NCBI RefSeq assembly: GCF_017353455.1
Contig: NZ_JAFMPZ010000093.1
Location: forward strand, 1 to 51,663
Direction of reading: 5' to 3'
DNA: 51,663 nt
From: Streptomyces laculatispora
GTDB lineage: Bacteria; Actinomycetota; Actinomycetes; Streptomycetales; Streptomycetaceae
Shown: one piece after another, positions 1-51,663 of the stretch
Layout: the number at the start of each line of letters is the position of its first letter
Numbering within the stretch: the first letter of the stretch is position 1
Position numbers and translations under genes: made by a program
The notes under the pieces: generated by a model
Told to the model about the DNA's origin: nothing
The model's database searches: none
The model's input: only the letters and a program-made list of their open reading frames with translations

Positions 1-107
1 CACCCGACGCGACAGCCGGGCACTGAGCCTGCCCGCACCCGGCACAACAAACCGAAATGACCCACCAGTTCACCTGATGGGCCGTCATGAAAGATCGAGG
101 TTAGGGA

Positions 108-1635
108 CAATACCAGTGACTTAAGGGATCAGGTCCCAGCTTCGTGGGACCTTCTTTGGTGGGTTGATTGAGGCTGTGCGCCAGTGCGGGGCGATGGCGA
201 CGGCCTCGGCCGGGCTCCGGTCGGGTTGCAGAGGGTGTCGGTGTTCGTCGCGTTTGACGCCGAAACCGGACATCTTGCGTTTGATGACGCGAGGGTTGAA
301 GCGTCTGCGGCGGGCGGGCAGCAGGTGTCGGGTTATCTCCTGCAGACCTTCGGTGAGGGCTGTGGCCAGGCGGTCAGGGGGAAAAGGCCGCCTGCGCGGT
401 GACCTGGCGGCGGGCGAGGCGGAGACTGCGGGTGAAGGAGAGCCGGTCGGCGTCGAGTTGGGATGCGTCCGCAGTGTCGTGCATCAGGCTGCGAATGGCG
501 TAGTGGACCAGCAGGTGGCCCCAGACTTCCTGCTCGACGCCGTCGGGTGAGCGGGAGCGCAGGACCTGGGCGGGGCCGCGCTGGTGGGTCTTCAGCTCGT
601 CCAGTGTGGTCTCGATCTCCCACCGCTCGTGATAGAGGGCGGCCAGGTCGGCGGCCGGGGCGGCCTCGGGGTCGAGGATCGTGGTGATCAGTCGGTAGGG
701 GGTGTCCTGTTCGGGAAAGCCTGTGCCGTGAAGTGTGTACTCGACGACCCGCACGGGCGTGGGGTCGGCGCGCTTACGGTCCTTCGCGACGACGATCTCC
801 GACACGTAAGAGCCGTCGGGAAGTTCCTCGCGTACCGGCAGGATCTGATGCGAGCGAATCCGCCACAGCAGGTCCGCGCCGCCGGCCGAGGCTGCCCGCC
901 ACAGTTCCACCCCGGTGAACCCACGGTCGGCCAGCAACAGATCCCCTTCGCCGAGATGGCTGAACAGCCCACGGGCCAGGGCTGGTTCGGAGGACGACAG
1001 TGGCCCCAGCGTGGCGGCCGTGATGGCGTGGGTGCCACACTCGGCCAGCGCCACCATCCGCACCTGCGGATACGCGCACCGCTCGGTGCGATGCGTCTTC
1101 GGCCGCCCGAAGTACGCCGCGTTCTGCTCACTGTCAGGTACATCGAAGACCGTGCCGTCGATCGCTACCAGCCGCCACCGCCCATACCTGGCACCTCGGG
1201 TCTCCTCGGTCGCCAACGGCCGGGCAACCTCGGTGAACAGCGCCCTCAAAGGCTCCGGCCCCAGCTTCACCCGCGCCCGCGAGATCGCCGCCGTACTCGG
1301 CACCTGCCACGAGCCCGACCAACGCTTCGCCCAGGTCAGACCCTGCGTGAGCAGCCGCGCGACCTCCTCATAGCCCTGCCCCGAGAACAGGCACATCGCC
1401 AGCACGAAATAGACCACCACCCGCGGCGGCAGCAGCCGAGTGCGCAGACCAGAACGGCCGCACTCAGCGACCACCCGGTCCACCAGCTCTGGCGGAAACG
1501 TGCGTGTCAGCAGCCCGACCGCGATCCGGTCCGACAGCCGCTCATCCGTCTCCGGCTTGACCTGCCCAGGGCGTGGCATCCAGGCACCTCCTGGATGCCA
1601 CGGTACCAGCCGAGACCCTTAAGTCACTGGTATTG
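108..1635. mobile_element. IS4-type insertion sequence
   Basis: A complete-looking insertion sequence of about 1.53 kb. Its ends are a perfect 20-bp inverted repeat (108-127 and 1616-1635, outer end caataccagtgac) around one transposase gene. The 8-mer gaggttag occurs outside both ends, at 97-104 and 1635-1642; the right copy abuts the terminal repeat while the left copy is three bases away, so it is either a target-site duplication with slightly different true ends or chance. The element sits outside the polyketide cluster. The boundaries are well supported by the repeat; the target duplication is uncertain. Confidence 0.85.
374..1579 (-). CDS. IS4 family transposase
   Basis: A 401-aa DDE transposase that would cut and move the surrounding element. 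The N-terminal 100 residues look like the IS4 N-terminal helical domain. Catalytic acidic residues are visible in AIDGTVFDVPDS and LLADRGFTG, and the C-terminal YHERWEIETTLDELK segment fits the IS4 signature Y-(2)-R-(3)-E-(6)-K exactly. The ATG at 1579 lies just inside the right terminal repeat, as usual for a single-gene IS. No frameshift or internal stop is seen, so it may be active. Family assignment is firm; the subgroup is not determined. Confidence 0.9.
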   Translation of the reverse strand: MPRPGQVKPETDERLSDRIAVGLLTRTFPPELVDRVVAECGRSGLRTRLLPPRVVVYFVLAMCLFSGQGYEEVARLLTQGLTWAKRWSGSWQVPSTAAISRARVKLGPEPLRALFTEVARPLATEETRGARYGRWRLVAIDGTVFDVPDSEQNAAYFGRPKTHRTERCAYPQVRMVALAECGTHAITAATLGPLSSSEPALARGLFSHLGEGDLLLADRGFTGVELWRAASAGGADLLWRIRSHQILPVREELPDGSYVSEIVVAKDRKRADPTPVRVVEYTLHGTGFPEQDTPYRLITTILDPEAAPAADLAALYHERWEIETTLDELKTHQRGPAQVLRSRSPDGVEQEVWGHLLVHYAIRSLMHDTADASQLDADRLSFTRSLRLARRQVTAQAAFSP

Positions 1636-1900
1636 AGGTTAGCCGCTTCGACCAGGTCTGCCGACAGGGCGTCGGCCGACCTGCACCTTGCGGAACTCTG
1701 CCCGGGGGACTGCACCGAAATAGCAGATCCGCTGCCATCGGCAAGCTCCCAGCCGTTTTCGATGAGTTAGAAGATTACATGCCGAACCTCGTCAATAGAC
1801 GTGACGAGGGGAAATGTAGGATTCTTACAGAAAGCCTGGACGACTTCGCGAGGCGTACGAGCTCACGATCGAAGTTTTATAGGAGTGCAGCCAAATATTC

Positions 1901-2050
1901 ATGACCGAGCCCGCCTCACCGTGTCGCGCGGCCATTCTCTGCAAGCTGATCCCAAACGGCTTGGCCACGGAGCGCAGACTTACCATCGTCCTCAAATCGC
2001 TTGACCTCAACGACCAGCTCTTCTCCTACCACCGCAGCAGATATGCGTAG
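1901..2050 (+). CDS. possible 49-aa hypothetical protein
   Basis: A short frame starting at ATG 1901 after an aggag at 1881-1885, which is rather far upstream. Of 49 sense codons 39 end in G or C, which is coding-like for Streptomyces but not decisive at this length. The product (begins MTEPASPCRAAIL) has no motif I recognise. It overlaps the antisense short frame at 2026-2085, so at most one of the two is likely real. Confidence 0.15.
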   Translation: MTEPASPCRAAILCKLIPNGLATERRLTIVLKSLDLNDQLFSYHRSRYA

Positions 2051-2085
2051 TGCCGGTAGGCCTTGAGGACGCCTTCCTTCAGCAT
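2026..2085 (-). CDS. possible 19-aa peptide with consensus ribosome-binding site
   Basis: Frame MLKEGVLKAYRHYAYLLRW, preceded by taaggagg with seven bases before ATG 2085. That is close to a perfect Shine-Dalgarno sequence, far better than chance positions nearby. Of 18 codons after the start, 15 end in G or C. It could be a leader peptide, a very small protein, or the surviving first codons of a gene cut short by the TAG at 2026-2028, since the following sequence is open in other frames. No function is assigned. Confidence 0.25.
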   Translation of the reverse strand: MLKEGVLKAYRHYAYLLRW

Positions 2086-2184
2086 GGGCCTGCCTCCTTA
2101 CGCAGGAGCCGTCCTGCGGACTGGGGAACCAGTTTTTACGTGGTGTGCGCGGTAGCTTCATCGTCGCTCTGACCAGGTAAAAGT

Positions 2185-2476
2185 TCAGCGAGCGACCATG
2201 GGAGGACGGTGAGGTCGGCGACAGACCGAGGAAGAAACGTCGACATGCAACCGCACCGTCGTCGTCGTGCCGCAGTGACTGTACGCGGCGAAGCGGGACT
2301 CACGGACGCTATACCGGAAGAAGCCGCACGGAACGGAAGAGGCCGCTCCCGCGCGGCGCACGTGCGGACCGCGCTCGAACTCGGCGCGAGCCGGGCCCGG
2401 GAAGGCCACCATGAACAGCGCGGCGCCCGACCGCCGCGGCCTGGGCGGCGCGAACGGGGTGGAGGGAGGACTTCAC
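2185..2476 (-). pseudogene. secreted DUF6355-like small protein, frameshifted in the signal peptide
   Basis: A GTG at 2476 with an aaggag six to seven bases upstream starts VKSSLHPVRAAQAAAVG, an ideal signal-peptide beginning. The hydrophobic core and cleavage site (AALFMVAFPGPARA) and the mature part continue only in the next frame, so about one base is gained or two are lost near 2420-2430. The mature part has the pattern CGFF...YSHCG...VRLHVDV...C..P, which resembles the small secreted proteins annotated as DUF6355 that often sit in actinomycete natural product loci. As sequenced, translation from the good start would be scrambled. The start at ATG 2412 would give 75 aa without a full signal. 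Either a sequencing error or a recent pseudogene. Confidence 0.4.
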
Positions 2477-2775
2477 GAATCACTCCTTGAAGGTGAGTCA
2501 TGACGATTGGCGGCCGGACGATCGGTTGCGTCTGAACCGCGACGCCCCCTGAACGCCGCACCGACACCACAATCGTAATGATGCGTTGCAGTGCCATCAC
2601 TCCATGCCACCGGACCGAGTGGTGAGTGAGCCTTACGCAGACATGAGCCGACGATACGTGCACCCGCCTCGACGGCCGCGAGCCCGTGACCGTCACCCGG
2701 CCGCCACGGGACCACCGCCAGGGAGCTCCCGTGCAGGTGGTCCCCTCCCGAGGAGATCAGCGGAGCGCGCAGGCC
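2477..2775. other. intergenic, nothing supported
   Basis: About 300 bases between the damaged small secreted gene and the end of the haloperoxidase-like gene. Open frames exist but have no ribosome-binding site, no recognisable motif and no consistent codon bias. No convincing terminator hairpin was found. Confidence 0.4.
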
Positions 2776-4248
2776 TCAGGCGGTGCCGTTGATGTACTTC
2801 ATGGCCGCTCCGAACGCGGTCTTGGCCACGGTCCGGCCGAGCTTCTGGCCCTCCACGACGTCAAACGTCCAGTGGCCGCCGCCGTAGACGCGGGACATGC
2901 CGTCCTCGGTCGCGGCCTGACTCAGCGTGTCCCACTTGAGCGTCACGTCCGAGGCCGGGGTAAGGCCGGGCTCGTAGACGGACGAACCGGCCTTGGCCGT
3001 GAAGGAGGCACCGAACTTGTCACTGCCGGTCCACAGCTTCAGCGACTCGGCCGCCGTGCCGCCCCACATCGCGTGACCAGAAACGTACGAGGCGAACGGC
3101 GGCGTCGTGACGTATGGCAGCCAGGTCTCACCGGCGATCGTCTGCGTGCCCTTGCCACGACCAGCGTATCCACTCACCTGATGCCCCGACCGGCTGTAGC
3201 GGATCACCGTGATCGGGCGCGCGTAGTCGTAGCGCACCTTGCTCTTCCAGGCCACGATGCCGGCGTCTGCCATGGCCAGGTTGAGCGTGAAGAACATCTT
3301 CACGTCCTCGTCCAGCGTGTTGTGGTCGCGGCGGGAGATGTACTGCGCCCACTTGTTCTGGTGGCCGGCGGGCGTCTCCCGGTTCTCCAGCCAGTACTCC
3401 GAAACGACCTTCCGGCGATCGGTCAGATTGGCGTTGTAGTCCATCATCGTCTTGATGTCCGCCTTGAGCTTGGCGCTTCCGTACGCCGGCGGAGGCGGCG
3501 GCTGGAAGGCCGCCGGGTCCTTGATCGCGAACGGCTTCATCCCGCCCCACTGGGGGGTGACGAACGGCGGGACGACCCCGTTGGTGCTGAGCGGGGTCCA
3601 GCGCACCGGGTCCAGGACGGTCGACTTGTCCAGCGCGGCCAAGTCCTGGGGCGGGTTGAACGCGGTGTAGCCCGTGGTGTCGGCGAAGGCGTTCTCCTGA
3701 TTGGAGCCGTCCGTCCTCCGGTCGGCGATCACCGCGTCGCAGGCCGTGTGCGCCACCCCGGCAGAAGTCCTGGTGTCCCGCGACGTGTTGGCCGGGTCCA
3801 TGCCGAGCGCCATCATCTTGGCGTCGAAGTCACTCTTGAACTCGGGGTAGAGGTAGTTGAGAGCGTCGTACGCCGCGTAGTTGATGGCGGTCTTCCGGTT
3901 GGCGAGCGTGCGCTTGTGGTACGGCTGGCGCAAGTCGTCGCCCAACTGGGTCCCGACCGCCCGCGCGTCGTACGCGGACCACGCGTCGTACATGCAGGTA
4001 TGGACGATCGCGAGCGAGCGACTGCCCAGCGGCGGGCGCTGTAGGCCGTTGACCTCCGCGGCCTTCTTCACCAGGGCATCGTAAGTCGTCTGATTCCACT
4101 GGAGGACGACGTTGTCCTTGCCCTTCGTGGCCTCCGCCGCGGTGGCGGTGCCACCCGAGGTACCGATCGCGGTACCCAGCAGCATCGTCACTACGGCAGC
4201 GGAGGTGCCGGCACGCGCGCGGCTGGTCAGCGTCCTGGGCATTCTCAT
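2776..4248 (-). CDS. secreted vanadium-dependent haloperoxidase-like protein
   Basis: A 490-aa protein of the PAP2/vanadium haloperoxidase fold. The first 38 residues are a signal peptide (arginine-rich start, hydrophobic core, cleavage near ATAA). The two anion-pocket motifs are near the C terminus: YVSGHAMWGG, carrying the Ser-Gly-His of the P-S-G-H box with Val for Pro, and SRVYGGGHWTFD, carrying the late Arg and His. An upstream RPITVIR segment lies where a Lys/Arg ligand of phosphate or vanadate is expected. It may oxidise halides with peroxide, act as a phosphatase, or have another role; residues alone do not decide. It is monocistronic with its own promoter region and probably lies outside the antibiotic cluster. 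Confidence 0.85.
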   Translation of the reverse strand: MRMPRTLTSRARAGTSAAVVTMLLGTAIGTSGGTATAAEATKGKDNVVLQWNQTTYDALVKKAAEVNGLQRPPLGSRSLAIVHTCMYDAWSAYDARAVGTQLGDDLRQPYHKRTLANRKTAINYAAYDALNYLYPEFKSDFDAKMMALGMDPANTSRDTRTSAGVAHTACDAVIADRRTDGSNQENAFADTTGYTAFNPPQDLAALDKSTVLDPVRWTPLSTNGVVPPFVTPQWGGMKPFAIKDPAAFQPPPPPAYGSAKLKADIKTMMDYNANLTDRRKVVSEYWLENRETPAGHQNKWAQYISRRDHNTLDEDVKMFFTLNLAMADAGIVAWKSKVRYDYARPITVIRYSRSGHQVSGYAGRGKGTQTIAGETWLPYVTTPPFASYVSGHAMWGGTAAESLKLWTGSDKFGASFTAKAGSSVYEPGLTPASDVTLKWDTLSQAATEDGMSRVYGGGHWTFDVVEGQKLGRTVAKTAFGAAMKYINGTA

Positions 4249-5422
4249 GAGAACCGCTCTCTACTGGAATGGAAGAAGTGAGAACCGGCTGGGCCCGGAC
4301 GGCCCGTGGTTCCCATGCGTTCAGGCGTGGGCGGCAGGCTCGAAGAACGGCGACGGGTTCGCCGTCACGCCCAGGGCGCTGGAAAACATCCCCGCCGATC
4401 ACCGATCGGTCCTGTGACCCATGGGGTTTCACACATGACCCTTCGTATTTCCTCGCCATCGGTGGCGAATGGGCACTCCGACCAAAAATCCGTTCCGGAG
4501 ACCGCTTCACAGCTTCTTCGACCGTCCGAGGCGAGGCAAGCAGTTGACAGAGAATTGACAACCAACGCACTGCCCTCTGTATCTCTGCCGGGTCGCGCCC
4601 TGCTGAGCGGACTCCCATGATCCAGTTCCGGCTCCATGGATCGATCCGGAGCAGAAACTTGGCATCGATCCGGCCCCGACGAGTGGCTTTCGGTTACCTC
4701 GGATACGAAATACAGCACTCCGCTTATTGAGTTAGAGGCATCGGGAACTGGGGGCGCCCCTCGCGATACGACACCCAGACCGCACGGCATCTCGCAGAGT
4801 GGCCACTGAACGATGGGCCGGTTTGGTCGAGATTGCATATTGATCGGCGGGATCAACCCGGGAAGCTTCGTCACTATCGCGCGGAACTGGCAACCACCTA
4901 CGGTTACGTTGCGAGTCCATGCGCTCATGGCAGCTCGCTCGGAGCATCCCCGCCCGTCCTGGCCGCCAATTCACCGAAACGTCATAAATGAGCCTGGGTT
5001 CGAAACCATTGAGCCATCATCTAATCCCCCCTCGAGTGTCGCGGACTACTCTCCGTGAGCAGTAACGCACCGTGACGCAAAAGATGTCTCTTGCCTCAAC
5101 GGAAAGCGATTGTTACGCTTGATCCATAAGAAGGATCATGAATGCGCGTTACCCCGGACCGCTCATGACAGACCTGTCCCCCATCACTTCGAGCCATCGC
5201 TTTCACTTCTTGGGAATGCACCTCCGCGAGGGCGGCGCACCAGGATGCGAGAACGAGGAATACACCCACCACCCCTCACCCTGGGGCGGTATGTTGTAAT
5301 TCCGCCGTCGTCACCACCGCTGCGGGTCGAGAAGCCGCAGCGGCCGCACGGCGTATCACGGCCCATGTTTCTGCAATGACCTCTCACATAGAGCGGGCAT
5401 TCTAATCACCAAGGGGGAGCAA
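4249..5422. other. long intergenic region upstream of the activator
   Basis: Nearly 1.2 kb without a supported gene, between the haloperoxidase-like gene (reading left) and the activator (reading right). It contains AT-rich patches near 4900-5130 suitable for promoters. Longer open frames here lack ribosome-binding sites and have mixed codon bias. One 53-aa candidate at 5138-5299 is listed separately. Such a long leader before a pathway activator leaves room for several regulator sites, but I could not identify a specific operator. Confidence 0.5.
5138..5299 (+). CDS. possible 53-aa hypothetical peptide
   Basis: Frame beginning MNARYPGPLMTDL and ending in PSPWGGML, with aagga two bases before ATG 5138, which is close for a ribosome-binding site. 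Of 53 codons 39 end in G or C. Composition (His, Pro, Gly rich, one Cys) matches no family I know. It lies 120 bases upstream of the pathway activator. It may be a chance frame, an upstream peptide or an unrecognised small gene. Confidence 0.18.
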   Translation: MNARYPGPLMTDLSPITSSHRFHFLGMHLREGGAPGCENEEYTHHPSPWGGML

Positions 5423-6208
5423 GTGGGGCAGATCTCGACAAGCACAATGCAGCACGGAAAATTAAAACGTCTTCACGTGAATCCGCCGATCCACCAGCCC
5501 CGCCGCGCCACCGCCTCACAGCCGGCAGAGCAACAGCGGGAGGGCGTTCTGGCGATCCTCGCGGTCGGAAGCGAGGAGAGCGCCACGAATGAACTCGCGC
5601 AAGGACTACGCCGACACGGCTACCGAGTGGAGAGCGCTGCCACCGGCGCCAGGGCGTTGCACTTGCACCAGAACGCCGACCTCATCCTGCTGGACCTCGA
5701 CCTGCCCGACTTGGACGGACTTGAGGTGTGCCGGAGTATCCGGGCGTCCTGCCAGACTCCGTTGATCGCGGTCACGGCGCGCGAGTCCGAACTCGACCGC
5801 GTACTGGCCCTGCAGGCCGGCGCCGACGACTGCATGACCAAGCCGTACGGCTTCCGCGAGCTGATGGCCCGCATGGAAGCGGTCATGCGCAGGACCCAGC
5901 CGCAGTGGCCCCTGGAGCAGGTGATCGAGCACGGCCCTCTGCGGATCGATGTGAACTCGCGAGAGATACGACTCGGCGGAAGACCGATCGAGGTGACCCG
6001 CAAGGAATTCGACCTGCTCCATCTGCTCGCTTCCTGGCCCGATACGGTCATCCCACGGCAGCAACTGGCAGCTCAGGTGTGGGGTGAGTCCATGCCGCTG
6101 CGCGGACGGACCATCGACACGCATGTCAGCAGCCTGCGCAGCAAGCTCGGATCCAGCAGCTGGATCGTCACCGTTCGCGGGGTCGGGTTCCGACTCGGCA
6201 GCCAGTAG
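5423..6208 (+). CDS. atypical OmpR-type response regulator, pathway activator
   Basis: A 261-aa regulator: about 40 poorly conserved residues, a receiver domain (about 43-160) and a winged-helix DNA-binding domain (about 165-260, with TRKEFDLLHLLA and TVRGVGFRL). It belongs to the JadR1/LndI/LanI group that switches on angucycline clusters. The receiver keeps a possible phospho-acceptor Asp (LLDLDLPD, residue 91) and the Lys of TKPY, but the acidic pair at the end of strand 1 is replaced (ILAVGSEE at 45-52). Phosphorylation is therefore doubtful and ligand control likely. No sensor kinase is nearby. Codon 14 (5462-5464) is TTA, so translation should depend on bldA leucyl-tRNA if the GTG at 5423 (aagggggag upstream) is the true start. 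Confidence 0.88.
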   Translation: MGQISTSTMQHGKLKRLHVNPPIHQPRRATASQPAEQQREGVLAILAVGSEESATNELAQGLRRHGYRVESAATGARALHLHQNADLILLDLDLPDLDGLEVCRSIRASCQTPLIAVTARESELDRVLALQAGADDCMTKPYGFRELMARMEAVMRRTQPQWPLEQVIEHGPLRIDVNSREIRLGGRPIEVTRKEFDLLHLLASWPDTVIPRQQLAAQVWGESMPLRGRTIDTHVSSLRSKLGSSSWIVTVRGVGFRLGSQ

Positions 6209-6456
6209 GGCAGGGCTGTCACCAGGCCTTTCTCCTCATGTTCCTGATGCCGCCCTGATCCTGGGGCGGCCGTAAGCACTCGCATGGAGTTCGCCAAGTC
6301 TCTCGGTGTGTTCACCGGTCTCGGTGATCAGGTCGGAGACACCACCAACGGGACCTGTTTCCAGACGTGTTGTGGATGTCGACCACCGCACGCCGGAACC
6401 GGGTCCCGTTGCCATGCCCCGTTCGCCCGCCACCCGGAACTATCCGCGAGAGATAC

Positions 6457-6876
6457 TCAGGCCTCGCGCGCGGATCGGCGGAAGAGCAGGATGAGGACAG
6501 CACCCACCGCCAGGTGCATCGCGGTGAGCGTCACGCGCGTTCCGTTGGTGGCATCAGCAAAGACCGTGGGGAAAAGGGACAACAACAGGACCGCGCCGGC
6601 GACATACGTCCAGATCTTCCGATCCTGTGTGGTGAAGCGCTCAAGGAGCGCGAGCAGCCCCCATCCGGCAAGGCCGGCCATAAGCGTGCTGACGAGAGCT
6701 CCCGCGAGAGTAATTTCCGTTACACCATTCTGCTTCACGACGAGTGCAGCGCCGGCCGCGTTACCGATCAGCCAGATTACCCCTGCCGCTGCCACGGCGG
6801 CGACAAGGGCGATGAGCCGGTTCCGCACCCGAGAGCCTGCGGAGGCCTGGCCTACGGAGTTGGTTTCTGCGGACAT
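6457..6876 (-). CDS. small integral membrane protein, DUF6069-like
   Basis: A 139-aa protein with four clear hydrophobic segments (about 22-40, 55-75, 88-108 and 112-132) and a polar N terminus, beginning MSAETNSVG at ATG 6876 with ggag seven bases upstream. The arrangement matches the uncharacterised actinobacterial DUF6069 membrane proteins. It is the last gene of the leftward run and is separated from the phosphopantetheinyl transferase by about 160 bases. A role in transport or self-protection is possible but nothing in the sequence shows it. Confidence 0.7.
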   Translation of the reverse strand: MSAETNSVGQASAGSRVRNRLIALVAAVAAAGVIWLIGNAAGAALVVKQNGVTEITLAGALVSTLMAGLAGWGLLALLERFTTQDRKIWTYVAGAVLLLSLFPTVFADATNGTRVTLTAMHLAVGAVLILLFRRSAREA

Positions 6877-7034
6877 GAAGATACTCCAATTGAATACGGG
6901 ATGGTCGGCCACGTTGTATACGCAGCCCGTCGCGCGGGGAACACCTGAGGAAATCTGGCATTCCGGTCGTTCGCCGCAGAGAAAGTTGCTGTCATTCCTC
7001 TTGGCGGACGGCGTTCCATTGCCTGTTCCTGCCA

Positions 7035-7727
7035 TCAGAATCTGCTTGACGCAGCATAACGCACGTCCACTTCGGTTTGGATCACAACTGCCGTACACAT
7101 CAAGCCTGTTTCGCTGATCCAGTTGCCGGTAACGGTCGAAACTGGCTTCCCCTCGCGGAAGAGACCGGTCGCGTACAACCGGGCCCGAAACGTTCGGGCC
7201 AGTGGGTTGAACGAAAGGGAAACATCAAGGAATCCCAGTCGACATCGAGCCAGTGGAAACCACGCCTTGTAGACGGACTCCTTGGCGCTGAACGTCAGAC
7301 GGTCCCAGTGAACGGTGGGGTCGCTTCGCTCCAATTCCGTGATCCGCGACCGTTCCTCGGGGCGCGCGACCTTGGGCAGCAAGACTTCGGAAAGGGGGGA
7401 ATCCGGCTCGGCGTCGATTCCGAGCGAGGCGATGTCCCCGCTGCGGGCAACCGCCGCCGCACGGAATCCCTCACAGTGCGTCATGCTGCCAACGATGCCC
7501 GGGGGCCATCGGGGCTCCCCCCTCGTTCCCGGCAGAATGGGTACGGGCGCCACTCCGAGCTTTCCCATGGACCGTCTCGCACAGTCACGGACCGTCCCGA
7601 ACTCCCTGACGCGACGCGGTACCGCGTCGCGCACCCAAGCTCTCTCCTCCGGGAATAGCTCGACGGGGGCGAAGTCACCGAACTCCTCCGCCCAGGCCAC
7701 CGCCGACGGCAGCACACTGCCGAGCAT
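7035..7727 (-). CDS. 4'-phosphopantetheinyl transferase (EntD/Sfp type)
   Basis: A 230-aa enzyme that transfers 4'-phosphopantetheine from CoA to the serine of carrier proteins; here the likely target is the cluster ACP at 35615-35884. The family motifs are visible in order: SMTHCEG, then LGIDAEP with the metal-binding Asp, and FSAKESVYKAW with the Glu and Lys of the W/F-x-x-K-E-(S/A)-x-x-K box. Length fits bacterial EntD-like enzymes. The start MLGSVLPSAV at ATG 7727 is chosen because longer versions add only low-complexity sequence. The gene follows the oxygenase by about 70 bases in the same direction. Confidence 0.88.
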   Translation of the reverse strand: MLGSVLPSAVAWAEEFGDFAPVELFPEERAWVRDAVPRRVREFGTVRDCARRSMGKLGVAPVPILPGTRGEPRWPPGIVGSMTHCEGFRAAAVARSGDIASLGIDAEPDSPLSEVLLPKVARPEERSRITELERSDPTVHWDRLTFSAKESVYKAWFPLARCRLGFLDVSLSFNPLARTFRARLYATGLFREGKPVSTVTGNWISETGLMCTAVVIQTEVDVRYAASSRF

Positions 7728-7800
7728 TTGGTCCCACTCTCTGTCATGACGAGGGATCGAGCCCTGATTCGTGTACACGCCGCCCCATGCCCCGAAGGCG

Positions 7801-8955
7801 CTACTCGGTGTCGGAGGCGCGAGCCGCAAGGGCCGTCGCGTAGGCGATCGCGGCGGGTTCGAACTGAAGCCCGATATGGGTGGCTGCGGCGTTGACGTCC
7901 CGCCAGAAGCGCTGGAGCGAGCTCGCCGTGGAGTGACCGCTAGTGCCGGCCGCACCGAATATCCGGTTCACCGCGGTCACCGAACCCTCGACGGCCAGGG
8001 CACAGTCACGTGTGTTGCGGGCCGCCTCCAGCGGTGTCACCGCCGCACCGCGGTCGGCGACCCGGCCGGCCCTGTCGAGCAGCAGGTACGCCGCGTCGAT
8101 CTCCCCGGCCGCGCGTGCTAGTACGGACGCGTAGAAGCCGCGACTGATTCCTGGGCCACCCGGCTCCCTGGGAGCGCTGCCGAACTTCGCCATGGCGTAG
8201 TCCGACCACACGGCGAGTGCCCCGCGCGCGGCGCCCAGAGCCGGGGCGGCGAAGGACAGACCGTTGACGGCTTGCAGCGGAACGGTGTGGCAGGTGGCCG
8301 ACGAACTGCGCGGACGCCCCTGGAACAGGTCGTCGCCCTCGAAGGACCGCGTCTCGGGGACGAAGACGTCGTCGACGACCAGTGTGTTGCTGCCGGTCGC
8401 GCGCATACCGGCGTTGTCCCAGGTGTCCTGGATCTCGTAGGCGCGACGCGGGACTACGAAGACGCGCAGCGCCTGGCCCTTGCCGTCCGGAACCACTCCA
8501 CGCACCAGGGCCCAGTCGGAGAAGTCGACGACGCTGATGGACGGCCATGTACCGGTCAGCCGCCAACCGCCCGGAACGGCCCTGGCCCTGCCCAGCGGCG
8601 CGAGCGAGCCGACCACCACGGCGTCCGGGCCGTCCTGCCATACCTCCGCACGCCCCTCGGCGGGCAGGAAGCCCGCCATCCGGCCGAGGCTCGCGACGAT
8701 CGAGGCGCTCCAGGACGAGGCGGCGCAGGACGACCCCACTCTGAGGAGTGCCTCGGTGAGCTCGGCGAACGTGCCCCCCGCACCGCCGTGTTGGAGCGGG
8801 ACGAAGTGCCGGGCGAAGCCCGCGTCGAGCACGGCCTTCATGAGATCCGGGTCGAGGCGGCGCGTCTCGTCCGCGCGGGCCGCCTGGTCGCCCGCCAGGG
8901 CGGCGACGTGCTCGGCCGCGCTCAGCAGAGCCCCTGCGTTCTGTGATGACGTCAC
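7801..8955 (-). CDS. two-component FMNH2-dependent oxygenase (acyl-CoA dehydrogenase fold)
   Basis: A 384-aa protein of the acyl-CoA dehydrogenase-like class D flavin monooxygenases, the group of ActVA-ORF5, HsaA and HpaB-type hydroxylases. It uses reduced flavin supplied by a separate reductase to hydroxylate or epoxidise an aromatic substrate. The N-terminal helical domain ends near residue 110, the beta domain contains GGWRLTGTWPSISVVDFSDWAL, and the C-terminal helical bundle contains RDVNAAATHIGLQFEP, which resembles the conserved end of this family. The neighbouring FMN reductase (9025-9501) is the expected partner but is damaged; the second reductase at 30864 could serve instead. A core hydroxylation of the angucyclinone is the likely job. 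Confidence 0.85.
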   Translation of the reverse strand: MTSSQNAGALLSAAEHVAALAGDQAARADETRRLDPDLMKAVLDAGFARHFVPLQHGGAGGTFAELTEALLRVGSSCAASSWSASIVASLGRMAGFLPAEGRAEVWQDGPDAVVVGSLAPLGRARAVPGGWRLTGTWPSISVVDFSDWALVRGVVPDGKGQALRVFVVPRRAYEIQDTWDNAGMRATGSNTLVVDDVFVPETRSFEGDDLFQGRPRSSSATCHTVPLQAVNGLSFAAPALGAARGALAVWSDYAMAKFGSAPREPGGPGISRGFYASVLARAAGEIDAAYLLLDRAGRVADRGAAVTPLEAARNTRDCALAVEGSVTAVNRIFGAAGTSGHSTASSLQRFWRDVNAAATHIGLQFEPAAIAYATALAARASDTE

Positions 8956-9024
8956 TGTTTCCTCCGCTGTCCCATGCCGTTGTTCGTACTCATGCTGTGT
9001 AGGGCCGCTTGACGCGGGCCTCGG

Positions 9025-9501
9025 TCAGCGACTGCGCCCACCAGGAGAGCTGACGGAGCCCCGAATCGGCACGCCGTGCAACTCACCGCAAACCGGCCGG
9101 AGTTGTTCCACCGCGCGCAGCCCGCCGGAGACGCCGCCGTAGGAGACGAAGGAGACCGGCTTGGCGTACCACTCCTGCCGAAACCAGTCGATGGCGTTCT
9201 TCAACGGTGCGGGGAAGCTGTGGTTGTGCTCCGGAGTCACCACGACGAATGCCTCCGCTGCCTCGATGCGCCGGGCGAGGTCCGCCACGACCCGCGGCGG
9301 TCCCTCCCCGGGAACGGCGCCCGTCACCACCGGCAGCTCGACCGCAGCCAGGTCGATCACGTCGACGTCACCCAAGCCGTATGCCTCGGCGCGGTCGAGG
9401 AACCACGGCGCCACGGTGCTGTCGGCACCACCCGAGCGGGTGCTGCCCACGAGGAGCGCGAGACGAGGTGACGCCAACGGCACAACGGTCGCCGCTGCCA
9501 C
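9025..9501 (-). CDS. NADPH-dependent FMN reductase, C-terminally truncated by deletion and frameshift
   Basis: A 158-aa flavodoxin-fold reductase (flavin-binding GSTRSGG near the start, VVTPEHNHSFPAPLKNAIDW and SYGGVSGGLRAVEQ in the middle). It would supply FMNH2 to the adjacent oxygenase. Compared with the paralogue at 30864-31445, the sequence matches up to RGSVS, then about 29 codons are gone and the frame shifts. The expected end, SWWAQSLTEARVKRPYTA, is still readable in another frame down to 8990. The flavin and dimer regions before the break are intact, so it may fold, but the C-terminal helix is replaced by PGGRSR. GTG start at 9501 with aggaagga upstream. Confidence 0.8.
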   Translation of the reverse strand: MAAATVVPLASPRLALLVGSTRSGGADSTVAPWFLDRAEAYGLGDVDVIDLAAVELPVVTGAVPGEGPPRVVADLARRIEAAEAFVVVTPEHNHSFPAPLKNAIDWFRQEWYAKPVSFVSYGGVSGGLRAVEQLRPVCGELHGVPIRGSVSSPGGRSR

Positions 9502-9517
9502 GGTGATCCTTCCTGTC

Positions 9518-9571
9518 CGGTCGGTCGGTCGGTCGGTCGGTCGGTCGGTCGGTCGGTCGGTCGGTCGGTCG
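9518..9571. repeat. 54-bp CGGT tetranucleotide microsatellite
   Basis: Thirteen and a half uninterrupted copies of CGGT (GACC on the other strand) in the 84-base gap between the glycosyltransferase stop (9586) and the FMN reductase start (9501). The unit is not a multiple of three and the tract is noncoding. It lies directly upstream of the reductase ribosome-binding site, where copy-number change would alter spacing from any promoter or from the upstream stop codon. Repeat length may also vary between cultures through replication slippage. Confidence 0.97.
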
Positions 9572-9585
9572 GGAGAGTCGACGGC

Positions 9586-10839
9586 TCAGCCGCGATGGCG
9601 TGCGGTCAGTTCTTCGAGCAGCGGCACCACGTCACTGGGGGCGGGTGCTTCGCGCATCTCCTGATAAAGCCGGGCGGCACCGTCCCGGAAGGAACGGTCC
9701 TCAAGGAGCCGGGTGAGCGACTTGCGCAGCGTTTCCGTGGTGAACTGCGCGCTGTCGACCACCAGTCCGGCACCGTTGTCGGCGACGTACTGGGCCGTGG
9801 CGGCCTCGCCCCAGAACGGCATCGGCGTGACGAGTTGCGGCACCTGGTGCGCCACGGACGCCGCGAACGTGCCGCCGCCACCGTGGTGGATGATCGCCGA
9901 GCAGGTCGGCAGCAGGTGGTTGAGGGGAACGTAATCGATCAGCCGGACATTGTCCGGAGCCGCCCCGACCGCCTCCCGCTCGGCGGCACCGACGGTGGCG
10001 ATCAGCTCCACGTCGAGCCCGGCCACCGCTTGGACCACCTCGGGGAACGAGACACCGCTCTGGCGGAAGAGCTGCCGCCCCCGGCCGCCGATGCCGAGTG
10101 TCAGGACCACCCGGGGGCGTTCGGGCCGCTGGTGGACCCAGGCGGGCAGCGCGGCGGTTCCGTTGTAGGGCACACGGCGCAGGGAGGTGTACGGCAGATC
10201 GACGGGGAGCCGCATACCCTGCGGCATCGGGTCGATGCTCCACTGGCCGGTGAGGAACTCCTCCTCGTACTCCAGGCCGTAGGGTGCAAGCATGCCGTCC
10301 ATGAGAGACCGCAGCGGGTCGTCGGCCGGCGCCGCGCCGCCGGCCGCGAGCCGCGCCAGGGACTTTGCCCGCAGCCAGCCGATGTTGTCCCGCCCCCACA
10401 GGAAGCGGGCCTGCGCGGCGCCGCCGACCTTGGCGGCAACGGCGGCGGGGACACAGAACGGGTCCCAGACGACCAGGTCGGGCTTCCAGCCCTGGACGAA
10501 GTCCACCAGGTCGGGCATGACCGGCGTGTAGACCGAGAGGACGTTGCGCATCATCTCCCACTGGGTCTCCCAGCGGCCGCTGTCGTCCCCGGTGTCCAGC
10601 GAGAGCGCGTCGTCGAGCGAGTCGAGCCGGTCGAGGTTGGAGTTGAACTCGATGACTCCGGCGAGCTTGTGGCGGGCGCCCAGCGGCACGGCCGCGAGGC
10701 CCGCGTCCGTGACGAGGCCGACGGCATCGGGGTGGATGGCGACCCGTACGTCGTGACCCGCGTTCTGCAGGGCCCAGGCCAGCGGAACGATGGGGTGCAC
10801 ATGGGCAACGGCGGGAAAGACTGCGAACAGGACACGCAT
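9586..10839 (-). CDS. GT-B glycosyltransferase (family 1)
   Basis: A 417-aa deoxysugar transferase with the N-terminal acceptor domain starting MRVLFAVFPAVAHVHP and the C-terminal nucleotide-sugar domain with HHGGGGTFAASVAHQVPQL. The segment PYNGTAALPAW before the second domain is typical of antibiotic transferases of the DesVII/EryCIII and UrdGT1/LanGT1 type. No P450-like activator partner occurs in the window. It is the most divergent of the four transferases here, and the neighbouring 4-ketoreductase and epimerase suggest an L-sugar such as rhodinose as donor. The donor and acceptor are inference. ATG 10839 has ggag seven bases upstream. Confidence 0.88.
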   Translation of the reverse strand: MRVLFAVFPAVAHVHPIVPLAWALQNAGHDVRVAIHPDAVGLVTDAGLAAVPLGARHKLAGVIEFNSNLDRLDSLDDALSLDTGDDSGRWETQWEMMRNVLSVYTPVMPDLVDFVQGWKPDLVVWDPFCVPAAVAAKVGGAAQARFLWGRDNIGWLRAKSLARLAAGGAAPADDPLRSLMDGMLAPYGLEYEEEFLTGQWSIDPMPQGMRLPVDLPYTSLRRVPYNGTAALPAWVHQRPERPRVVLTLGIGGRGRQLFRQSGVSFPEVVQAVAGLDVELIATVGAAEREAVGAAPDNVRLIDYVPLNHLLPTCSAIIHHGGGGTFAASVAHQVPQLVTPMPFWGEAATAQYVADNGAGLVVDSAQFTTETLRKSLTRLLEDRSFRDGAARLYQEMREAPAPSDVVPLLEELTARHRG

Positions 10840-10931
10840 CAGGTTCTCCGTTGTGGATTGCGGCGGTGGTGCCGGCGGGGGCTAGGCTTCGGATCGTTCG
10901 GGGCGTCACTCGTCGGACGTCGCGTCCGGCC

Positions 10932-11894
10932 TCACACGAGGGAGAGGCCGGACAGCAGCCCCAACAGGGCGGCGTCCAGGTCCCGGCACGGCTCCCAACC
11001 GAGCAGCCTCCGGGCCCGGGAGATGTCCAGCTTCTGGCAGTCGACGCCGTCCGCGCCGCCAACGGCCGGCCGCTCCACCAGGCGGACCGGTAGCCCGCTC
11101 AGCGCGAGCAGCCGCTCGACCACCTCGCCGGCCCGGACGGCGCGTCCGCTGCCGACGTTGATGACGCGGCCGCAGACCTCGGCCCGGGTCGCGCCGGCCG
11201 CCGCGACCACGGCGTCGACGACGTCGCGCAGGTCGACGAAGTCCCGCTCCGCCCGCAGCGGTGGACAGACCAGCTCGGCATCGATGGCACCGGGGTTCTC
11301 GGCGTAGCGCTCCAGGTGCGCGGCGACGTCGCCGAGGAGGCTGCCGGCGGGGACTCCGGGGCCGACGATGTTGGCCATGCGCAGGACGACCCCGTCGAGT
11401 GCGCCGGAGTCCGCCGCGTCGAGGACACTGCGCGACGCGGCCAGCTTCGAGCGTCCGTAGGGCGTGACGGGGGCCTCCACGCCGTTCTCGGCGAGGCCGC
11501 TGTCGCGGGTGCCCGCGCCGTACTCGTGCACGCTGCCCAGCTGGAGCAGCCAGGGCCGGTGGGGCATCTCGCGCAGTGCGGCGATCAAGGTGGTCACCAA
11601 CTCGGCGTTGGCGGCCATCATCTGTTTTTCCGTCACTTTCCACACGGCGCCCGCGGCGTTGACCACGATGTCGGGGTCGGCGCCGGTGAGGAGGGAGCGC
11701 AGCTCCTGGTGGCTCGCGGTCAGCAGGTCGAGTGCGACGAAGTGTTCGTCCGCGTCGGTGCCGGCCAACCTGCCTGGCAACGTCCGTGAGACGCACACCA
11801 CGTGGTCCCCTTTCGCCCGGAACGCGGCCCGCAGGTGCCTGCCGAGGAATCCCGTGCCGCCGAGCACCACCACGCGCCGCCGCTTCCCGGTCAC
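10932..11894 (-). CDS. NDP-hexose 4-ketoreductase (SDR, UrdZ3/LanZ3-like)
   Basis: A 320-aa extended short-chain dehydrogenase. The NAD(P)-binding site GGTGFLGRHL is at the N terminus, the catalytic YGRSK lies near residue 150 after LQLGSVHEYG, and the C-terminal half is of the NDP-sugar epimerase/reductase type. In angucycline clusters such enzymes reduce the 4-keto group of an L-configured 2,3,6-trideoxysugar, the last step to L-rhodinose. The GTG start at 11894 overlaps the stop of the upstream nucleotidylyltransferase paralogue by four bases (GTGA), so the two are translationally coupled. A larger upstream frame overlaps that gene and is not credible. Confidence 0.82.
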   Translation of the reverse strand: MTGKRRRVVVLGGTGFLGRHLRAAFRAKGDHVVCVSRTLPGRLAGTDADEHFVALDLLTASHQELRSLLTGADPDIVVNAAGAVWKVTEKQMMAANAELVTTLIAALREMPHRPWLLQLGSVHEYGAGTRDSGLAENGVEAPVTPYGRSKLAASRSVLDAADSGALDGVVLRMANIVGPGVPAGSLLGDVAAHLERYAENPGAIDAELVCPPLRAERDFVDLRDVVDAVVAAAGATRAEVCGRVINVGSGRAVRAGEVVERLLALSGLPVRLVERPAVGGADGVDCQKLDISRARRLLGWEPCRDLDAALLGLLSGLSLV

Positions 11895-12877
11895 TCCGCC
11901 ACCTCGATCCGGGTGTGGTCGCCCACGACGAGGCGCCGACGCGGTGTGCCGTCCTGCCGGGCGGCGCTGACGTGCGCGTGGCGGCCGATGAGTGAGCCGT
12001 GGAGACGGCCGACGGACCAGACCGTGGCGTCGTCGAGAACGAGTGAGTCGTCGATGTGCGTGCCATGCACCGAGCATTCCCGGCCGATGGTGGCGTGCGG
12101 GCCTATGTGGGACTCCTCCACCACCGAGCCCGCCGCGATGACCGCGGGGCCCTCGATCCAGGACCGCACGACCTTGGCGCCGGGCTCAATGACCACCCGG
12201 CCGGTGATCCGGCTCCGCTCGTCGACGTCGCCGTCGACCGAGGGCGTCAGCGCGTCGAGCAGGGTGCGGTGAGCGGCCAGCACGTCGTCGGCGGTCTCGA
12301 TGCGGCGCCAGTACCCGGTGCAGGTGTCGGTCCGTACGTCGCCGCCGTGCGCGCGGAGCCACCGAACGGCGTTGTTCGGGGTCGACGCGCCACCGGAGCG
12401 GGCCGCCGTGAGCCCGGCCACCGCCTCGTGGACCGCGGGAGTGAAGTAGTGGACGAGTTCCACGTCCGGGGCCGCCTCCGGGACGACGACGCCCGCGGCG
12501 GGGCGCGCCGCGGCGAACGCGGCGGCCGGGTCGGTGACGCTCCCAGTGACGAGGGTGTCACCGCGGTACACGACGAGGTCGTCGTCCCCGAGGAAGTCGC
12601 GCGCGAGCGAGAGGGCATCGCCGAAGCCTCGGGGCGCGTCCTGCCGGAGCCAGGTCAGGGAGAGGCCGAACCGGGAGCCGTCGCCGAGCACCCGCTCGAT
12701 CTGCTCGCCGCCCTCCCCGACGACGATGCCGGCCTCGCGTACGCCGAGGCTCCGGACGCTGTCGAGCACATGGGCCACGACGGGCCTGCCCGCGAGCGGG
12801 ATCAGCTGCTTGGGCAGGGAGTGGGTGCCGGGCCACAGGCGGGCTCCCGTGCCGCCCGACAACACCAGTGCCTTCAT
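11891..12877 (-). CDS. degenerate glucose-1-phosphate thymidylyltransferase paralogue
   Basis: A 328-aa protein clearly related to the RmlA of this cluster (27945-29012) along its full length, including the nucleotide-binding start LSGGTGARLWPGTHSLPKQ and the C-terminal left-handed beta-helix. Key parts are lost: the catalytic GDN becomes GDT (residues 106-108), about 29 residues holding the sugar-phosphate motifs FGVAE and VEKP are deleted near residue 140, and the GELEITD segment becomes a Ser/Gly/Asn-rich linker. Nucleotidyl transfer is therefore doubtful. It is translationally coupled to the 4-ketoreductase, so retention looks selected. It may be structural, regulatory or substrate-holding, or simply decaying. 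Confidence 0.85.
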   Translation of the reverse strand: MKALVLSGGTGARLWPGTHSLPKQLIPLAGRPVVAHVLDSVRSLGVREAGIVVGEGGEQIERVLGDGSRFGLSLTWLRQDAPRGFGDALSLARDFLGDDDLVVYRGDTLVTGSVTDPAAAFAAARPAAGVVVPEAAPDVELVHYFTPAVHEAVAGLTAARSGGASTPNNAVRWLRAHGGDVRTDTCTGYWRRIETADDVLAAHRTLLDALTPSVDGDVDERSRITGRVVIEPGAKVVRSWIEGPAVIAAGSVVEESHIGPHATIGRECSVHGTHIDDSLVLDDATVWSVGRLHGSLIGRHAHVSAARQDGTPRRRLVVGDHTRIEVAE

Positions 12878-12962
12878 CTACGTGCCTCTTCTCATGAACG
12901 AGGGAAAGAACGAGCCGGAGGAGTGTGCGGGCGCGGACTGGAGCGGGCCGTGACCGGCGGGA

Positions 12963-14162
12963 TCAGGCCGGGTGCCGGACCAGCCGCTCCAGATCCGCGA
13001 CGACCCGGGACGGCGCGGGCATCGCGGCCATTTCCCGGCCGAGCGATGAGGCGGCCTTCGTGTACCGGGGTTCGGCGAGGAGTTCGGCCAGGGCGGCGCT
13101 GATCCGAGCGGGGTCGTCCTGCTCGGCGGCAGTTTCCAGGGCGAGGCCGGCTCCGGTGCGGACGAGCTGCTCGGCACAGGCGAACATGTCGGCCAGCTGC
13201 GGCAGGGCGAGCTGCGGGAGCCCCGCGTAGCTGGCAGACATCGTGGTCCCCGCTCCCCCGTGGTGGACGACCACGTCGGCGGTGCGGAACAGCATGTGCA
13301 ACGGCGCGGGGTCGACCAGCCGTACCCCGGCCGGCAGGGCGCCCAGCTCCGTACGGTATTCCGCCTCGACCGTCGCGACTGCCTCCACTCCGGGCAGATC
13401 GGCGAACGCCCGCAGGATGCCGCGGACGAGGGGCACTCCGTTGAGTGCGAGAGTGCTGCGCCCGAGGGAGACGATCACGCGCCGGGGCCAATGGGGCCGG
13501 GGCTCGGACGCCTCGGCCGCCCACTCGTTCCGTATCCAGTCGGGCAGCGTGCCGTTGCCGTGCGCGTGGACATGCCGGATCGGCATTCCTATGGCCACGC
13601 CGGGAAGTTGGAGGCTGGGCGGGCACGGATCGAGTACGGCGACCGGGTCGGGCAGACCGGGCAGGCCCTGCGCCGCGCAGAGGTCCGCGTGGGCCTCGCG
13701 GGCCTGGATCCGGGTGGGCTCCGACAGCGGGTCGACGCCCCAGCGGTGCTGCACGACCGGGACGCCGAGGGCACCGCCGACGATCAGTGCGCTGAATTCG
13801 AGGATGTCGCCGACCAGCAGGTCCGGGCCGAAGGCACGGGCCAGCTCCAGATACCCGGGCAGGACTGTCCTGTTGTGGTCGGCCCAGGAGCGGGCAAAGT
13901 CGGCGGCCTGCGCCAGGTCCGGGAAGCGCCCCCAGGACTGGAGCAGCCGCTGCCCGGCAGGGAGTCGGCCGAGCAGCATCTGGTCCATGCGGAAGGGCTC
14001 ACCGACGGTTGCGGCGTGCAGGCCCGCGGCACGGGCTGTGGGCACGATGTCTGGCTGTCCCGCCACCAGCACCTCGTGCCCCGCGTCGCGGAGTGCCCAG
14101 GCCAGCGGCGTCAGCGGAGAGAGATGGCCGGCGACGGGCGTGATGACGAAGAGGACGCGCAT
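12963..14162 (-). CDS. GT-B glycosyltransferase
   Basis: A 399-aa family 1 deoxysugar transferase with MRVLFVITPVAGHLSPL at the N terminus, QHRWGVDPLS and LDPCPPSLQLPG in the linker region, and HHGGAGTTMSASYAGLPQL in the donor domain. It is a close paralogue of the transferase at 17243-18415; both share the RWGVDPLS and NGVPL motifs, so they probably handle related sugars or acceptors. Of tandem ATG codons at 14165 and 14162 the second has the better spacing from gaagga. It precedes the degenerate nucleotidylyltransferase and follows the 3,5-epimerase. Confidence 0.9.
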   Translation of the reverse strand: MRVLFVITPVAGHLSPLTPLAWALRDAGHEVLVAGQPDIVPTARAAGLHAATVGEPFRMDQMLLGRLPAGQRLLQSWGRFPDLAQAADFARSWADHNRTVLPGYLELARAFGPDLLVGDILEFSALIVGGALGVPVVQHRWGVDPLSEPTRIQAREAHADLCAAQGLPGLPDPVAVLDPCPPSLQLPGVAIGMPIRHVHAHGNGTLPDWIRNEWAAEASEPRPHWPRRVIVSLGRSTLALNGVPLVRGILRAFADLPGVEAVATVEAEYRTELGALPAGVRLVDPAPLHMLFRTADVVVHHGGAGTTMSASYAGLPQLALPQLADMFACAEQLVRTGAGLALETAAEQDDPARISAALAELLAEPRYTKAASSLGREMAAMPAPSRVVADLERLVRHPA

Positions 14163-14274
14163 CATGTTCCTTCGGGAAGAGAGCACGCGCCCCGCCCGGG
14201 CCGCCCCCGAGGGGAGGAAGGGCACATGTGCGAGCAGGCGCGTGGGACAGAGGGCACCGGGAACGGGCCCGCGA

Positions 14275-14850
14275 TCAGCCGCCGTCGGTCCATTCGGAGA
14301 GCAGTCCGGCCTTCAGGGTCGCGGCCAGTGAGCGCGCCCTCCTGTCCTTCTTCGAGATTAACGGCAACTCGGAGAAGCCCCACGGCAGGGCGAGATCGGA
14401 GTCGAGGGGGTCGATGTCGATCTGTGTGCCGGGGACGTACGTGCTCGACAGGACGTAGCAGATGCAGGTGTCGTCGGTGAGCGTGAGGAAGCCGTGCCCG
14501 ACGCCCTCGGGGATGTAGACGGCGCGGCCCGAATCGGCGTCGAGGATGTTGCTGTCGTTCTCCCCGAAGGTCGGGGACCCTACGCGGAGGTCGACGACAA
14601 AGTCGCGGAACGCGCCGCGGACACACGAGACGTACTTGGCCTGCCCGGGCGGGATGGTGACGCTGTGTATCCCCCGCAGGGTGTTGCGGTGCGACACGGA
14701 GTAGTTGATCTGCTTGACCTCGAAGGGCTGCCCAACGATGTCCTCGATGAGGTCCGTGCGCAAGGACTCGAAGAAGGCCCCGCGCTCGTCCCTGATCTGT
14801 CGTGGTGTCAGGACGTGGACACCGGGCACCTTCGCCTCAGTTGCCTGCAC
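14275..14850 (-). CDS. dTDP-4-keto-6-deoxyhexose 3,5-epimerase
   Basis: A 191-aa RmlC-type cupin that inverts C-3 and C-5, giving L-sugars; UrdZ1/LanZ1 are the angucycline counterparts. Visible active-site features are the SHRNTLRGIHS segment with the catalytic His, FVVDLRVGSPTFG with the Asp, and VYIPEGVGHGFLTL. Length is normal. Codon 164 (14361-14359) is TTA, making this the second bldA-dependent gene of the cluster after the activator. Its presence predicts at least one L-configured sugar such as L-rhodinose. It follows the exporter by about 60 bases in the same direction. Confidence 0.92.
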   Translation of the reverse strand: MQATEAKVPGVHVLTPRQIRDERGAFFESLRTDLIEDIVGQPFEVKQINYSVSHRNTLRGIHSVTIPPGQAKYVSCVRGAFRDFVVDLRVGSPTFGENDSNILDADSGRAVYIPEGVGHGFLTLTDDTCICYVLSSTYVPGTQIDIDPLDSDLALPWGFSELPLISKKDRRARSLAATLKAGLLSEWTDGG

Positions 14851-14913
14851 GGCGCGTCCCCCGCTTTCTCGTCGATGTCGGGCGTGTGAGTGTGATGGGT
14901 GGTGTGCGGCGGC

Positions 14914-16458
14914 TCAGCCGCCGGCGCCCATGCGACCGGCCGACGTGGTCACGGCCGACGGGGCAGCGGGGGGCTTGGGCCTGGCCTTGATAAACCAGGA
15001 GGCCGCGAGTGTGGCCGCGGCGACCGCCGAGACAGTGAGGAAGGCCCAGTGCGTGCCGTCGGAGACGGCCTTCTCATAGGCCTCGCGCACCGGGTCCGGC
15101 AGCTTCAGCAGGCTCTCCGCGCTCAGCCTGTTGACGGCGCCGCCCGCGGCTCCCATGCTCGCGGTGATCCGGTCGCTGAAGATGATGCCGGCGAGCGAGA
15201 CGCCGAAGGCGCCGCCGATCGTCCGGGTCAGCGTGACCGTGGAGGAGGCCACGCCCAAGTCCTTCATCTCGACGCTCTCCATCGCCACGGACAGGGTCAC
15301 CTGCATCAGGAGGCCGAGGCCGACTCCGAAGACCGCCATGTAGATGCCGGTCTCCAGGCGTCCGGTGGTGGTGTCCATCGTGGAGAGCAGAAGGATGCCG
15401 CCGAGGAGGAGGATGCCGCCGGTGATCGCGTACAGCTTGAAGTCGCCCTGCTTGGAGATGAGCTGGCCGACGAAGGCGTTCGTGCCGACCATGCCGAGCA
15501 GGAGCGGGAGCATGAGCAGTCCCGCGCTGGAGGCCGAGGCGCCCTGCACGGTCTGCTGATAGATCGGCAGGAAGGTCATCGCGGCGACCATCACGAAGCC
15601 GAAGAGGAAGGAGACGACGTTGGCCCAGCTGAAGTTGGCGCTGCGAAAGACGGTCAGCGGCAGCACCGGGGCGACCGCGCGGCGTTCCACCGCCATCAGG
15701 GCGAAGGCCCCCGCCACGGCGACCGCGATCAGGCCGATGACCACCGGCGAGATCCAGTGGTACCGCGTGCCGCCCCAAGTGGTGACCAGCACCAGCGAGG
15801 TGATCACCACGGCGACCAGGGCGGCGCCCAGGTAGTCGATGGGAGCCTGGGAGCGCTTCTTCGGCAGCTTCAGCGCCACCGCGATCGTCACGAAGGCGGC
15901 GAGGCCGAGCGGCACGTTGAGGTAGAAGCAGTAGCGCCAGCCCAGGTGGTCGGTGAGGAAGCCCCCGGCCAGCGGCCCGCCGACCATCGCGACGCCCATC
16001 ACGGCCGATGCCATGGCCTGGAACTTGCCGCGTTCACGCGGGGTGACCAGCTCGCCGATGAGGGAGAGCGCACCGACCATCAAACCGCCGGAGCCGAGAC
16101 CCTGCAGGACCCGGAATCCGATGAGCTGCCCCATGGACTGGGCGAGGCCGGACACCATGGAGCCCGCGAGGAAGATGCCGATCGAGGCCAGGAAGACGCC
16201 CTTGCGGCCGTACATGTCGCCGAGCTTGCCCCAAATGGGCGTCGTGGCGGCGGTCGCGAGCATGTACGCGGAGGCGACCCACGAGAGGTGCACCAGCCCG
16301 CCCAGCTCGCCGACGATGGTCGGCATCGCGGTGCCCAGAATGAGGCTGTCCAGTGCCGCGAGCAGCATGGCCACCACGGCCGCGATCATCACGGCGAACA
16401 ATCGGCGATTCGGCGGTACCCCGACGGTCGCCCCTCCCGCGGTCGAGTCGTGCGCCAT
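14914..16458 (-). CDS. MFS drug exporter, DHA2/EmrB-QacA type
   Basis: A 514-aa membrane protein with about 14 hydrophobic segments, the length and pattern of DHA2 exporters such as LanJ and UrdJ. Motif C-like and loop motifs are visible, for example WGKLGDMYGRK in the first cytoplasmic loop and LQGLGSGGLMVG in a following helix. It would export the glycosylated antibiotic with proton antiport and give self-resistance. It is divergent from the TetR gene with 189 bases between the start codons, the usual arrangement for a repressor controlling its exporter. ATG 16458 follows a good aaggga site. Confidence 0.92.
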   Translation of the reverse strand: MAHDSTAGGATVGVPPNRRLFAVMIAAVVAMLLAALDSLILGTAMPTIVGELGGLVHLSWVASAYMLATAATTPIWGKLGDMYGRKGVFLASIGIFLAGSMVSGLAQSMGQLIGFRVLQGLGSGGLMVGALSLIGELVTPRERGKFQAMASAVMGVAMVGGPLAGGFLTDHLGWRYCFYLNVPLGLAAFVTIAVALKLPKKRSQAPIDYLGAALVAVVITSLVLVTTWGGTRYHWISPVVIGLIAVAVAGAFALMAVERRAVAPVLPLTVFRSANFSWANVVSFLFGFVMVAAMTFLPIYQQTVQGASASSAGLLMLPLLLGMVGTNAFVGQLISKQGDFKLYAITGGILLLGGILLLSTMDTTTGRLETGIYMAVFGVGLGLLMQVTLSVAMESVEMKDLGVASSTVTLTRTIGGAFGVSLAGIIFSDRITASMGAAGGAVNRLSAESLLKLPDPVREAYEKAVSDGTHWAFLTVSAVAAATLAASWFIKARPKPPAAPSAVTTSAGRMGAGG

Positions 16459-16537
16459 GGTCTGCTCCCTTGATCAAGTCGGGCGGGCAGGCCCGGTGAC
16501 ATGAGCCGAAAGTGCGGCAGGGCGGTCGAGCAGCCCT

Positions 16538-16568
16538 ACTTACCAACCGCACGGTAAGTTAATACAAT
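16538..16568 (+). promoter_or_regulatory. tetR promoter overlapped by a palindromic operator
   Basis: ACTTACC and GGTAAGT form a perfect 7-bp inverted repeat with an 8-base spacer (16538-16559). The left arm overlaps a possible -35 (ttacca, 16540-16545), and after 17 bases comes a good -10 (tacaat, 16563-16568). The layout fits autorepression by the TetR protein encoded from 16648. Seen directly: the repeat and hexamers; promoter use is inferred. Confidence 0.6.
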
Positions 16569-16582
16569 GGAGAAGCTAGAGC

Positions 16583-16604
16583 ACCAACTAACCGGCCGTC
16601 AAGT
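16583..16604. promoter_or_regulatory. second candidate TetR operator, shared 14-bp word
   Basis: The word accaactaaccggc (16583-16596) lies between the tetR -10 and its start codon. The identical word recurs at 43519-43532, 27 kb away, in front of the old-yellow-enzyme gene. Here the right half (gtcaag) matches the expected ggtaag arm only partly. A role as a common repressor site is inferred. Confidence 0.5.
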
Positions 16605-16617
16605 AGAATCGTCTTAG

Positions 16618-17226
<609 letters not shown>

Positions 17227-17242
17227 GCCCGGGGCCGCGAAC

Positions 17243-18415
17243 TCAGCCGGCCGCGACCAGCTCCTCCAGGTCCGCCACCACCCGGGACGGTGCGGGCATC
17301 GCGGCGATCTCCTCGCGCAGTTCCCCCGCCGCCTTCGCGTAGGACGGCTCGTCGAGCAGCGCGGCCACGGCCTCGCGCACCGGCTCCGGCTCGTCCTGGC
17401 GCGCGGCCTCCTCGATGGCGATGCCCGCGCCCACCCGGGCGAGCGCGTCGCCGTGCCAGAACTGGTCCGCCAGCTGAGGCAGGACGAGCTGCGGCAGGCC
17501 GAAGACGCTCGCGGTCATCGCCGTACCCGAACCGCCGTGGTGGACGACGGCACCGCACGAGCCCAGGAGCAGGTGCAGCGGGACGGGATCGATGACCCGT
17601 ACGTTGCCGGGGACCTCGCCCAGGGCCTCTCGGTACTCCTCCTCCACGGTCGCGAACACTTCGGTGTCCGGCAGTGCGCCGAGCGCGTCCAGAATGTTTC
17701 TCATGAGGGGGACGCCGTTGTACGCGAGGGTGCGGCCGCCCAGTGAGACGGCGACGCGCCGGGCCGTGCCGCGCTCCCTGGCATCGCGCCGGAGCCACTC
17801 GGGCACCCGGCCGTTGCCGTTGAAGGGGACGTAGCGCATCGGGGTACCGGGAGTCGTGCCGGCCAGCTGAAGGCTGGGCGGGCACGGGTCGAGCAGGACC
17901 GCCGGGCGCGGCAGCCCTGTCAGGCCGCGCTCCGCGAGGATGCCCTCGAACCATGTCTCGGCGGCGCCGCGGACCTGGTCCGAGAGGGGATCGACGCCCC
18001 AGCGCTGCTGCACGACGGGGACGCCGAGTTCCTCCCCCACGATCGCCGAGATGAACTCGATCGGGTCGGAGAGGACCAGGTCGGGGCGGAAGTCGCGGGC
18101 CAGGTCCAGATAGGCCGGCAGCACGTCCAGGGTCTGGGGCATCCACAGGGAGCCGACGTTGGAGAGCTGCTCCAGGGCGGGCCTGCCCCAGGACTGGAGT
18201 GGCCGCTTGCCGCCGAGTCGCTCAACGAGCATGTCGTCCAGCTTGAGCCGGTCACCGATGCCCACGGCGTTCAGGCCGGCCGACGCGGCCGCGCCGAGAA
18301 CGTCCTCGCGGCCGACGAGCAGCACCTCGTGGCCTGCGGCGCGCAGCGCCCACGCCAGCGGGACCAGCGGGGTGAAGTGGGTCGAAACGGGGGTGTTGAT
18401 CATGAGGACGCGCAT
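17243..18415 (-). CDS. GT-B glycosyltransferase
   Basis: A 390-aa family 1 transferase starting MRVLMINTPVSTHFTPL, with QQRWGVDPLSDQ, LDPCPPSLQLAG and NGVPLMRNILDALG in the middle and HHGGSGTAMTASVFGLPQL in the donor site. It is most similar to the transferase at 12963-14162 within this window. It lies downstream of the cobalamin-binding-like gene, separated from it by a strong hairpin (18471-18505), and converges on the tetR gene with only 16 bases between stop codons. Donor sugar cannot be told from sequence. ATG 18415 has ggag upstream at good spacing. Confidence 0.9.
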   Translation of the reverse strand: MRVLMINTPVSTHFTPLVPLAWALRAAGHEVLLVGREDVLGAAASAGLNAVGIGDRLKLDDMLVERLGGKRPLQSWGRPALEQLSNVGSLWMPQTLDVLPAYLDLARDFRPDLVLSDPIEFISAIVGEELGVPVVQQRWGVDPLSDQVRGAAETWFEGILAERGLTGLPRPAVLLDPCPPSLQLAGTTPGTPMRYVPFNGNGRVPEWLRRDARERGTARRVAVSLGGRTLAYNGVPLMRNILDALGALPDTEVFATVEEEYREALGEVPGNVRVIDPVPLHLLLGSCGAVVHHGGSGTAMTASVFGLPQLVLPQLADQFWHGDALARVGAGIAIEEAARQDEPEPVREAVAALLDEPSYAKAAGELREEIAAMPAPSRVVADLEELVAAG

Positions 18416-18470
18416 CGTCGTCTCCTGCCGATCCTGCCGAGATGAAGTCGAGGGAATAGCCGGGAGCCGC

Positions 18471-18505
18471 CCCGGGCCGGGCACCGCTTCGGTGCCCGGC
18501 CCGGG
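18471..18505 (-). terminator. strong GC hairpin between two cluster genes
   Basis: Perfect 15-bp arms (18471-18485 and 18491-18505) around the loop gcttc, between the stop of the B12-fold gene (18518) and the start of the downstream transferase (18415). No T tract follows, as is common in Streptomyces. It may attenuate readthrough into the transferase or mark a transcript end. Confidence 0.65.
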
Positions 18506-18517
18506 AATCGGCTGGTG

Positions 18518-18934
18518 TCAGACGCCGGACGACTGACGGACGTGGTCGCGCACCCACTCCGCCGCGGCCCACGCCGGGGTGCCGGAGGAGAAGATCTCCG
18601 CGACGCCGCGCGCCTTGAGCCCCGTGACGTCGTTGGTCGGGATGATGCCGCCGCCGATGACGGTGACCTTCCCCGCGCCGCGCTCGGCGAGGAGGTCGAG
18701 GACGCCGCCGAACAGCGCCTCGTGATCGCCCAGCAGGCTGGAGATGCAGATGACCGCGGCGCCTTCGCGGACCACGGTGTCGACCAGGCCCACCGGGCTC
18801 TGGTCGTCGCCGGCCTGGATCACTTCGAGGCCCGCCCCGGTGAAGGCCTCAACAAGGGTCGGCGGTGCGGCCGCCCCCTTACCTCCCGCCTCGGGCTTGG
18901 CCATCACCACGCGGATCGGATCCGACTCACTCAT
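18518..18934 (-). CDS. cobalamin-binding-fold protein lacking the B12 histidine ligand
   Basis: A 138-aa stand-alone domain like the C-terminal B12-binding domain of methylmalonyl-CoA mutase. The Rossmann-like core is clear: IRVVMAKP at the start, CISSLLGDHEAL at 64-75 and VIGGGIIPTNDV at 92-103. The DxHxxG box that carries the lower axial His should follow AKP; here it reads EAGGKGA (15-21), without Asp or His. Normal base-off, His-on cobalamin binding is therefore unlikely. It sits between two glycosyltransferases in a deoxysugar block, where no mutase partner is present. Function unknown: a repurposed scaffold, or binding of another ligand. ATG 18934 has gggag upstream. Confidence 0.8.
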   Translation of the reverse strand: MSESDPIRVVMAKPEAGGKGAAAPPTLVEAFTGAGLEVIQAGDDQSPVGLVDTVVREGAAVICISSLLGDHEALFGGVLDLLAERGAGKVTVIGGGIIPTNDVTGLKARGVAEIFSSGTPAWAAAEWVRDHVRQSSGV

Positions 18935-18975
18935 GCCGTGCTCTCCCTTTCTCGATCTGTTCGTTGTCTGCCTTC

Positions 18976-18993
18976 GGCCGGCTTTCGCCGGCC
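18976..18993 (-). terminator. small hairpin downstream of UrdGT2-like gene
   Basis: GGCCGGC and GCCGGCC arms (7 bp) around tttc, between the stop at 19013 and the next start at 18934. A weak terminator or transcript-stabilising stem is possible. Confidence 0.35.
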
Positions 18994-19012
18994 CGTTCCC
19001 CGGTACGGAGCG

Positions 19013-20134
19013 TCAGACCAGCCGCTCCAGCGCTCCCACCACGTCGGCGGGAAGCGGCAGTGCCGCGATCTCTGCAGAGAGCTCCCGCGCCCGCTCGGCG
19101 TACGAGGGGTTCCCGATCAGCTCCCGGCACGCCTTCTCGACGGCCTCCGGGGTGTTCTCGTCGACGGTGACGGCCGCTCCGAAGTCGGAGATGCGCACGC
19201 CCGCCTCGACGAAGTTCCCGCCCTGCGGCACGATCAGCTGCGGGACACCGGCGTTCATCGCCGTCAGCGCGGTCACCCCGCCCGCGTGGTGTACGACGAC
19301 ATCGCAGGTCCGCACCACCACGTCGAGCGGGACCCACCCGGCCCGTACGCCGGGCAGTTCCGCCCTCAGTTCGTCCGCGACCTCGTCCAGCGTCGCGATG
19401 ACCACCTCCGTGTCGAGTGCGGCCATGTCGGCGGCCAGCCCCCGCAGGAACCCGGTCTTCTTCGCGAACACCAGCCGGCTGCCTGAGGTGACGAGCACGC
19501 GCGGCCGGTCTCCCTTGGTGTACATCCACGGCTCCAGCCGCCGCTGCCCGTTGGCCGGGACCCAGCGCATCATCTGCGCGGGCGGTGCGTCCGCGGGCCG
19601 CAGGCTCGGAGGGCAGATGTCGACGAAGAGATCCGGCTCGGGCAGCCGTTCAAGCCCCAGCGCCCTCAGTTCCGGCTGGAGTTCGTCGCTCGCGGCCGGG
19701 TCCGTGCGCCAGGCGTCACCCGTGTCCCAGGCCTGTCGTACGTAGGGAACGCCCCGCTCGGCGGCGATCAGCGCGGCAGCGAAGGACATCGAACCACCGA
19801 CCACCAGGTCGGGGCGCCAGTTCGCGGCGACCTCTCGCAGCGCGTCCATGCTGCCCGCAGCCATCCGCCCGAACCAGTGTCCGGCGAAGTCCAACTCCTC
19901 CTCCGGGGTCTCGGGCATGATGACCGGATTGCCTGCACGGTCCATGGTGGCGAATCGCCTGATCGAGGACGGCGCGATGGAAAGCGCCGGAATTCCTGCC
20001 GCCGCGATGTAAGGAACCATGTCCTCCACGGCGCCCATGAACACGTCGTGACCCGCATTGCGCGCCGCCGTGGCCAGCGGCGCGAGGGCGAACACCGTCG
20101 CTGGGCTGCCGCTCGCGACGAAGAGGATTCTCAC
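19013..20134 (-). CDS. UrdGT2/LanGT2-like glycosyltransferase (first sugar)
   Basis: A 373-aa transferase that opens with MRILFVASGSPATVFALAPL and contains DLFVDICPPSLRPADA, RRLEPWMYTKGDRPRVLVTS and HHAGGVTALTAMNAGVPQL, all hallmarks of the UrdGT2 group. Members attach the first D-olivose to the angucyclinone, as a C-glycoside at C-9 (UrdGT2) or an O-glycoside (LanGT2). The HHAGG form of the donor motif separates it from the other three transferases. C- versus O-linkage depends on a short loop that I cannot judge by eye. The start is GTG 20134 with aggag six bases upstream. Confidence 0.9.
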   Translation of the reverse strand: MRILFVASGSPATVFALAPLATAARNAGHDVFMGAVEDMVPYIAAAGIPALSIAPSSIRRFATMDRAGNPVIMPETPEEELDFAGHWFGRMAAGSMDALREVAANWRPDLVVGGSMSFAAALIAAERGVPYVRQAWDTGDAWRTDPAASDELQPELRALGLERLPEPDLFVDICPPSLRPADAPPAQMMRWVPANGQRRLEPWMYTKGDRPRVLVTSGSRLVFAKKTGFLRGLAADMAALDTEVVIATLDEVADELRAELPGVRAGWVPLDVVVRTCDVVVHHAGGVTALTAMNAGVPQLIVPQGGNFVEAGVRISDFGAAVTVDENTPEAVEKACRELIGNPSYAERARELSAEIAALPLPADVVGALERLV

Positions 20135-20177
20135 GGATACTCCTAGCTGCGTCTGAATGATGAGATGGCGGCCGGAT

Positions 20178-20498
20178 TCAGTCGATGATCAGAACCGTGT
20201 TTCCGTCTGGGTCCTTCACGAAGAACCGCCACATGTCGGAATGCTTTTCGATCTCCATGGCACCGGCGTCCCGCAGCTCTTCCCTGGCGGCACCGAGTTC
20301 CGCCCCGGTGAAGGCGATGGCCATCGTCTCGCCGCCGGTGTCACCGCCCAGGACCAGTTCGCCACCAGCACCGGTGTCCAGGACGATCCATCCCTCGCCT
20401 TCCTTCACCGTGCCCATTTTCAGGCGGTCCCGGTAAAAGGCTTTCATTTCCTCGAAGTTGTCACACTTGATCAGAACCGCAGAGAGCGACCCGAACAT
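20178..20498 (-). CDS. VOC/glyoxalase-fold protein
   Basis: A 106-aa single vicinal-oxygen-chelate domain: SAVLIKCDNFEEMKAFYRDRL in the first beta-alpha-beta unit and WRFFVKDPDGNTVLI at the end, the standard glyoxalase-like finish. Metal ligands are not clearly conserved (the first His/Gln position is Leu/Ile, and the final Glu is Ile-Asp), so it may bind rather than transform its ligand, like bleomycin-resistance type proteins, or act as a cyclase. It lies between the ketoreductase and the UrdGT2-like gene. Start ATG 20498 follows gggaggtg. Confidence 0.78.
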   Translation of the reverse strand: MFGSLSAVLIKCDNFEEMKAFYRDRLKMGTVKEGEGWIVLDTGAGGELVLGGDTGGETMAIAFTGAELGAAREELRDAGAMEIEKHSDMWRFFVKDPDGNTVLIID

Positions 20499-20541
20499 GA
20501 CGGCACCTCCCGTTCTCAGTCGATCGGCTTCCTCGGGCGGC

Positions 20542-21303
20542 TCAGCCGAGCAGTGTGCCGCCGCTGGCGTCGATGAAAGCACCGGTGATCCAGCGGGCGT
20601 CCTCGGAGGCCAGAAATGCCACCACATCGGCGACGGCTGCCGGTTCGGCAACCTCGCCGAAGGTGCTGAGCTGCGACAGCGTCTCGCGGACTTCGGAGAT
20701 CTGGAACAGCGCACTGCCGTTGTCCGTGCTGCCGGGAGCCACGCTATTGACGGTGATCCGCCGCTTTCCCAGATGCCGGGAGAAATGCAGCGCGATCTGT
20801 TCGAGGGCACCCTTGGCCATTCCGTACGCCACTTGGTCCGGGCTCGCGACCCGAGTGAGGCCGGACGAGATGTTGATGATGCGGCCGCCGTCGGGGATGA
20901 GTCGCAGGGCGCGCTGCACGATGAAAAAGGGCGCCTTGGCATTCACCGCGATCATGCGGTCGAACATGTCGGGGGTGACCTCTTCTGGCGCCCCCATGGC
21001 CATGACGCCGGCGTTGTTCACCAGAATGTTCAGGTCGGTCGTACCCGTGCGGTCCTTGAGGCGGGGCTCAAGACCTCCGAACAGTGTGTCGGCATCTCCG
21101 GGAACACCGAGTTCGGCTTTCACCGCGAAGGCCCGACCGCCTTCCTTCTCAATGGATTCGACGACCTGTTCGGCGGCATCGGCTCCGGTCGAGTAGTGCA
21201 CGGCGACGAGAGCGCCTTCCCGTCCGAGCCGTTCGGCTATGGCCCGGCCGATTCCCCGGCTCGAACCGGTGACCAGTGCCGTCTTTCCGGTGAGATTGCC
21301 CAT
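20542..21303 (-). CDS. short-chain ketoreductase, LanV/UrdMred type
   Basis: A 253-aa classical SDR: cofactor site TGSSRGIGRA near residue 12, NNAG, catalytic Ser in INISSG, and YGMAK, all intact. It resembles LanV, CabV and the reductase part of PgaM/UrdM, which reduce C-6 of the angucyclinone after oxygenation. This matters because the SDR domain fused to the oxygenase at 31566-33788 has lost its catalytic residues; this free copy is the likely working enzyme. Start ATG 21303 with aggag upstream. It follows the hydrolase gene by about 130 bases. Confidence 0.87.
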   Translation of the reverse strand: MGNLTGKTALVTGSSRGIGRAIAERLGREGALVAVHYSTGADAAEQVVESIEKEGGRAFAVKAELGVPGDADTLFGGLEPRLKDRTGTTDLNILVNNAGVMAMGAPEEVTPDMFDRMIAVNAKAPFFIVQRALRLIPDGGRIINISSGLTRVASPDQVAYGMAKGALEQIALHFSRHLGKRRITVNSVAPGSTDNGSALFQISEVRETLSQLSTFGEVAEPAAVADVVAFLASEDARWITGAFIDASGGTLLG

Positions 21304-21434
21304 GGTTTTCTCTCCTGTCGGTGGTGGAAGGTGTCCCGGAAAGGCCTACGGAAGAGATGCGGCTCGGCGGAGACTGATGACCAGCCTCTTCGGCCTCGAA
21401 CGGTAGGGCAATGCCGTTCACCGGGAATTGACTT

Positions 21435-22418
21435 TCAGCGAACCGCGCTCTGACATGCGAGTTCGGCGACGGGGTCTCCGGGCCGCGCGGGCCGAGCCGG
21501 CGCGGCGGCCTCACGCGTCAGCAGGCATTCCTCAAGGAAGGCGAGCGCCCTCAGGTGGTAGGTGCGTGCCGCCCAGCCGAGGCTGATGTTGTGACCGGCT
21601 TCGGGCAGCCGGGCGACCCGGGTGCGCGGCGACGCCCGCAACCGGCCCGTCAGATCCGACGTGGTCTCCTCGTCGTGCCGCCACCACTGCTCCTGCTCGG
21701 CGAAGGTGAAGCGGACCGGAATGCGCACCCGGTCGGCGATCCCGGGATACATATCGGCCCACAACGCCCCCTCCAGTGCCTCCCGTTCGGGCACCGGGGC
21801 CACCAACGCCCTGCCCTGCTGGAACGCGCCGGGCGGATAGAACCGCAGCGCGCCCCAGTGGCGGCGCCACTCGCCGTGGCCGTGCACGCCCGGGAACTGG
21901 GGCGGGGCCACGGCCAGACGGTGTCCGAGTCCCGAGATATCGAGGCCGATGAGCGCGTCGCCGCCCTGCTCAGCAGCTGCCGCGAGAGCCAGTTTGCCGC
22001 CGTTGGAGTGGGCGACCACGAAGCAGCCCGCCCCGGTCCGGTGGCGCGCGGCAAAGTCGGCCAGCGCGGTGTGCAGAGTCGTGGCCTGCTCGGCGAGAGG
22101 CAGCCCCAGGGGCAGGCTCGCCGTGGACCGCCCGTATCCCGGACGGTCCACAGCGAGCACGGTGTAGCCGAGTGCCGCCCCCAGGCGCAGCAGTGAGAGC
22201 CCCGGCAGGGCACGGCTGTCGAAATAGCCGGCCCGCATGCCGCTGCCGTGCACGGCGACCACGACGGCGCGTGGCGGTACGTCGCCCGCCGGCTCGGCCA
22301 GCAGGGCCGACAGGGTGACGTCCCCGGCGTCCAGGGTGATCTCGCGGACCGGCGAGGGGTCCGCTCCCGGCGCGCCCGCCACACGGCCGTTCCCTCGCGG
22401 CAGGGGGCGGTCCGTCAT
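21435..22418 (-). CDS. alpha/beta hydrolase
   Basis: A 327-aa alpha/beta-hydrolase. The oxyanion strand reads VAVHGSGMRAGYFD, the nucleophile elbow is VAHSNGGK (Ala-His-Ser-Asn-Gly, so the first Gly of GxSxG is Ala) and the catalytic His is in EAGHNISLGW. Substrate is unknown. The start codon overlaps the stop of the upstream 3-ketoreductase by four bases (ATGA), so it is produced together with sugar enzymes. The roughly 45-residue N-terminal part is polar and there is no signal peptide. A role in editing, deacylation or lactone opening are options without direct support. Confidence 0.82.
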   Translation of the reverse strand: MTDRPLPRGNGRVAGAPGADPSPVREITLDAGDVTLSALLAEPAGDVPPRAVVVAVHGSGMRAGYFDSRALPGLSLLRLGAALGYTVLAVDRPGYGRSTASLPLGLPLAEQATTLHTALADFAARHRTGAGCFVVAHSNGGKLALAAAAEQGGDALIGLDISGLGHRLAVAPPQFPGVHGHGEWRRHWGALRFYPPGAFQQGRALVAPVPEREALEGALWADMYPGIADRVRIPVRFTFAEQEQWWRHDEETTSDLTGRLRASPRTRVARLPEAGHNISLGWAARTYHLRALAFLEECLLTREAAAPARPARPGDPVAELACQSAVR

Positions 22419-23383
22419 GGCCGACTCGGCAGCGCCTGCTCGCGCAGCTCGTGCAGCAGCTCGGCCTGGCGCAGGCAGGCCGGGTCGGTCGCCGAACGGT
22501 CGCGTACCGCCGAGGCGAACGCCCGGACCGTGGCGGCCACCTGGTCGTCGGGGCTCAGCGAGACCTCCTCCACGCCGCCGCGGCGCTCGATCCGGACCAG
22601 GGGCCGATGGTCAGCGGGCGGTGTGAAGGCCCGCTCCACCGTGATGCGTCCCTGGCTGCCCCAGATCTCGTAGGCGGAACGGTATCCGTGATCGAGCCCG
22701 AAGGTCAGCTGCACACCGACGCCTTCGGGCGTGCGCAGCAGTGCCGAACCCGCGGTGTCCACCCGTCGGCCAGGGCCTTCGGTGAGCAGGGCACCGAGCA
22801 CTTCGAGGTTCTGGCCGAGGAAGTACAGCGCGGCACGCAGGGGGTAAACGCCCGTGTCCCACAGCGTGCCGCCGCCGAGCTCGGGGCTGTACCGGATGTC
22901 GTCGTCGGGCAGCCGGGGGACGGTGAAGGCGGCGTGGAAGGCGCGTGGGTCCCCGATCGCACCGTCCGCCACGAGTTTCCGTACGGCGTCGTGCTGGGAG
23001 TGATGGACGAACATGATGTTCTCCATCAGGGCGAGGCCCGACTCCCGTGCCAGGTCAATCAGCCGACGGCTCTGAGCCAGGGAGGTGGTGAGCGGCTTCT
23101 CGGCGAGGACGTGTTTGCCTGCGCGCAGGGCCGCTTCGGTCCACCGGGCGTGCAGCGCGGCGGGCAGCGGCAGGTACACCGCGTCGATGTCGTCCCGCTC
23201 CAGAAGCTCGGCATACCCCGTCACGGGCCGGGCACCGAACCGCCCCGCCAGTTCGCGTGCCCTGACGCCGTCGCGGCTGGATACGGCCGCGACGGTGGTG
23301 CCGGGCTCCGCCGCGATGGCGGGCAGCAGGCGTCGGCGTGCGATGTCCGCGCAGCCGAGGACTCCGATCCGCACGGTCTTCAT
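22415..23383 (-). CDS. NDP-hexose 3-ketoreductase (Gfo/Idh/MocA, UrdT/LanT-like)
   Basis: A 322-aa oxidoreductase with N-terminal NAD(P) site GVLGCADIARRR, the family AEKPLTT motif with the catalytic Lys near residue 95, and a C-terminal Gfo/Idh fold ending in the typical ELHELREQA. In deoxysugar pathways it reduces the 3-keto group formed after 2,3-dehydration, completing 2-deoxygenation on the way to olivose. Its ATG overlaps the stop of the 2,3-dehydratase by one base (TGATG), the usual coupled S-T pair. Confidence 0.92.
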   Translation of the reverse strand: MKTVRIGVLGCADIARRRLLPAIAAEPGTTVAAVSSRDGVRARELAGRFGARPVTGYAELLERDDIDAVYLPLPAALHARWTEAALRAGKHVLAEKPLTTSLAQSRRLIDLARESGLALMENIMFVHHSQHDAVRKLVADGAIGDPRAFHAAFTVPRLPDDDIRYSPELGGGTLWDTGVYPLRAALYFLGQNLEVLGALLTEGPGRRVDTAGSALLRTPEGVGVQLTFGLDHGYRSAYEIWGSQGRITVERAFTPPADHRPLVRIERRGGVEEVSLSPDDQVAATVRAFASAVRDRSATDPACLRQAELLHELREQALPSRP

Positions 23384-24786
23384 CAGGAGCGCACCGCCGT
23401 CGCGTTGAGGCAGGCGAGCAGGGTCCGTGCCTGGACGTTCACGTAGTGACCGTGCCGGACCAGGGAAGTGAGCTGGGCGGCGGTGGCCCACTGGAATCCG
23501 GCGGGCGGCACCAGCGGGGCCTGCTCCTCGTCGGCCTCGATCACGAGGTAGCGGCTCTCCGCGTTGAGGAAGCGGCCGCCCTCCTCCGAGTGGAGGGCCT
23601 CGTACCGGATGCGGTCCGGACGGGCGTCGAGCACCAGGTCGAGAAAGGGCGGCCGGTCCTCGCCGGTCAGATGGGCGTAGTTGTCCGGGGTGTACTGGAC
23701 GGTGGGTCCGAGCTCGACGGTGTCCAGGAAGCCGCCCTCCACACGCGCGTGCACCAGGAAGTGCGGCACACCCCCGATCCGCCGGGTGAGGAAGGCCGTG
23801 ACGCCCACGCCCAGGGGCTCGAACAGGGGCTGGGTCCAGCCGGTGACCTCGCGACTGCCCGCCTCCACGGAGACGGCGACCACGCGGAAGTACCGGCCGA
23901 GTTCGTGATCGATGGTCGAATCCCCGCGTGCCCAGCCGGGTATCGAGCGGAGCGGCAGACGCTCGACGCGCACGTCGTGCCGGGAGCGCTCGGCGGTGAA
24001 CCACGAGACGAGTTCGGTGTCCGAGAGCAGGGCGTCGGCGCCGTTGTCGGGGAACGGCGCACAGGCGAGGACCGTGCGCGAGTCCATGTTCACGACGTTG
24101 TCCCGGAGCAGGAGCTCGCCGATCTGGCCGAGGGTGAGCCAGCAGAAGTCGTCGTCGACCGGCACATCGCCGACGGCTTCGACGATCATGTTGCGGTTGC
24201 TCTTCCGGAAGAACCACGAACCGTGCTCGGACTGCAGCACATCGGCGATGACCCGGCCGCGGCCGGGGCGGGTGAAGTACTCGATGTACTTCACATCGGC
24301 GCCCTTGTGGACCTTGGTGTAGTTGCTCCGGGTGGCCTGAACGGTCGGCGAAAGCTGGAGCAGATTGCGGTTGCCGGGCTCCATCTTGGCCTGCATGAGG
24401 AAGTGCAGGACCCCGTCGAACTCTTTGACGAGGATGCCGAGGATGCCTATCTCGGGCTGCTTGATGATGGGCTGGAACCACTCGCGGTGCGGTCCCTCGT
24501 CCTGGGTGACGCGCAGTCCCTCGACGGAGAAGAACCGGCCGCTGCGGTGCACCAGGTTGCCGGTGGCGGCATCGAAGGACCAGCCGTCGAGCTCCTGAAA
24601 GGGGATCCGGTCCACGGTGAACCGGTGGGCCCTGCCGCGCTCTTCGAACCACTGCGGGAAGTCCTCGGTGCGCAGGGACGCCCCGGTGGTGGCGGCCGAC
24701 CGGGCGATGCGCTCGGCGGCCGAGGGGTCGCGGCGCGGCCGCAACCGGCCGGTGCCGGATTCGGGCTGGACAAGCGAGGAAAGCAT
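23383..24786 (-). CDS. NDP-hexose 2,3-dehydratase (UrdS/LanS-like)
   Basis: A 467-aa protein made of two homologous halves (one beginning near residue 40, the second near residue 265; both contain a WF-x-E-R and a Q-x-GG/L-L pattern), the architecture of NDP-4-keto-6-deoxyglucose 2,3-dehydratases. It removes the C-2 hydroxyl in all 2-deoxysugars of the pathway. Length is typical. Seen: FLTRRIGGVPHFLVHA and LVIEADEEQ in the second half. It lies between the 4-ketoreductase and its partner 3-ketoreductase. Confidence 0.92.
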   Translation of the reverse strand: MLSSLVQPESGTGRLRPRRDPSAAERIARSAATTGASLRTEDFPQWFEERGRAHRFTVDRIPFQELDGWSFDAATGNLVHRSGRFFSVEGLRVTQDEGPHREWFQPIIKQPEIGILGILVKEFDGVLHFLMQAKMEPGNRNLLQLSPTVQATRSNYTKVHKGADVKYIEYFTRPGRGRVIADVLQSEHGSWFFRKSNRNMIVEAVGDVPVDDDFCWLTLGQIGELLLRDNVVNMDSRTVLACAPFPDNGADALLSDTELVSWFTAERSRHDVRVERLPLRSIPGWARGDSTIDHELGRYFRVVAVSVEAGSREVTGWTQPLFEPLGVGVTAFLTRRIGGVPHFLVHARVEGGFLDTVELGPTVQYTPDNYAHLTGEDRPPFLDLVLDARPDRIRYEALHSEEGGRFLNAESRYLVIEADEEQAPLVPPAGFQWATAAQLTSLVRHGHYVNVQARTLLACLNATAVRS

Positions 24787-24822
24787 GTACGTGACTCCTC
24801 TGATCGGAGGGGTGTTCGGAGC

Positions 24823-25584
24823 TCAGGCCCCGGACGGTGCGCCCTCCGACGCGAGGAACGCGTCGAGGACCTGACGGTGGTAGAGGGGGCCGAAGTCCAT
24901 CGCGGCGGTCTCCGGGACCAGGGAGCGCAGCTTGTCGATGGAGATGACGTGCTGGGCACCCGCGTCGTGGTACTCCCTGCGGACCCGTAAGCCGAGCCGC
25001 TCCTCCAGGTGGTCGACGATCCGGCCCACGGGGACCGCCACGCCGGAGGCGACGTTGACGATCTCGCCGCGCAGGTCCTGGGCGAGCAGCCGGTCGATGA
25101 CGGTGACGACGTCGCGTACGTCGATGAGGTCGCGGGCCGCGTCGCGCTGTACGCGCACGTCGCCTTCGCGCATCTGCCGGATCAGTGCGGGGATCAGCTG
25201 GTGCGCGGGCTGACCGGGGCCGACCAGGTGGCCGAGGCGCAGGATCAGATGGTCGGCGCCGCTGGTCCGCAGCTGCTGTTCCAGTGCCAGCTTGTGCGCG
25301 CCGTACGGCGTGCAGGGTTCGATGAAGCTGTCCTCGCGGCCGGGACCGTCCACCGCGCCGTACATGCCGGTGGCGGCGGTGGAGAAGAAGAGCAGGCGCC
25401 GTCCGGTGGCGCGGCAGCGGTCGGCGACATCGGCGAGCAACGCCGCCTCGCGGGCGAAGTCGGCGTCCGAGGTACCGCTCGCCCAGGAGACGCCGGCCGC
25501 CACGGCGACGGTGTCCGGGTAGCGGTGCGCGAAGGGGCGCAGGTTCCTGGCCAGAAAGCCGTTTCCCACGATCTCCATGGTCAT
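24823..25584 (-). CDS. NDP-hexose 4-ketoreductase (UrdR/LanR-like)
   Basis: A 253-aa extended SDR of the short UrdR/LanR form. The cofactor site is the compact IVGNGFLARNL, the catalytic region is FFSTAATGMYG followed by YGAHK, and RLGHLVGPG and DLIDVRDVV match NDP-sugar reductases. It would reduce C-4 to give D-olivose. The ATG at 25584 overlaps the stop of the 3-dehydratase gene (ATGA). A second 4-ketoreductase of a different subgroup occurs at 10932-11894, which fits two differently configured sugars. Confidence 0.88.
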   Translation of the reverse strand: MTMEIVGNGFLARNLRPFAHRYPDTVAVAAGVSWASGTSDADFAREAALLADVADRCRATGRRLLFFSTAATGMYGAVDGPGREDSFIEPCTPYGAHKLALEQQLRTSGADHLILRLGHLVGPGQPAHQLIPALIRQMREGDVRVQRDAARDLIDVRDVVTVIDRLLAQDLRGEIVNVASGVAVPVGRIVDHLEERLGLRVRREYHDAGAQHVISIDKLRSLVPETAAMDFGPLYHRQVLDAFLASEGAPSGA

Positions 25585-26885
25585 CCGCGTGCCTCCACGA
25601 ATTCCTTCACGGAGGAGACGACGTAATCGATCATCTCGTCGGTCAGGCCCGGGTAGACCCCGACCCAGAAGGTCTGCGCGGTGATGACGTCGCTGTTGTC
25701 GAGGTTGCCGACGACGCGGTGGGGCTGGTCGATGTAGGCGGGGTGCCGGGTGAGATTGCCGGCGAAGAGCCGCCGGGTGCCGATCTTGCGGCCCTCCAGG
25801 AAGTCCACCAGCTCGGCGCGTTTGAACGGGGCGTCGGGGCTGACGGTGAGCACGAAGCCGAACCAGCTCGGGTCGCTGCCCGGCGTCGCCCGGGGCAGCA
25901 GCAGGTGCGGGACGCCCTCCAGGCCCTCGCGCAGCCGTCGCCAGTTGCGCTTGCGCGCCTCGACGAAGTCGTCGAGCTTGGTGAGCTGGGTGAGGCCGAG
26001 CGCCGCCTGGAGGTCGGTGGCCTTCAGGTTGTAACCGACGTGCGAGAAGATGTACTTGTGGTCGTAGCCCTCCGGCAGGGTGCCCATCTGGTACTTGAAT
26101 CGCTTAAGGCACTTGTCGCTCTCGCCCGGCTCGCACCAGCAGTCGCGGCCCCAGTCGCGCAGGGACTCGACGATCCTGGCGAGCGCCAGGTCGGCCGTCA
26201 GGACGCAGCCGCCCTCGCCCATCGTCAGGTGGTGGGCCGGGTAGAAGCTGACGGTGGTCAGGTCGCCGAAGGTGCCGGTGAGCTGGCCGTTGTACGTCGA
26301 ACCGACCGCGTCGCAGTTGTCCTCGATGAGGAACAGGTTGTGGTCGTGGGCGAGTTGCGCGATCTCGGCGACCTCGAAGGGGTTGCCGAGCGCGTGCGCG
26401 ATGATGATCGCCCGGGTCTTGGGTCCGATTGCCTGGGCCACCCGGTCCGCGGTCGTGTTGTACGTGCCGAGTTCGACGTCGACGAAGACCGGTATCAGGC
26501 CGTTCTGCAGGATCGGGTTGACGGTGGTGGGGAAGCCCGCCGCCACGGTGATGACCTCGTCGCCGGGCCGCAGCCGGCTGTCCTCCAGAAGGTGCGAGGT
26601 CAGGGCCGTCGTCGCGAGCAGGTTCGCGGACGAGCCGGAGTTGGTCAGATGGGCCTTGCGGCGTTTCATCCTACGGGCGAAGGACGACTCGAACTTGCGG
26701 CAGCTGCGGCCGGCCGCGATGCGCATCTCCAGGGCAGCCTCGACGAGAGCGGTCCGGTCCTCCTCGTCGAGCACGGCCCCGGACGGCCAGATCTCGGTAA
26801 CGCCGGGCACGAACACTCCGTCGCCCTGGTCGTCCTGGTGGTACTTGCGAACCTCGTCGAGCACAATCTTCTTGTGCACACTCAT
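25581..26885 (-). CDS. NDP-hexose 3-dehydratase (UrdQ/LanQ-like, PLP enzyme)
   Basis: A 434-aa enzyme of the aspartate aminotransferase fold that uses PMP/PLP to remove the C-3 hydroxyl. The normal Schiff-base Lys is replaced by His (SFYPAHHLTMGEGG), which is the hallmark of E1/ColD-type dehydratases and separates it from aminotransferases. IEDNCDAVGS carries the PLP-nitrogen Asp, and four Cys near DCWCEPGESDKCLKRF could hold an iron-sulfur centre as in E1-type members. It supplies the 2,3,6-trideoxy branch leading to rhodinose. Start ATG 26885. Confidence 0.93.
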   Translation of the reverse strand: MSVHKKIVLDEVRKYHQDDQGDGVFVPGVTEIWPSGAVLDEEDRTALVEAALEMRIAAGRSCRKFESSFARRMKRRKAHLTNSGSSANLLATTALTSHLLEDSRLRPGDEVITVAAGFPTTVNPILQNGLIPVFVDVELGTYNTTADRVAQAIGPKTRAIIIAHALGNPFEVAEIAQLAHDHNLFLIEDNCDAVGSTYNGQLTGTFGDLTTVSFYPAHHLTMGEGGCVLTADLALARIVESLRDWGRDCWCEPGESDKCLKRFKYQMGTLPEGYDHKYIFSHVGYNLKATDLQAALGLTQLTKLDDFVEARKRNWRRLREGLEGVPHLLLPRATPGSDPSWFGFVLTVSPDAPFKRAELVDFLEGRKIGTRRLFAGNLTRHPAYIDQPHRVVGNLDNSDVITAQTFWVGVYPGLTDEMIDYVVSSVKEFVEARG

Positions 26886-26967
26886 GGTGTCCTCCGTCGT
26901 AGCCAGTGGTGGGGCCGACCCGCTCCGTGCGGCGCGGTCGGGGAACGCCGCACGGAGCGGGCGGCTT

Positions 26968-27948
26968 TCATCCCTGCTTGTTGTGCTTGGTGCCCTTCCA
27001 CCAGCCGGGGTTGTCGTTGTACCAGGCGACGGTGTCGGCCAGGCCCTGCTCGAAGGTGATGCGGGGGGCGTAGCCGAGCTCGTCGCGGATCTTCGACTCG
27101 TCGAGGGAGTAGCGCAAATCATGCGCCTTGCGGTCGGGGACGTGGCGGACCATGGACCAGTCCTGACGGGTCAGTGCGATGAGGCGTTCGGTGATGGCCC
27201 GGTTGGTCTGCTCGTTGCCGCCGCCGATGTTGTAGATCTCGCCGGCCCGGCCCTCGTTGAGGACCAGGTCGATCGCGCGGCAGTGGTCGTCCACGTGCAG
27301 CCACTCGCGGATGTTGCCGCCGTCGCCGTAGAGCGGCACCTGCTCGCCCTCCAGCAGGTTGGTGACGAACAGCGGGATGAGCTTCTCCGGGTGCTGGTAC
27401 GGGCCGTAATTGTTGGAGCACCGGGTGATGGAAAGGTTCAGCCCGTGCGTGCGCCAGTACGACCGGGCCAGCAGGTCGGAGGCGGCCTTGGACGCGGAGT
27501 ACGGGGAGTTGGGCGCGAGCGGCCACTCCTCGGTCCAGGAACCCTCGTCGATGGAACCGTAGACCTCGTCGGTGGAGACGTGGACGACGCGCTGCACGCG
27601 CGCGGCGAGCACTGCGTCGAGCAGTCGCTGAGTGCCGGTGACGTTGGTGTGGACGAACTCCTCGGCGGACTCCAGGGACCGGTCCACGTGTGACTCGGCG
27701 GCGAAGTGGACAACCGCGTCGTGTCCCGGCAGCAGTTCGCGCAGCAGCCCGGAATCGCAGATGTCTCCCTGGACGAACGTGAGGCGCGGGTGCGTCGAGG
27801 GCAGGTTCTGGTGGTTGCCGGCGTAGGTGAGCTTATCGAGGACGGTGACGTGGGCGCCCTTCCAGTTCTCGTAGCCGTCGTTCAGGAGGGTGCGCACATA
27901 ATGCGAGCCGATGAAGCCCGCGCCGCCGGTGATCAGGATCTTCTTCAT
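26968..27948 (-). CDS. dTDP-glucose 4,6-dehydratase
   Basis: A 326-aa RmlB-type SDR: NAD site GGAGFIGSHYVRTL, catalytic VSTDEVYGS (Thr-Asp-Glu) and YSASK, and the nucleotide-sugar motif YGPYQHPEKLIPLF. It converts dTDP-glucose to the 4-keto-6-deoxy intermediate common to all sugars here (UrdH/LanH counterpart). The ATG overlaps the stop of the RmlA gene by four bases, so the two first pathway enzymes are co-translated. Confidence 0.95.
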   Translation of the reverse strand: MKKILITGGAGFIGSHYVRTLLNDGYENWKGAHVTVLDKLTYAGNHQNLPSTHPRLTFVQGDICDSGLLRELLPGHDAVVHFAAESHVDRSLESAEEFVHTNVTGTQRLLDAVLAARVQRVVHVSTDEVYGSIDEGSWTEEWPLAPNSPYSASKAASDLLARSYWRTHGLNLSITRCSNNYGPYQHPEKLIPLFVTNLLEGEQVPLYGDGGNIREWLHVDDHCRAIDLVLNEGRAGEIYNIGGGNEQTNRAITERLIALTRQDWSMVRHVPDRKAHDLRYSLDESKIRDELGYAPRITFEQGLADTVAWYNDNPGWWKGTKHNKQG

Positions 27949-29012
27949 GCCGCTACCTCGACTCGCGCGTGGTCACCGACAACGAGCCGGTGATGACGGG
28001 TGTTCCGTTCGGACGATCCGACCGTGGCGGAGCGTCCGATGATGGAACTGTGCAGGCTGCGTACGTGGGAGACCGTGGCGCCGTCCAGCGCGATCGAGTA
28101 CTCGATGCTCGCACCGGTCAGCCGGACGCCCTTGCCGATGGAGGTGTACGGGCCGATGAGGCTGCCCGTCACCACCGACCCGGCACCGATCACGGCGGGG
28201 CCCTCGATACGGGAGCCGATGACCTTGGCGCCTGCCTCCACGACGACCGTGCCGATGAGCGTGCTGGCCGCATCGACCTCGCCCTTGACGGCCGACTTCA
28301 GGTCGCCGAGGAGCTTCTGGTTGCACTCCAGGACGTCCTCGATGCGGCCGGTGTCCTTCCAGTAGCCCTCGTACTCGCTGGCCTTGACCTCGTCCCCATT
28401 GGCGACGAGCCACTGGATGGCGTCGGTGATCTCCAGTTCACCGCGCGCGCTCGGCTCGATGGCGGCGACGGCCTTGTGGATCGCCGGGGTGAAGAAGTAG
28501 ACGCCGATGAGCGCGAGATCACTCTTGGGCTCCTGCGGCTTCTCCACCAGGCGCTCGACCCTGCCGTCCGGGGCCAGCTCGGCGACCCCGAAGGCGCGCG
28601 GATCCGACACCTTGTGGACCACGACCTGGGCCACCGGACGCTCGGACGCGAACTGCTCGGCGATCCGCTCCACGCCTTCGGGCAGCATGTTGTCGCCGAG
28701 GTACATCACGAAGTCATCGTCGCCCAGGAAGGGCCGGGCGAGCTCGACGCAGTGGGCGAGGCCGAGGGGCTCCTCCTGAGGGATGTAGACGATCTCCACG
28801 CCGAGCGCGGAGCCGTCGCCGATGACCGCCTCGATCTGCGCGGCGCGGTCGCCGACGATGACACCGATCTCCGTCACGCCGAGGTCCCTGACGTTGCACA
28901 GGACGTGCTCCAGGACCGGCTTGTTCGCAATCGGTATGAGCTGTTTCGGCATCGAGTAGCTGAAGGGGCGCAGCCGGGTACCCGACCCGCCCGACAGGAC
29001 CAAAGCCTTCAT
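27945..29012 (-). CDS. glucose-1-phosphate thymidylyltransferase
   Basis: A 355-aa RmlA/UrdG-type enzyme that makes dTDP-glucose. All motifs are intact: LSGGSGTRLRPFSYSMPKQL, YLGDNML, FGVAELAPDG, VEKPQEPKS and GELEITDAIQW, followed by a C-terminal left-handed beta-helix (about 250-355) typical of the long StrD-like form. It is the reference against which the damaged paralogue at 11891-12877 was compared. ATG 29012 begins the coupled sugar operon. Confidence 0.95.
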   Translation of the reverse strand: MKALVLSGGSGTRLRPFSYSMPKQLIPIANKPVLEHVLCNVRDLGVTEIGVIVGDRAAQIEAVIGDGSALGVEIVYIPQEEPLGLAHCVELARPFLGDDDFVMYLGDNMLPEGVERIAEQFASERPVAQVVVHKVSDPRAFGVAELAPDGRVERLVEKPQEPKSDLALIGVYFFTPAIHKAVAAIEPSARGELEITDAIQWLVANGDEVKASEYEGYWKDTGRIEDVLECNQKLLGDLKSAVKGEVDAASTLIGTVVVEAGAKVIGSRIEGPAVIGAGSVVTGSLIGPYTSIGKGVRLTGASIEYSIALDGATVSHVRSLHSSIIGRSATVGSSERNTRHHRLVVGDHARVEVAA

Positions 29013-29080
29013 GTCGTTTCCTTTGCTGATGTGTGCTGACGAGGTGGTCACGTCGAGAAAGCGCGGCCGGCGTTCCGCGT

Positions 29081-29290
29081 TCAGGTGCGCCAGCTGCGGG
29101 GAGTGGGGCACGCCGTCGGGTTCCCGGCGCGGCTCCAGGGCACGAAGGTCCGCCTCCGGTCCGCGTCCGGCCCCAGTGCGGCTCTGCCCCGGCTGAGGAG
29201 CACCGCAGTGAGCGCGACGAGATCCTCGGCCTGCGGGGTGCCCTTCTCCACCCGGATCAGGGGCACGGAGGCTGCTTCTCGCCCGCTCAC
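29081..29290 (-). CDS. acyl-CoA carboxylase epsilon subunit
   Basis: A 69-aa small protein with IRVEKGTPQAEDLVALTAV and a basic C-terminal tail containing W, the pattern of actinomycete AccE/PccE subunits that bridge alpha and beta carboxylase subunits. The GTG at 29290 overlaps the stop of the beta-subunit gene by four bases (GTGA). It supports assembly of an acetyl- or propionyl-CoA carboxylase supplying malonyl-CoA for polyketide extension. A start at the internal GTG about eight codons later is an alternative. Confidence 0.85.
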   Translation of the reverse strand: MSGREAASVPLIRVEKGTPQAEDLVALTAVLLSRGRAALGPDADRRRTFVPWSRAGNPTACPTPRSWRT

Positions 29291-30861
29291 TGCGGAGGGT
29301 TCCCGTGCTTGCGCGAGGGCAGGTCCGCGTGCTTGGCGCGGAGCATGGCCAGCGACCGGGCAAGCGCGCCGCGGGTGTCCCTCGGATCGATGACATCGTC
29401 TATGAGTCCGCGCTCCGCCCCGTAGTAGGGGTGCATGAGCTCGGACCGGTAGTCCTTGATCCGCTGGCTGCGTACGGACTCCGGGTCGGGGGCGGCGTTG
29501 ATCTCGCGGCGGAAGATGACGTTCGCCGCGCCTTCCGCTCCCATCACCGCGATTTCGTTGGTGGGCCAGGCCAGTGCCAGGTCGGCACCGATGGAACGGG
29601 AGTCCATGACGATGTAGGCGCCGCCGTAGGCCTTGCGCAGGACGAGCGAGATCCGGGGCACGGTGGCATTGCAGTACGCGTACAGGAGCTTGGCGCCGCG
29701 TCGGATGATGCCGTTGTGCTCCTGGGCGACGCCCGGCAGGAAGCCGGGCACGTCCACCAGGGTCACCAGGGGGATGTTGAACGCGTCGCAGAACTGTACG
29801 AACCGCGCACCCTTCTCGGACGACTCGATGTCCAGGACACCGGCCATCACGGCGGGCTGGTTGGCGACGATCCCGACGACATGCCCGTCCAGCCGGGCCA
29901 GCGAGCACACGAGGTTGGCCCCCCAGACGGGGTGCACTTCGAAGTGCTCACCGGAGTCGACGAGTTCCTCAATCACCGCTCGGATGTCGTACGACTGCCC
30001 CGGGTCCGCGGGGACCAGCCCCCGAAGGGCTTCGGTGGGACGGTCGGCAGGGTCACCCGCGTCCTCGACGGGCGCGAGCTCGCGGTTGTTGGCGGGCAGC
30101 AGCGCCAGGAGAAAGCGGACCTCCTCCAGGCAGCTCTCCTCGTCGTCGTACACGAAGTGCGCCACGCCCGAGATCCCCGCGTGGACGTCGGCGCCGCCGA
30201 GGCCGTTCTGGGTGATCTCCTCGCCGGTGACCGCCTTGACGACGTCCGGTCCGGTGATGAACATCTGCGAGATCTCACGGACCATGAAGACGAAGTCGGT
30301 GAGGGCCGGGCTGTAGGCGGCGCCGCCCGCACAGGGGCCGAGCATCACCGAGATCTGCGGGATGACGCCCGAGGCGCGGGTGTTGCGCTGGAAGATGCCG
30401 CCGTAGCCGGCCAGGGCGGTGACGCCCTCCTGGATACGGGCGCCGGCGCCGTCGTTGAGCGAGACCAGCGGGGCACCGGCCGAGATGGCCATGTCCATAA
30501 TCTTGTGGATCTTGGTGGCGTGTGCCTCACCGAGCGCCCCGCCGAAGATCCGGAAGTCGTGCGCGTAGACGAAGACCGTGCGGCCGTGGACGGTGCCCCA
30601 GCCGGTGACGACGCCGTCCGTGTACGGACGTTTGGCCTCCAGGCCGAAGCCGGTCGCCCGGTGCCGGCGCAGCGGCTCCACCTCGTTGAACGATCCCTCG
30701 TCCAGGAGCAGCTCGATGCGTTCATGGGCGGTGAGCTTGCCCTTTGCGTGCTGGCGGTCGGTGGCGGCCGGATCCAGCCCCTCCCGGGCCTGCTCCTTGA
30801 GCGACCGCAGCTCGTCGAGGCGGTCCATGATGCTGGGAACGGTCTCTTCGGCGGTGGTCAT
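29287..30861 (-). CDS. acyl-CoA carboxylase beta subunit (carboxyltransferase)
   Basis: A 524-aa carboxyltransferase with the two crotonase-like halves of the family (oxyanion-hole glycines in GPCAGGAAYSPALTD and in KAYGGAYIVM). It transfers CO2 from biotin to acetyl-CoA or propionyl-CoA. Angucycline clusters such as that for jadomycin carry similar genes to raise the malonyl-CoA supply. No biotin carboxylase alpha subunit is present, so a chromosomal alpha must be shared. ATG 30861 is two bases after the stop of the FMN reductase. Confidence 0.93.
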   Translation of the reverse strand: MTTAEETVPSIMDRLDELRSLKEQAREGLDPAATDRQHAKGKLTAHERIELLLDEGSFNEVEPLRRHRATGFGLEAKRPYTDGVVTGWGTVHGRTVFVYAHDFRIFGGALGEAHATKIHKIMDMAISAGAPLVSLNDGAGARIQEGVTALAGYGGIFQRNTRASGVIPQISVMLGPCAGGAAYSPALTDFVFMVREISQMFITGPDVVKAVTGEEITQNGLGGADVHAGISGVAHFVYDDEESCLEEVRFLLALLPANNRELAPVEDAGDPADRPTEALRGLVPADPGQSYDIRAVIEELVDSGEHFEVHPVWGANLVCSLARLDGHVVGIVANQPAVMAGVLDIESSEKGARFVQFCDAFNIPLVTLVDVPGFLPGVAQEHNGIIRRGAKLLYAYCNATVPRISLVLRKAYGGAYIVMDSRSIGADLALAWPTNEIAVMGAEGAANVIFRREINAAPDPESVRSQRIKDYRSELMHPYYGAERGLIDDVIDPRDTRGALARSLAMLRAKHADLPSRKHGNPPQ

Positions 30862-30863
30862 GG

Positions 30864-31445
30864 TCAGCTTCCGTAAGGGGTCTTGGCGCGCGCCTCCCGC
30901 AGGGCGTTGCCCCACCAGCTGATCTGGTCGAGCAGCACCTTCGCGGCCTGGGCAGGACCCTCGTCCGCGGGGGCGCCGTCCGGGCCGAACTGGTCCCACG
31001 CCATGTGGAGGCTGACCACATCGCGGACGGTCACCGTGTGCAGCTCGGCGAAGACCGGACGCAGGTGCTCCACGGCTCGCAGGCCGCCCGAGAGCCCGCC
31101 GTAGGAGACGAAGCCGACCGGCTTGGCCTGCCACTGGGTGTGGTGCCAGTCGATGAGGTTCTTCAGCCCTGCGGGGTAACTGTGGTTGTACTCCGGTGTC
31201 ACCACGACGAACGCGTCCGCTTCGGCGAGGCGCGGCGAGACCTTGGCCAGCTCGGCGGCGACCTCGGGCGCCGGGTTCCGCGACAGCGCGGTGGGCAGCT
31301 CGTGGTCCACGAGGTCGATCACGTCAACCGTGACGTCACCGCGCCGCTTCGCCACGCCGGCGATCCAATCGCCGATGACCTTGCCGAAGCGGGCTTCGCG
31401 GTTGCTGCCGACGATCAACGCAAGGCGGAGGCGGTCCTGCGACAT
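30864..31445 (-). CDS. NADPH-dependent FMN reductase
   Basis: A 193-aa flavodoxin-fold reductase, full length: GSNREARFG flavin phosphate loop, VVTPEYNHSYPAGLKNLIDW, SYGGLSGGLRAVE and an intact C-terminal region SLHMAWDQFG...SWWGNAL. It is the intact paralogue of the damaged gene at 9025-9501. It can supply reduced flavin to the class D oxygenase at 7801 and perhaps to other tailoring steps. It is coupled to the carboxylase beta gene (stop and next ATG two bases apart). Confidence 0.9.
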   Translation of the reverse strand: MSQDRLRLALIVGSNREARFGKVIGDWIAGVAKRRGDVTVDVIDLVDHELPTALSRNPAPEVAAELAKVSPRLAEADAFVVVTPEYNHSYPAGLKNLIDWHHTQWQAKPVGFVSYGGLSGGLRAVEHLRPVFAELHTVTVRDVVSLHMAWDQFGPDGAPADEGPAQAAKVLLDQISWWGNALREARAKTPYGS

Positions 31446-31492
31446 GAGTGTCCCTTCGATGAGGTGGAACGGGATGAAAAGGAGGGAACGGC

Positions 31493-31519
31493 GGCCGCGG
31501 AGCTCCAGGCTCCGCGGCC
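31493..31519 (-). terminator. hairpin between fused oxygenase and FMN reductase
   Basis: Perfect 11-bp arms (31493-31503 and 31509-31519) with loop tccag, downstream of the fused oxygenase stop. A second stem with 7-bp arms lies at 31543-31563. Together they may end or attenuate the polyketide transcript before the reductase-carboxylase genes. Confidence 0.55.
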
Positions 31520-31565
31520 GACGCCTTGCGGTGGCAGTGCGTCCGCCGCTTCGGGCGCGGCGGGG

Positions 31566-33788
31566 TCAGGCGGCCGGTAGCCCGGGGACCGGGCCGCCGC
31601 CGGCGTCGAGCACGGCGCCGGTGATACCGGCCGTGTCGTCGCTTGCGAGGAAGGCCGCCAGCGTGGCGACCCGCCCGGCGTCGCCCGCGACGCTGTTGAC
31701 TGTGATGCCGCGCGGTGCCAGCGCCGCGGCGTAGTGCCGGACGAGTGTCTCGACGGCGCCCCCGGCAACCGCGTACGCGACCGCCTTCGGCTCCCCCGGC
31801 TCGGCCGCGCCGGGCGTGATGCGGATGACGCGGCCCCCGTCGGCGAGGCTCTTCAGGGCCCGCTGGATGACGAAGTACGGCTCCTTGGCACCCGCCGCCA
31901 CCAGCCGGTCGAAGTCCTCCGCCGTCGCGTCCCCGGGGGCGGCGGCGCGGACGGCACCGGCACCGCTGACCAGGATGTCGAGTGCGGGACCGCCGGTGCG
32001 GTCCGTCAGCTCCGTCTCCAGGTCGGCGAAGAGACGCTGGACGTTTTTGTACCCGCCGAGGTCCCCGCCGAGTGTGAAGGCCCGTCCGCCCTGCCGCTCG
32101 ATCGCGCGGACGACGTCGTCGGCCGCCTCCTGGTCACCGTTGTGGTGCACGGCGACGAGGGCTCCCCTGCCCGCGAGGCGCAGGGCAACCGCCCGGCCCG
32201 CTCCCACGCTCGCGTGCGTGACCAGGGCGGTCCTGTCGGCGAGTACGGACTCGCTCGCGGAGGTCCCGTGGGCCAGGTCCCGGGTGGTCCCGGCCGTACC
32301 GGCGGGTTCCGGCTCGCCGAACCAGCGGCGCAGCACAACGTGGAGTTCCGCTTCTTCCGCCCCGCCGGTCCACACGACATGGCCGTCCGGTCGTACGAGT
32401 ACGGCGTCGAGGCCGGCCAACGCGGTGCCGTCGTGGACGGGTGCGGCGAGGGTCACGCCGACCCGCGGGTGCCACGCCCCGGCCAGGGCGCGCAGTCGCG
32501 CCCCGTGGCGCGGATCACCGGAGAGACCGATCAGAACAGCGTGCCCCGGCCTGAGGAGGGCGGTGGTGGTGACCGTGCCCTCCTCCCCGGCGAGTTCCAC
32601 GTGCGGGACACGGCCGCCGAGAAGGAAATGGCCGCTCGGTCCCACGTCGTGGCGGACCTCCAGACCGGAGATCATGCCAGCCAGCCGGGCACGGACGCCC
32701 TCCCCGGCGACGAGCTCGCCGAACACCCGCCGGAAGCCCTCCACTTCGCCGCCGCCGAGCAGCAGGAGGGATTGCGCTCTGATGTTGTTCAGCGTGCGCC
32801 GTCCCACGGCGTGCCGCTCGGCGTGATAGCTGTCCAGGAGCCTGTCCGGCGACCGGCCGGCGACCTGCGCGGCCAGCTTCCAGCCGAGGTTGACGGCGTC
32901 CTGCAGGCCCAGGTTGAGTGCCTGGCCGCCGACCGGCATCTGCTGGTGGGCAGCGTCGCCCGCGAGCAGGATCCGGCCGTCGCGGTACCGCTCGGCCAGC
33001 CGTGACGCATTGCCGAAGGCATTGACCCACAGCGGGTCGCCGCCGCTGATGTCCTCGCCGGTGACGCGCTTCCAGCCCTCGGCGACCTCATTGAACTCCG
33101 GTTCCGAGGAACGGGGTTTCGCGATGCGGCCGAACTCGTGCACCATCACGCGGGTCACTCCGTCGGGACGGCGCGCGGAGATGGCGAGTCCGTGTTCCAG
33201 GCGCTGGAAGCGGCGCGGCGGGATATCGAGACCCGCCACGTCCGCGCGGATGAGCTCGCGGGAGGCGTCCTCGCCGGGGAAGGCGATGCCGCCGAGGCGG
33301 CGCACCGCGCTCTGCTCGCCGTCGCACCCGACGACGTACCGCGCGCGCATCCGCACCGGCCCGTTCGGGCCGAGCACGTCCGCCGCGACATGGTCCTCGC
33401 CGACGGTGATGCCGCGCAGTTCGTGACCGCGCAGGACGACGGCGCCGAGGCCCGTCGCCCAGTCCTGGAGCAGTTCCTCAACGCGAGTCTGCGGGACCTT
33501 CCACTGGCCCGGGTGGGCTGAGGGAAGAGTGAGATCGAGCGGAATCCCGCCGAAGTGGCCCATGACGTCGTTCGGCACGGGGACCAGGCCGTCGAGCAGG
33601 CCCCTGCTGTCGAGGATCTCCATGGTGCGGGCGTGCAGGGTGGACGCCCTGGACTCCGTGGTGGGGGTGGCCAGACGCTCGACGACCAGCACCCGGGCCC
33701 CGCCGAGCCGCAGCTCGCCGGCGAGCATCAGCCCGACCGGACCCGCCCCGACCACGATCACCTGGGATTCCGTGGGGGTCGCTGCCAT
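31566..33788 (-). CDS. fused FAD oxygenase-SDR (PgaM/UrdM-like) with degenerate SDR domain
   Basis: A 740-aa fusion. Residues 1 to about 490 are an aromatic-ring FAD monooxygenase (VVGAGPVGLMLA, VGCDGEQS, LLAGDAAHQQMPVGG). From about 497 to the end is a short-chain reductase. In PgaM and UrdM the oxygenase part acts in C-12 oxygenation or 2,3-dehydration and the reductase reduces C-6. Here the reductase half has THASVGAG for TGxxxGxG, SGAG for NNAG, ITP for the catalytic Ser segment and YAVAG for YxxxK, so it should be inactive. The stand-alone reductase at 20542 probably takes over. ATG 33788 lies two bases after the aromatase stop. Confidence 0.9.
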   Translation of the reverse strand: MAATPTESQVIVVGAGPVGLMLAGELRLGGARVLVVERLATPTTESRASTLHARTMEILDSRGLLDGLVPVPNDVMGHFGGIPLDLTLPSAHPGQWKVPQTRVEELLQDWATGLGAVVLRGHELRGITVGEDHVAADVLGPNGPVRMRARYVVGCDGEQSAVRRLGGIAFPGEDASRELIRADVAGLDIPPRRFQRLEHGLAISARRPDGVTRVMVHEFGRIAKPRSSEPEFNEVAEGWKRVTGEDISGGDPLWVNAFGNASRLAERYRDGRILLAGDAAHQQMPVGGQALNLGLQDAVNLGWKLAAQVAGRSPDRLLDSYHAERHAVGRRTLNNIRAQSLLLLGGGEVEGFRRVFGELVAGEGVRARLAGMISGLEVRHDVGPSGHFLLGGRVPHVELAGEEGTVTTTALLRPGHAVLIGLSGDPRHGARLRALAGAWHPRVGVTLAAPVHDGTALAGLDAVLVRPDGHVVWTGGAEEAELHVVLRRWFGEPEPAGTAGTTRDLAHGTSASESVLADRTALVTHASVGAGRAVALRLAGRGALVAVHHNGDQEAADDVVRAIERQGGRAFTLGGDLGGYKNVQRLFADLETELTDRTGGPALDILVSGAGAVRAAAPGDATAEDFDRLVAAGAKEPYFVIQRALKSLADGGRVIRITPGAAEPGEPKAVAYAVAGGAVETLVRHYAAALAPRGITVNSVAGDAGRVATLAAFLASDDTAGITGAVLDAGGGPVPGLPAA

Positions 33789-33790
33789 GG

Positions 33791-34747
33791 TCAGCGCGGC
33801 GATCGCTCGGCGTGGTCCTTGGCCAGCTCCAGGGTCGCCCGGCTGTTGGTGCTCAGGGCCGACCGGACGTGCTCCTTGGCCTCGGGGATCCCGGCGTCCG
33901 GGCCTAGGTACTTGGTGATGTTCTCGGTGTTCAGCACGACGGTGTGCTGCGAGGAGGCGAGGACGCCGCCCTCGTCCTCCGTGAACGTCCAGTAGCCGGC
34001 GTGCAGGGTCATCAGCGCGGGCAGAGTGACCTGCTTGTACGCGATCCTCCGGTGCGGGAAGCACACGCGGTAAGACTTAGTGGTGTGCGTGTGGCCGTCC
34101 TTGGTGCGGGTGTCCATCTCCAGGATCTGCAGGCCCGGGGAGACCTCCTCAAGGCGTACGGACGCCACGTGGGGCAGCCGCTCCTCCCACTTCTCCCCCT
34201 CGTTGATGAAGTCGTAGACGTCCTTCGCCAAGCCGTTGATCCGTACCGTGTCGTCGAAGGAGAACGTCACTTCCGCGGTGGCGTGGACGAGTTCGACGTT
34301 GGTCTTCAGAGCGGCGAGCTCCGACCGGGAGTTGCGGTCGACGGCCTCGTCGATCCACTTCAGGGACTCGGGGTCGTCGTCGACGGCCCGGTAGTCGTGC
34401 AGCAGCCGGACCCTGGACTCGTCGGCGGAGATCGGGTCGATGATCCAGGTGCCGCCCATAGCAGCGACCGGCGGCGCGGACGCCTCCTGCCGGAAGGTTA
34501 TGCGCAGGGCCTTCGGGTCGAGGGTGCGGCGCGAGGACCAGCTCTTGGCCGTGCTGTTGGCGGTGGCCCAGATGCGGATGCGTTCCTCGCTCACGCCGTC
34601 GGCGCCCGGTACACCCCGCTCGACCTGGTCGACGTAGATGGTCGGCGGGAAGATGCGGGGCCAGTTCTCCACCTCGGCGATCAGGCGGTAGACCTCGGCG
34701 GCGGGGGCCTGCACGGTGATCTCGTGCTCGACCTCACGGACCGTCAT
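33791..34747 (-). CDS. polyketide aromatase/cyclase, two START domains (UrdL/LanL-like)
   Basis: A 318-aa didomain aromatase. The first half (EHEITVQAPAAEVYRLIAEVENWPRIFPP) and second half (TVRINGLAKDVYDFINEGEKWEERLP) are each a START/Bet v1-like domain. Such enzymes dehydrate and aromatise the first ring after C-9 ketoreduction. Of two in-frame ATG codons, 34747 is preferred over 34759 because ggag lies at proper spacing. It is between the ketoreductase and the fused oxygenase in the minimal PKS run. Confidence 0.92.
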   Translation of the reverse strand: MTVREVEHEITVQAPAAEVYRLIAEVENWPRIFPPTIYVDQVERGVPGADGVSEERIRIWATANSTAKSWSSRRTLDPKALRITFRQEASAPPVAAMGGTWIIDPISADESRVRLLHDYRAVDDDPESLKWIDEAVDRNSRSELAALKTNVELVHATAEVTFSFDDTVRINGLAKDVYDFINEGEKWEERLPHVASVRLEEVSPGLQILEMDTRTKDGHTHTTKSYRVCFPHRRIAYKQVTLPALMTLHAGYWTFTEDEGGVLASSQHTVVLNTENITKYLGPDAGIPEAKEHVRSALSTNSRATLELAKDHAERSPR

Positions 34748-34792
34748 GATGATCTCCATTCACAGTTGCGGGAGTACGGGTGGGGGCGGGGA

Positions 34793-35578
34793 TCAGAAGT
34801 TGCCGAGTCCGCCGCAGACGTTGAGCGCCTGCGCGGTGATGGAGGCGGCGGTGTCCGAGGCCAGGTAGCCGACCAGGCCGGCGACCTCCTCGGGCGCGGA
34901 GTAGCGGCCGAGCGGGATCTTCGCCTGGAACTTCTCCAGGATCGCTTCCTCGGTGACGTTGTAGGCGGCCGCGTATCCCTGGCGCACCCGCTGGGCCATC
35001 GGTGTCTCGACATAGCCGGGGCAGACGGCGTTGACGGTGATGCCGGTCGGCGCGAGCTCGTTGCCCAGGGCCTTGGTGAAGCCGACGACGCCGTGCTTGG
35101 AGGCCGAGTACGGGGCGCCGAGCACGACGCCCTGCTTACCCGCCGTGGAGGCGATGTTGATGATCCGGCCGCGGGACTTCCCGCGCATCCCACCGGTGTT
35201 GAGCACCTCGCGGGTGATCCGGAAGACGCTGGTGAGGTTGGTGGCGATCACGTCGTCCCACAGCTCGTCCTCAATGTCCGCGGTGACCCCGCCACCGGAC
35301 CGGCCCGCGTTGTTCACCAGCACGTCAACCGTCCCGAACCGGTCCACCGCCGCCGCCACGAAGGCACGCACGCCGTCCGGGGAGCGCACGTCCAGCGTGG
35401 CGCCGTCGACATCGAGGCCTTCGGCCTGGAGCTGCTCGACGGTTTCCGCGACGTTCTCCGCGCTCCGCGCTCCGATGAACACCCGGTGTCCCTGGGTGGC
35501 GAGCAGCCGGGCGGCCGCGAGGCCGATCCCGCTGGTGGCTCCGGTGACGAGGGCGACCCGCTGGTCCTGCTGCGACAT
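34793..35578 (-). CDS. polyketide C-9 ketoreductase (UrdD/LanD/ActIII type)
   Basis: A 261-aa SDR with TGATSGIGLAAAR, NNAGRSGGG, INIASTAGKQG and YSASK, all catalytic residues present. The NNAGRSGGG and the helix before the Tyr match type II PKS ketoreductases, which reduce the C-9 carbonyl of the nascent decaketide using NADPH. Start ATG 35578 follows ctggagaagag. It lies downstream of the ACP gene. Confidence 0.94.
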   Translation of the reverse strand: MSQQDQRVALVTGATSGIGLAAARLLATQGHRVFIGARSAENVAETVEQLQAEGLDVDGATLDVRSPDGVRAFVAAAVDRFGTVDVLVNNAGRSGGGVTADIEDELWDDVIATNLTSVFRITREVLNTGGMRGKSRGRIINIASTAGKQGVVLGAPYSASKHGVVGFTKALGNELAPTGITVNAVCPGYVETPMAQRVRQGYAAAYNVTEEAILEKFQAKIPLGRYSAPEEVAGLVGYLASDTAASITAQALNVCGGLGNF

Positions 35579-35614
35579 CTGTATCTCTTCTCCAGACGAA
35601 AGGAAAGGTGGAGG

Positions 35615-35884
35615 TCAGGCGGCGACGGAGCCGAGCAGCTGCGCATTGACGGCGGCCACCAGCGCACGCGGGGTGGGGTTGTCGACGAAGACCTCGTCGT
35701 CGAGGGTGATGCCGAACTCCCGCTCGATCCGCCCCGCGGTCTCCAGAAGGGCCAGCGACTCGTAGCCGAGGCTCTCGAAGTCGGTGTCGAGGATGTCGGC
35801 GTCGAGGTCCACGTCCTCGTCGGCCCCCGCACCCTCCAGCAGGATGCGCTTGAGGTCCTCGACGGTGCACTCGGTCTTGGACAT
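35615..35884 (-). CDS. type II PKS acyl carrier protein
   Basis: An 89-aa acyl carrier protein. The phosphopantetheine attachment Ser is residue 43 in LGYESLALLE, where most aromatic PKS carriers have GYDSLA. The negatively charged helix II and the C-terminal LVAAVNAQL are typical. Three ATG codons are possible (35884, 35890, 35899); 35884 gives the usual MSKTxCTVEDL start and the best spacing. It is activated presumably by the transferase at 7035. Confidence 0.93.
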   Translation of the reverse strand: MSKTECTVEDLKRILLEGAGADEDVDLDADILDTDFESLGYESLALLETAGRIEREFGITLDDEVFVDNPTPRALVAAVNAQLLGSVAA

Positions 35885-35946
35885 GTTCATGCCTTTCATG
35901 GTGGTCGACAGGGGTATGTGGTTCTCGGTGCGGGTGACCGGCGGCG

Positions 35947-37164
35947 TCAGTCCGTGCCGCGTACGACCACCGCGGAGTTGAAGCCGCCGTAGCCGCGGGC
36001 CACGACAAGCGCGTGGCGCAGGGGCGCCGGGCGCGGCTGCCCGGTGACCAGGTCGATGGCGTACTCGGAGGAGAGCGTGACGTTCACGGTGGGCGGAATC
36101 AGGCCCTCACGCATCGCGAGGAGCGCGGCAGCCACATCCACCGGAGCGGCTCCCGAGTACAGCCGCCCGGTCGTCGTCTTGGGCGCTGTGACCGGCACGC
36201 CGGCCGCTCCGAAGACCCCGATGAGCGCCTCGGCCTCGGCACGGTCGAGTGCGCGGGTGCCCGCGGCGTCCGCGAACACCACGTCGATGCCACCGGCGTC
36301 GACGCCGGCGTCGGTGAGGGCCAGCTCGATCGCGCGCCGCAGCCCGGGTTCGCGTCCGCTGCCGGGCTTCGGGTCGAAGGTCGAGCCGTACCCGGCGAGC
36401 TCACCGTAGACGTTCTCCGCTCCGCGCCGCCGTGCGGCTTCGGCGTCCTCCAGGATGAGCAGCGCGCCGCCCTCGCCCGGAACGTAGCCCGAGGCTTCCG
36501 CGTCGAAGGGCACATAGGCCCGCTCGGGGTTGTCGCTGGTGCTGATGCGGCCGTTGCTGAGCTGTGCCACCCAGCCCCACGGGCAGATCGAGGCGTCGAA
36601 GCCGCCGGAGCAGATCAGCTTGCTGCCCTTGCGGATCTGCCGGCGCGCCTGGGCGATCGCGTCGAGTCCTCCGGCCTGCTCGCTGACGACCACCGCACTG
36701 TGCCCGCGCATGCCGTTGCGGATGGAGATCTGTCCGCTGTTGACCGCGTAGAACCAGGCGAACGACTGGTACGCGCTCACATAGCGGCTGCCCTTGCTCC
36801 ACAGCGCCTGAAGCTCGTTCTGGCCGAACTCGAAGCCACCCGCCGTGCTGGCGGTGACGACACCCATGTCGTACTCAGGGATGTCACCGGGACGGACCCC
36901 GGCATCCGCGAACGCCGAGTCGGTGGCGGCCAGAGCGAGCTGGGTCATCCGGTCGGTCTGCGGGATCAACCGGCCCGGCAAGTGGTCCCGTGCCTCGAAG
37001 CCCTGGATCTCACCGGCCAGCCGGGCCGGGTACTGCGTGGCGTCGAATCGAGTGATGCGGCCGATCGCGCTCTTGCCGACCCGGGTCGCGGCCCAGTAGT
37101 CCTCCACGCCGAACCCGTTGGGCGCGGCGATACCGATGCCGGTGATGACGACTCGGGCGGTCAT
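35947..37164 (-). CDS. ketosynthase beta subunit (chain length factor)
   Basis: A 405-aa KS-beta. The active-site Cys of ketosynthases is replaced by Gln163 in [12 protein letters not shown], the diagnostic change that lets this subunit decarboxylate malonyl-ACP and set chain length. The rest of the thiolase fold is intact. The ATG at 37164 overlaps the KS-alpha stop by four bases, the normal coupled pair. Angucyclines need a decaketide, so a C20 setting is expected. Confidence 0.96.
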
Positions 37165-38429
37165 TCCCTGCTCCTCTCCGGACGGGCCAGCACCATCGCG
37201 CTCTGGAATCCGCCGAATCCGCTGCCGACCGTCAGAACCGTGTCCGTGGTGTGCTCCCGGGAAACGAGCGGGACGTAGTCGAGGTCGCACTCCGGGTCCG
37301 GGGTGTGCAGGTTCGCAGTGGGCGGCACCACGTGGTTCTCCATGGCGAGCAGGGAGGCCGCGATCTCGATCGAGCCGATCGCCCCCAGTGAGTGGCCCAC
37401 CATCGACTTGATGGAGCTGACCGGGACGCGGTACGCGTGGTCGCCGAGACTCAGCTTGAACGCCGCCGTCTCGTGCCGGTCGTTCTGCTTGGTGCCCGAA
37501 CCATGAGCGTTGATGTAGTCGATGGCCTCGGGGTTGATCCGGGCCTCGTCCAGCGCGGCCCGGATCGCCTCCCCCATCTCACGTCCGTCAGGGCGCAGTC
37601 CGGTCATGTGGAAGGCGTTGCACCGCGAGGCGTAGCCCGCGATCTCCGCGTAGATGTGTGCCCCTCGGGCGCGGGCGGCGGACATCTCCTCCAGGACGAA
37701 GACCGCCGAGCCCTCGCCGAGCACGAAGCCGTTGCGGGTGCCATCGAAGGGCCGCGAGGCACTCTCGGGCTCGTCGTTGCGGGGCGTGGTCGCCTTGATC
37801 GCGTCGAAGCACGCCATGGTGATCGGCGAGATCGGCGCGTCCGTCGCACCGGCGATCATCACGTCGACGGTGCCCTCACGGATCAGCTCGACGGCATGGC
37901 CGACCGAGTCGATCCCCGAGGTGCAGCCGGTGGACACCACGCTGTTGGGTCCCTCCGCGCCCACGGCCCAGGCCACCTCGACCGAGAAGGAGCTCGGCAC
38001 GAAGTGGTTGTACAGGTGCTGCGGCGTATACGTGTGGTCGACGAGGTCGAGTCGGCCGCCGTCGCTGACCACCCGGTACTCCTCGTCGAGGCCCATGGTC
38101 GCGCCGACCGCGCTTCCGATGGTGACCCCGGTGCGGTGCGGGTCCGTCCCGGCCAGGTCCAGGCCGCTGTCGGCCAGCGCCTCGCGCGCGGTGACGACCC
38201 CGAACTGCGCGGCACGGTCCATCCGCCGGATCTCCTGCGGGCTCAGGCCGGCCAGCTCGGCGTCGAAGTCCGCCTCGGCGGCGATCTGCGAACGGAACGA
38301 GGAGGGATCGAAGAAGGTGATCCCCCGCGTCGCCGTACGGCCCTCGCTGAGCAGACTCCAGAAGTTCTTGGCCCCTATGCCCCCCGGAGCGAGGACTCCG
38401 ATTCCGGTGACCACTACACGACGTGCCAT
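37161..38429 (-). CDS. ketosynthase alpha subunit
   Basis: A 422-aa KS-alpha with catalytic Cys169 ([16 protein letters not shown]) and the two catalytic His regions ([12 protein letters not shown] and [12 protein letters not shown]). It condenses malonyl units in partnership with the chain length factor downstream. Strong ribosome-binding site gggaggtgg before ATG 38429. The order cyclase, KS-alpha, KS-beta, ACP, KR, aromatase, oxygenase is that of urdamycin and landomycin clusters. Confidence 0.97.
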
Positions 38430-38463
38430 CCGAGGCCACCTCCCTTCCTGTCGGTCAACGCGG

Positions 38464-38793
38464 TCACGAGGAAGCGGTCCAGTCGTAGAAGCGGGTGGCC
38501 ATGGCGTCGGCCGGGGAGCGCCAGGTCTTCGGGTCGTACGCCTGAATGAACGGCTTCAGCTCCTGGCTGATGCCAATGAATCGCGGATCGGTCTTCGCTT
38601 CCTCTATGAGTTCACCGCCGTTGTTCTCGTCGAAGTCCTGCAGATGGAAATACAGGCCCCGGAACGAAAAGAGCTGGCGGCGCCTCGTGCCCATGCGATG
38701 GGGCATTTCGGTACCGTCGAAATCACCGAAGAGCTTAGCCACATCGGAAATCGATGCGGGGTCCATCTTCGCCACGATCAGCGTGCTGTGCAT
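38464..38793 (-). CDS. small polyketide cyclase (UrdF/LanF, TcmI family)
   Basis: A 109-aa ferredoxin-like-fold cyclase: [38 protein letters not shown] and [20 protein letters not shown] are typical of the angucycline cyclases, which close the later rings in the angular mode. Length is standard. It lies 34 bases upstream of KS-alpha. Angular rather than linear folding is inferred from this subgroup together with the PgaE-like oxygenase next door. Confidence 0.94.
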
Positions 38794-38876
38794 TCCGTTT
38801 CTCTCCTCAGGAAGACAGAAGTTGAGTGGATTCGGGGCCGCGCCACCACGCGGGCGCGGAGGGGCCCGCCACGGCC

Positions 38877-40361
38877 TCAGAAGACGCGTCCGGCCCGCGG
38901 TGTGCCGAACCAGCGCGTCAGGGCCATGGGCAGGTCGTGACAGCTGCCCGGGGCGGCCCAGGCGACATGGCCGTCGGGCCGGATCAGCACGGCAGACGTG
39001 CCGTGCAGCGCGCTGTCCTCGGGCACCGCGTGCGGCTGTGCCGTGACGATGTCCACATGCGCCGACCAGGGCGCGGCGCGCTCGCGCAGCCGTGCGTTGT
39101 CCGCCAGGTCGAGCAGCACGCCCCGGCCGGGGTGCAGCAGCTCGGTGCTGCTGGACTTGGCGCGCTCGCCGACCAGTTCGAGGTGGGGCATGCGCTTGCC
39201 GAGGAGCGGGTTGGTCCCGGCGCCCACGTCATACGTGATCAGCAGACCACTGACCATGCCGGCGAGGTGGCGGTTGACCTCCTCGAAGCCGACCAGCTCG
39301 GCGAGCACCTCGCGCAGGGGCTGCACCTCCGGGCCGCTGAGCAGGAGCAGCCCCTGCGCGCGGGTGTTCATCAGGAGCCGCTCGCCGACCGGATGCCGTT
39401 CGCTGTGGTAGGTGTCCAGCAATCCGGGCCCCGCCCAGCCGTTGATGACGGCGGCCAGCTTCCAGCCGAGGTTCACCGAGTCCTGGATGCTGGTGTTCAT
39501 GCCCTGGCCACCGGCCGGCAGATGGATGTGCGCGGAGTCGCCGGCCAGCAGCACGCGGCCCCTGCGGTACTCGGACGCCTGGCGCGCGGCGTCGCCGAAG
39601 GCGCTCAGCCACACCGGTTCGCCGTGTGTGATGTCGCCCCCGGTCAGCCTCCTCCAGACGGCCGCGACCTCCTCGTACGCCGGTGGAGCCGGGCGCCTCC
39701 GGGGCGTGGTCCCGTACTCTCCCGCGATGATGCGGGTGATGCCGCCGGGCAGCTTGGCGACCATCACCATGCCGCCGGGCAGCTTCTCGCCGATCATGCG
39801 CGGCTCCAGGTCGAGCCCCTTCACATCGGCGAGGAACATCTCCAGCGTGGCCTCCGTGCCGGGGAAGGCGAATCCCGCGGCCTTGCGGACCGTGCTGCGA
39901 CCGCCGTCGCAGCCGACAAGATAGGCGGCGCGCAGCGGGCGCGGGCCTTCGGGACCGCGAACCTCGACCTCGACCCCGTCCGCGTCCTCCCGCAGAGCGA
40001 GCAGTTCGTGGCCGCGCCGGATGTCCGCGCCCAGATCGGCCGCCCACTCCTCCAGCCTGGCCTCCGTCACCCCCTGGGGCACGGTCTTGGCGGCCTTCCA
40101 GGCGCCCTCCAGCAACCCAAAGTCCAGGGGGATGCCGCCGAAGTGCCCCAGCGCGCTGGTCTCGATGTCACCGAAGCGCGGCAGCAGGCCCCGCTGGTCG
40201 AACACCTCCATCGTGCGCGCGGTGAATCCGAGACCGCGGGACTCGCCGGTCCGCTCCGCGAGGCGCTCCAGCACGATGACGCCGACCCCCGCGAGCCGCA
40301 GTTCACCGGCCAGCATGAGCCCGGCGGGACCGGCGCCCGCGATGATCACCGCAGCGTCCAT
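38877..40361 (-). CDS. FAD aromatic monooxygenase (PgaE/UrdE/LanE type)
   Basis: A 494-aa flavoprotein hydroxylase with IIAGAGPAGLMLAGEL, VGCDGGRSTVRKAAG and LLAGDSAHIHLPAGGQGMN, plus the C-terminal thioredoxin-like domain of the PgaE group. It performs the first oxygenation (C-12) of the angucyclinone, before the fused oxygenase acts. It is the first gene of the minimal PKS operon; tatccaaggag precedes ATG 40361. It is a paralogue of the oxygenase half of the fused protein at 31566. Confidence 0.93.
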   Translation of the reverse strand: MDAAVIIAGAGPAGLMLAGELRLAGVGVIVLERLAERTGESRGLGFTARTMEVFDQRGLLPRFGDIETSALGHFGGIPLDFGLLEGAWKAAKTVPQGVTEARLEEWAADLGADIRRGHELLALREDADGVEVEVRGPEGPRPLRAAYLVGCDGGRSTVRKAAGFAFPGTEATLEMFLADVKGLDLEPRMIGEKLPGGMVMVAKLPGGITRIIAGEYGTTPRRRPAPPAYEEVAAVWRRLTGGDITHGEPVWLSAFGDAARQASEYRRGRVLLAGDSAHIHLPAGGQGMNTSIQDSVNLGWKLAAVINGWAGPGLLDTYHSERHPVGERLLMNTRAQGLLLLSGPEVQPLREVLAELVGFEEVNRHLAGMVSGLLITYDVGAGTNPLLGKRMPHLELVGERAKSSSTELLHPGRGVLLDLADNARLRERAAPWSAHVDIVTAQPHAVPEDSALHGTSAVLIRPDGHVAWAAPGSCHDLPMALTRWFGTPRAGRVF

Positions 40362-40719
40362 TTTCCACTCCTTGGATAGGTCGGAGGAAAGACCGGGAGA
40401 GAATCCGGGAATTCCATGGGTCCTGCGAATCCGACGAGGGAAATTCAATGGCACTCAATGGCGGCTCCCCCGTCAAGCCGACTGGACTGCAACACAGTTC
40501 GGCGGAAGCTAATGAATAGCTTCTTCGCCGGGCCAAGCAGAGTCAACCCCCTCCCGTCCAGGCTTCCGTCAACTTGTGTCAGCCGTCGTGCACGGCGACA
40601 GAACGACGACATCGCACCGTCAGGGGAGCTACAAATGGCACGGTTCTCCTTGCCCCGGCCCGAAGCCCCGAAATAGCTTCTCGGTGCTCGGAGAAGCAGC
40701 AGAGGCAAGGGGGATGAGC
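40362..40719. other. divergent promoter region of the PKS operon
   Basis: About 360 noncoding bases between the PgaE-like gene (leftward) and the unknown HTH protein (rightward). It must hold the promoter of the whole polyketide operon and is a likely target of the activator encoded at 5423. One clear inverted repeat at 40505-40523 is listed separately. I could not identify direct-repeat activator sites with certainty. Confidence 0.55.
40505..40523. promoter_or_regulatory. perfect inverted repeat in the PKS promoter region
   Basis: GAAGCTA and TAGCTTC (7 bp) around atgaa, with flanking cggcg/cgccg that extend the symmetry apart from two unpaired bases. AT-rich centre and position in the divergent promoter fit an operator for a dimeric regulator. 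No similar site was noticed elsewhere. Confidence 0.4.
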
Positions 40720-41553
40720 ATGGGCCAGGACGGCATGCGCGGGTCGCCAGTGGCGGTCTCGTGCGAGGGGAGCGCCTGCCGCGCCGGGGCGGCCGACAGC
40801 CGGCCCGTCCGGGTCGCGGCGCGGAGATCGAGGCTGTGCCCGGTGTGCCGGGACCGGCTGGCGGGGGAGCTTCGTCTGCTTCCGCAGCTCTACGAGGAGT
40901 GCGGCCTCCTGCTCGGCGGCACCGACCAGCCGCGCGAACGCACGTCCGGGGGCCCGCTGCCCGGCATGCTCTTCAACACGACGGCTTCCGAGGCGCGTTC
41001 GGCAATCTTCGGCGTACTGCGCTCATGGGCGGGGGTGGTCGTCGACGCCAGGCGCGCGGGCACAGCACGGGACACGGTTCCAGTGCTCGCCGGTTTCCTC
41101 GTCCGGCACGTGGACTGGCTGGCGGCGCACCCGGCGGCGGCCGATATCTGCGAGGAGTTCACCGGCCTGGTGCGCAGGACCCGCCGGGTGATCGACCCCG
41201 AGCCTCTGAGTCGGGTGGCGATCGGCGAGTGCGTCGAGGCTGCCTGCTCCGGCGAGCTGACCGCCATGGTCCGGTCCCGGCAGGCGCACCGTCCCGCGGA
41301 GATCGTCTGCTCCGCCGACCCGGCCCACCAGTGGCTCGGCCACGACTGGCTGCGGTTGAGCCGCCGCCTCGCCCGGGAGGACACGCGCTGGCTGAGCGCG
41401 GCCGACATCGCCCGCCTGTGGGGGATCGCGCCCGGCAGCGTCTACCGCCACGCCAGCCAGCAGAGCTGGCGCCGGCGGAGCCGGTCGGGCCGCACCTTTT
41501 ACCACGACGCCGACGTGCGGGAGACTCTCGACAGGCCCGCCCGGCCCGCCTGA
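40720..41553 (+). CDS. unknown protein with C-terminal helix-turn-helix (OvmZ-like)
   Basis: A 277-aa protein. Near the N terminus are Cys residues in CEGSAC and RLCPVCRDRL, possibly a zinc site; the central part (about 85-190) is helical; the C-terminal part reads WLSAADIARLWGIAPGSVYRHA then RRSRSGRTFYHDADV, a MerR/excisionase-like winged helix. It resembles hypothetical proteins found in other angucycline loci such as OvmZ of the oviedomycin cluster, as far as I recall. A regulatory role is plausible because it is divergent from the PKS operon. Of two close ATG codons (40714, 40720) the second has better spacing from aaggggg. Confidence 0.75.
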   Translation: MGQDGMRGSPVAVSCEGSACRAGAADSRPVRVAARRSRLCPVCRDRLAGELRLLPQLYEECGLLLGGTDQPRERTSGGPLPGMLFNTTASEARSAIFGVLRSWAGVVVDARRAGTARDTVPVLAGFLVRHVDWLAAHPAAADICEEFTGLVRRTRRVIDPEPLSRVAIGECVEAACSGELTAMVRSRQAHRPAEIVCSADPAHQWLGHDWLRLSRRLAREDTRWLSAADIARLWGIAPGSVYRHASQQSWRRRSRSGRTFYHDADVRETLDRPARPA

Positions 41554-41581
41554 CACGCCCGACACGCCCGGCAAAAACGCT

Positions 41582-41630
41582 ACTGCCTGTGGCCCCGCCC
41601 CTCGTTCATCGGGGCCGGGCCACAGGCAGT
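41582..41630. terminator. bidirectional terminator
   Basis: Long hairpin with 20-base arms (41582-41601 and 41611-41630; near-perfect, one or two mismatches) in the gap between two convergent genes. The loop is about nine bases. It would end both the plus-strand HTH gene and the minus-strand oxidase gene. Confidence 0.8.
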
Positions 41631-41670
41631 CGAGCGATGCCGTCAGGCCGTCAGGCGGGCTGCTTCACCG

Positions 41671-43278
41671 TCAGGCGGGCTTCACCGACAGCGCGTGCCG
41701 GAAGACGTTCTTCGGGTCGTACGTGGCCTTGACCCGCTGAAGCCTCGGGTAGTTCGCCTTGTGGTACAGCGTCGACCAGGGCACACCGGACGTGTTCACA
41801 TACGGGTTCTCGGCGTCGGCGTCCGGATAGTTGATGTAGCAGCCGTCGTACTTGTCGTTCGGCACCGGATAGCCGCCCGTCTCCGCCCAGACGTCACCGT
41901 GGAGCTTGCGCACCCAGTTCACCTCGGCCTCGTCCTGCTCCGGCAGCTCCCAGTTGCACGAGAACCAGAACTTGATGACGGAGTCGCGCGCCGCCACCGC
42001 GGTCGCCTGCGGCGAGACGGTGTTGATCTTCCCGCCGTACGCCGCCAGGTACACGAGGCCGATCCCCCAGTGCTCGGGGTCGCTCAACGCCCGGTAGAGC
42101 GTGCTGACCTGGTTCGCGTCGAATGGCTTGCGGAGGTGTCCGCCCATGGACTTGTGACGGGAGTACTTGCCGTATCCGATCGTGGGCGTCAGGGCGGCCT
42201 CAAGGAAGGGCACGTCCTTGCTCTCGACCGTCGGTTCGACGCCGACGCCCGCCGACAGCGCGCTGACGTAGTCGTCGAGGAGCTGCTGGGTGTCGGCCCG
42301 CGTCGCGTCCATGGTCACGTCGAGCACGATGGTGCCGGCGAACCACGAGCTGATTTGCAACGAGCTGTGCATGGTGGCGTACGGCGAGTCGGCGGCGCTG
42401 TTGGCCGCGTGCCAGGCACCGTGATTCATCACGAGGCGGGTGAAGTTGGTTTCGTTGAACTGCGGCCAGGGCCAGGTCACCAACGCCTTGCGCACCGTCT
42501 GCGGAGGCTTCGGCAGGAGCGAAGAGGGGCCGCCCGCGGCACCGGGCGTCCTGAACCAGTACTTCGTGATAATGCCGAACTGGCCGCCTCCGGCGCCCGT
42601 GTGCGCCCACCACAGTTCACGGTTCGGGTCGTCCCGGCGGCTCGTGGCCACCACGGTCCTGGCCTCGCCGCACGATCCCGGGACGACCACCTCGACCGCG
42701 CACAGGTGGTCGACCGACAGACCGTAGCGACGAGAAAGCGGACCGTATCCGCCGCCGACCACATGCCCTCCGACGCCGACCTCGGGGCAGACACCGCCGG
42801 GCACCGTCACGCCCCAGCCTTCGTACAGCGTGCGGTACACCTCGCCGAGGAGTGCGCCCGATTCGACGGCGAACGCGTTCATGGCGGGATCGAAGTAGAC
42901 CGCCTTCATCTCCGAGGTGTCGACCAGGAGGCGGTACTCCGGATCGCCGACCAGGCCGTCGAAGCAGTGCCCGCCCCCGCGCACCGTGATCCGCTGGCCC
43001 TCGGCGACCGCCTGGTTCACCGCCTTCTCCACCTGAGCCGGCGAGTGGACCAGCCATATCTCGTCGGGCGTGGAAACGAAGCGGGTGTTGTTGCCGCGCG
43101 CGGCAAGGGCGGCGTACCGCGCGTCACCGGGGCGCACGATCACCTCGGGGGCCACCCGGCCGGCCCGGCCCTCGGCCGTCTGCGCCCACGCGGTCGGCGC
43201 CCCCTGGGTCAGGCCTGCCGCGGCCCCCGCCACGACCACCACGGAACCGAGGAATCTACGTCGCGTCGTTGTCATCAT
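41671..43278 (-). CDS. Tat-exported bicovalent FAD oxidase (AknOx/GcnQ-like)
   Basis: A 535-aa berberine-bridge-type oxidase. The N terminus TTTRRRFLGS with a hydrophobic stretch and AWA cleavage site is a twin-arginine signal, so folded flavoprotein is exported. FAD would be attached at His104 (RGGGHCFDG) and Cys164 (GGVCPEVGVGGHV); the 60-residue spacing equals that of His70 and Cys130 in AknOx. AknOx oxidises terminal L-rhodinose to L-aculose via cinerulose on the finished glycoside. The same is likely here. The last bases around the stop are a small tandem duplication. ATG 43278 or 43275 may be used; neither has a strong ribosome-binding site. Confidence 0.88.
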   Translation of the reverse strand: MMTTTRRRFLGSVVVVAGAAAGLTQGAPTAWAQTAEGRAGRVAPEVIVRPGDARYAALAARGNNTRFVSTPDEIWLVHSPAQVEKAVNQAVAEGQRITVRGGGHCFDGLVGDPEYRLLVDTSEMKAVYFDPAMNAFAVESGALLGEVYRTLYEGWGVTVPGGVCPEVGVGGHVVGGGYGPLSRRYGLSVDHLCAVEVVVPGSCGEARTVVATSRRDDPNRELWWAHTGAGGGQFGIITKYWFRTPGAAGGPSSLLPKPPQTVRKALVTWPWPQFNETNFTRLVMNHGAWHAANSAADSPYATMHSSLQISSWFAGTIVLDVTMDATRADTQQLLDDYVSALSAGVGVEPTVESKDVPFLEAALTPTIGYGKYSRHKSMGGHLRKPFDANQVSTLYRALSDPEHWGIGLVYLAAYGGKINTVSPQATAVAARDSVIKFWFSCNWELPEQDEAEVNWVRKLHGDVWAETGGYPVPNDKYDGCYINYPDADAENPYVNTSGVPWSTLYHKANYPRLQRVKATYDPKNVFRHALSVKPA

Positions 43279-43518
43279 TCCGGATACCAATCTGTCTGAA
43301 GTGCGGCCCCGCCCCCAGGGCCTGACCCTGCGGACTCCGGGAACAGCGACACGCAACCAGCAAGATCCGTCCACCCAAAGGAAGTTGACCTGAATCTGTC
43401 GTACGCCGATCCAAAGATTGTGACCTCCCCGGCCGATCGGACGTCATCGGGCGTGCCGATTCCGCCGACGACGGTCGCCCGCTTGACGACGAACGAGAGA
43501 TCTCCTTAACCTGAACAA

Positions 43519-43540
43519 ACCAACTAACCGGCAGGTAAGC
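43519..43540. promoter_or_regulatory. candidate TetR operator before the ene-reductase gene
   Basis: accaactaaccggc at 43519-43532 is identical to 16583-16596 and runs into ggtaag, giving CTAACC-GGCA-GGTAAG, an imperfect inverted repeat (5 of 6). It lies about 75 bases before the TTG start at 43613 and 240 bases from the divergent oxidase start. Shared control with the exporter is inferred. Confidence 0.55.
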
Positions 43541-43612
43541 TGTCGGTGGTCGCCAGGCCCCGCTCGTCCTGTACCCGCCCGGCGCACGCAACCATCGATC
43601 AAAGGTGCAGCC

Positions 43613-44734
43613 TTGACCAGCAGTAATGCCTCCACGCGCGCCTCGGACGTCCTCGTCCGGCCCTTCTCCCTGGGCGGCCTCGACCTCCCCAACCGCATCG
43701 TCATGGCTCCGATGACGCGTGAGTTCTCGCCCGGCGGCGTCCCCGGCGCCGATGTGGCGGCGTACTACGCCCGGCGGGCGGCGGGCGGCGTGGGACTGAT
43801 CATCACCGAGGGCACCTATGTCGACCACGCCTCGGCGGGTACGAGCGACCGTGTCCCCCGGTTCCACGGTGCGGACGCGCTCGCCGGCTGGACCGCGGTG
43901 GCGGAAGCGGTCCACGCGGCGGACGGCGCCATCATGCCGCAGCTGTGGCATGTGGGCATGACGCGCGCCGCAGGTGCGCCGCCAATCGCCGACGCACCCC
44001 GCGTCGGCCCCTCCGGCATCCCCCTGAGCGGCTCGGCGCAGGGCCACACCATGACGCTCTCGGACATCGATGACGTCATCGCGGCCTTCACGACCGCCGC
44101 GGCCGCCGCCGAGGCCTGCGGATTCGACGGCATCGAGCTTCACGGCGCCCACGGCTATCTCATCGACCAGTTCCTCTGGTCGCACACGAACCGGCGCGAC
44201 GACTCCTACGGCGGTGACATCACCTCGCGCACCCGGTTCGCCACCGAGATCGTGGCGGCATGCCGCAAGGCCGTCTCGCCCGACTTCCCGATCCTCTTCC
44301 GTATGTCCCAGTGGAAGTCCGACCACTACCAGGCCAGGCTCGCCGAATCGCCCGCGGAACTCGAAGCGTTCCTGACGCCCCTCGCGGCGGCCGGCGTCGA
44401 CGCCTTCCACTGCTCCACACGCCGCTTCTGGCTGCCGGAGTTCGAGGGCTCCGAACTCAACCTCGCGGGCTGGGCCAAGAAGCTCACGGGCAAGGCCACC
44501 ATCAGCGTCGGTTCGGTCGGCCTGGACAACGAGTTCATTGAGGTCTTCCAGGGCAGAACCGGCCGCGTCTCCGACATCACGGGCCTATTGGAGCGGATGG
44601 AGCGCGACGAGTTCGATCTCATCGCGATCGGCCGCGCCCTGCTCAACGACCCCCTCTGGGCCGACAAGATCCTGCACGGACGCACCAACGAACTCACGCC
44701 CATCGGCCCCCACAAGTTCGCCACACTCCGCTGA
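43613..44734 (+). CDS. old-yellow-enzyme-type NADH:flavin oxidoreductase
   Basis: A 373-aa FMN-dependent alpha/beta barrel. Family marks are LPNRIVMAPMTREF at the N terminus, QLWHVGMTR with the substrate-binding His, GFDGIELHGAHGYLIDQF, and the FMN-phosphate segment ISVGSVG with IGRALLNDP. Such enzymes reduce the C=C bond of enones. Next to an aculose-forming oxidase, the natural substrate could be the enone sugar aculose (giving cinerulose). It starts with TTG at 43613 preceded by aaaggtg; the first in-frame ATG is inside the barrel's first strand. No signal peptide, so it acts in the cytoplasm. Confidence 0.88.
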   Translation: MTSSNASTRASDVLVRPFSLGGLDLPNRIVMAPMTREFSPGGVPGADVAAYYARRAAGGVGLIITEGTYVDHASAGTSDRVPRFHGADALAGWTAVAEAVHAADGAIMPQLWHVGMTRAAGAPPIADAPRVGPSGIPLSGSAQGHTMTLSDIDDVIAAFTTAAAAAEACGFDGIELHGAHGYLIDQFLWSHTNRRDDSYGGDITSRTRFATEIVAACRKAVSPDFPILFRMSQWKSDHYQARLAESPAELEAFLTPLAAAGVDAFHCSTRRFWLPEFEGSELNLAGWAKKLTGKATISVGSVGLDNEFIEVFQGRTGRVSDITGLLERMERDEFDLIAIGRALLNDPLWADKILHGRTNELTPIGPHKFATLR

Positions 44735-44851
44735 CACACCGGCTGAAGCCGTCCCGGAAGAGCCCTGGATCTGCACCCTTTCCCGGACGGCGACGGCGAC
44801 GGCGACATGCGAACGACCGACCGCGCGCCCGGGACGGACGGGTGAGTCAGG

Positions 44852-44888
44852 CTGATGCGTCCGACCCCAGTAAAACCGGACGCATCAG
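44852..44888 (+). terminator. terminator hairpin after the ene-reductase gene
   Basis: Perfect 12-bp arms (ctgatgcgtccg, 44852-44863, and its complement at 44877-44888) with a 13-base loop, about 120 bases after the stop codon. No T tract. Confidence 0.75.
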
Positions 44889-44892
44889 GCCT

Positions 44893-44983
44893 AGGGCCCG
44901 CAGAGAATTAACTTGGTGGTTTTGGTGCTTGACCTCGCAGGTCAAGCCGCCGCTCGCCCGCGTGTTGTTCTTCTGCGGGCCCT
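44893..44983. repeat. inverted repeat around a 67-bp centre
   Basis: Perfect 12-bp arms agggcccgcaga (44893-44904) and tctgcgggccct (44972-44983). It could form a large cruciform or be the ends of a tiny nonautonomous element; the 67-base interior codes for nothing. Confidence 0.6.
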
Positions 44984-45043
44984 AACGAGCTCGTGCACGA
45001 TTAGCGGTGGGACGTCGAAGGGGCCTTGACCCAAGGCCGGGTG

Positions 45044-45073
45044 CAACGGACCCCCGTACCGGAGTCCGTTGCC
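45044..45073. terminator. hairpin, possible terminator
   Basis: Perfect 9-bp arms gcaacggac and gtccgttgc with a 12-base loop. Together with the preceding repeats it insulates the cluster from the methyltransferase gene, whose transcript ends at 45323 in the opposite direction. Confidence 0.5.
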
Positions 45074-45322
45074 CCGTGCCGAGGATCCGGCCCACACGAC
45101 CCCAGCAGGAGAGGTCCACGAGGTTGAGAGTCCCAATTCGAGCGTCATACGCGCGTCAGGACTCTCCGAACGCGACCCTGAAGGCGTCGACGATGCCAGC
45201 GCCTCCCTCATAAATTCGCAGGTCAGGAAGCCTTCAGTCGATCCGTCTGCTCGACCCACTGCACTTCGGGAAACAGGTCGAGCACCACCGGCCACATCTG
45301 AAAAACACAAGAAAGCCGCAGG

Positions 45323-46711
45323 TCAGAGCCCCTTTGCAGTAGGCTCCAAAATCGCCACGCACTCCACGTGCGACGTCATCGGGAACAGATCGAACGCCCG
45401 CAGCGTCCGCACCTTGTACCCGCCCTCGCGGAAGTACGCCAGGTCCCGCGCCAGCGCCGCCGGGTCGCATGCCACGTAGGCGATGCGGCGGGCGCCGAGG
45501 GCGGCGAGGCGCTTGACCGTCTGCTTGCCGGCTCCGGCGCGGGGCGGGTCGAGGACGATCAGGTCGGCCTCGGTGATGCCGGTGCGGGGCAGGATCTGGT
45601 CGACCTTGCCGTGCTCGATGCGGACCCGCTCCAGGTCCTTGAGGTTGTGGCGGGCGTCCTCCACCGCGCGCTTGCCGGACTCGATGCCGAGGACCGCGCC
45701 CTTGTCGCCGAGGCGTTCGGCGAGGGAGCCGGCGAACAGGCCGACGCCGCAGTACAGGTCGAGGGCCATTTCGCCCTTGCGCGGCATAAGGCCCTGCATG
45801 ACGGCCTTGACCAGGGTGTAGGCGGCCTGGGGGTGGACCTGCCAGAAGCCGCCGGAGCCCACGCGGTAGGTGCGGTCATCGGCGCGTTCGCGGACGAAGC
45901 CGCGGCCGTGGACGCGGTGCACTCCGCCGTCGTGCTCGTCGACGCGCAGGACCGAGACGGGCTTGTCGAGCTCGACCAGCGGGAGGCGGCCGCCGGAGCG
46001 GGGGGTGAGGATGACCTGACGGTCGTTGGAACCGGTGGCGGCGATGGCCTCCACCGTGGCCATCTGGGGCCAGTCCTGCTTCTCGATGCCGAGTTCGGTG
46101 ACGCCGGGGGCGGCGATCAGGCAGTGGTCGATGATCTCGATGTCGTGCGAGCGGTGCTTGCGCAGGCCGACCCGGCCGTCCTCGTCGATGGCGTACTGGA
46201 CCCGGGTGCGCCAGGCGGGCACCTCGCCCGGCGGGAGCTTGTCGCCCTCGGCCGGCATGACGGTGCCGTCCCAGCCGGCCTCCTCCGGGGTGAGGCCCGC
46301 GAGGTGCTGGAGCTGTTCGGCGATCACTTCGCCCTTGAGCCGTCGCTGGGCGCCGGGCTTGGCGTGCTGCCAGTCGCAGCCGCCGCACTTGCCGGGACCC
46401 GCGAACGGGCAGGGGGCCTTCACGCGGTCCTTGGACGCCTCGATGATCCGCACCGCGTCGGCGCGCAGGAAGCGGGAGTCGGCCGCGCCGTCGGTGACCC
46501 GGGCGACAACCGTCTCGCCGGGGAGCGTGTGGCGTACGAACAGGACCTGGCCCTGCGAGGTCCGGGCGATGCAGTGGCCGCCGTGTGCGACGGGGCCGAC
46601 CTCGACCTCGTACTCCTGCCCCACCAGCGATTCCACGGCCTGCGTTTCTTCCGCCTGCGGGTCTGCGGCCTGCGTTTCCCCGGTCTGCGGCGACGTGGAT
46701 TCGTTCTGCAT
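45323..46711 (-). CDS. TrmA/RlmD-type RNA (uracil-5-)-methyltransferase
   Basis: A 462-aa SAM-dependent RNA methyltransferase. An N-terminal TRAM-like domain (about 30-95) is followed by a CPFAGPGKCGGCDWQHA iron-sulfur cluster motif, and the C-terminal Rossmann domain has LDLYCGVGLFAGSLA for SAM, DPPRAG, and YVACDPAALARDL with the catalytic Cys. It methylates a uridine in rRNA or tRNA. The first 40 residues are a Gln/Thr/Glu-rich extension. It lies downstream of the permease gene in the same direction; this pairing is conserved in actinobacteria (for example Rv2689c next to Rv2690c, from memory). Confidence 0.92.
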   Translation of the reverse strand: MQNESTSPQTGETQAADPQAEETQAVESLVGQEYEVEVGPVAHGGHCIARTSQGQVLFVRHTLPGETVVARVTDGAADSRFLRADAVRIIEASKDRVKAPCPFAGPGKCGGCDWQHAKPGAQRRLKGEVIAEQLQHLAGLTPEEAGWDGTVMPAEGDKLPPGEVPAWRTRVQYAIDEDGRVGLRKHRSHDIEIIDHCLIAAPGVTELGIEKQDWPQMATVEAIAATGSNDRQVILTPRSGGRLPLVELDKPVSVLRVDEHDGGVHRVHGRGFVRERADDRTYRVGSGGFWQVHPQAAYTLVKAVMQGLMPRKGEMALDLYCGVGLFAGSLAERLGDKGAVLGIESGKRAVEDARHNLKDLERVRIEHGKVDQILPRTGITEADLIVLDPPRAGAGKQTVKRLAALGARRIAYVACDPAALARDLAYFREGGYKVRTLRAFDLFPMTSHVECVAILEPTAKGL

Positions 46712-46763
46712 GAGGGGGTGGCTCCAGAGATCAGGGGAAACAGGGGGAACGAACGCGACGTGA

Positions 46764-46814
46764 AAGCGGCCGGACAACAACCTACGAGTGTACGTGGGTG
46801 TCGTCCGGCCGCTT
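46764..46814 (-). terminator. hairpin between permease and methyltransferase genes
   Basis: Perfect 12-bp arms (46764-46775 and 46803-46814) with a partly paired 27-base interior, located after the permease stop at 46858 and before the methyltransferase start at 46711. Confidence 0.6.
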
Positions 46815-46857
46815 ACCACGAGCGGGACCGGGCTGCGGAATGGACCGCTGCCGTGTG

Positions 46858-48906
46858 TCAGCTCTTGTGGGTGGGCTCCTTGGGCCTGCGCTCCACCGGG
46901 CCGCGTCGCACCATGCCCGGGGCGCTCCAGTCCGCGCGCTTCCTGGCCCGCTTCTTGGCCGCCTCGGAGGACTCCAGCTGGTACGGCACGGAGGTGACCA
47001 TCACGCCGGGGGTGAAGAGCAGCCGGCCCTTGAGCCGCAGGGCGCTCTGGTTGTGCAGCAGGTGCTCGTACCAGTGGCCGACGACGTACTCCGGGATGTA
47101 GACGCTCACGACGTCGCGCGGGCTCTCCCGGCGCAGGCCCTTGACGTACTCGATGACCGGGCGGGTCACTTCGCGGTACGGCGAGTCGAGGATCTTCAGC
47201 GGCACGTTGATGCCGCGCCGCTCCCAGTCCTCCCTGAGCGCCTTCGTCTCGGCCGGGTCGACGCTGATGGAGAGCGCCTCCAGCTGGTCCGAGCGGATCA
47301 GCTTCGCGTACGCGAGCGCGCGCAGGGTGGGGCGGTGGAGCTTGGAGACCAGGACGATCGAGTGGACCCGGGAGGGCCGGACGCTCTCGTCGGACGGGGT
47401 CTCGTCGGCGGCGATCTCCTCGGCGACCCGGTCGTAGTGCTTACGGATCGCGGTCATCGTGCCGTAGAAGATCACCATGCCGAGCAGCGCGACCCAGGCG
47501 CCGTGGGTGAACTTGGTGGCCAGGACGACGACGAGCACCAGGCCGGTGAAGAAGGCGCCGAAGGTGTTGATCGCGCGGGAGCGGATCATGTGACGGCGCT
47601 TGAGCGGGTCCTTCTCGGCCCGCAGGTGGCGGTTCCAGTGCCGGACCATGCCGGTCTGGCTGAGGGTGAAGGAGACGAACACACCGACGATGTAGAGCTG
47701 GATCAGCCGGGTCGAGTCCGCCCCGTAGATGACGACCAGCAGGATCGCGGCGCCGGCCAGCAGCACGATGCCGTTGGAGAAGGCGAGGCGGTCGCCGCGG
47801 GTGTGCAGCTGGCGCGGCAGGTAGCGGTCCTGGGCCAGGATCGAGCCGAGCAGCGGGAAGCCGTTGTACGCGGTGTTCGCGGCCAGGAAGAGGACGAGTG
47901 CGGTGGCCCCGGCGAGGATGACGAAGAAGAACGTCCCGTCACCGAACACGGCGGCCGCGACCTGGGAGATCACCGGGTCCTGGACGAAGCTCGAACCGAC
48001 CGGGGTGCCGTTGTTGATCAGGTCCTTCGCCGGGTTCTCGGCCATCTTCACATCGGTGGCCATGGCCAGCCCGATGATGCCGCAGAACATCGTGACGGCC
48101 AGCAGGCCCATCGCCGCGAGGGTGGTGGCGGCGTTCTTGCTCTTCGGCTTGCGGAAGGCGGGGACGCCGTTGCTGATCGCCTCGACGCCGGTGAGGGCGG
48201 CGCAGCCGGAGGAGAACGCCCGCAGCAGCAGGAAGACCAGGGCGAAGCCCGACAGGCCCTCGTGCTCGGCCTTGATCGTGTAGTCCGAGGTCGGGGCGTG
48301 CATGGTGTCGCCGAGGACCAGCCCGCGGAAGGCACCCCACGCGATCATGATGAAGACGCCGGCCACGAAGAGGTACGTGGGGATGGCGAAGAGCTTCCCC
48401 GACTCCTTCACGCCACGCAGGTTCATCACCGTCAGCAGCACGATGGCCGCGACGGCACAGGCCGTCTTGTGCTCGACGACGAACGGGATCGCGGAGCCGA
48501 GGTTCTCCACCCCGGAGGCGATCGACACGGCGACGGTGAGGACGTAGTCGACCAGCAGGGCGCTGGCGACGGTCAGACCGGCCTTCGGGCCGAGGTTGGT
48601 GGTCGCGACCTCGTAGTCGCCGCCGCCGCTCGGGTACGCGTGCACGTTCTGCCGGTAGGAGGCGACGACGGTGAACATCAGGACCACGACAGCGACTGCG
48701 ATCCACGGGCTGAAGTGGTACGCCGACACGCCTGCGATGGACAGCACCAGGAGGACTTCTCCGGGGGCGTACGCCACCGAGGACAGCGGATCGGATGCGA
48801 AGACGGGCAGGGCGATGCGTTTGGGGAGGAGTGTCTCCCCCAGCTTGTCGCTGCGCAGGGCCCGTCCGATCAGGATCCGTTTGGGCACGTCGGTCAGTTT
48901 GGACAC
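46858..48906 (-). CDS. APC superfamily permease, KimA-like potassium importer
   Basis: A 682-aa protein with about 12 membrane segments (residues 30-470) and a soluble C-terminal domain of about 200 residues. The first helix reads FASDPLSSVAYAPGEVL and a later one YPSGGGDYEVA; these match positions of the Asp/Tyr potassium ligands (SDxLSSVAY and DY) described for KimA of Bacillus. Together with two TrkA genes on the other side of the divergent promoter, potassium uptake is more likely than amino acid transport, although such proteins are often annotated as amino acid permeases. GTG 48906 is the likely start; the ribosome-binding site is weak. Confidence 0.85.
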   Translation of the reverse strand: MSKLTDVPKRILIGRALRSDKLGETLLPKRIALPVFASDPLSSVAYAPGEVLLVLSIAGVSAYHFSPWIAVAVVVLMFTVVASYRQNVHAYPSGGGDYEVATTNLGPKAGLTVASALLVDYVLTVAVSIASGVENLGSAIPFVVEHKTACAVAAIVLLTVMNLRGVKESGKLFAIPTYLFVAGVFIMIAWGAFRGLVLGDTMHAPTSDYTIKAEHEGLSGFALVFLLLRAFSSGCAALTGVEAISNGVPAFRKPKSKNAATTLAAMGLLAVTMFCGIIGLAMATDVKMAENPAKDLINNGTPVGSSFVQDPVISQVAAAVFGDGTFFFVILAGATALVLFLAANTAYNGFPLLGSILAQDRYLPRQLHTRGDRLAFSNGIVLLAGAAILLVVIYGADSTRLIQLYIVGVFVSFTLSQTGMVRHWNRHLRAEKDPLKRRHMIRSRAINTFGAFFTGLVLVVVLATKFTHGAWVALLGMVIFYGTMTAIRKHYDRVAEEIAADETPSDESVRPSRVHSIVLVSKLHRPTLRALAYAKLIRSDQLEALSISVDPAETKALREDWERRGINVPLKILDSPYREVTRPVIEYVKGLRRESPRDVVSVYIPEYVVGHWYEHLLHNQSALRLKGRLLFTPGVMVTSVPYQLESSEAAKKRARKRADWSAPGMVRRGPVERRPKEPTHKS

Positions 48907-49248
48907 GCTGAGGATCGTAAGGGTTCCGTATGGAGCCCGCCCACGCACCACCCCCGTATCACTTGAATCTCCTGCACTCGGACGGAAAAGCCACGAAATC
49001 CTTAACGGAATCCTTGCACCGCGGCCCCCCGAATGGCACCGGAACACTTCGGTCGGCGGCCCCTTTGCCATCGCGGCCCCGGCGAAAGGACACTCGAATG
49101 AGGCAACGCAGCCGGCGCCGCATAAGCTCATCCTGGGCAACGGGGACGAACCGTTGCCCCATTGTTTGCCCGGCCAGCCGAGAAAAGAGTGTGAGCAGGG
49201 TGTTTTCGCAGGTCAGCCGGACGACCAGAACTGCGAGGTAGGCGCAAG
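48907..49248. promoter_or_regulatory. divergent promoter region of the potassium genes
   Basis: About 340 bases between the permease and trkA starts. It contains a hairpin with perfect 9-bp arms (gggcaacgg at 49135-49143, ccgttgccc at 49151-49159) about 90 bases before the trkA start, which may be a leader structure. No riboswitch class was recognised. Confidence 0.45.
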
Positions 49249-49917
49249 GTGCACATCGTCATCATGGGCTGCGGGCGAGTGGGAGCCGCTCTCGCGCAGA
49301 CCCTGGAGCAGCAGGGGCACACGGTCGCCGTCATCGATCAGGACCCCACCGCGTTCCGGCGCCTCGGCTCCGGATTCGGCGGCCGTCGGGTCACCGGCGT
49401 CGGTTTCGACCAGGACACCCTCCGCGAGGCGGGGATCGAGGAGGCCGGTGCGTTCGCGGCGGTGAGCAGCGGCGACAACTCGAACATCATCGCGGCCCGG
49501 GTGGCGCGCGAGATGTTCGGCATCGAGAACGTCGCGGCCAGGATCTACGACCCCCGGCGTGCCGAGGTCTACCAGCGCCTCGGCATCCCCACGGTCGCCA
49601 CCGTGCGCTGGACCGCGGACCAGATGCTGCGCCGGCTGCTGCCCTCGGGCGCCGAGCCGCTGTGGCGGGACCCGAGCGGCGGTGTCCAGCTCGCCGAGGT
49701 GCACACCACGCCGTCCTGGATCGGCCACAAGATCAGCACGCTGCAGGAGGAGACGGGCGTCCGCGTGGCGTTCCTCACCCGGTTGGGCGAAGCCATACTG
49801 CCGTCGTCGCAGACGGTGCTGCAGGAGGGTGACCTGGTCCACGTGATGATGCGTACGGACGAGATCGCGAAGGTCGAGGCGGCCTTCGCCGAGGGCCCTG
49901 AGGAGGGCGGTCACTGA
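49249..49917 (+). CDS. TrkA family potassium uptake regulator (first copy)
   Basis: A 222-aa cytosolic RCK protein: N-terminal NAD-binding domain (MGCGRVGAALAQTL, then VIDQD) and a C-terminal RCK_C domain from about residue 140 (HKISTLQEETGVRVAFLTR). It gates or regulates a Trk/Ktr-type potassium channel or the neighbouring permease. GTG start at 49249. The last base of its stop is shared with the next start (TGATG), so the two copies are co-translated. The pair corresponds to CeoB/CeoC of mycobacteria by position, as I recall. Confidence 0.92.
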   Translation: MHIVIMGCGRVGAALAQTLEQQGHTVAVIDQDPTAFRRLGSGFGGRRVTGVGFDQDTLREAGIEEAGAFAAVSSGDNSNIIAARVAREMFGIENVAARIYDPRRAEVYQRLGIPTVATVRWTADQMLRRLLPSGAEPLWRDPSGGVQLAEVHTTPSWIGHKISTLQEETGVRVAFLTRLGEAILPSSQTVLQEGDLVHVMMRTDEIAKVEAAFAEGPEEGGH

Positions 49918-50594
49918 TGCGTGTCGCGATTGCCGGGGCCGGTGCGGTGGGCCGTTCCATCGCGGCCGAACTGCTGGAGAACGGCCACGAGGTGCTGCTC
50001 GTCGACAAGGCGCCGACCGCCATCTCGGTGGAGCGGGTGCCGATGGCCGAGTGGCTGCTGGCGGACGCCTGCGAGATCACCTCGCTGGACGAGGCGGCGC
50101 TTCAGCGCTGCAACGTCGTGATCGCCGCGACCGGCGACGACAAGGTGAACCTGGTCGTCTCGCTGCTCGCCAAGACGGAGTACGGCGTGCCGCGGGTCGT
50201 CGCCCGGGTGAACAACCCGAAGAACGAGTGGCTGTTCAACGAGTCCTGGGGCGTCGATGTGGCGGTCTCCACGCCGCGGCTGATGTCGGCCCTGGTCGAG
50301 GAGGCGGTGAGCGTCGGCGATCTGGTCCGGCTGCTGCGCTTCAGCCACGGCGACGCCAACCTGGTCGAGCTGACGCTGCCCCCGGAGTCGGCGCTGGCCG
50401 GTACCCGGGTCGGCGAGGTGGCGTGGCCCGAGGACACCTCGCTGGTGACGATCATCCGCGGACAGCGGGTTCTGACGCCGAGCACGGAGGAGAGCCTGGA
50501 GGCCGGTGACGAGCTGCTGTTCGTGGCGGCCCAGGCGCGCGAGGAGCAGTTGGAGGACCTGTTGTCGGTGCGCCGGGGAGACCCGGAGAACTGA
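49917..50594 (+). CDS. TrkA family potassium uptake regulator (second copy)
   Basis: A 225-aa paralogue with IAGAGAVGRSIAAELL and LLVDK in the NAD-binding RCK_N domain and an RCK_C domain near the end (VELTLPPESALAGTRVGEV, LLFVAAQAREEQLEDLL). It probably forms a hetero-oligomer with the first copy. ATG 49917 overlaps the preceding stop by one base. The gene is followed within five bases by the left arm of its terminator, now separated from the right arm by an IS30 remnant. Confidence 0.93.
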   Translation: MRVAIAGAGAVGRSIAAELLENGHEVLLVDKAPTAISVERVPMAEWLLADACEITSLDEAALQRCNVVIAATGDDKVNLVVSLLAKTEYGVPRVVARVNNPKNEWLFNESWGVDVAVSTPRLMSALVEEAVSVGDLVRLLRFSHGDANLVELTLPPESALAGTRVGEVAWPEDTSLVTIIRGQRVLTPSTEESLEAGDELLFVAAQAREEQLEDLLSVRRGDPEN

Positions 50595-50630
50595 GCGGAC
50601 ACGAAAAGGGGCCCGGGACCGCTTGGGTTC

Positions 50631-51594
50631 CTTGGGTTCTAACGGTCCTCGCAACACCCGCGATCTGTGGGAGTTGCGAGGACCGTGGGCGTTGGAAGGG
50701 CTGGTCTTGCGGGGTTGAGGGAGCGTTTCCTTGCGCGGCTGGATGTCGTGGGGAGCGTGACGGTGGTGGCGCGCGAGCTGGGCGTCAACCAGAACACGGC
50801 GTTCGGTTGGGCCCGGAAAGCCGGTCGTGGGTCGGTGCGCCTGCCGCGACGGCATCTGCGGCGCGATGAGTACGAGCGCTGAGGGCCAGGGGTGTTCCGC
50901 AGTCCGTGGCGGCCAGGCGTGTCGGGGTGAACGAGCGTACGGCCAGGGACTGGGACCAGGGCGTCAAGAAGTCGTGCAGGACGGACTGCGCGGACGGTGG
51001 TCACCGGAGCAGATCTGCCACGCTCTACGCAGGGAACATCCTGACGACCGGAGCATGCGGGTGAGCGTGGAAACGATCTACCAGGCACTGTATTTCCAGG
51101 CCCGTGGCGGCCTGAAACGGGAAGTGCAGGCAGCGATCCGGACCGGCCGCACCCGCCGCAAACCACGCCGGGACCCAGACCGGCGCACACCACGGTTCAT
51201 CGACCCGATGGTGATGATCAGCGAGCGCCCCGCCGATATCGAGGACCGGGCCGTGCCCGGTCACTGGGAAGGCGACCTGATCATCGGCGCCAACAGCCGC
51301 TCCGCGATCGCGACCCTCGTCGAGCGCAGCACCCGCTACACCCTGGTCTACTTCTGCGACCCCGCCTCACCCTGGCAACGCGGCACCAACGAAAACACCA
51401 ACGGCCTGCTCCGTCAGCACTTCCCCAAGGGCACCGACCTGAGTGTCTTCAGTCCTGAAGACCTCGAACACGTCTCCCAGGAACCCAACGGCCGCCCACG
51501 CAAGACGCTCGGCTGGGATACTCCAGCCGAGCGTCTACGTGATCTACTCACCACCTGAAACCAGGCAGTGTTGCAAGGACCCCTGGAACCCAAG
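50631..51594. mobile_element. decayed IS30 family element
   Basis: Imperfect terminal inverted repeats of 27 bp (50631-50657 and 51568-51594, 23 of 27 matching) enclose a broken transposase. The element is shorter than a normal 1.1-1.3 kb IS30 member because of internal deletions. It sits in the loop of the trkA terminator. A clear target duplication was not found. Confidence 0.8.
50667..51558 (+). pseudogene. IS30 transposase, frameshifted and internally deleted
   Basis: Three pieces are visible. Frame 50667-50882 gives the N-terminal helix-turn-helix part ([22 protein letters not shown]). At about 50880 a base is missing: CGC TGA should read on as [12 protein letters not shown], which continues in the next frame to about 50970. 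Then a gap removes the second DNA-binding region, and the frame changes again to [19 protein letters not shown]. The catalytic part has the first acidic residue (GHWEGDLI) but jumps from ERSTRYTL to [18 protein letters not shown], losing about 50 residues with the middle Asp of DDE. It cannot be active. Confidence 0.85.
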
Positions 51595-51663
51595 CCGCCA
51601 GTGGCGGTCCCGGGCCCCTTTTCGTGTACGCGCTCCGCGGCGCGGGGACCGGGTCTCGGGGAC

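Follow-up and report, generated by a model that had tools for sequence, protein, structure and literature searches.

A B12-binding-fold protein with a replaced cobalt-ligating loop, encoded beside LanGT2 in landomycin-type clusters: a possible auxiliary of olivosyl transfer

A contig of Streptomyces laculatispora carries, between two glycosyltransferase genes, a small gene (referred to as X hereafter) whose product has the fold of the cobalamin-carrying subunit of acyl-CoA mutases and lacks the axial histidine. What may such a protein do among glycosylation genes? We examined this question in the whole stretch of 51,663 nucleotides, which is called the window below. The gene itself is located as follows.

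18518..18934, minus strand: gene X; its 138-aa product has the B12-binding fold and is a relative of mutase small subunits (profiles, PDB match and model)

The reading frame of X is intact and shows a Streptomyces-like codon bias, with a third-position GC of 0.92. PF02310 matches the protein with 36.4 bits (cut-off 32.1) and TIGR00640 with 76.9 bits (cut-off 57.45). PF02310 is the sole domain and a Radical SAM domain is absent, so that X is not a cobalamin-dependent radical SAM enzyme. The closest solved relative is 4r3u_C, the small subunit of 2-hydroxyisobutyryl-CoA mutase (E 1.5e-16). An AlphaFold2 model, computed from an alignment of five sequences (the window X and the L010–L013 proteins), reached a pLDDT of 85.7 and a pTM of 0.83. 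It superposes on 4r3u_C with Z 19.7 and 1.9 Å over 130 residues, Foldseek reports the same fold at E 6e-12, and the top structural matches are B12 domains of mutases. The preliminary description, which had proposed a stand-alone B12-type fold without the axial histidine, was therefore correct in this respect, as it was in the coordinates, strand, length and motifs of X.

The cofactor face of X can be divided into one replaced segment and two motifs that were largely kept.

18875..18892, minus strand: codons 15–20 (EAGGKG), in place of the DxHxxG loop that ligates cobalt; all four orthologues read EAGG[KR]G
18728..18742, minus strand: codons 65–69 (SSLLG), a mostly conserved motif of the SxL type (TSLLG, with Thr at residue 65, in L011, the S. 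globisporus protein)
18635..18655, minus strand: codons 94–100 (GGGIIPT), GG-type motif; GGGIIP in four of four orthologues

The box that sits after strand 1 and should read DxHxxG, as in the small subunit of an AdoCbl mutase, reads EAGGKGA in X. In the MAFFT alignment, K19 of X faces the axial histidine and G17 faces the aspartate, the exact register depending on gap placement, and P24 is a one-residue insertion after the loop. The residue aligned with the axial histidine is Lys or Arg in all four X proteins. All 47 paralogue rows, 40 of them distinct, keep LDGHDRG, while DxHxxG is absent from every one of the four X proteins; the rows were drawn mainly from the top-scoring loci and are not a random sample. 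The fixed switches between X and the paralogues include G15E, L16A, D17G, D20G and the inserted P24; among the residues kept in X are K13, L67, G69, H71, GGGIIP, D102 and G118. Position by position, GGGIIP occurs in at least 39 of the 40 distinct paralogues, and the GGGIIPT block, among others, is invariant in the X proteins. The alignment excludes a mere misreading of the motif in the preliminary description, and chance or artefact is excluded by the four intact orthologues sharing EAGG[KR]G. The loss of standard His-on cobalamin ligation in X is thus well supported by the alignment. X has exchanged the histidine loop for another sequence that hardly varies among its orthologues, and has kept much of the cofactor face; this does not look like decay. 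Such a pattern points to an interaction at this face, with either a partner or a ligand; since much of the face is kept, ligand binding may well be retained in part.

On sequence grounds, the cluster that contains X is of the landomycin type, which sharpens the preliminary description of X beside deoxysugar transferases in an angucycline-type cluster. The neighbouring genes are listed below.

20178..20498, minus strand: VOC/glyoxalase-like gene, 106 aa, upstream of LanGT2 and conserved in the other three X clusters
19013..20134, minus strand: LanGT2 orthologue, directly upstream of X (PDB 4rie/4rif, E 6.3e-231)
17243..18415, minus strand: glycosyltransferase downstream of X, read as LanGT1 (comparison with the available part of PMC11766693)
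16648..17226, plus strand: TetR regulator, read as LanK (profile and the same part of PMC11766693)
14914..16458, minus strand: MFS exporter, read as LanJ (profile and the same part of PMC11766693)
12963..14225 (ORF limits), minus strand: third transferase, read as LanGT3 (comparison with the same part of PMC11766693)
9586..10839, minus strand: fourth transferase, read as LanGT4 (TIGR04516, 442.8 against a cut-off of 440)

Both transferases flanking X are EryCIII-like GT-B proteins. The upstream one agrees with the 4rie/4rif sequence at 349 of 373 positions (94%); the PDB molecule name of these entries is 'glycosyl transferase homolog', and UrdGT2 (2p6p) is the third distinct PDB match. We take 4rie/4rif to be LanGT2 of S. 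cyanogenus. The available part of PMC3391682 mentions LanGT2 and UrdGT2 together, which fits this assignment. The LanGT2 enzyme beside X is read as the one that adds the first sugar in landomycin-type clusters. The names LanGT1, LanGT3, LanGT4, LanJ and LanK are putative, drawn from comparison with the part of PMC11766693 that was available. According to that part, S. globisporus 1912 is a landomycin E producer whose cluster is without lanGT3, lanK and lanZ2. In the 20-kb stretch of S. globisporus 1912-4Crt (L011), the window TetR protein has no match, and the best that the transferase at 12963 and the nucleotidyltransferase at 11891 reach are matches of 55% and 48%, which lie where other cluster genes are. 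The lack of a LanGT3 orthologue there agrees with what that part of PMC11766693 says of the landomycin E cluster. In S. griseoluteus (L010), orthologues of all three proteins were found, with identities of 81–92%.

The mutual positions of LanGT2, X and LanGT1 were compared among the clusters. A spacer of 78 bp (window) or 99 bp (L010) separates LanGT2 from X. In L011 and in L058, the cluster of Streptomyces sp. RerS4, the start of X overlaps the stop of LanGT2 by 4 bp, and the LanGT2 frame is longer (391 and 394 aa, respectively). On the other side of X, the following element is predicted.

18465..18513, minus strand: strong RNA hairpin between X and LanGT1 (predicted, z −4.9)

Each of the four clusters has a predicted hairpin after X, with z-scores of −4.9, −5.3, −2.7 and −2.2; the shuffles that fold as well number 0, 0, 0 and 3 of 200, respectively. 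No T-run terminator was found after X. Based on the overlap with LanGT2 and the hairpin after X, X probably belongs with LanGT2 rather than with the transferase that follows. The hairpins of L010, L011 and L058 occupy the same place as that of the window and differ from it in sequence.

How widely X occurs was examined by several searches. An exact-peptide-seed scan of genome contigs (84,980 species) yielded four loci. Two of them are X, from S. griseoluteus (81%) and S. globisporus (67%); the others are distant relatives whose box is intact. A tblastn search of plasmids matched 251 records, one of which is X (Streptomyces sp. RerS4, 68%); this copy is annotated by NCBI as 'cobalamin-dependent protein'. 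The landomycin-type cluster with X in this strain (L058, NZ_CP097323.1 196436-236846) lies on a 242-kb linear plasmid. In a profile search of 392 Streptomyces genomes, of which 44 matched at E ≤ 1e-36, the window's own X was the sole X (273.8 bits; next best 133 bits). The corresponding search of the class covered 394 genomes, 11 of which matched at E ≤ 1e-37; X was found in the window's own genome and in G724, the next best match having 140 bits. The DNA pattern of the MAKPEAGG loop occurs in 10 of 394 genomes of the family, and the own genome, G724 and G924 encode X; at the other seven loci (L097–L103), tblastn gives no match to X. At the DNA level, the X genes of G724 and G924 do not differ from those of L011 and L058, and thus do not count as further cases. 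Four distinct X proteins were therefore obtained (window, L010, L011 and L058), all encoded between the same two transferases and directly after LanGT2. The suggestion of the preliminary description, to look for other clusters with this gene next to deoxysugar transferases, accordingly turned up three more.

The reverse relation was also examined. GT2-like matches (E ≤ 1e-70) were found in 42 of the 392 Streptomyces genomes, and 30 loci were inspected with flanks of about 1.5 kb (35 bases on one side in L072): X is adjacent in none of the 29 loci other than the window's own. Within the same flanks, no X is present near the UrdGT2-type relatives. In the genomes examined, X is confined to LanGT2-type clusters, where it lies directly downstream of LanGT2. 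In a near-complete genome labelled as the same species (G395), X was missing at E ≤ 1e-36, and so was a LanGT2-like gene at E ≤ 1e-70; the landomycin-type cluster may therefore be strain-specific.

As judged from the alignments, X is clearly homologous to the ordinary mutase small subunit of Streptomyces. Relatives of X at E ≤ 1e-12 occur in 329 of 395 genomes, the window's own included, and the aligned Streptomyces paralogues are about 45–50% identical to X. The window genome has nine PF02310 matches including X; among the other eight, L001, L003 and L004 were compared with X. L001, which we presume to be IcmB-type, is the genome's own intact small subunit, keeps LDGHDRG and lies on another contig. 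The aligned loop of L003 shows DGH, and the match to L004 leaves the loop out; both are outside the residue table because of its E-value limit and inside the tree. In this tree of 44 rows, the four X proteins form one clade (support 100/100) on a stem of 2.22 changes per site. Elsewhere in the tree, several branches are long and forks are weakly supported, so that it fixes neither the attachment point of X nor a duplication within Streptomyces. Acyl-CoA mutase small subunits (4r3u chain C and IcmB-type L001) resemble X in length, fold, and the SxL-type and GG motifs, while they keep DxHxxG where X has EAGG[KR]G with its one-residue insertion. X differs from them further in lying among glycosylation genes and in forming its own clade on a long stem.

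The six pairwise dN/dS values of X are 0.36–0.48, and those of eight other cluster genes are 0.11–0.33 (24 comparisons), so that X has the highest of the nine. X evolves faster than these eight genes, yet under purifying selection; a pseudogene is excluded by dN/dS below 0.5. The amino-acid differences among the X proteins number 1–3 in the 15 codons 10–24, a segment picked after the alignment was seen, and 25–48 in the other 123 codons.

Partners that would make X a conventional cobalamin protein were sought throughout the genome. MM_CoA_mutase matches at six places and Radical_SAM (PF04055) at 17 places, none of them on the window contig (C131); the large-subunit matches lie on other contigs. 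The preliminary statement that neither gene lies in the window is thus borne out, and a mutase or radical SAM partner there is excluded. None of the 21 P450 matches of the genome falls on C131 either, which excludes a P450-type activator on this contig. The family TIGR04516, 'activator-dependent family glycosyltransferase', has a cut-off of 440: LanGT4 (442.8) is just above it, and LanGT2 (174) and LanGT1 (267) are well under it. That LanGT4 would pass as activator-dependent with no P450 on C131 bears on an auxiliary function of X, and is suggestive only.

Putting these results together, we tentatively favour, at somewhat below an even chance, the reading that X is an exapted mutase small subunit which now assists LanGT2 in olivosyl transfer. 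X would descend from the small, cobalamin-carrying subunit of an isobutyryl/2-hydroxyisobutyryl-CoA-mutase-type enzyme, which would have been recruited into the landomycin cluster and then converted. It would no longer serve an AdoCbl mutase, and would act as a small auxiliary protein in LanGT2 olivosyl transfer, its remodelled face either binding the transferase or holding the acceptor or the sugar nucleotide for it. A precedent is EryCII, a P450-like protein that has lost its haem and activates EryCIII (PMC3391682, in its available part). Auxiliaries of the EryCII/DesVIII type share with X a cofactor-dependent fold altered at the cofactor site and a gene beside a deoxysugar transferase. They differ in that theirs is a P450 fold and that of X is a B12 fold by profile and model, and in that EryCII is reported to activate its transferase, which for X is a proposal.

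X would probably modulate yield, stability or selectivity and not be strictly necessary, given that no X-like chain is present in the LanGT2 crystal entries and no X lies near the UrdGT2-type relatives. The LanGT2 entries 4rie–4rii are not among the 13 PDB sequences matching X, so that LanGT2 needs no X to fold and crystallise. According to the available part of PMC11766693, the LanGT enzymes were assigned their functions from the expression of single genes and the feeding of knock-outs; the presence of X is unstated there, and this work weighs little for or against a helper. The adjacency of X and LanGT2 is by itself no proof of joint function. The 25 LanGT2-specific positions are scattered along the protein and outline no clear interface, and four distinct X sequences are too few for a coevolution analysis. 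A bolder form, in which X without His ligation is an obligate or selectivity-setting partner of LanGT2, and thus a second, independent stripped-cofactor activator of glycosyltransferases after the haem-less P450s, seems to us doubtful.

Two readings are the main rivals of the auxiliary one, and we consider each of them rather improbable. X may still bind cobalamin, base-off and without the histidine, with the loop Lys/Arg under the corrin and the cobalt four- or five-coordinate, for redox, methyl transfer or sensing. To our knowledge, no landomycin step needs B12, and the absence of radical SAM and mutase large-subunit genes from C131 likewise speaks against it. The kept SxL-type and GGGIIP motifs and the Lys/Arg at the axial-histidine position in all four X proteins would nevertheless suit such binding, and the retained face is equally compatible with continued binding of a ligand, cobalamin included. 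The available part of PMC13331322 describes a lower-face Arg in TsrM and QueG, an Asn-held water in OxsB, Trp in TokK and Leu in Mmp10; the Arg of TsrM, however, comes from the loop after strand 3, not from the His loop. In TsrM, OxsB and TokK, as in X, the B12 fold is of the Rossmann type and a residue other than His is placed at the lower face or close to it, but their domains belong to radical SAM enzymes whereas X stands alone. Alternatively, the glycine-rich EAGG[KR]G loop may bind another small ligand (nucleotide sugar, flavin or polyketide), which X would deliver or sense. The position after strand 1 binds phosphate in flavodoxin-like folds, and in X a basic residue and glycines are fixed just there, in a loop that stays near-invariant while much of the protein drifts; against this, the best structural matches are the B12 domains of mutases.

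The other two rivals are, in our judgement, very unlikely. One takes X for a decoy mutase subunit, which would pair with a large subunit without functional cobalamin and tune acyl-CoA flux during production. Its relation to the small subunit, the partly retained cofactor face and the large subunits encoded elsewhere in the genome would agree with this, but X is always next to LanGT2, evolves faster than the other cluster genes compared and has a very long stem branch. The other, a hitch-hiking remnant with no present function, would account for the highest dN/dS of the nine genes, and no phenotype of X is known; a remnant would be hard to reconcile with a gene that four diverged clusters keep intact, whose dN/dS stays below 0.5 and whose loop hardly varies.

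The preliminary description knew of no characterised role for such a protein, and the open-access literature searched gave the same answer: no stated role for an X-like protein was found among the papers listed, the primary landomycin papers being largely outside that scope. These papers appeared in subscription journals. In the same literature, 'lanX' occurs as a primer name only, 'lndX' and related names returned nothing on X among the papers listed, and no paper on IcmB came up. The available parts of the grecocycline, baikalomycin and S. cyanogenus papers do not mention an X-like protein. Because the cluster is of the landomycin type, X lies very probably within the already sequenced and published lan/lnd clusters, and may already be named there.

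The biosynthesis of the landomycin skeleton and its glycosylation has been termed well established (PMC11766693, in its available part), and yet the open-access literature searched assigns no role to X, a conserved gene that lies between two of the transferases involved. If X assists a transferase, the engineering of landomycin-type sugar chains has missed a component, and glycosyltransferase helpers would have arisen from the B12 fold as well as from the P450 fold; the automatic annotation 'cobalamin-dependent protein' would then mislead. If X instead binds cobalamin without the histidine, it would offer a minimal, stand-alone model of that binding mode.
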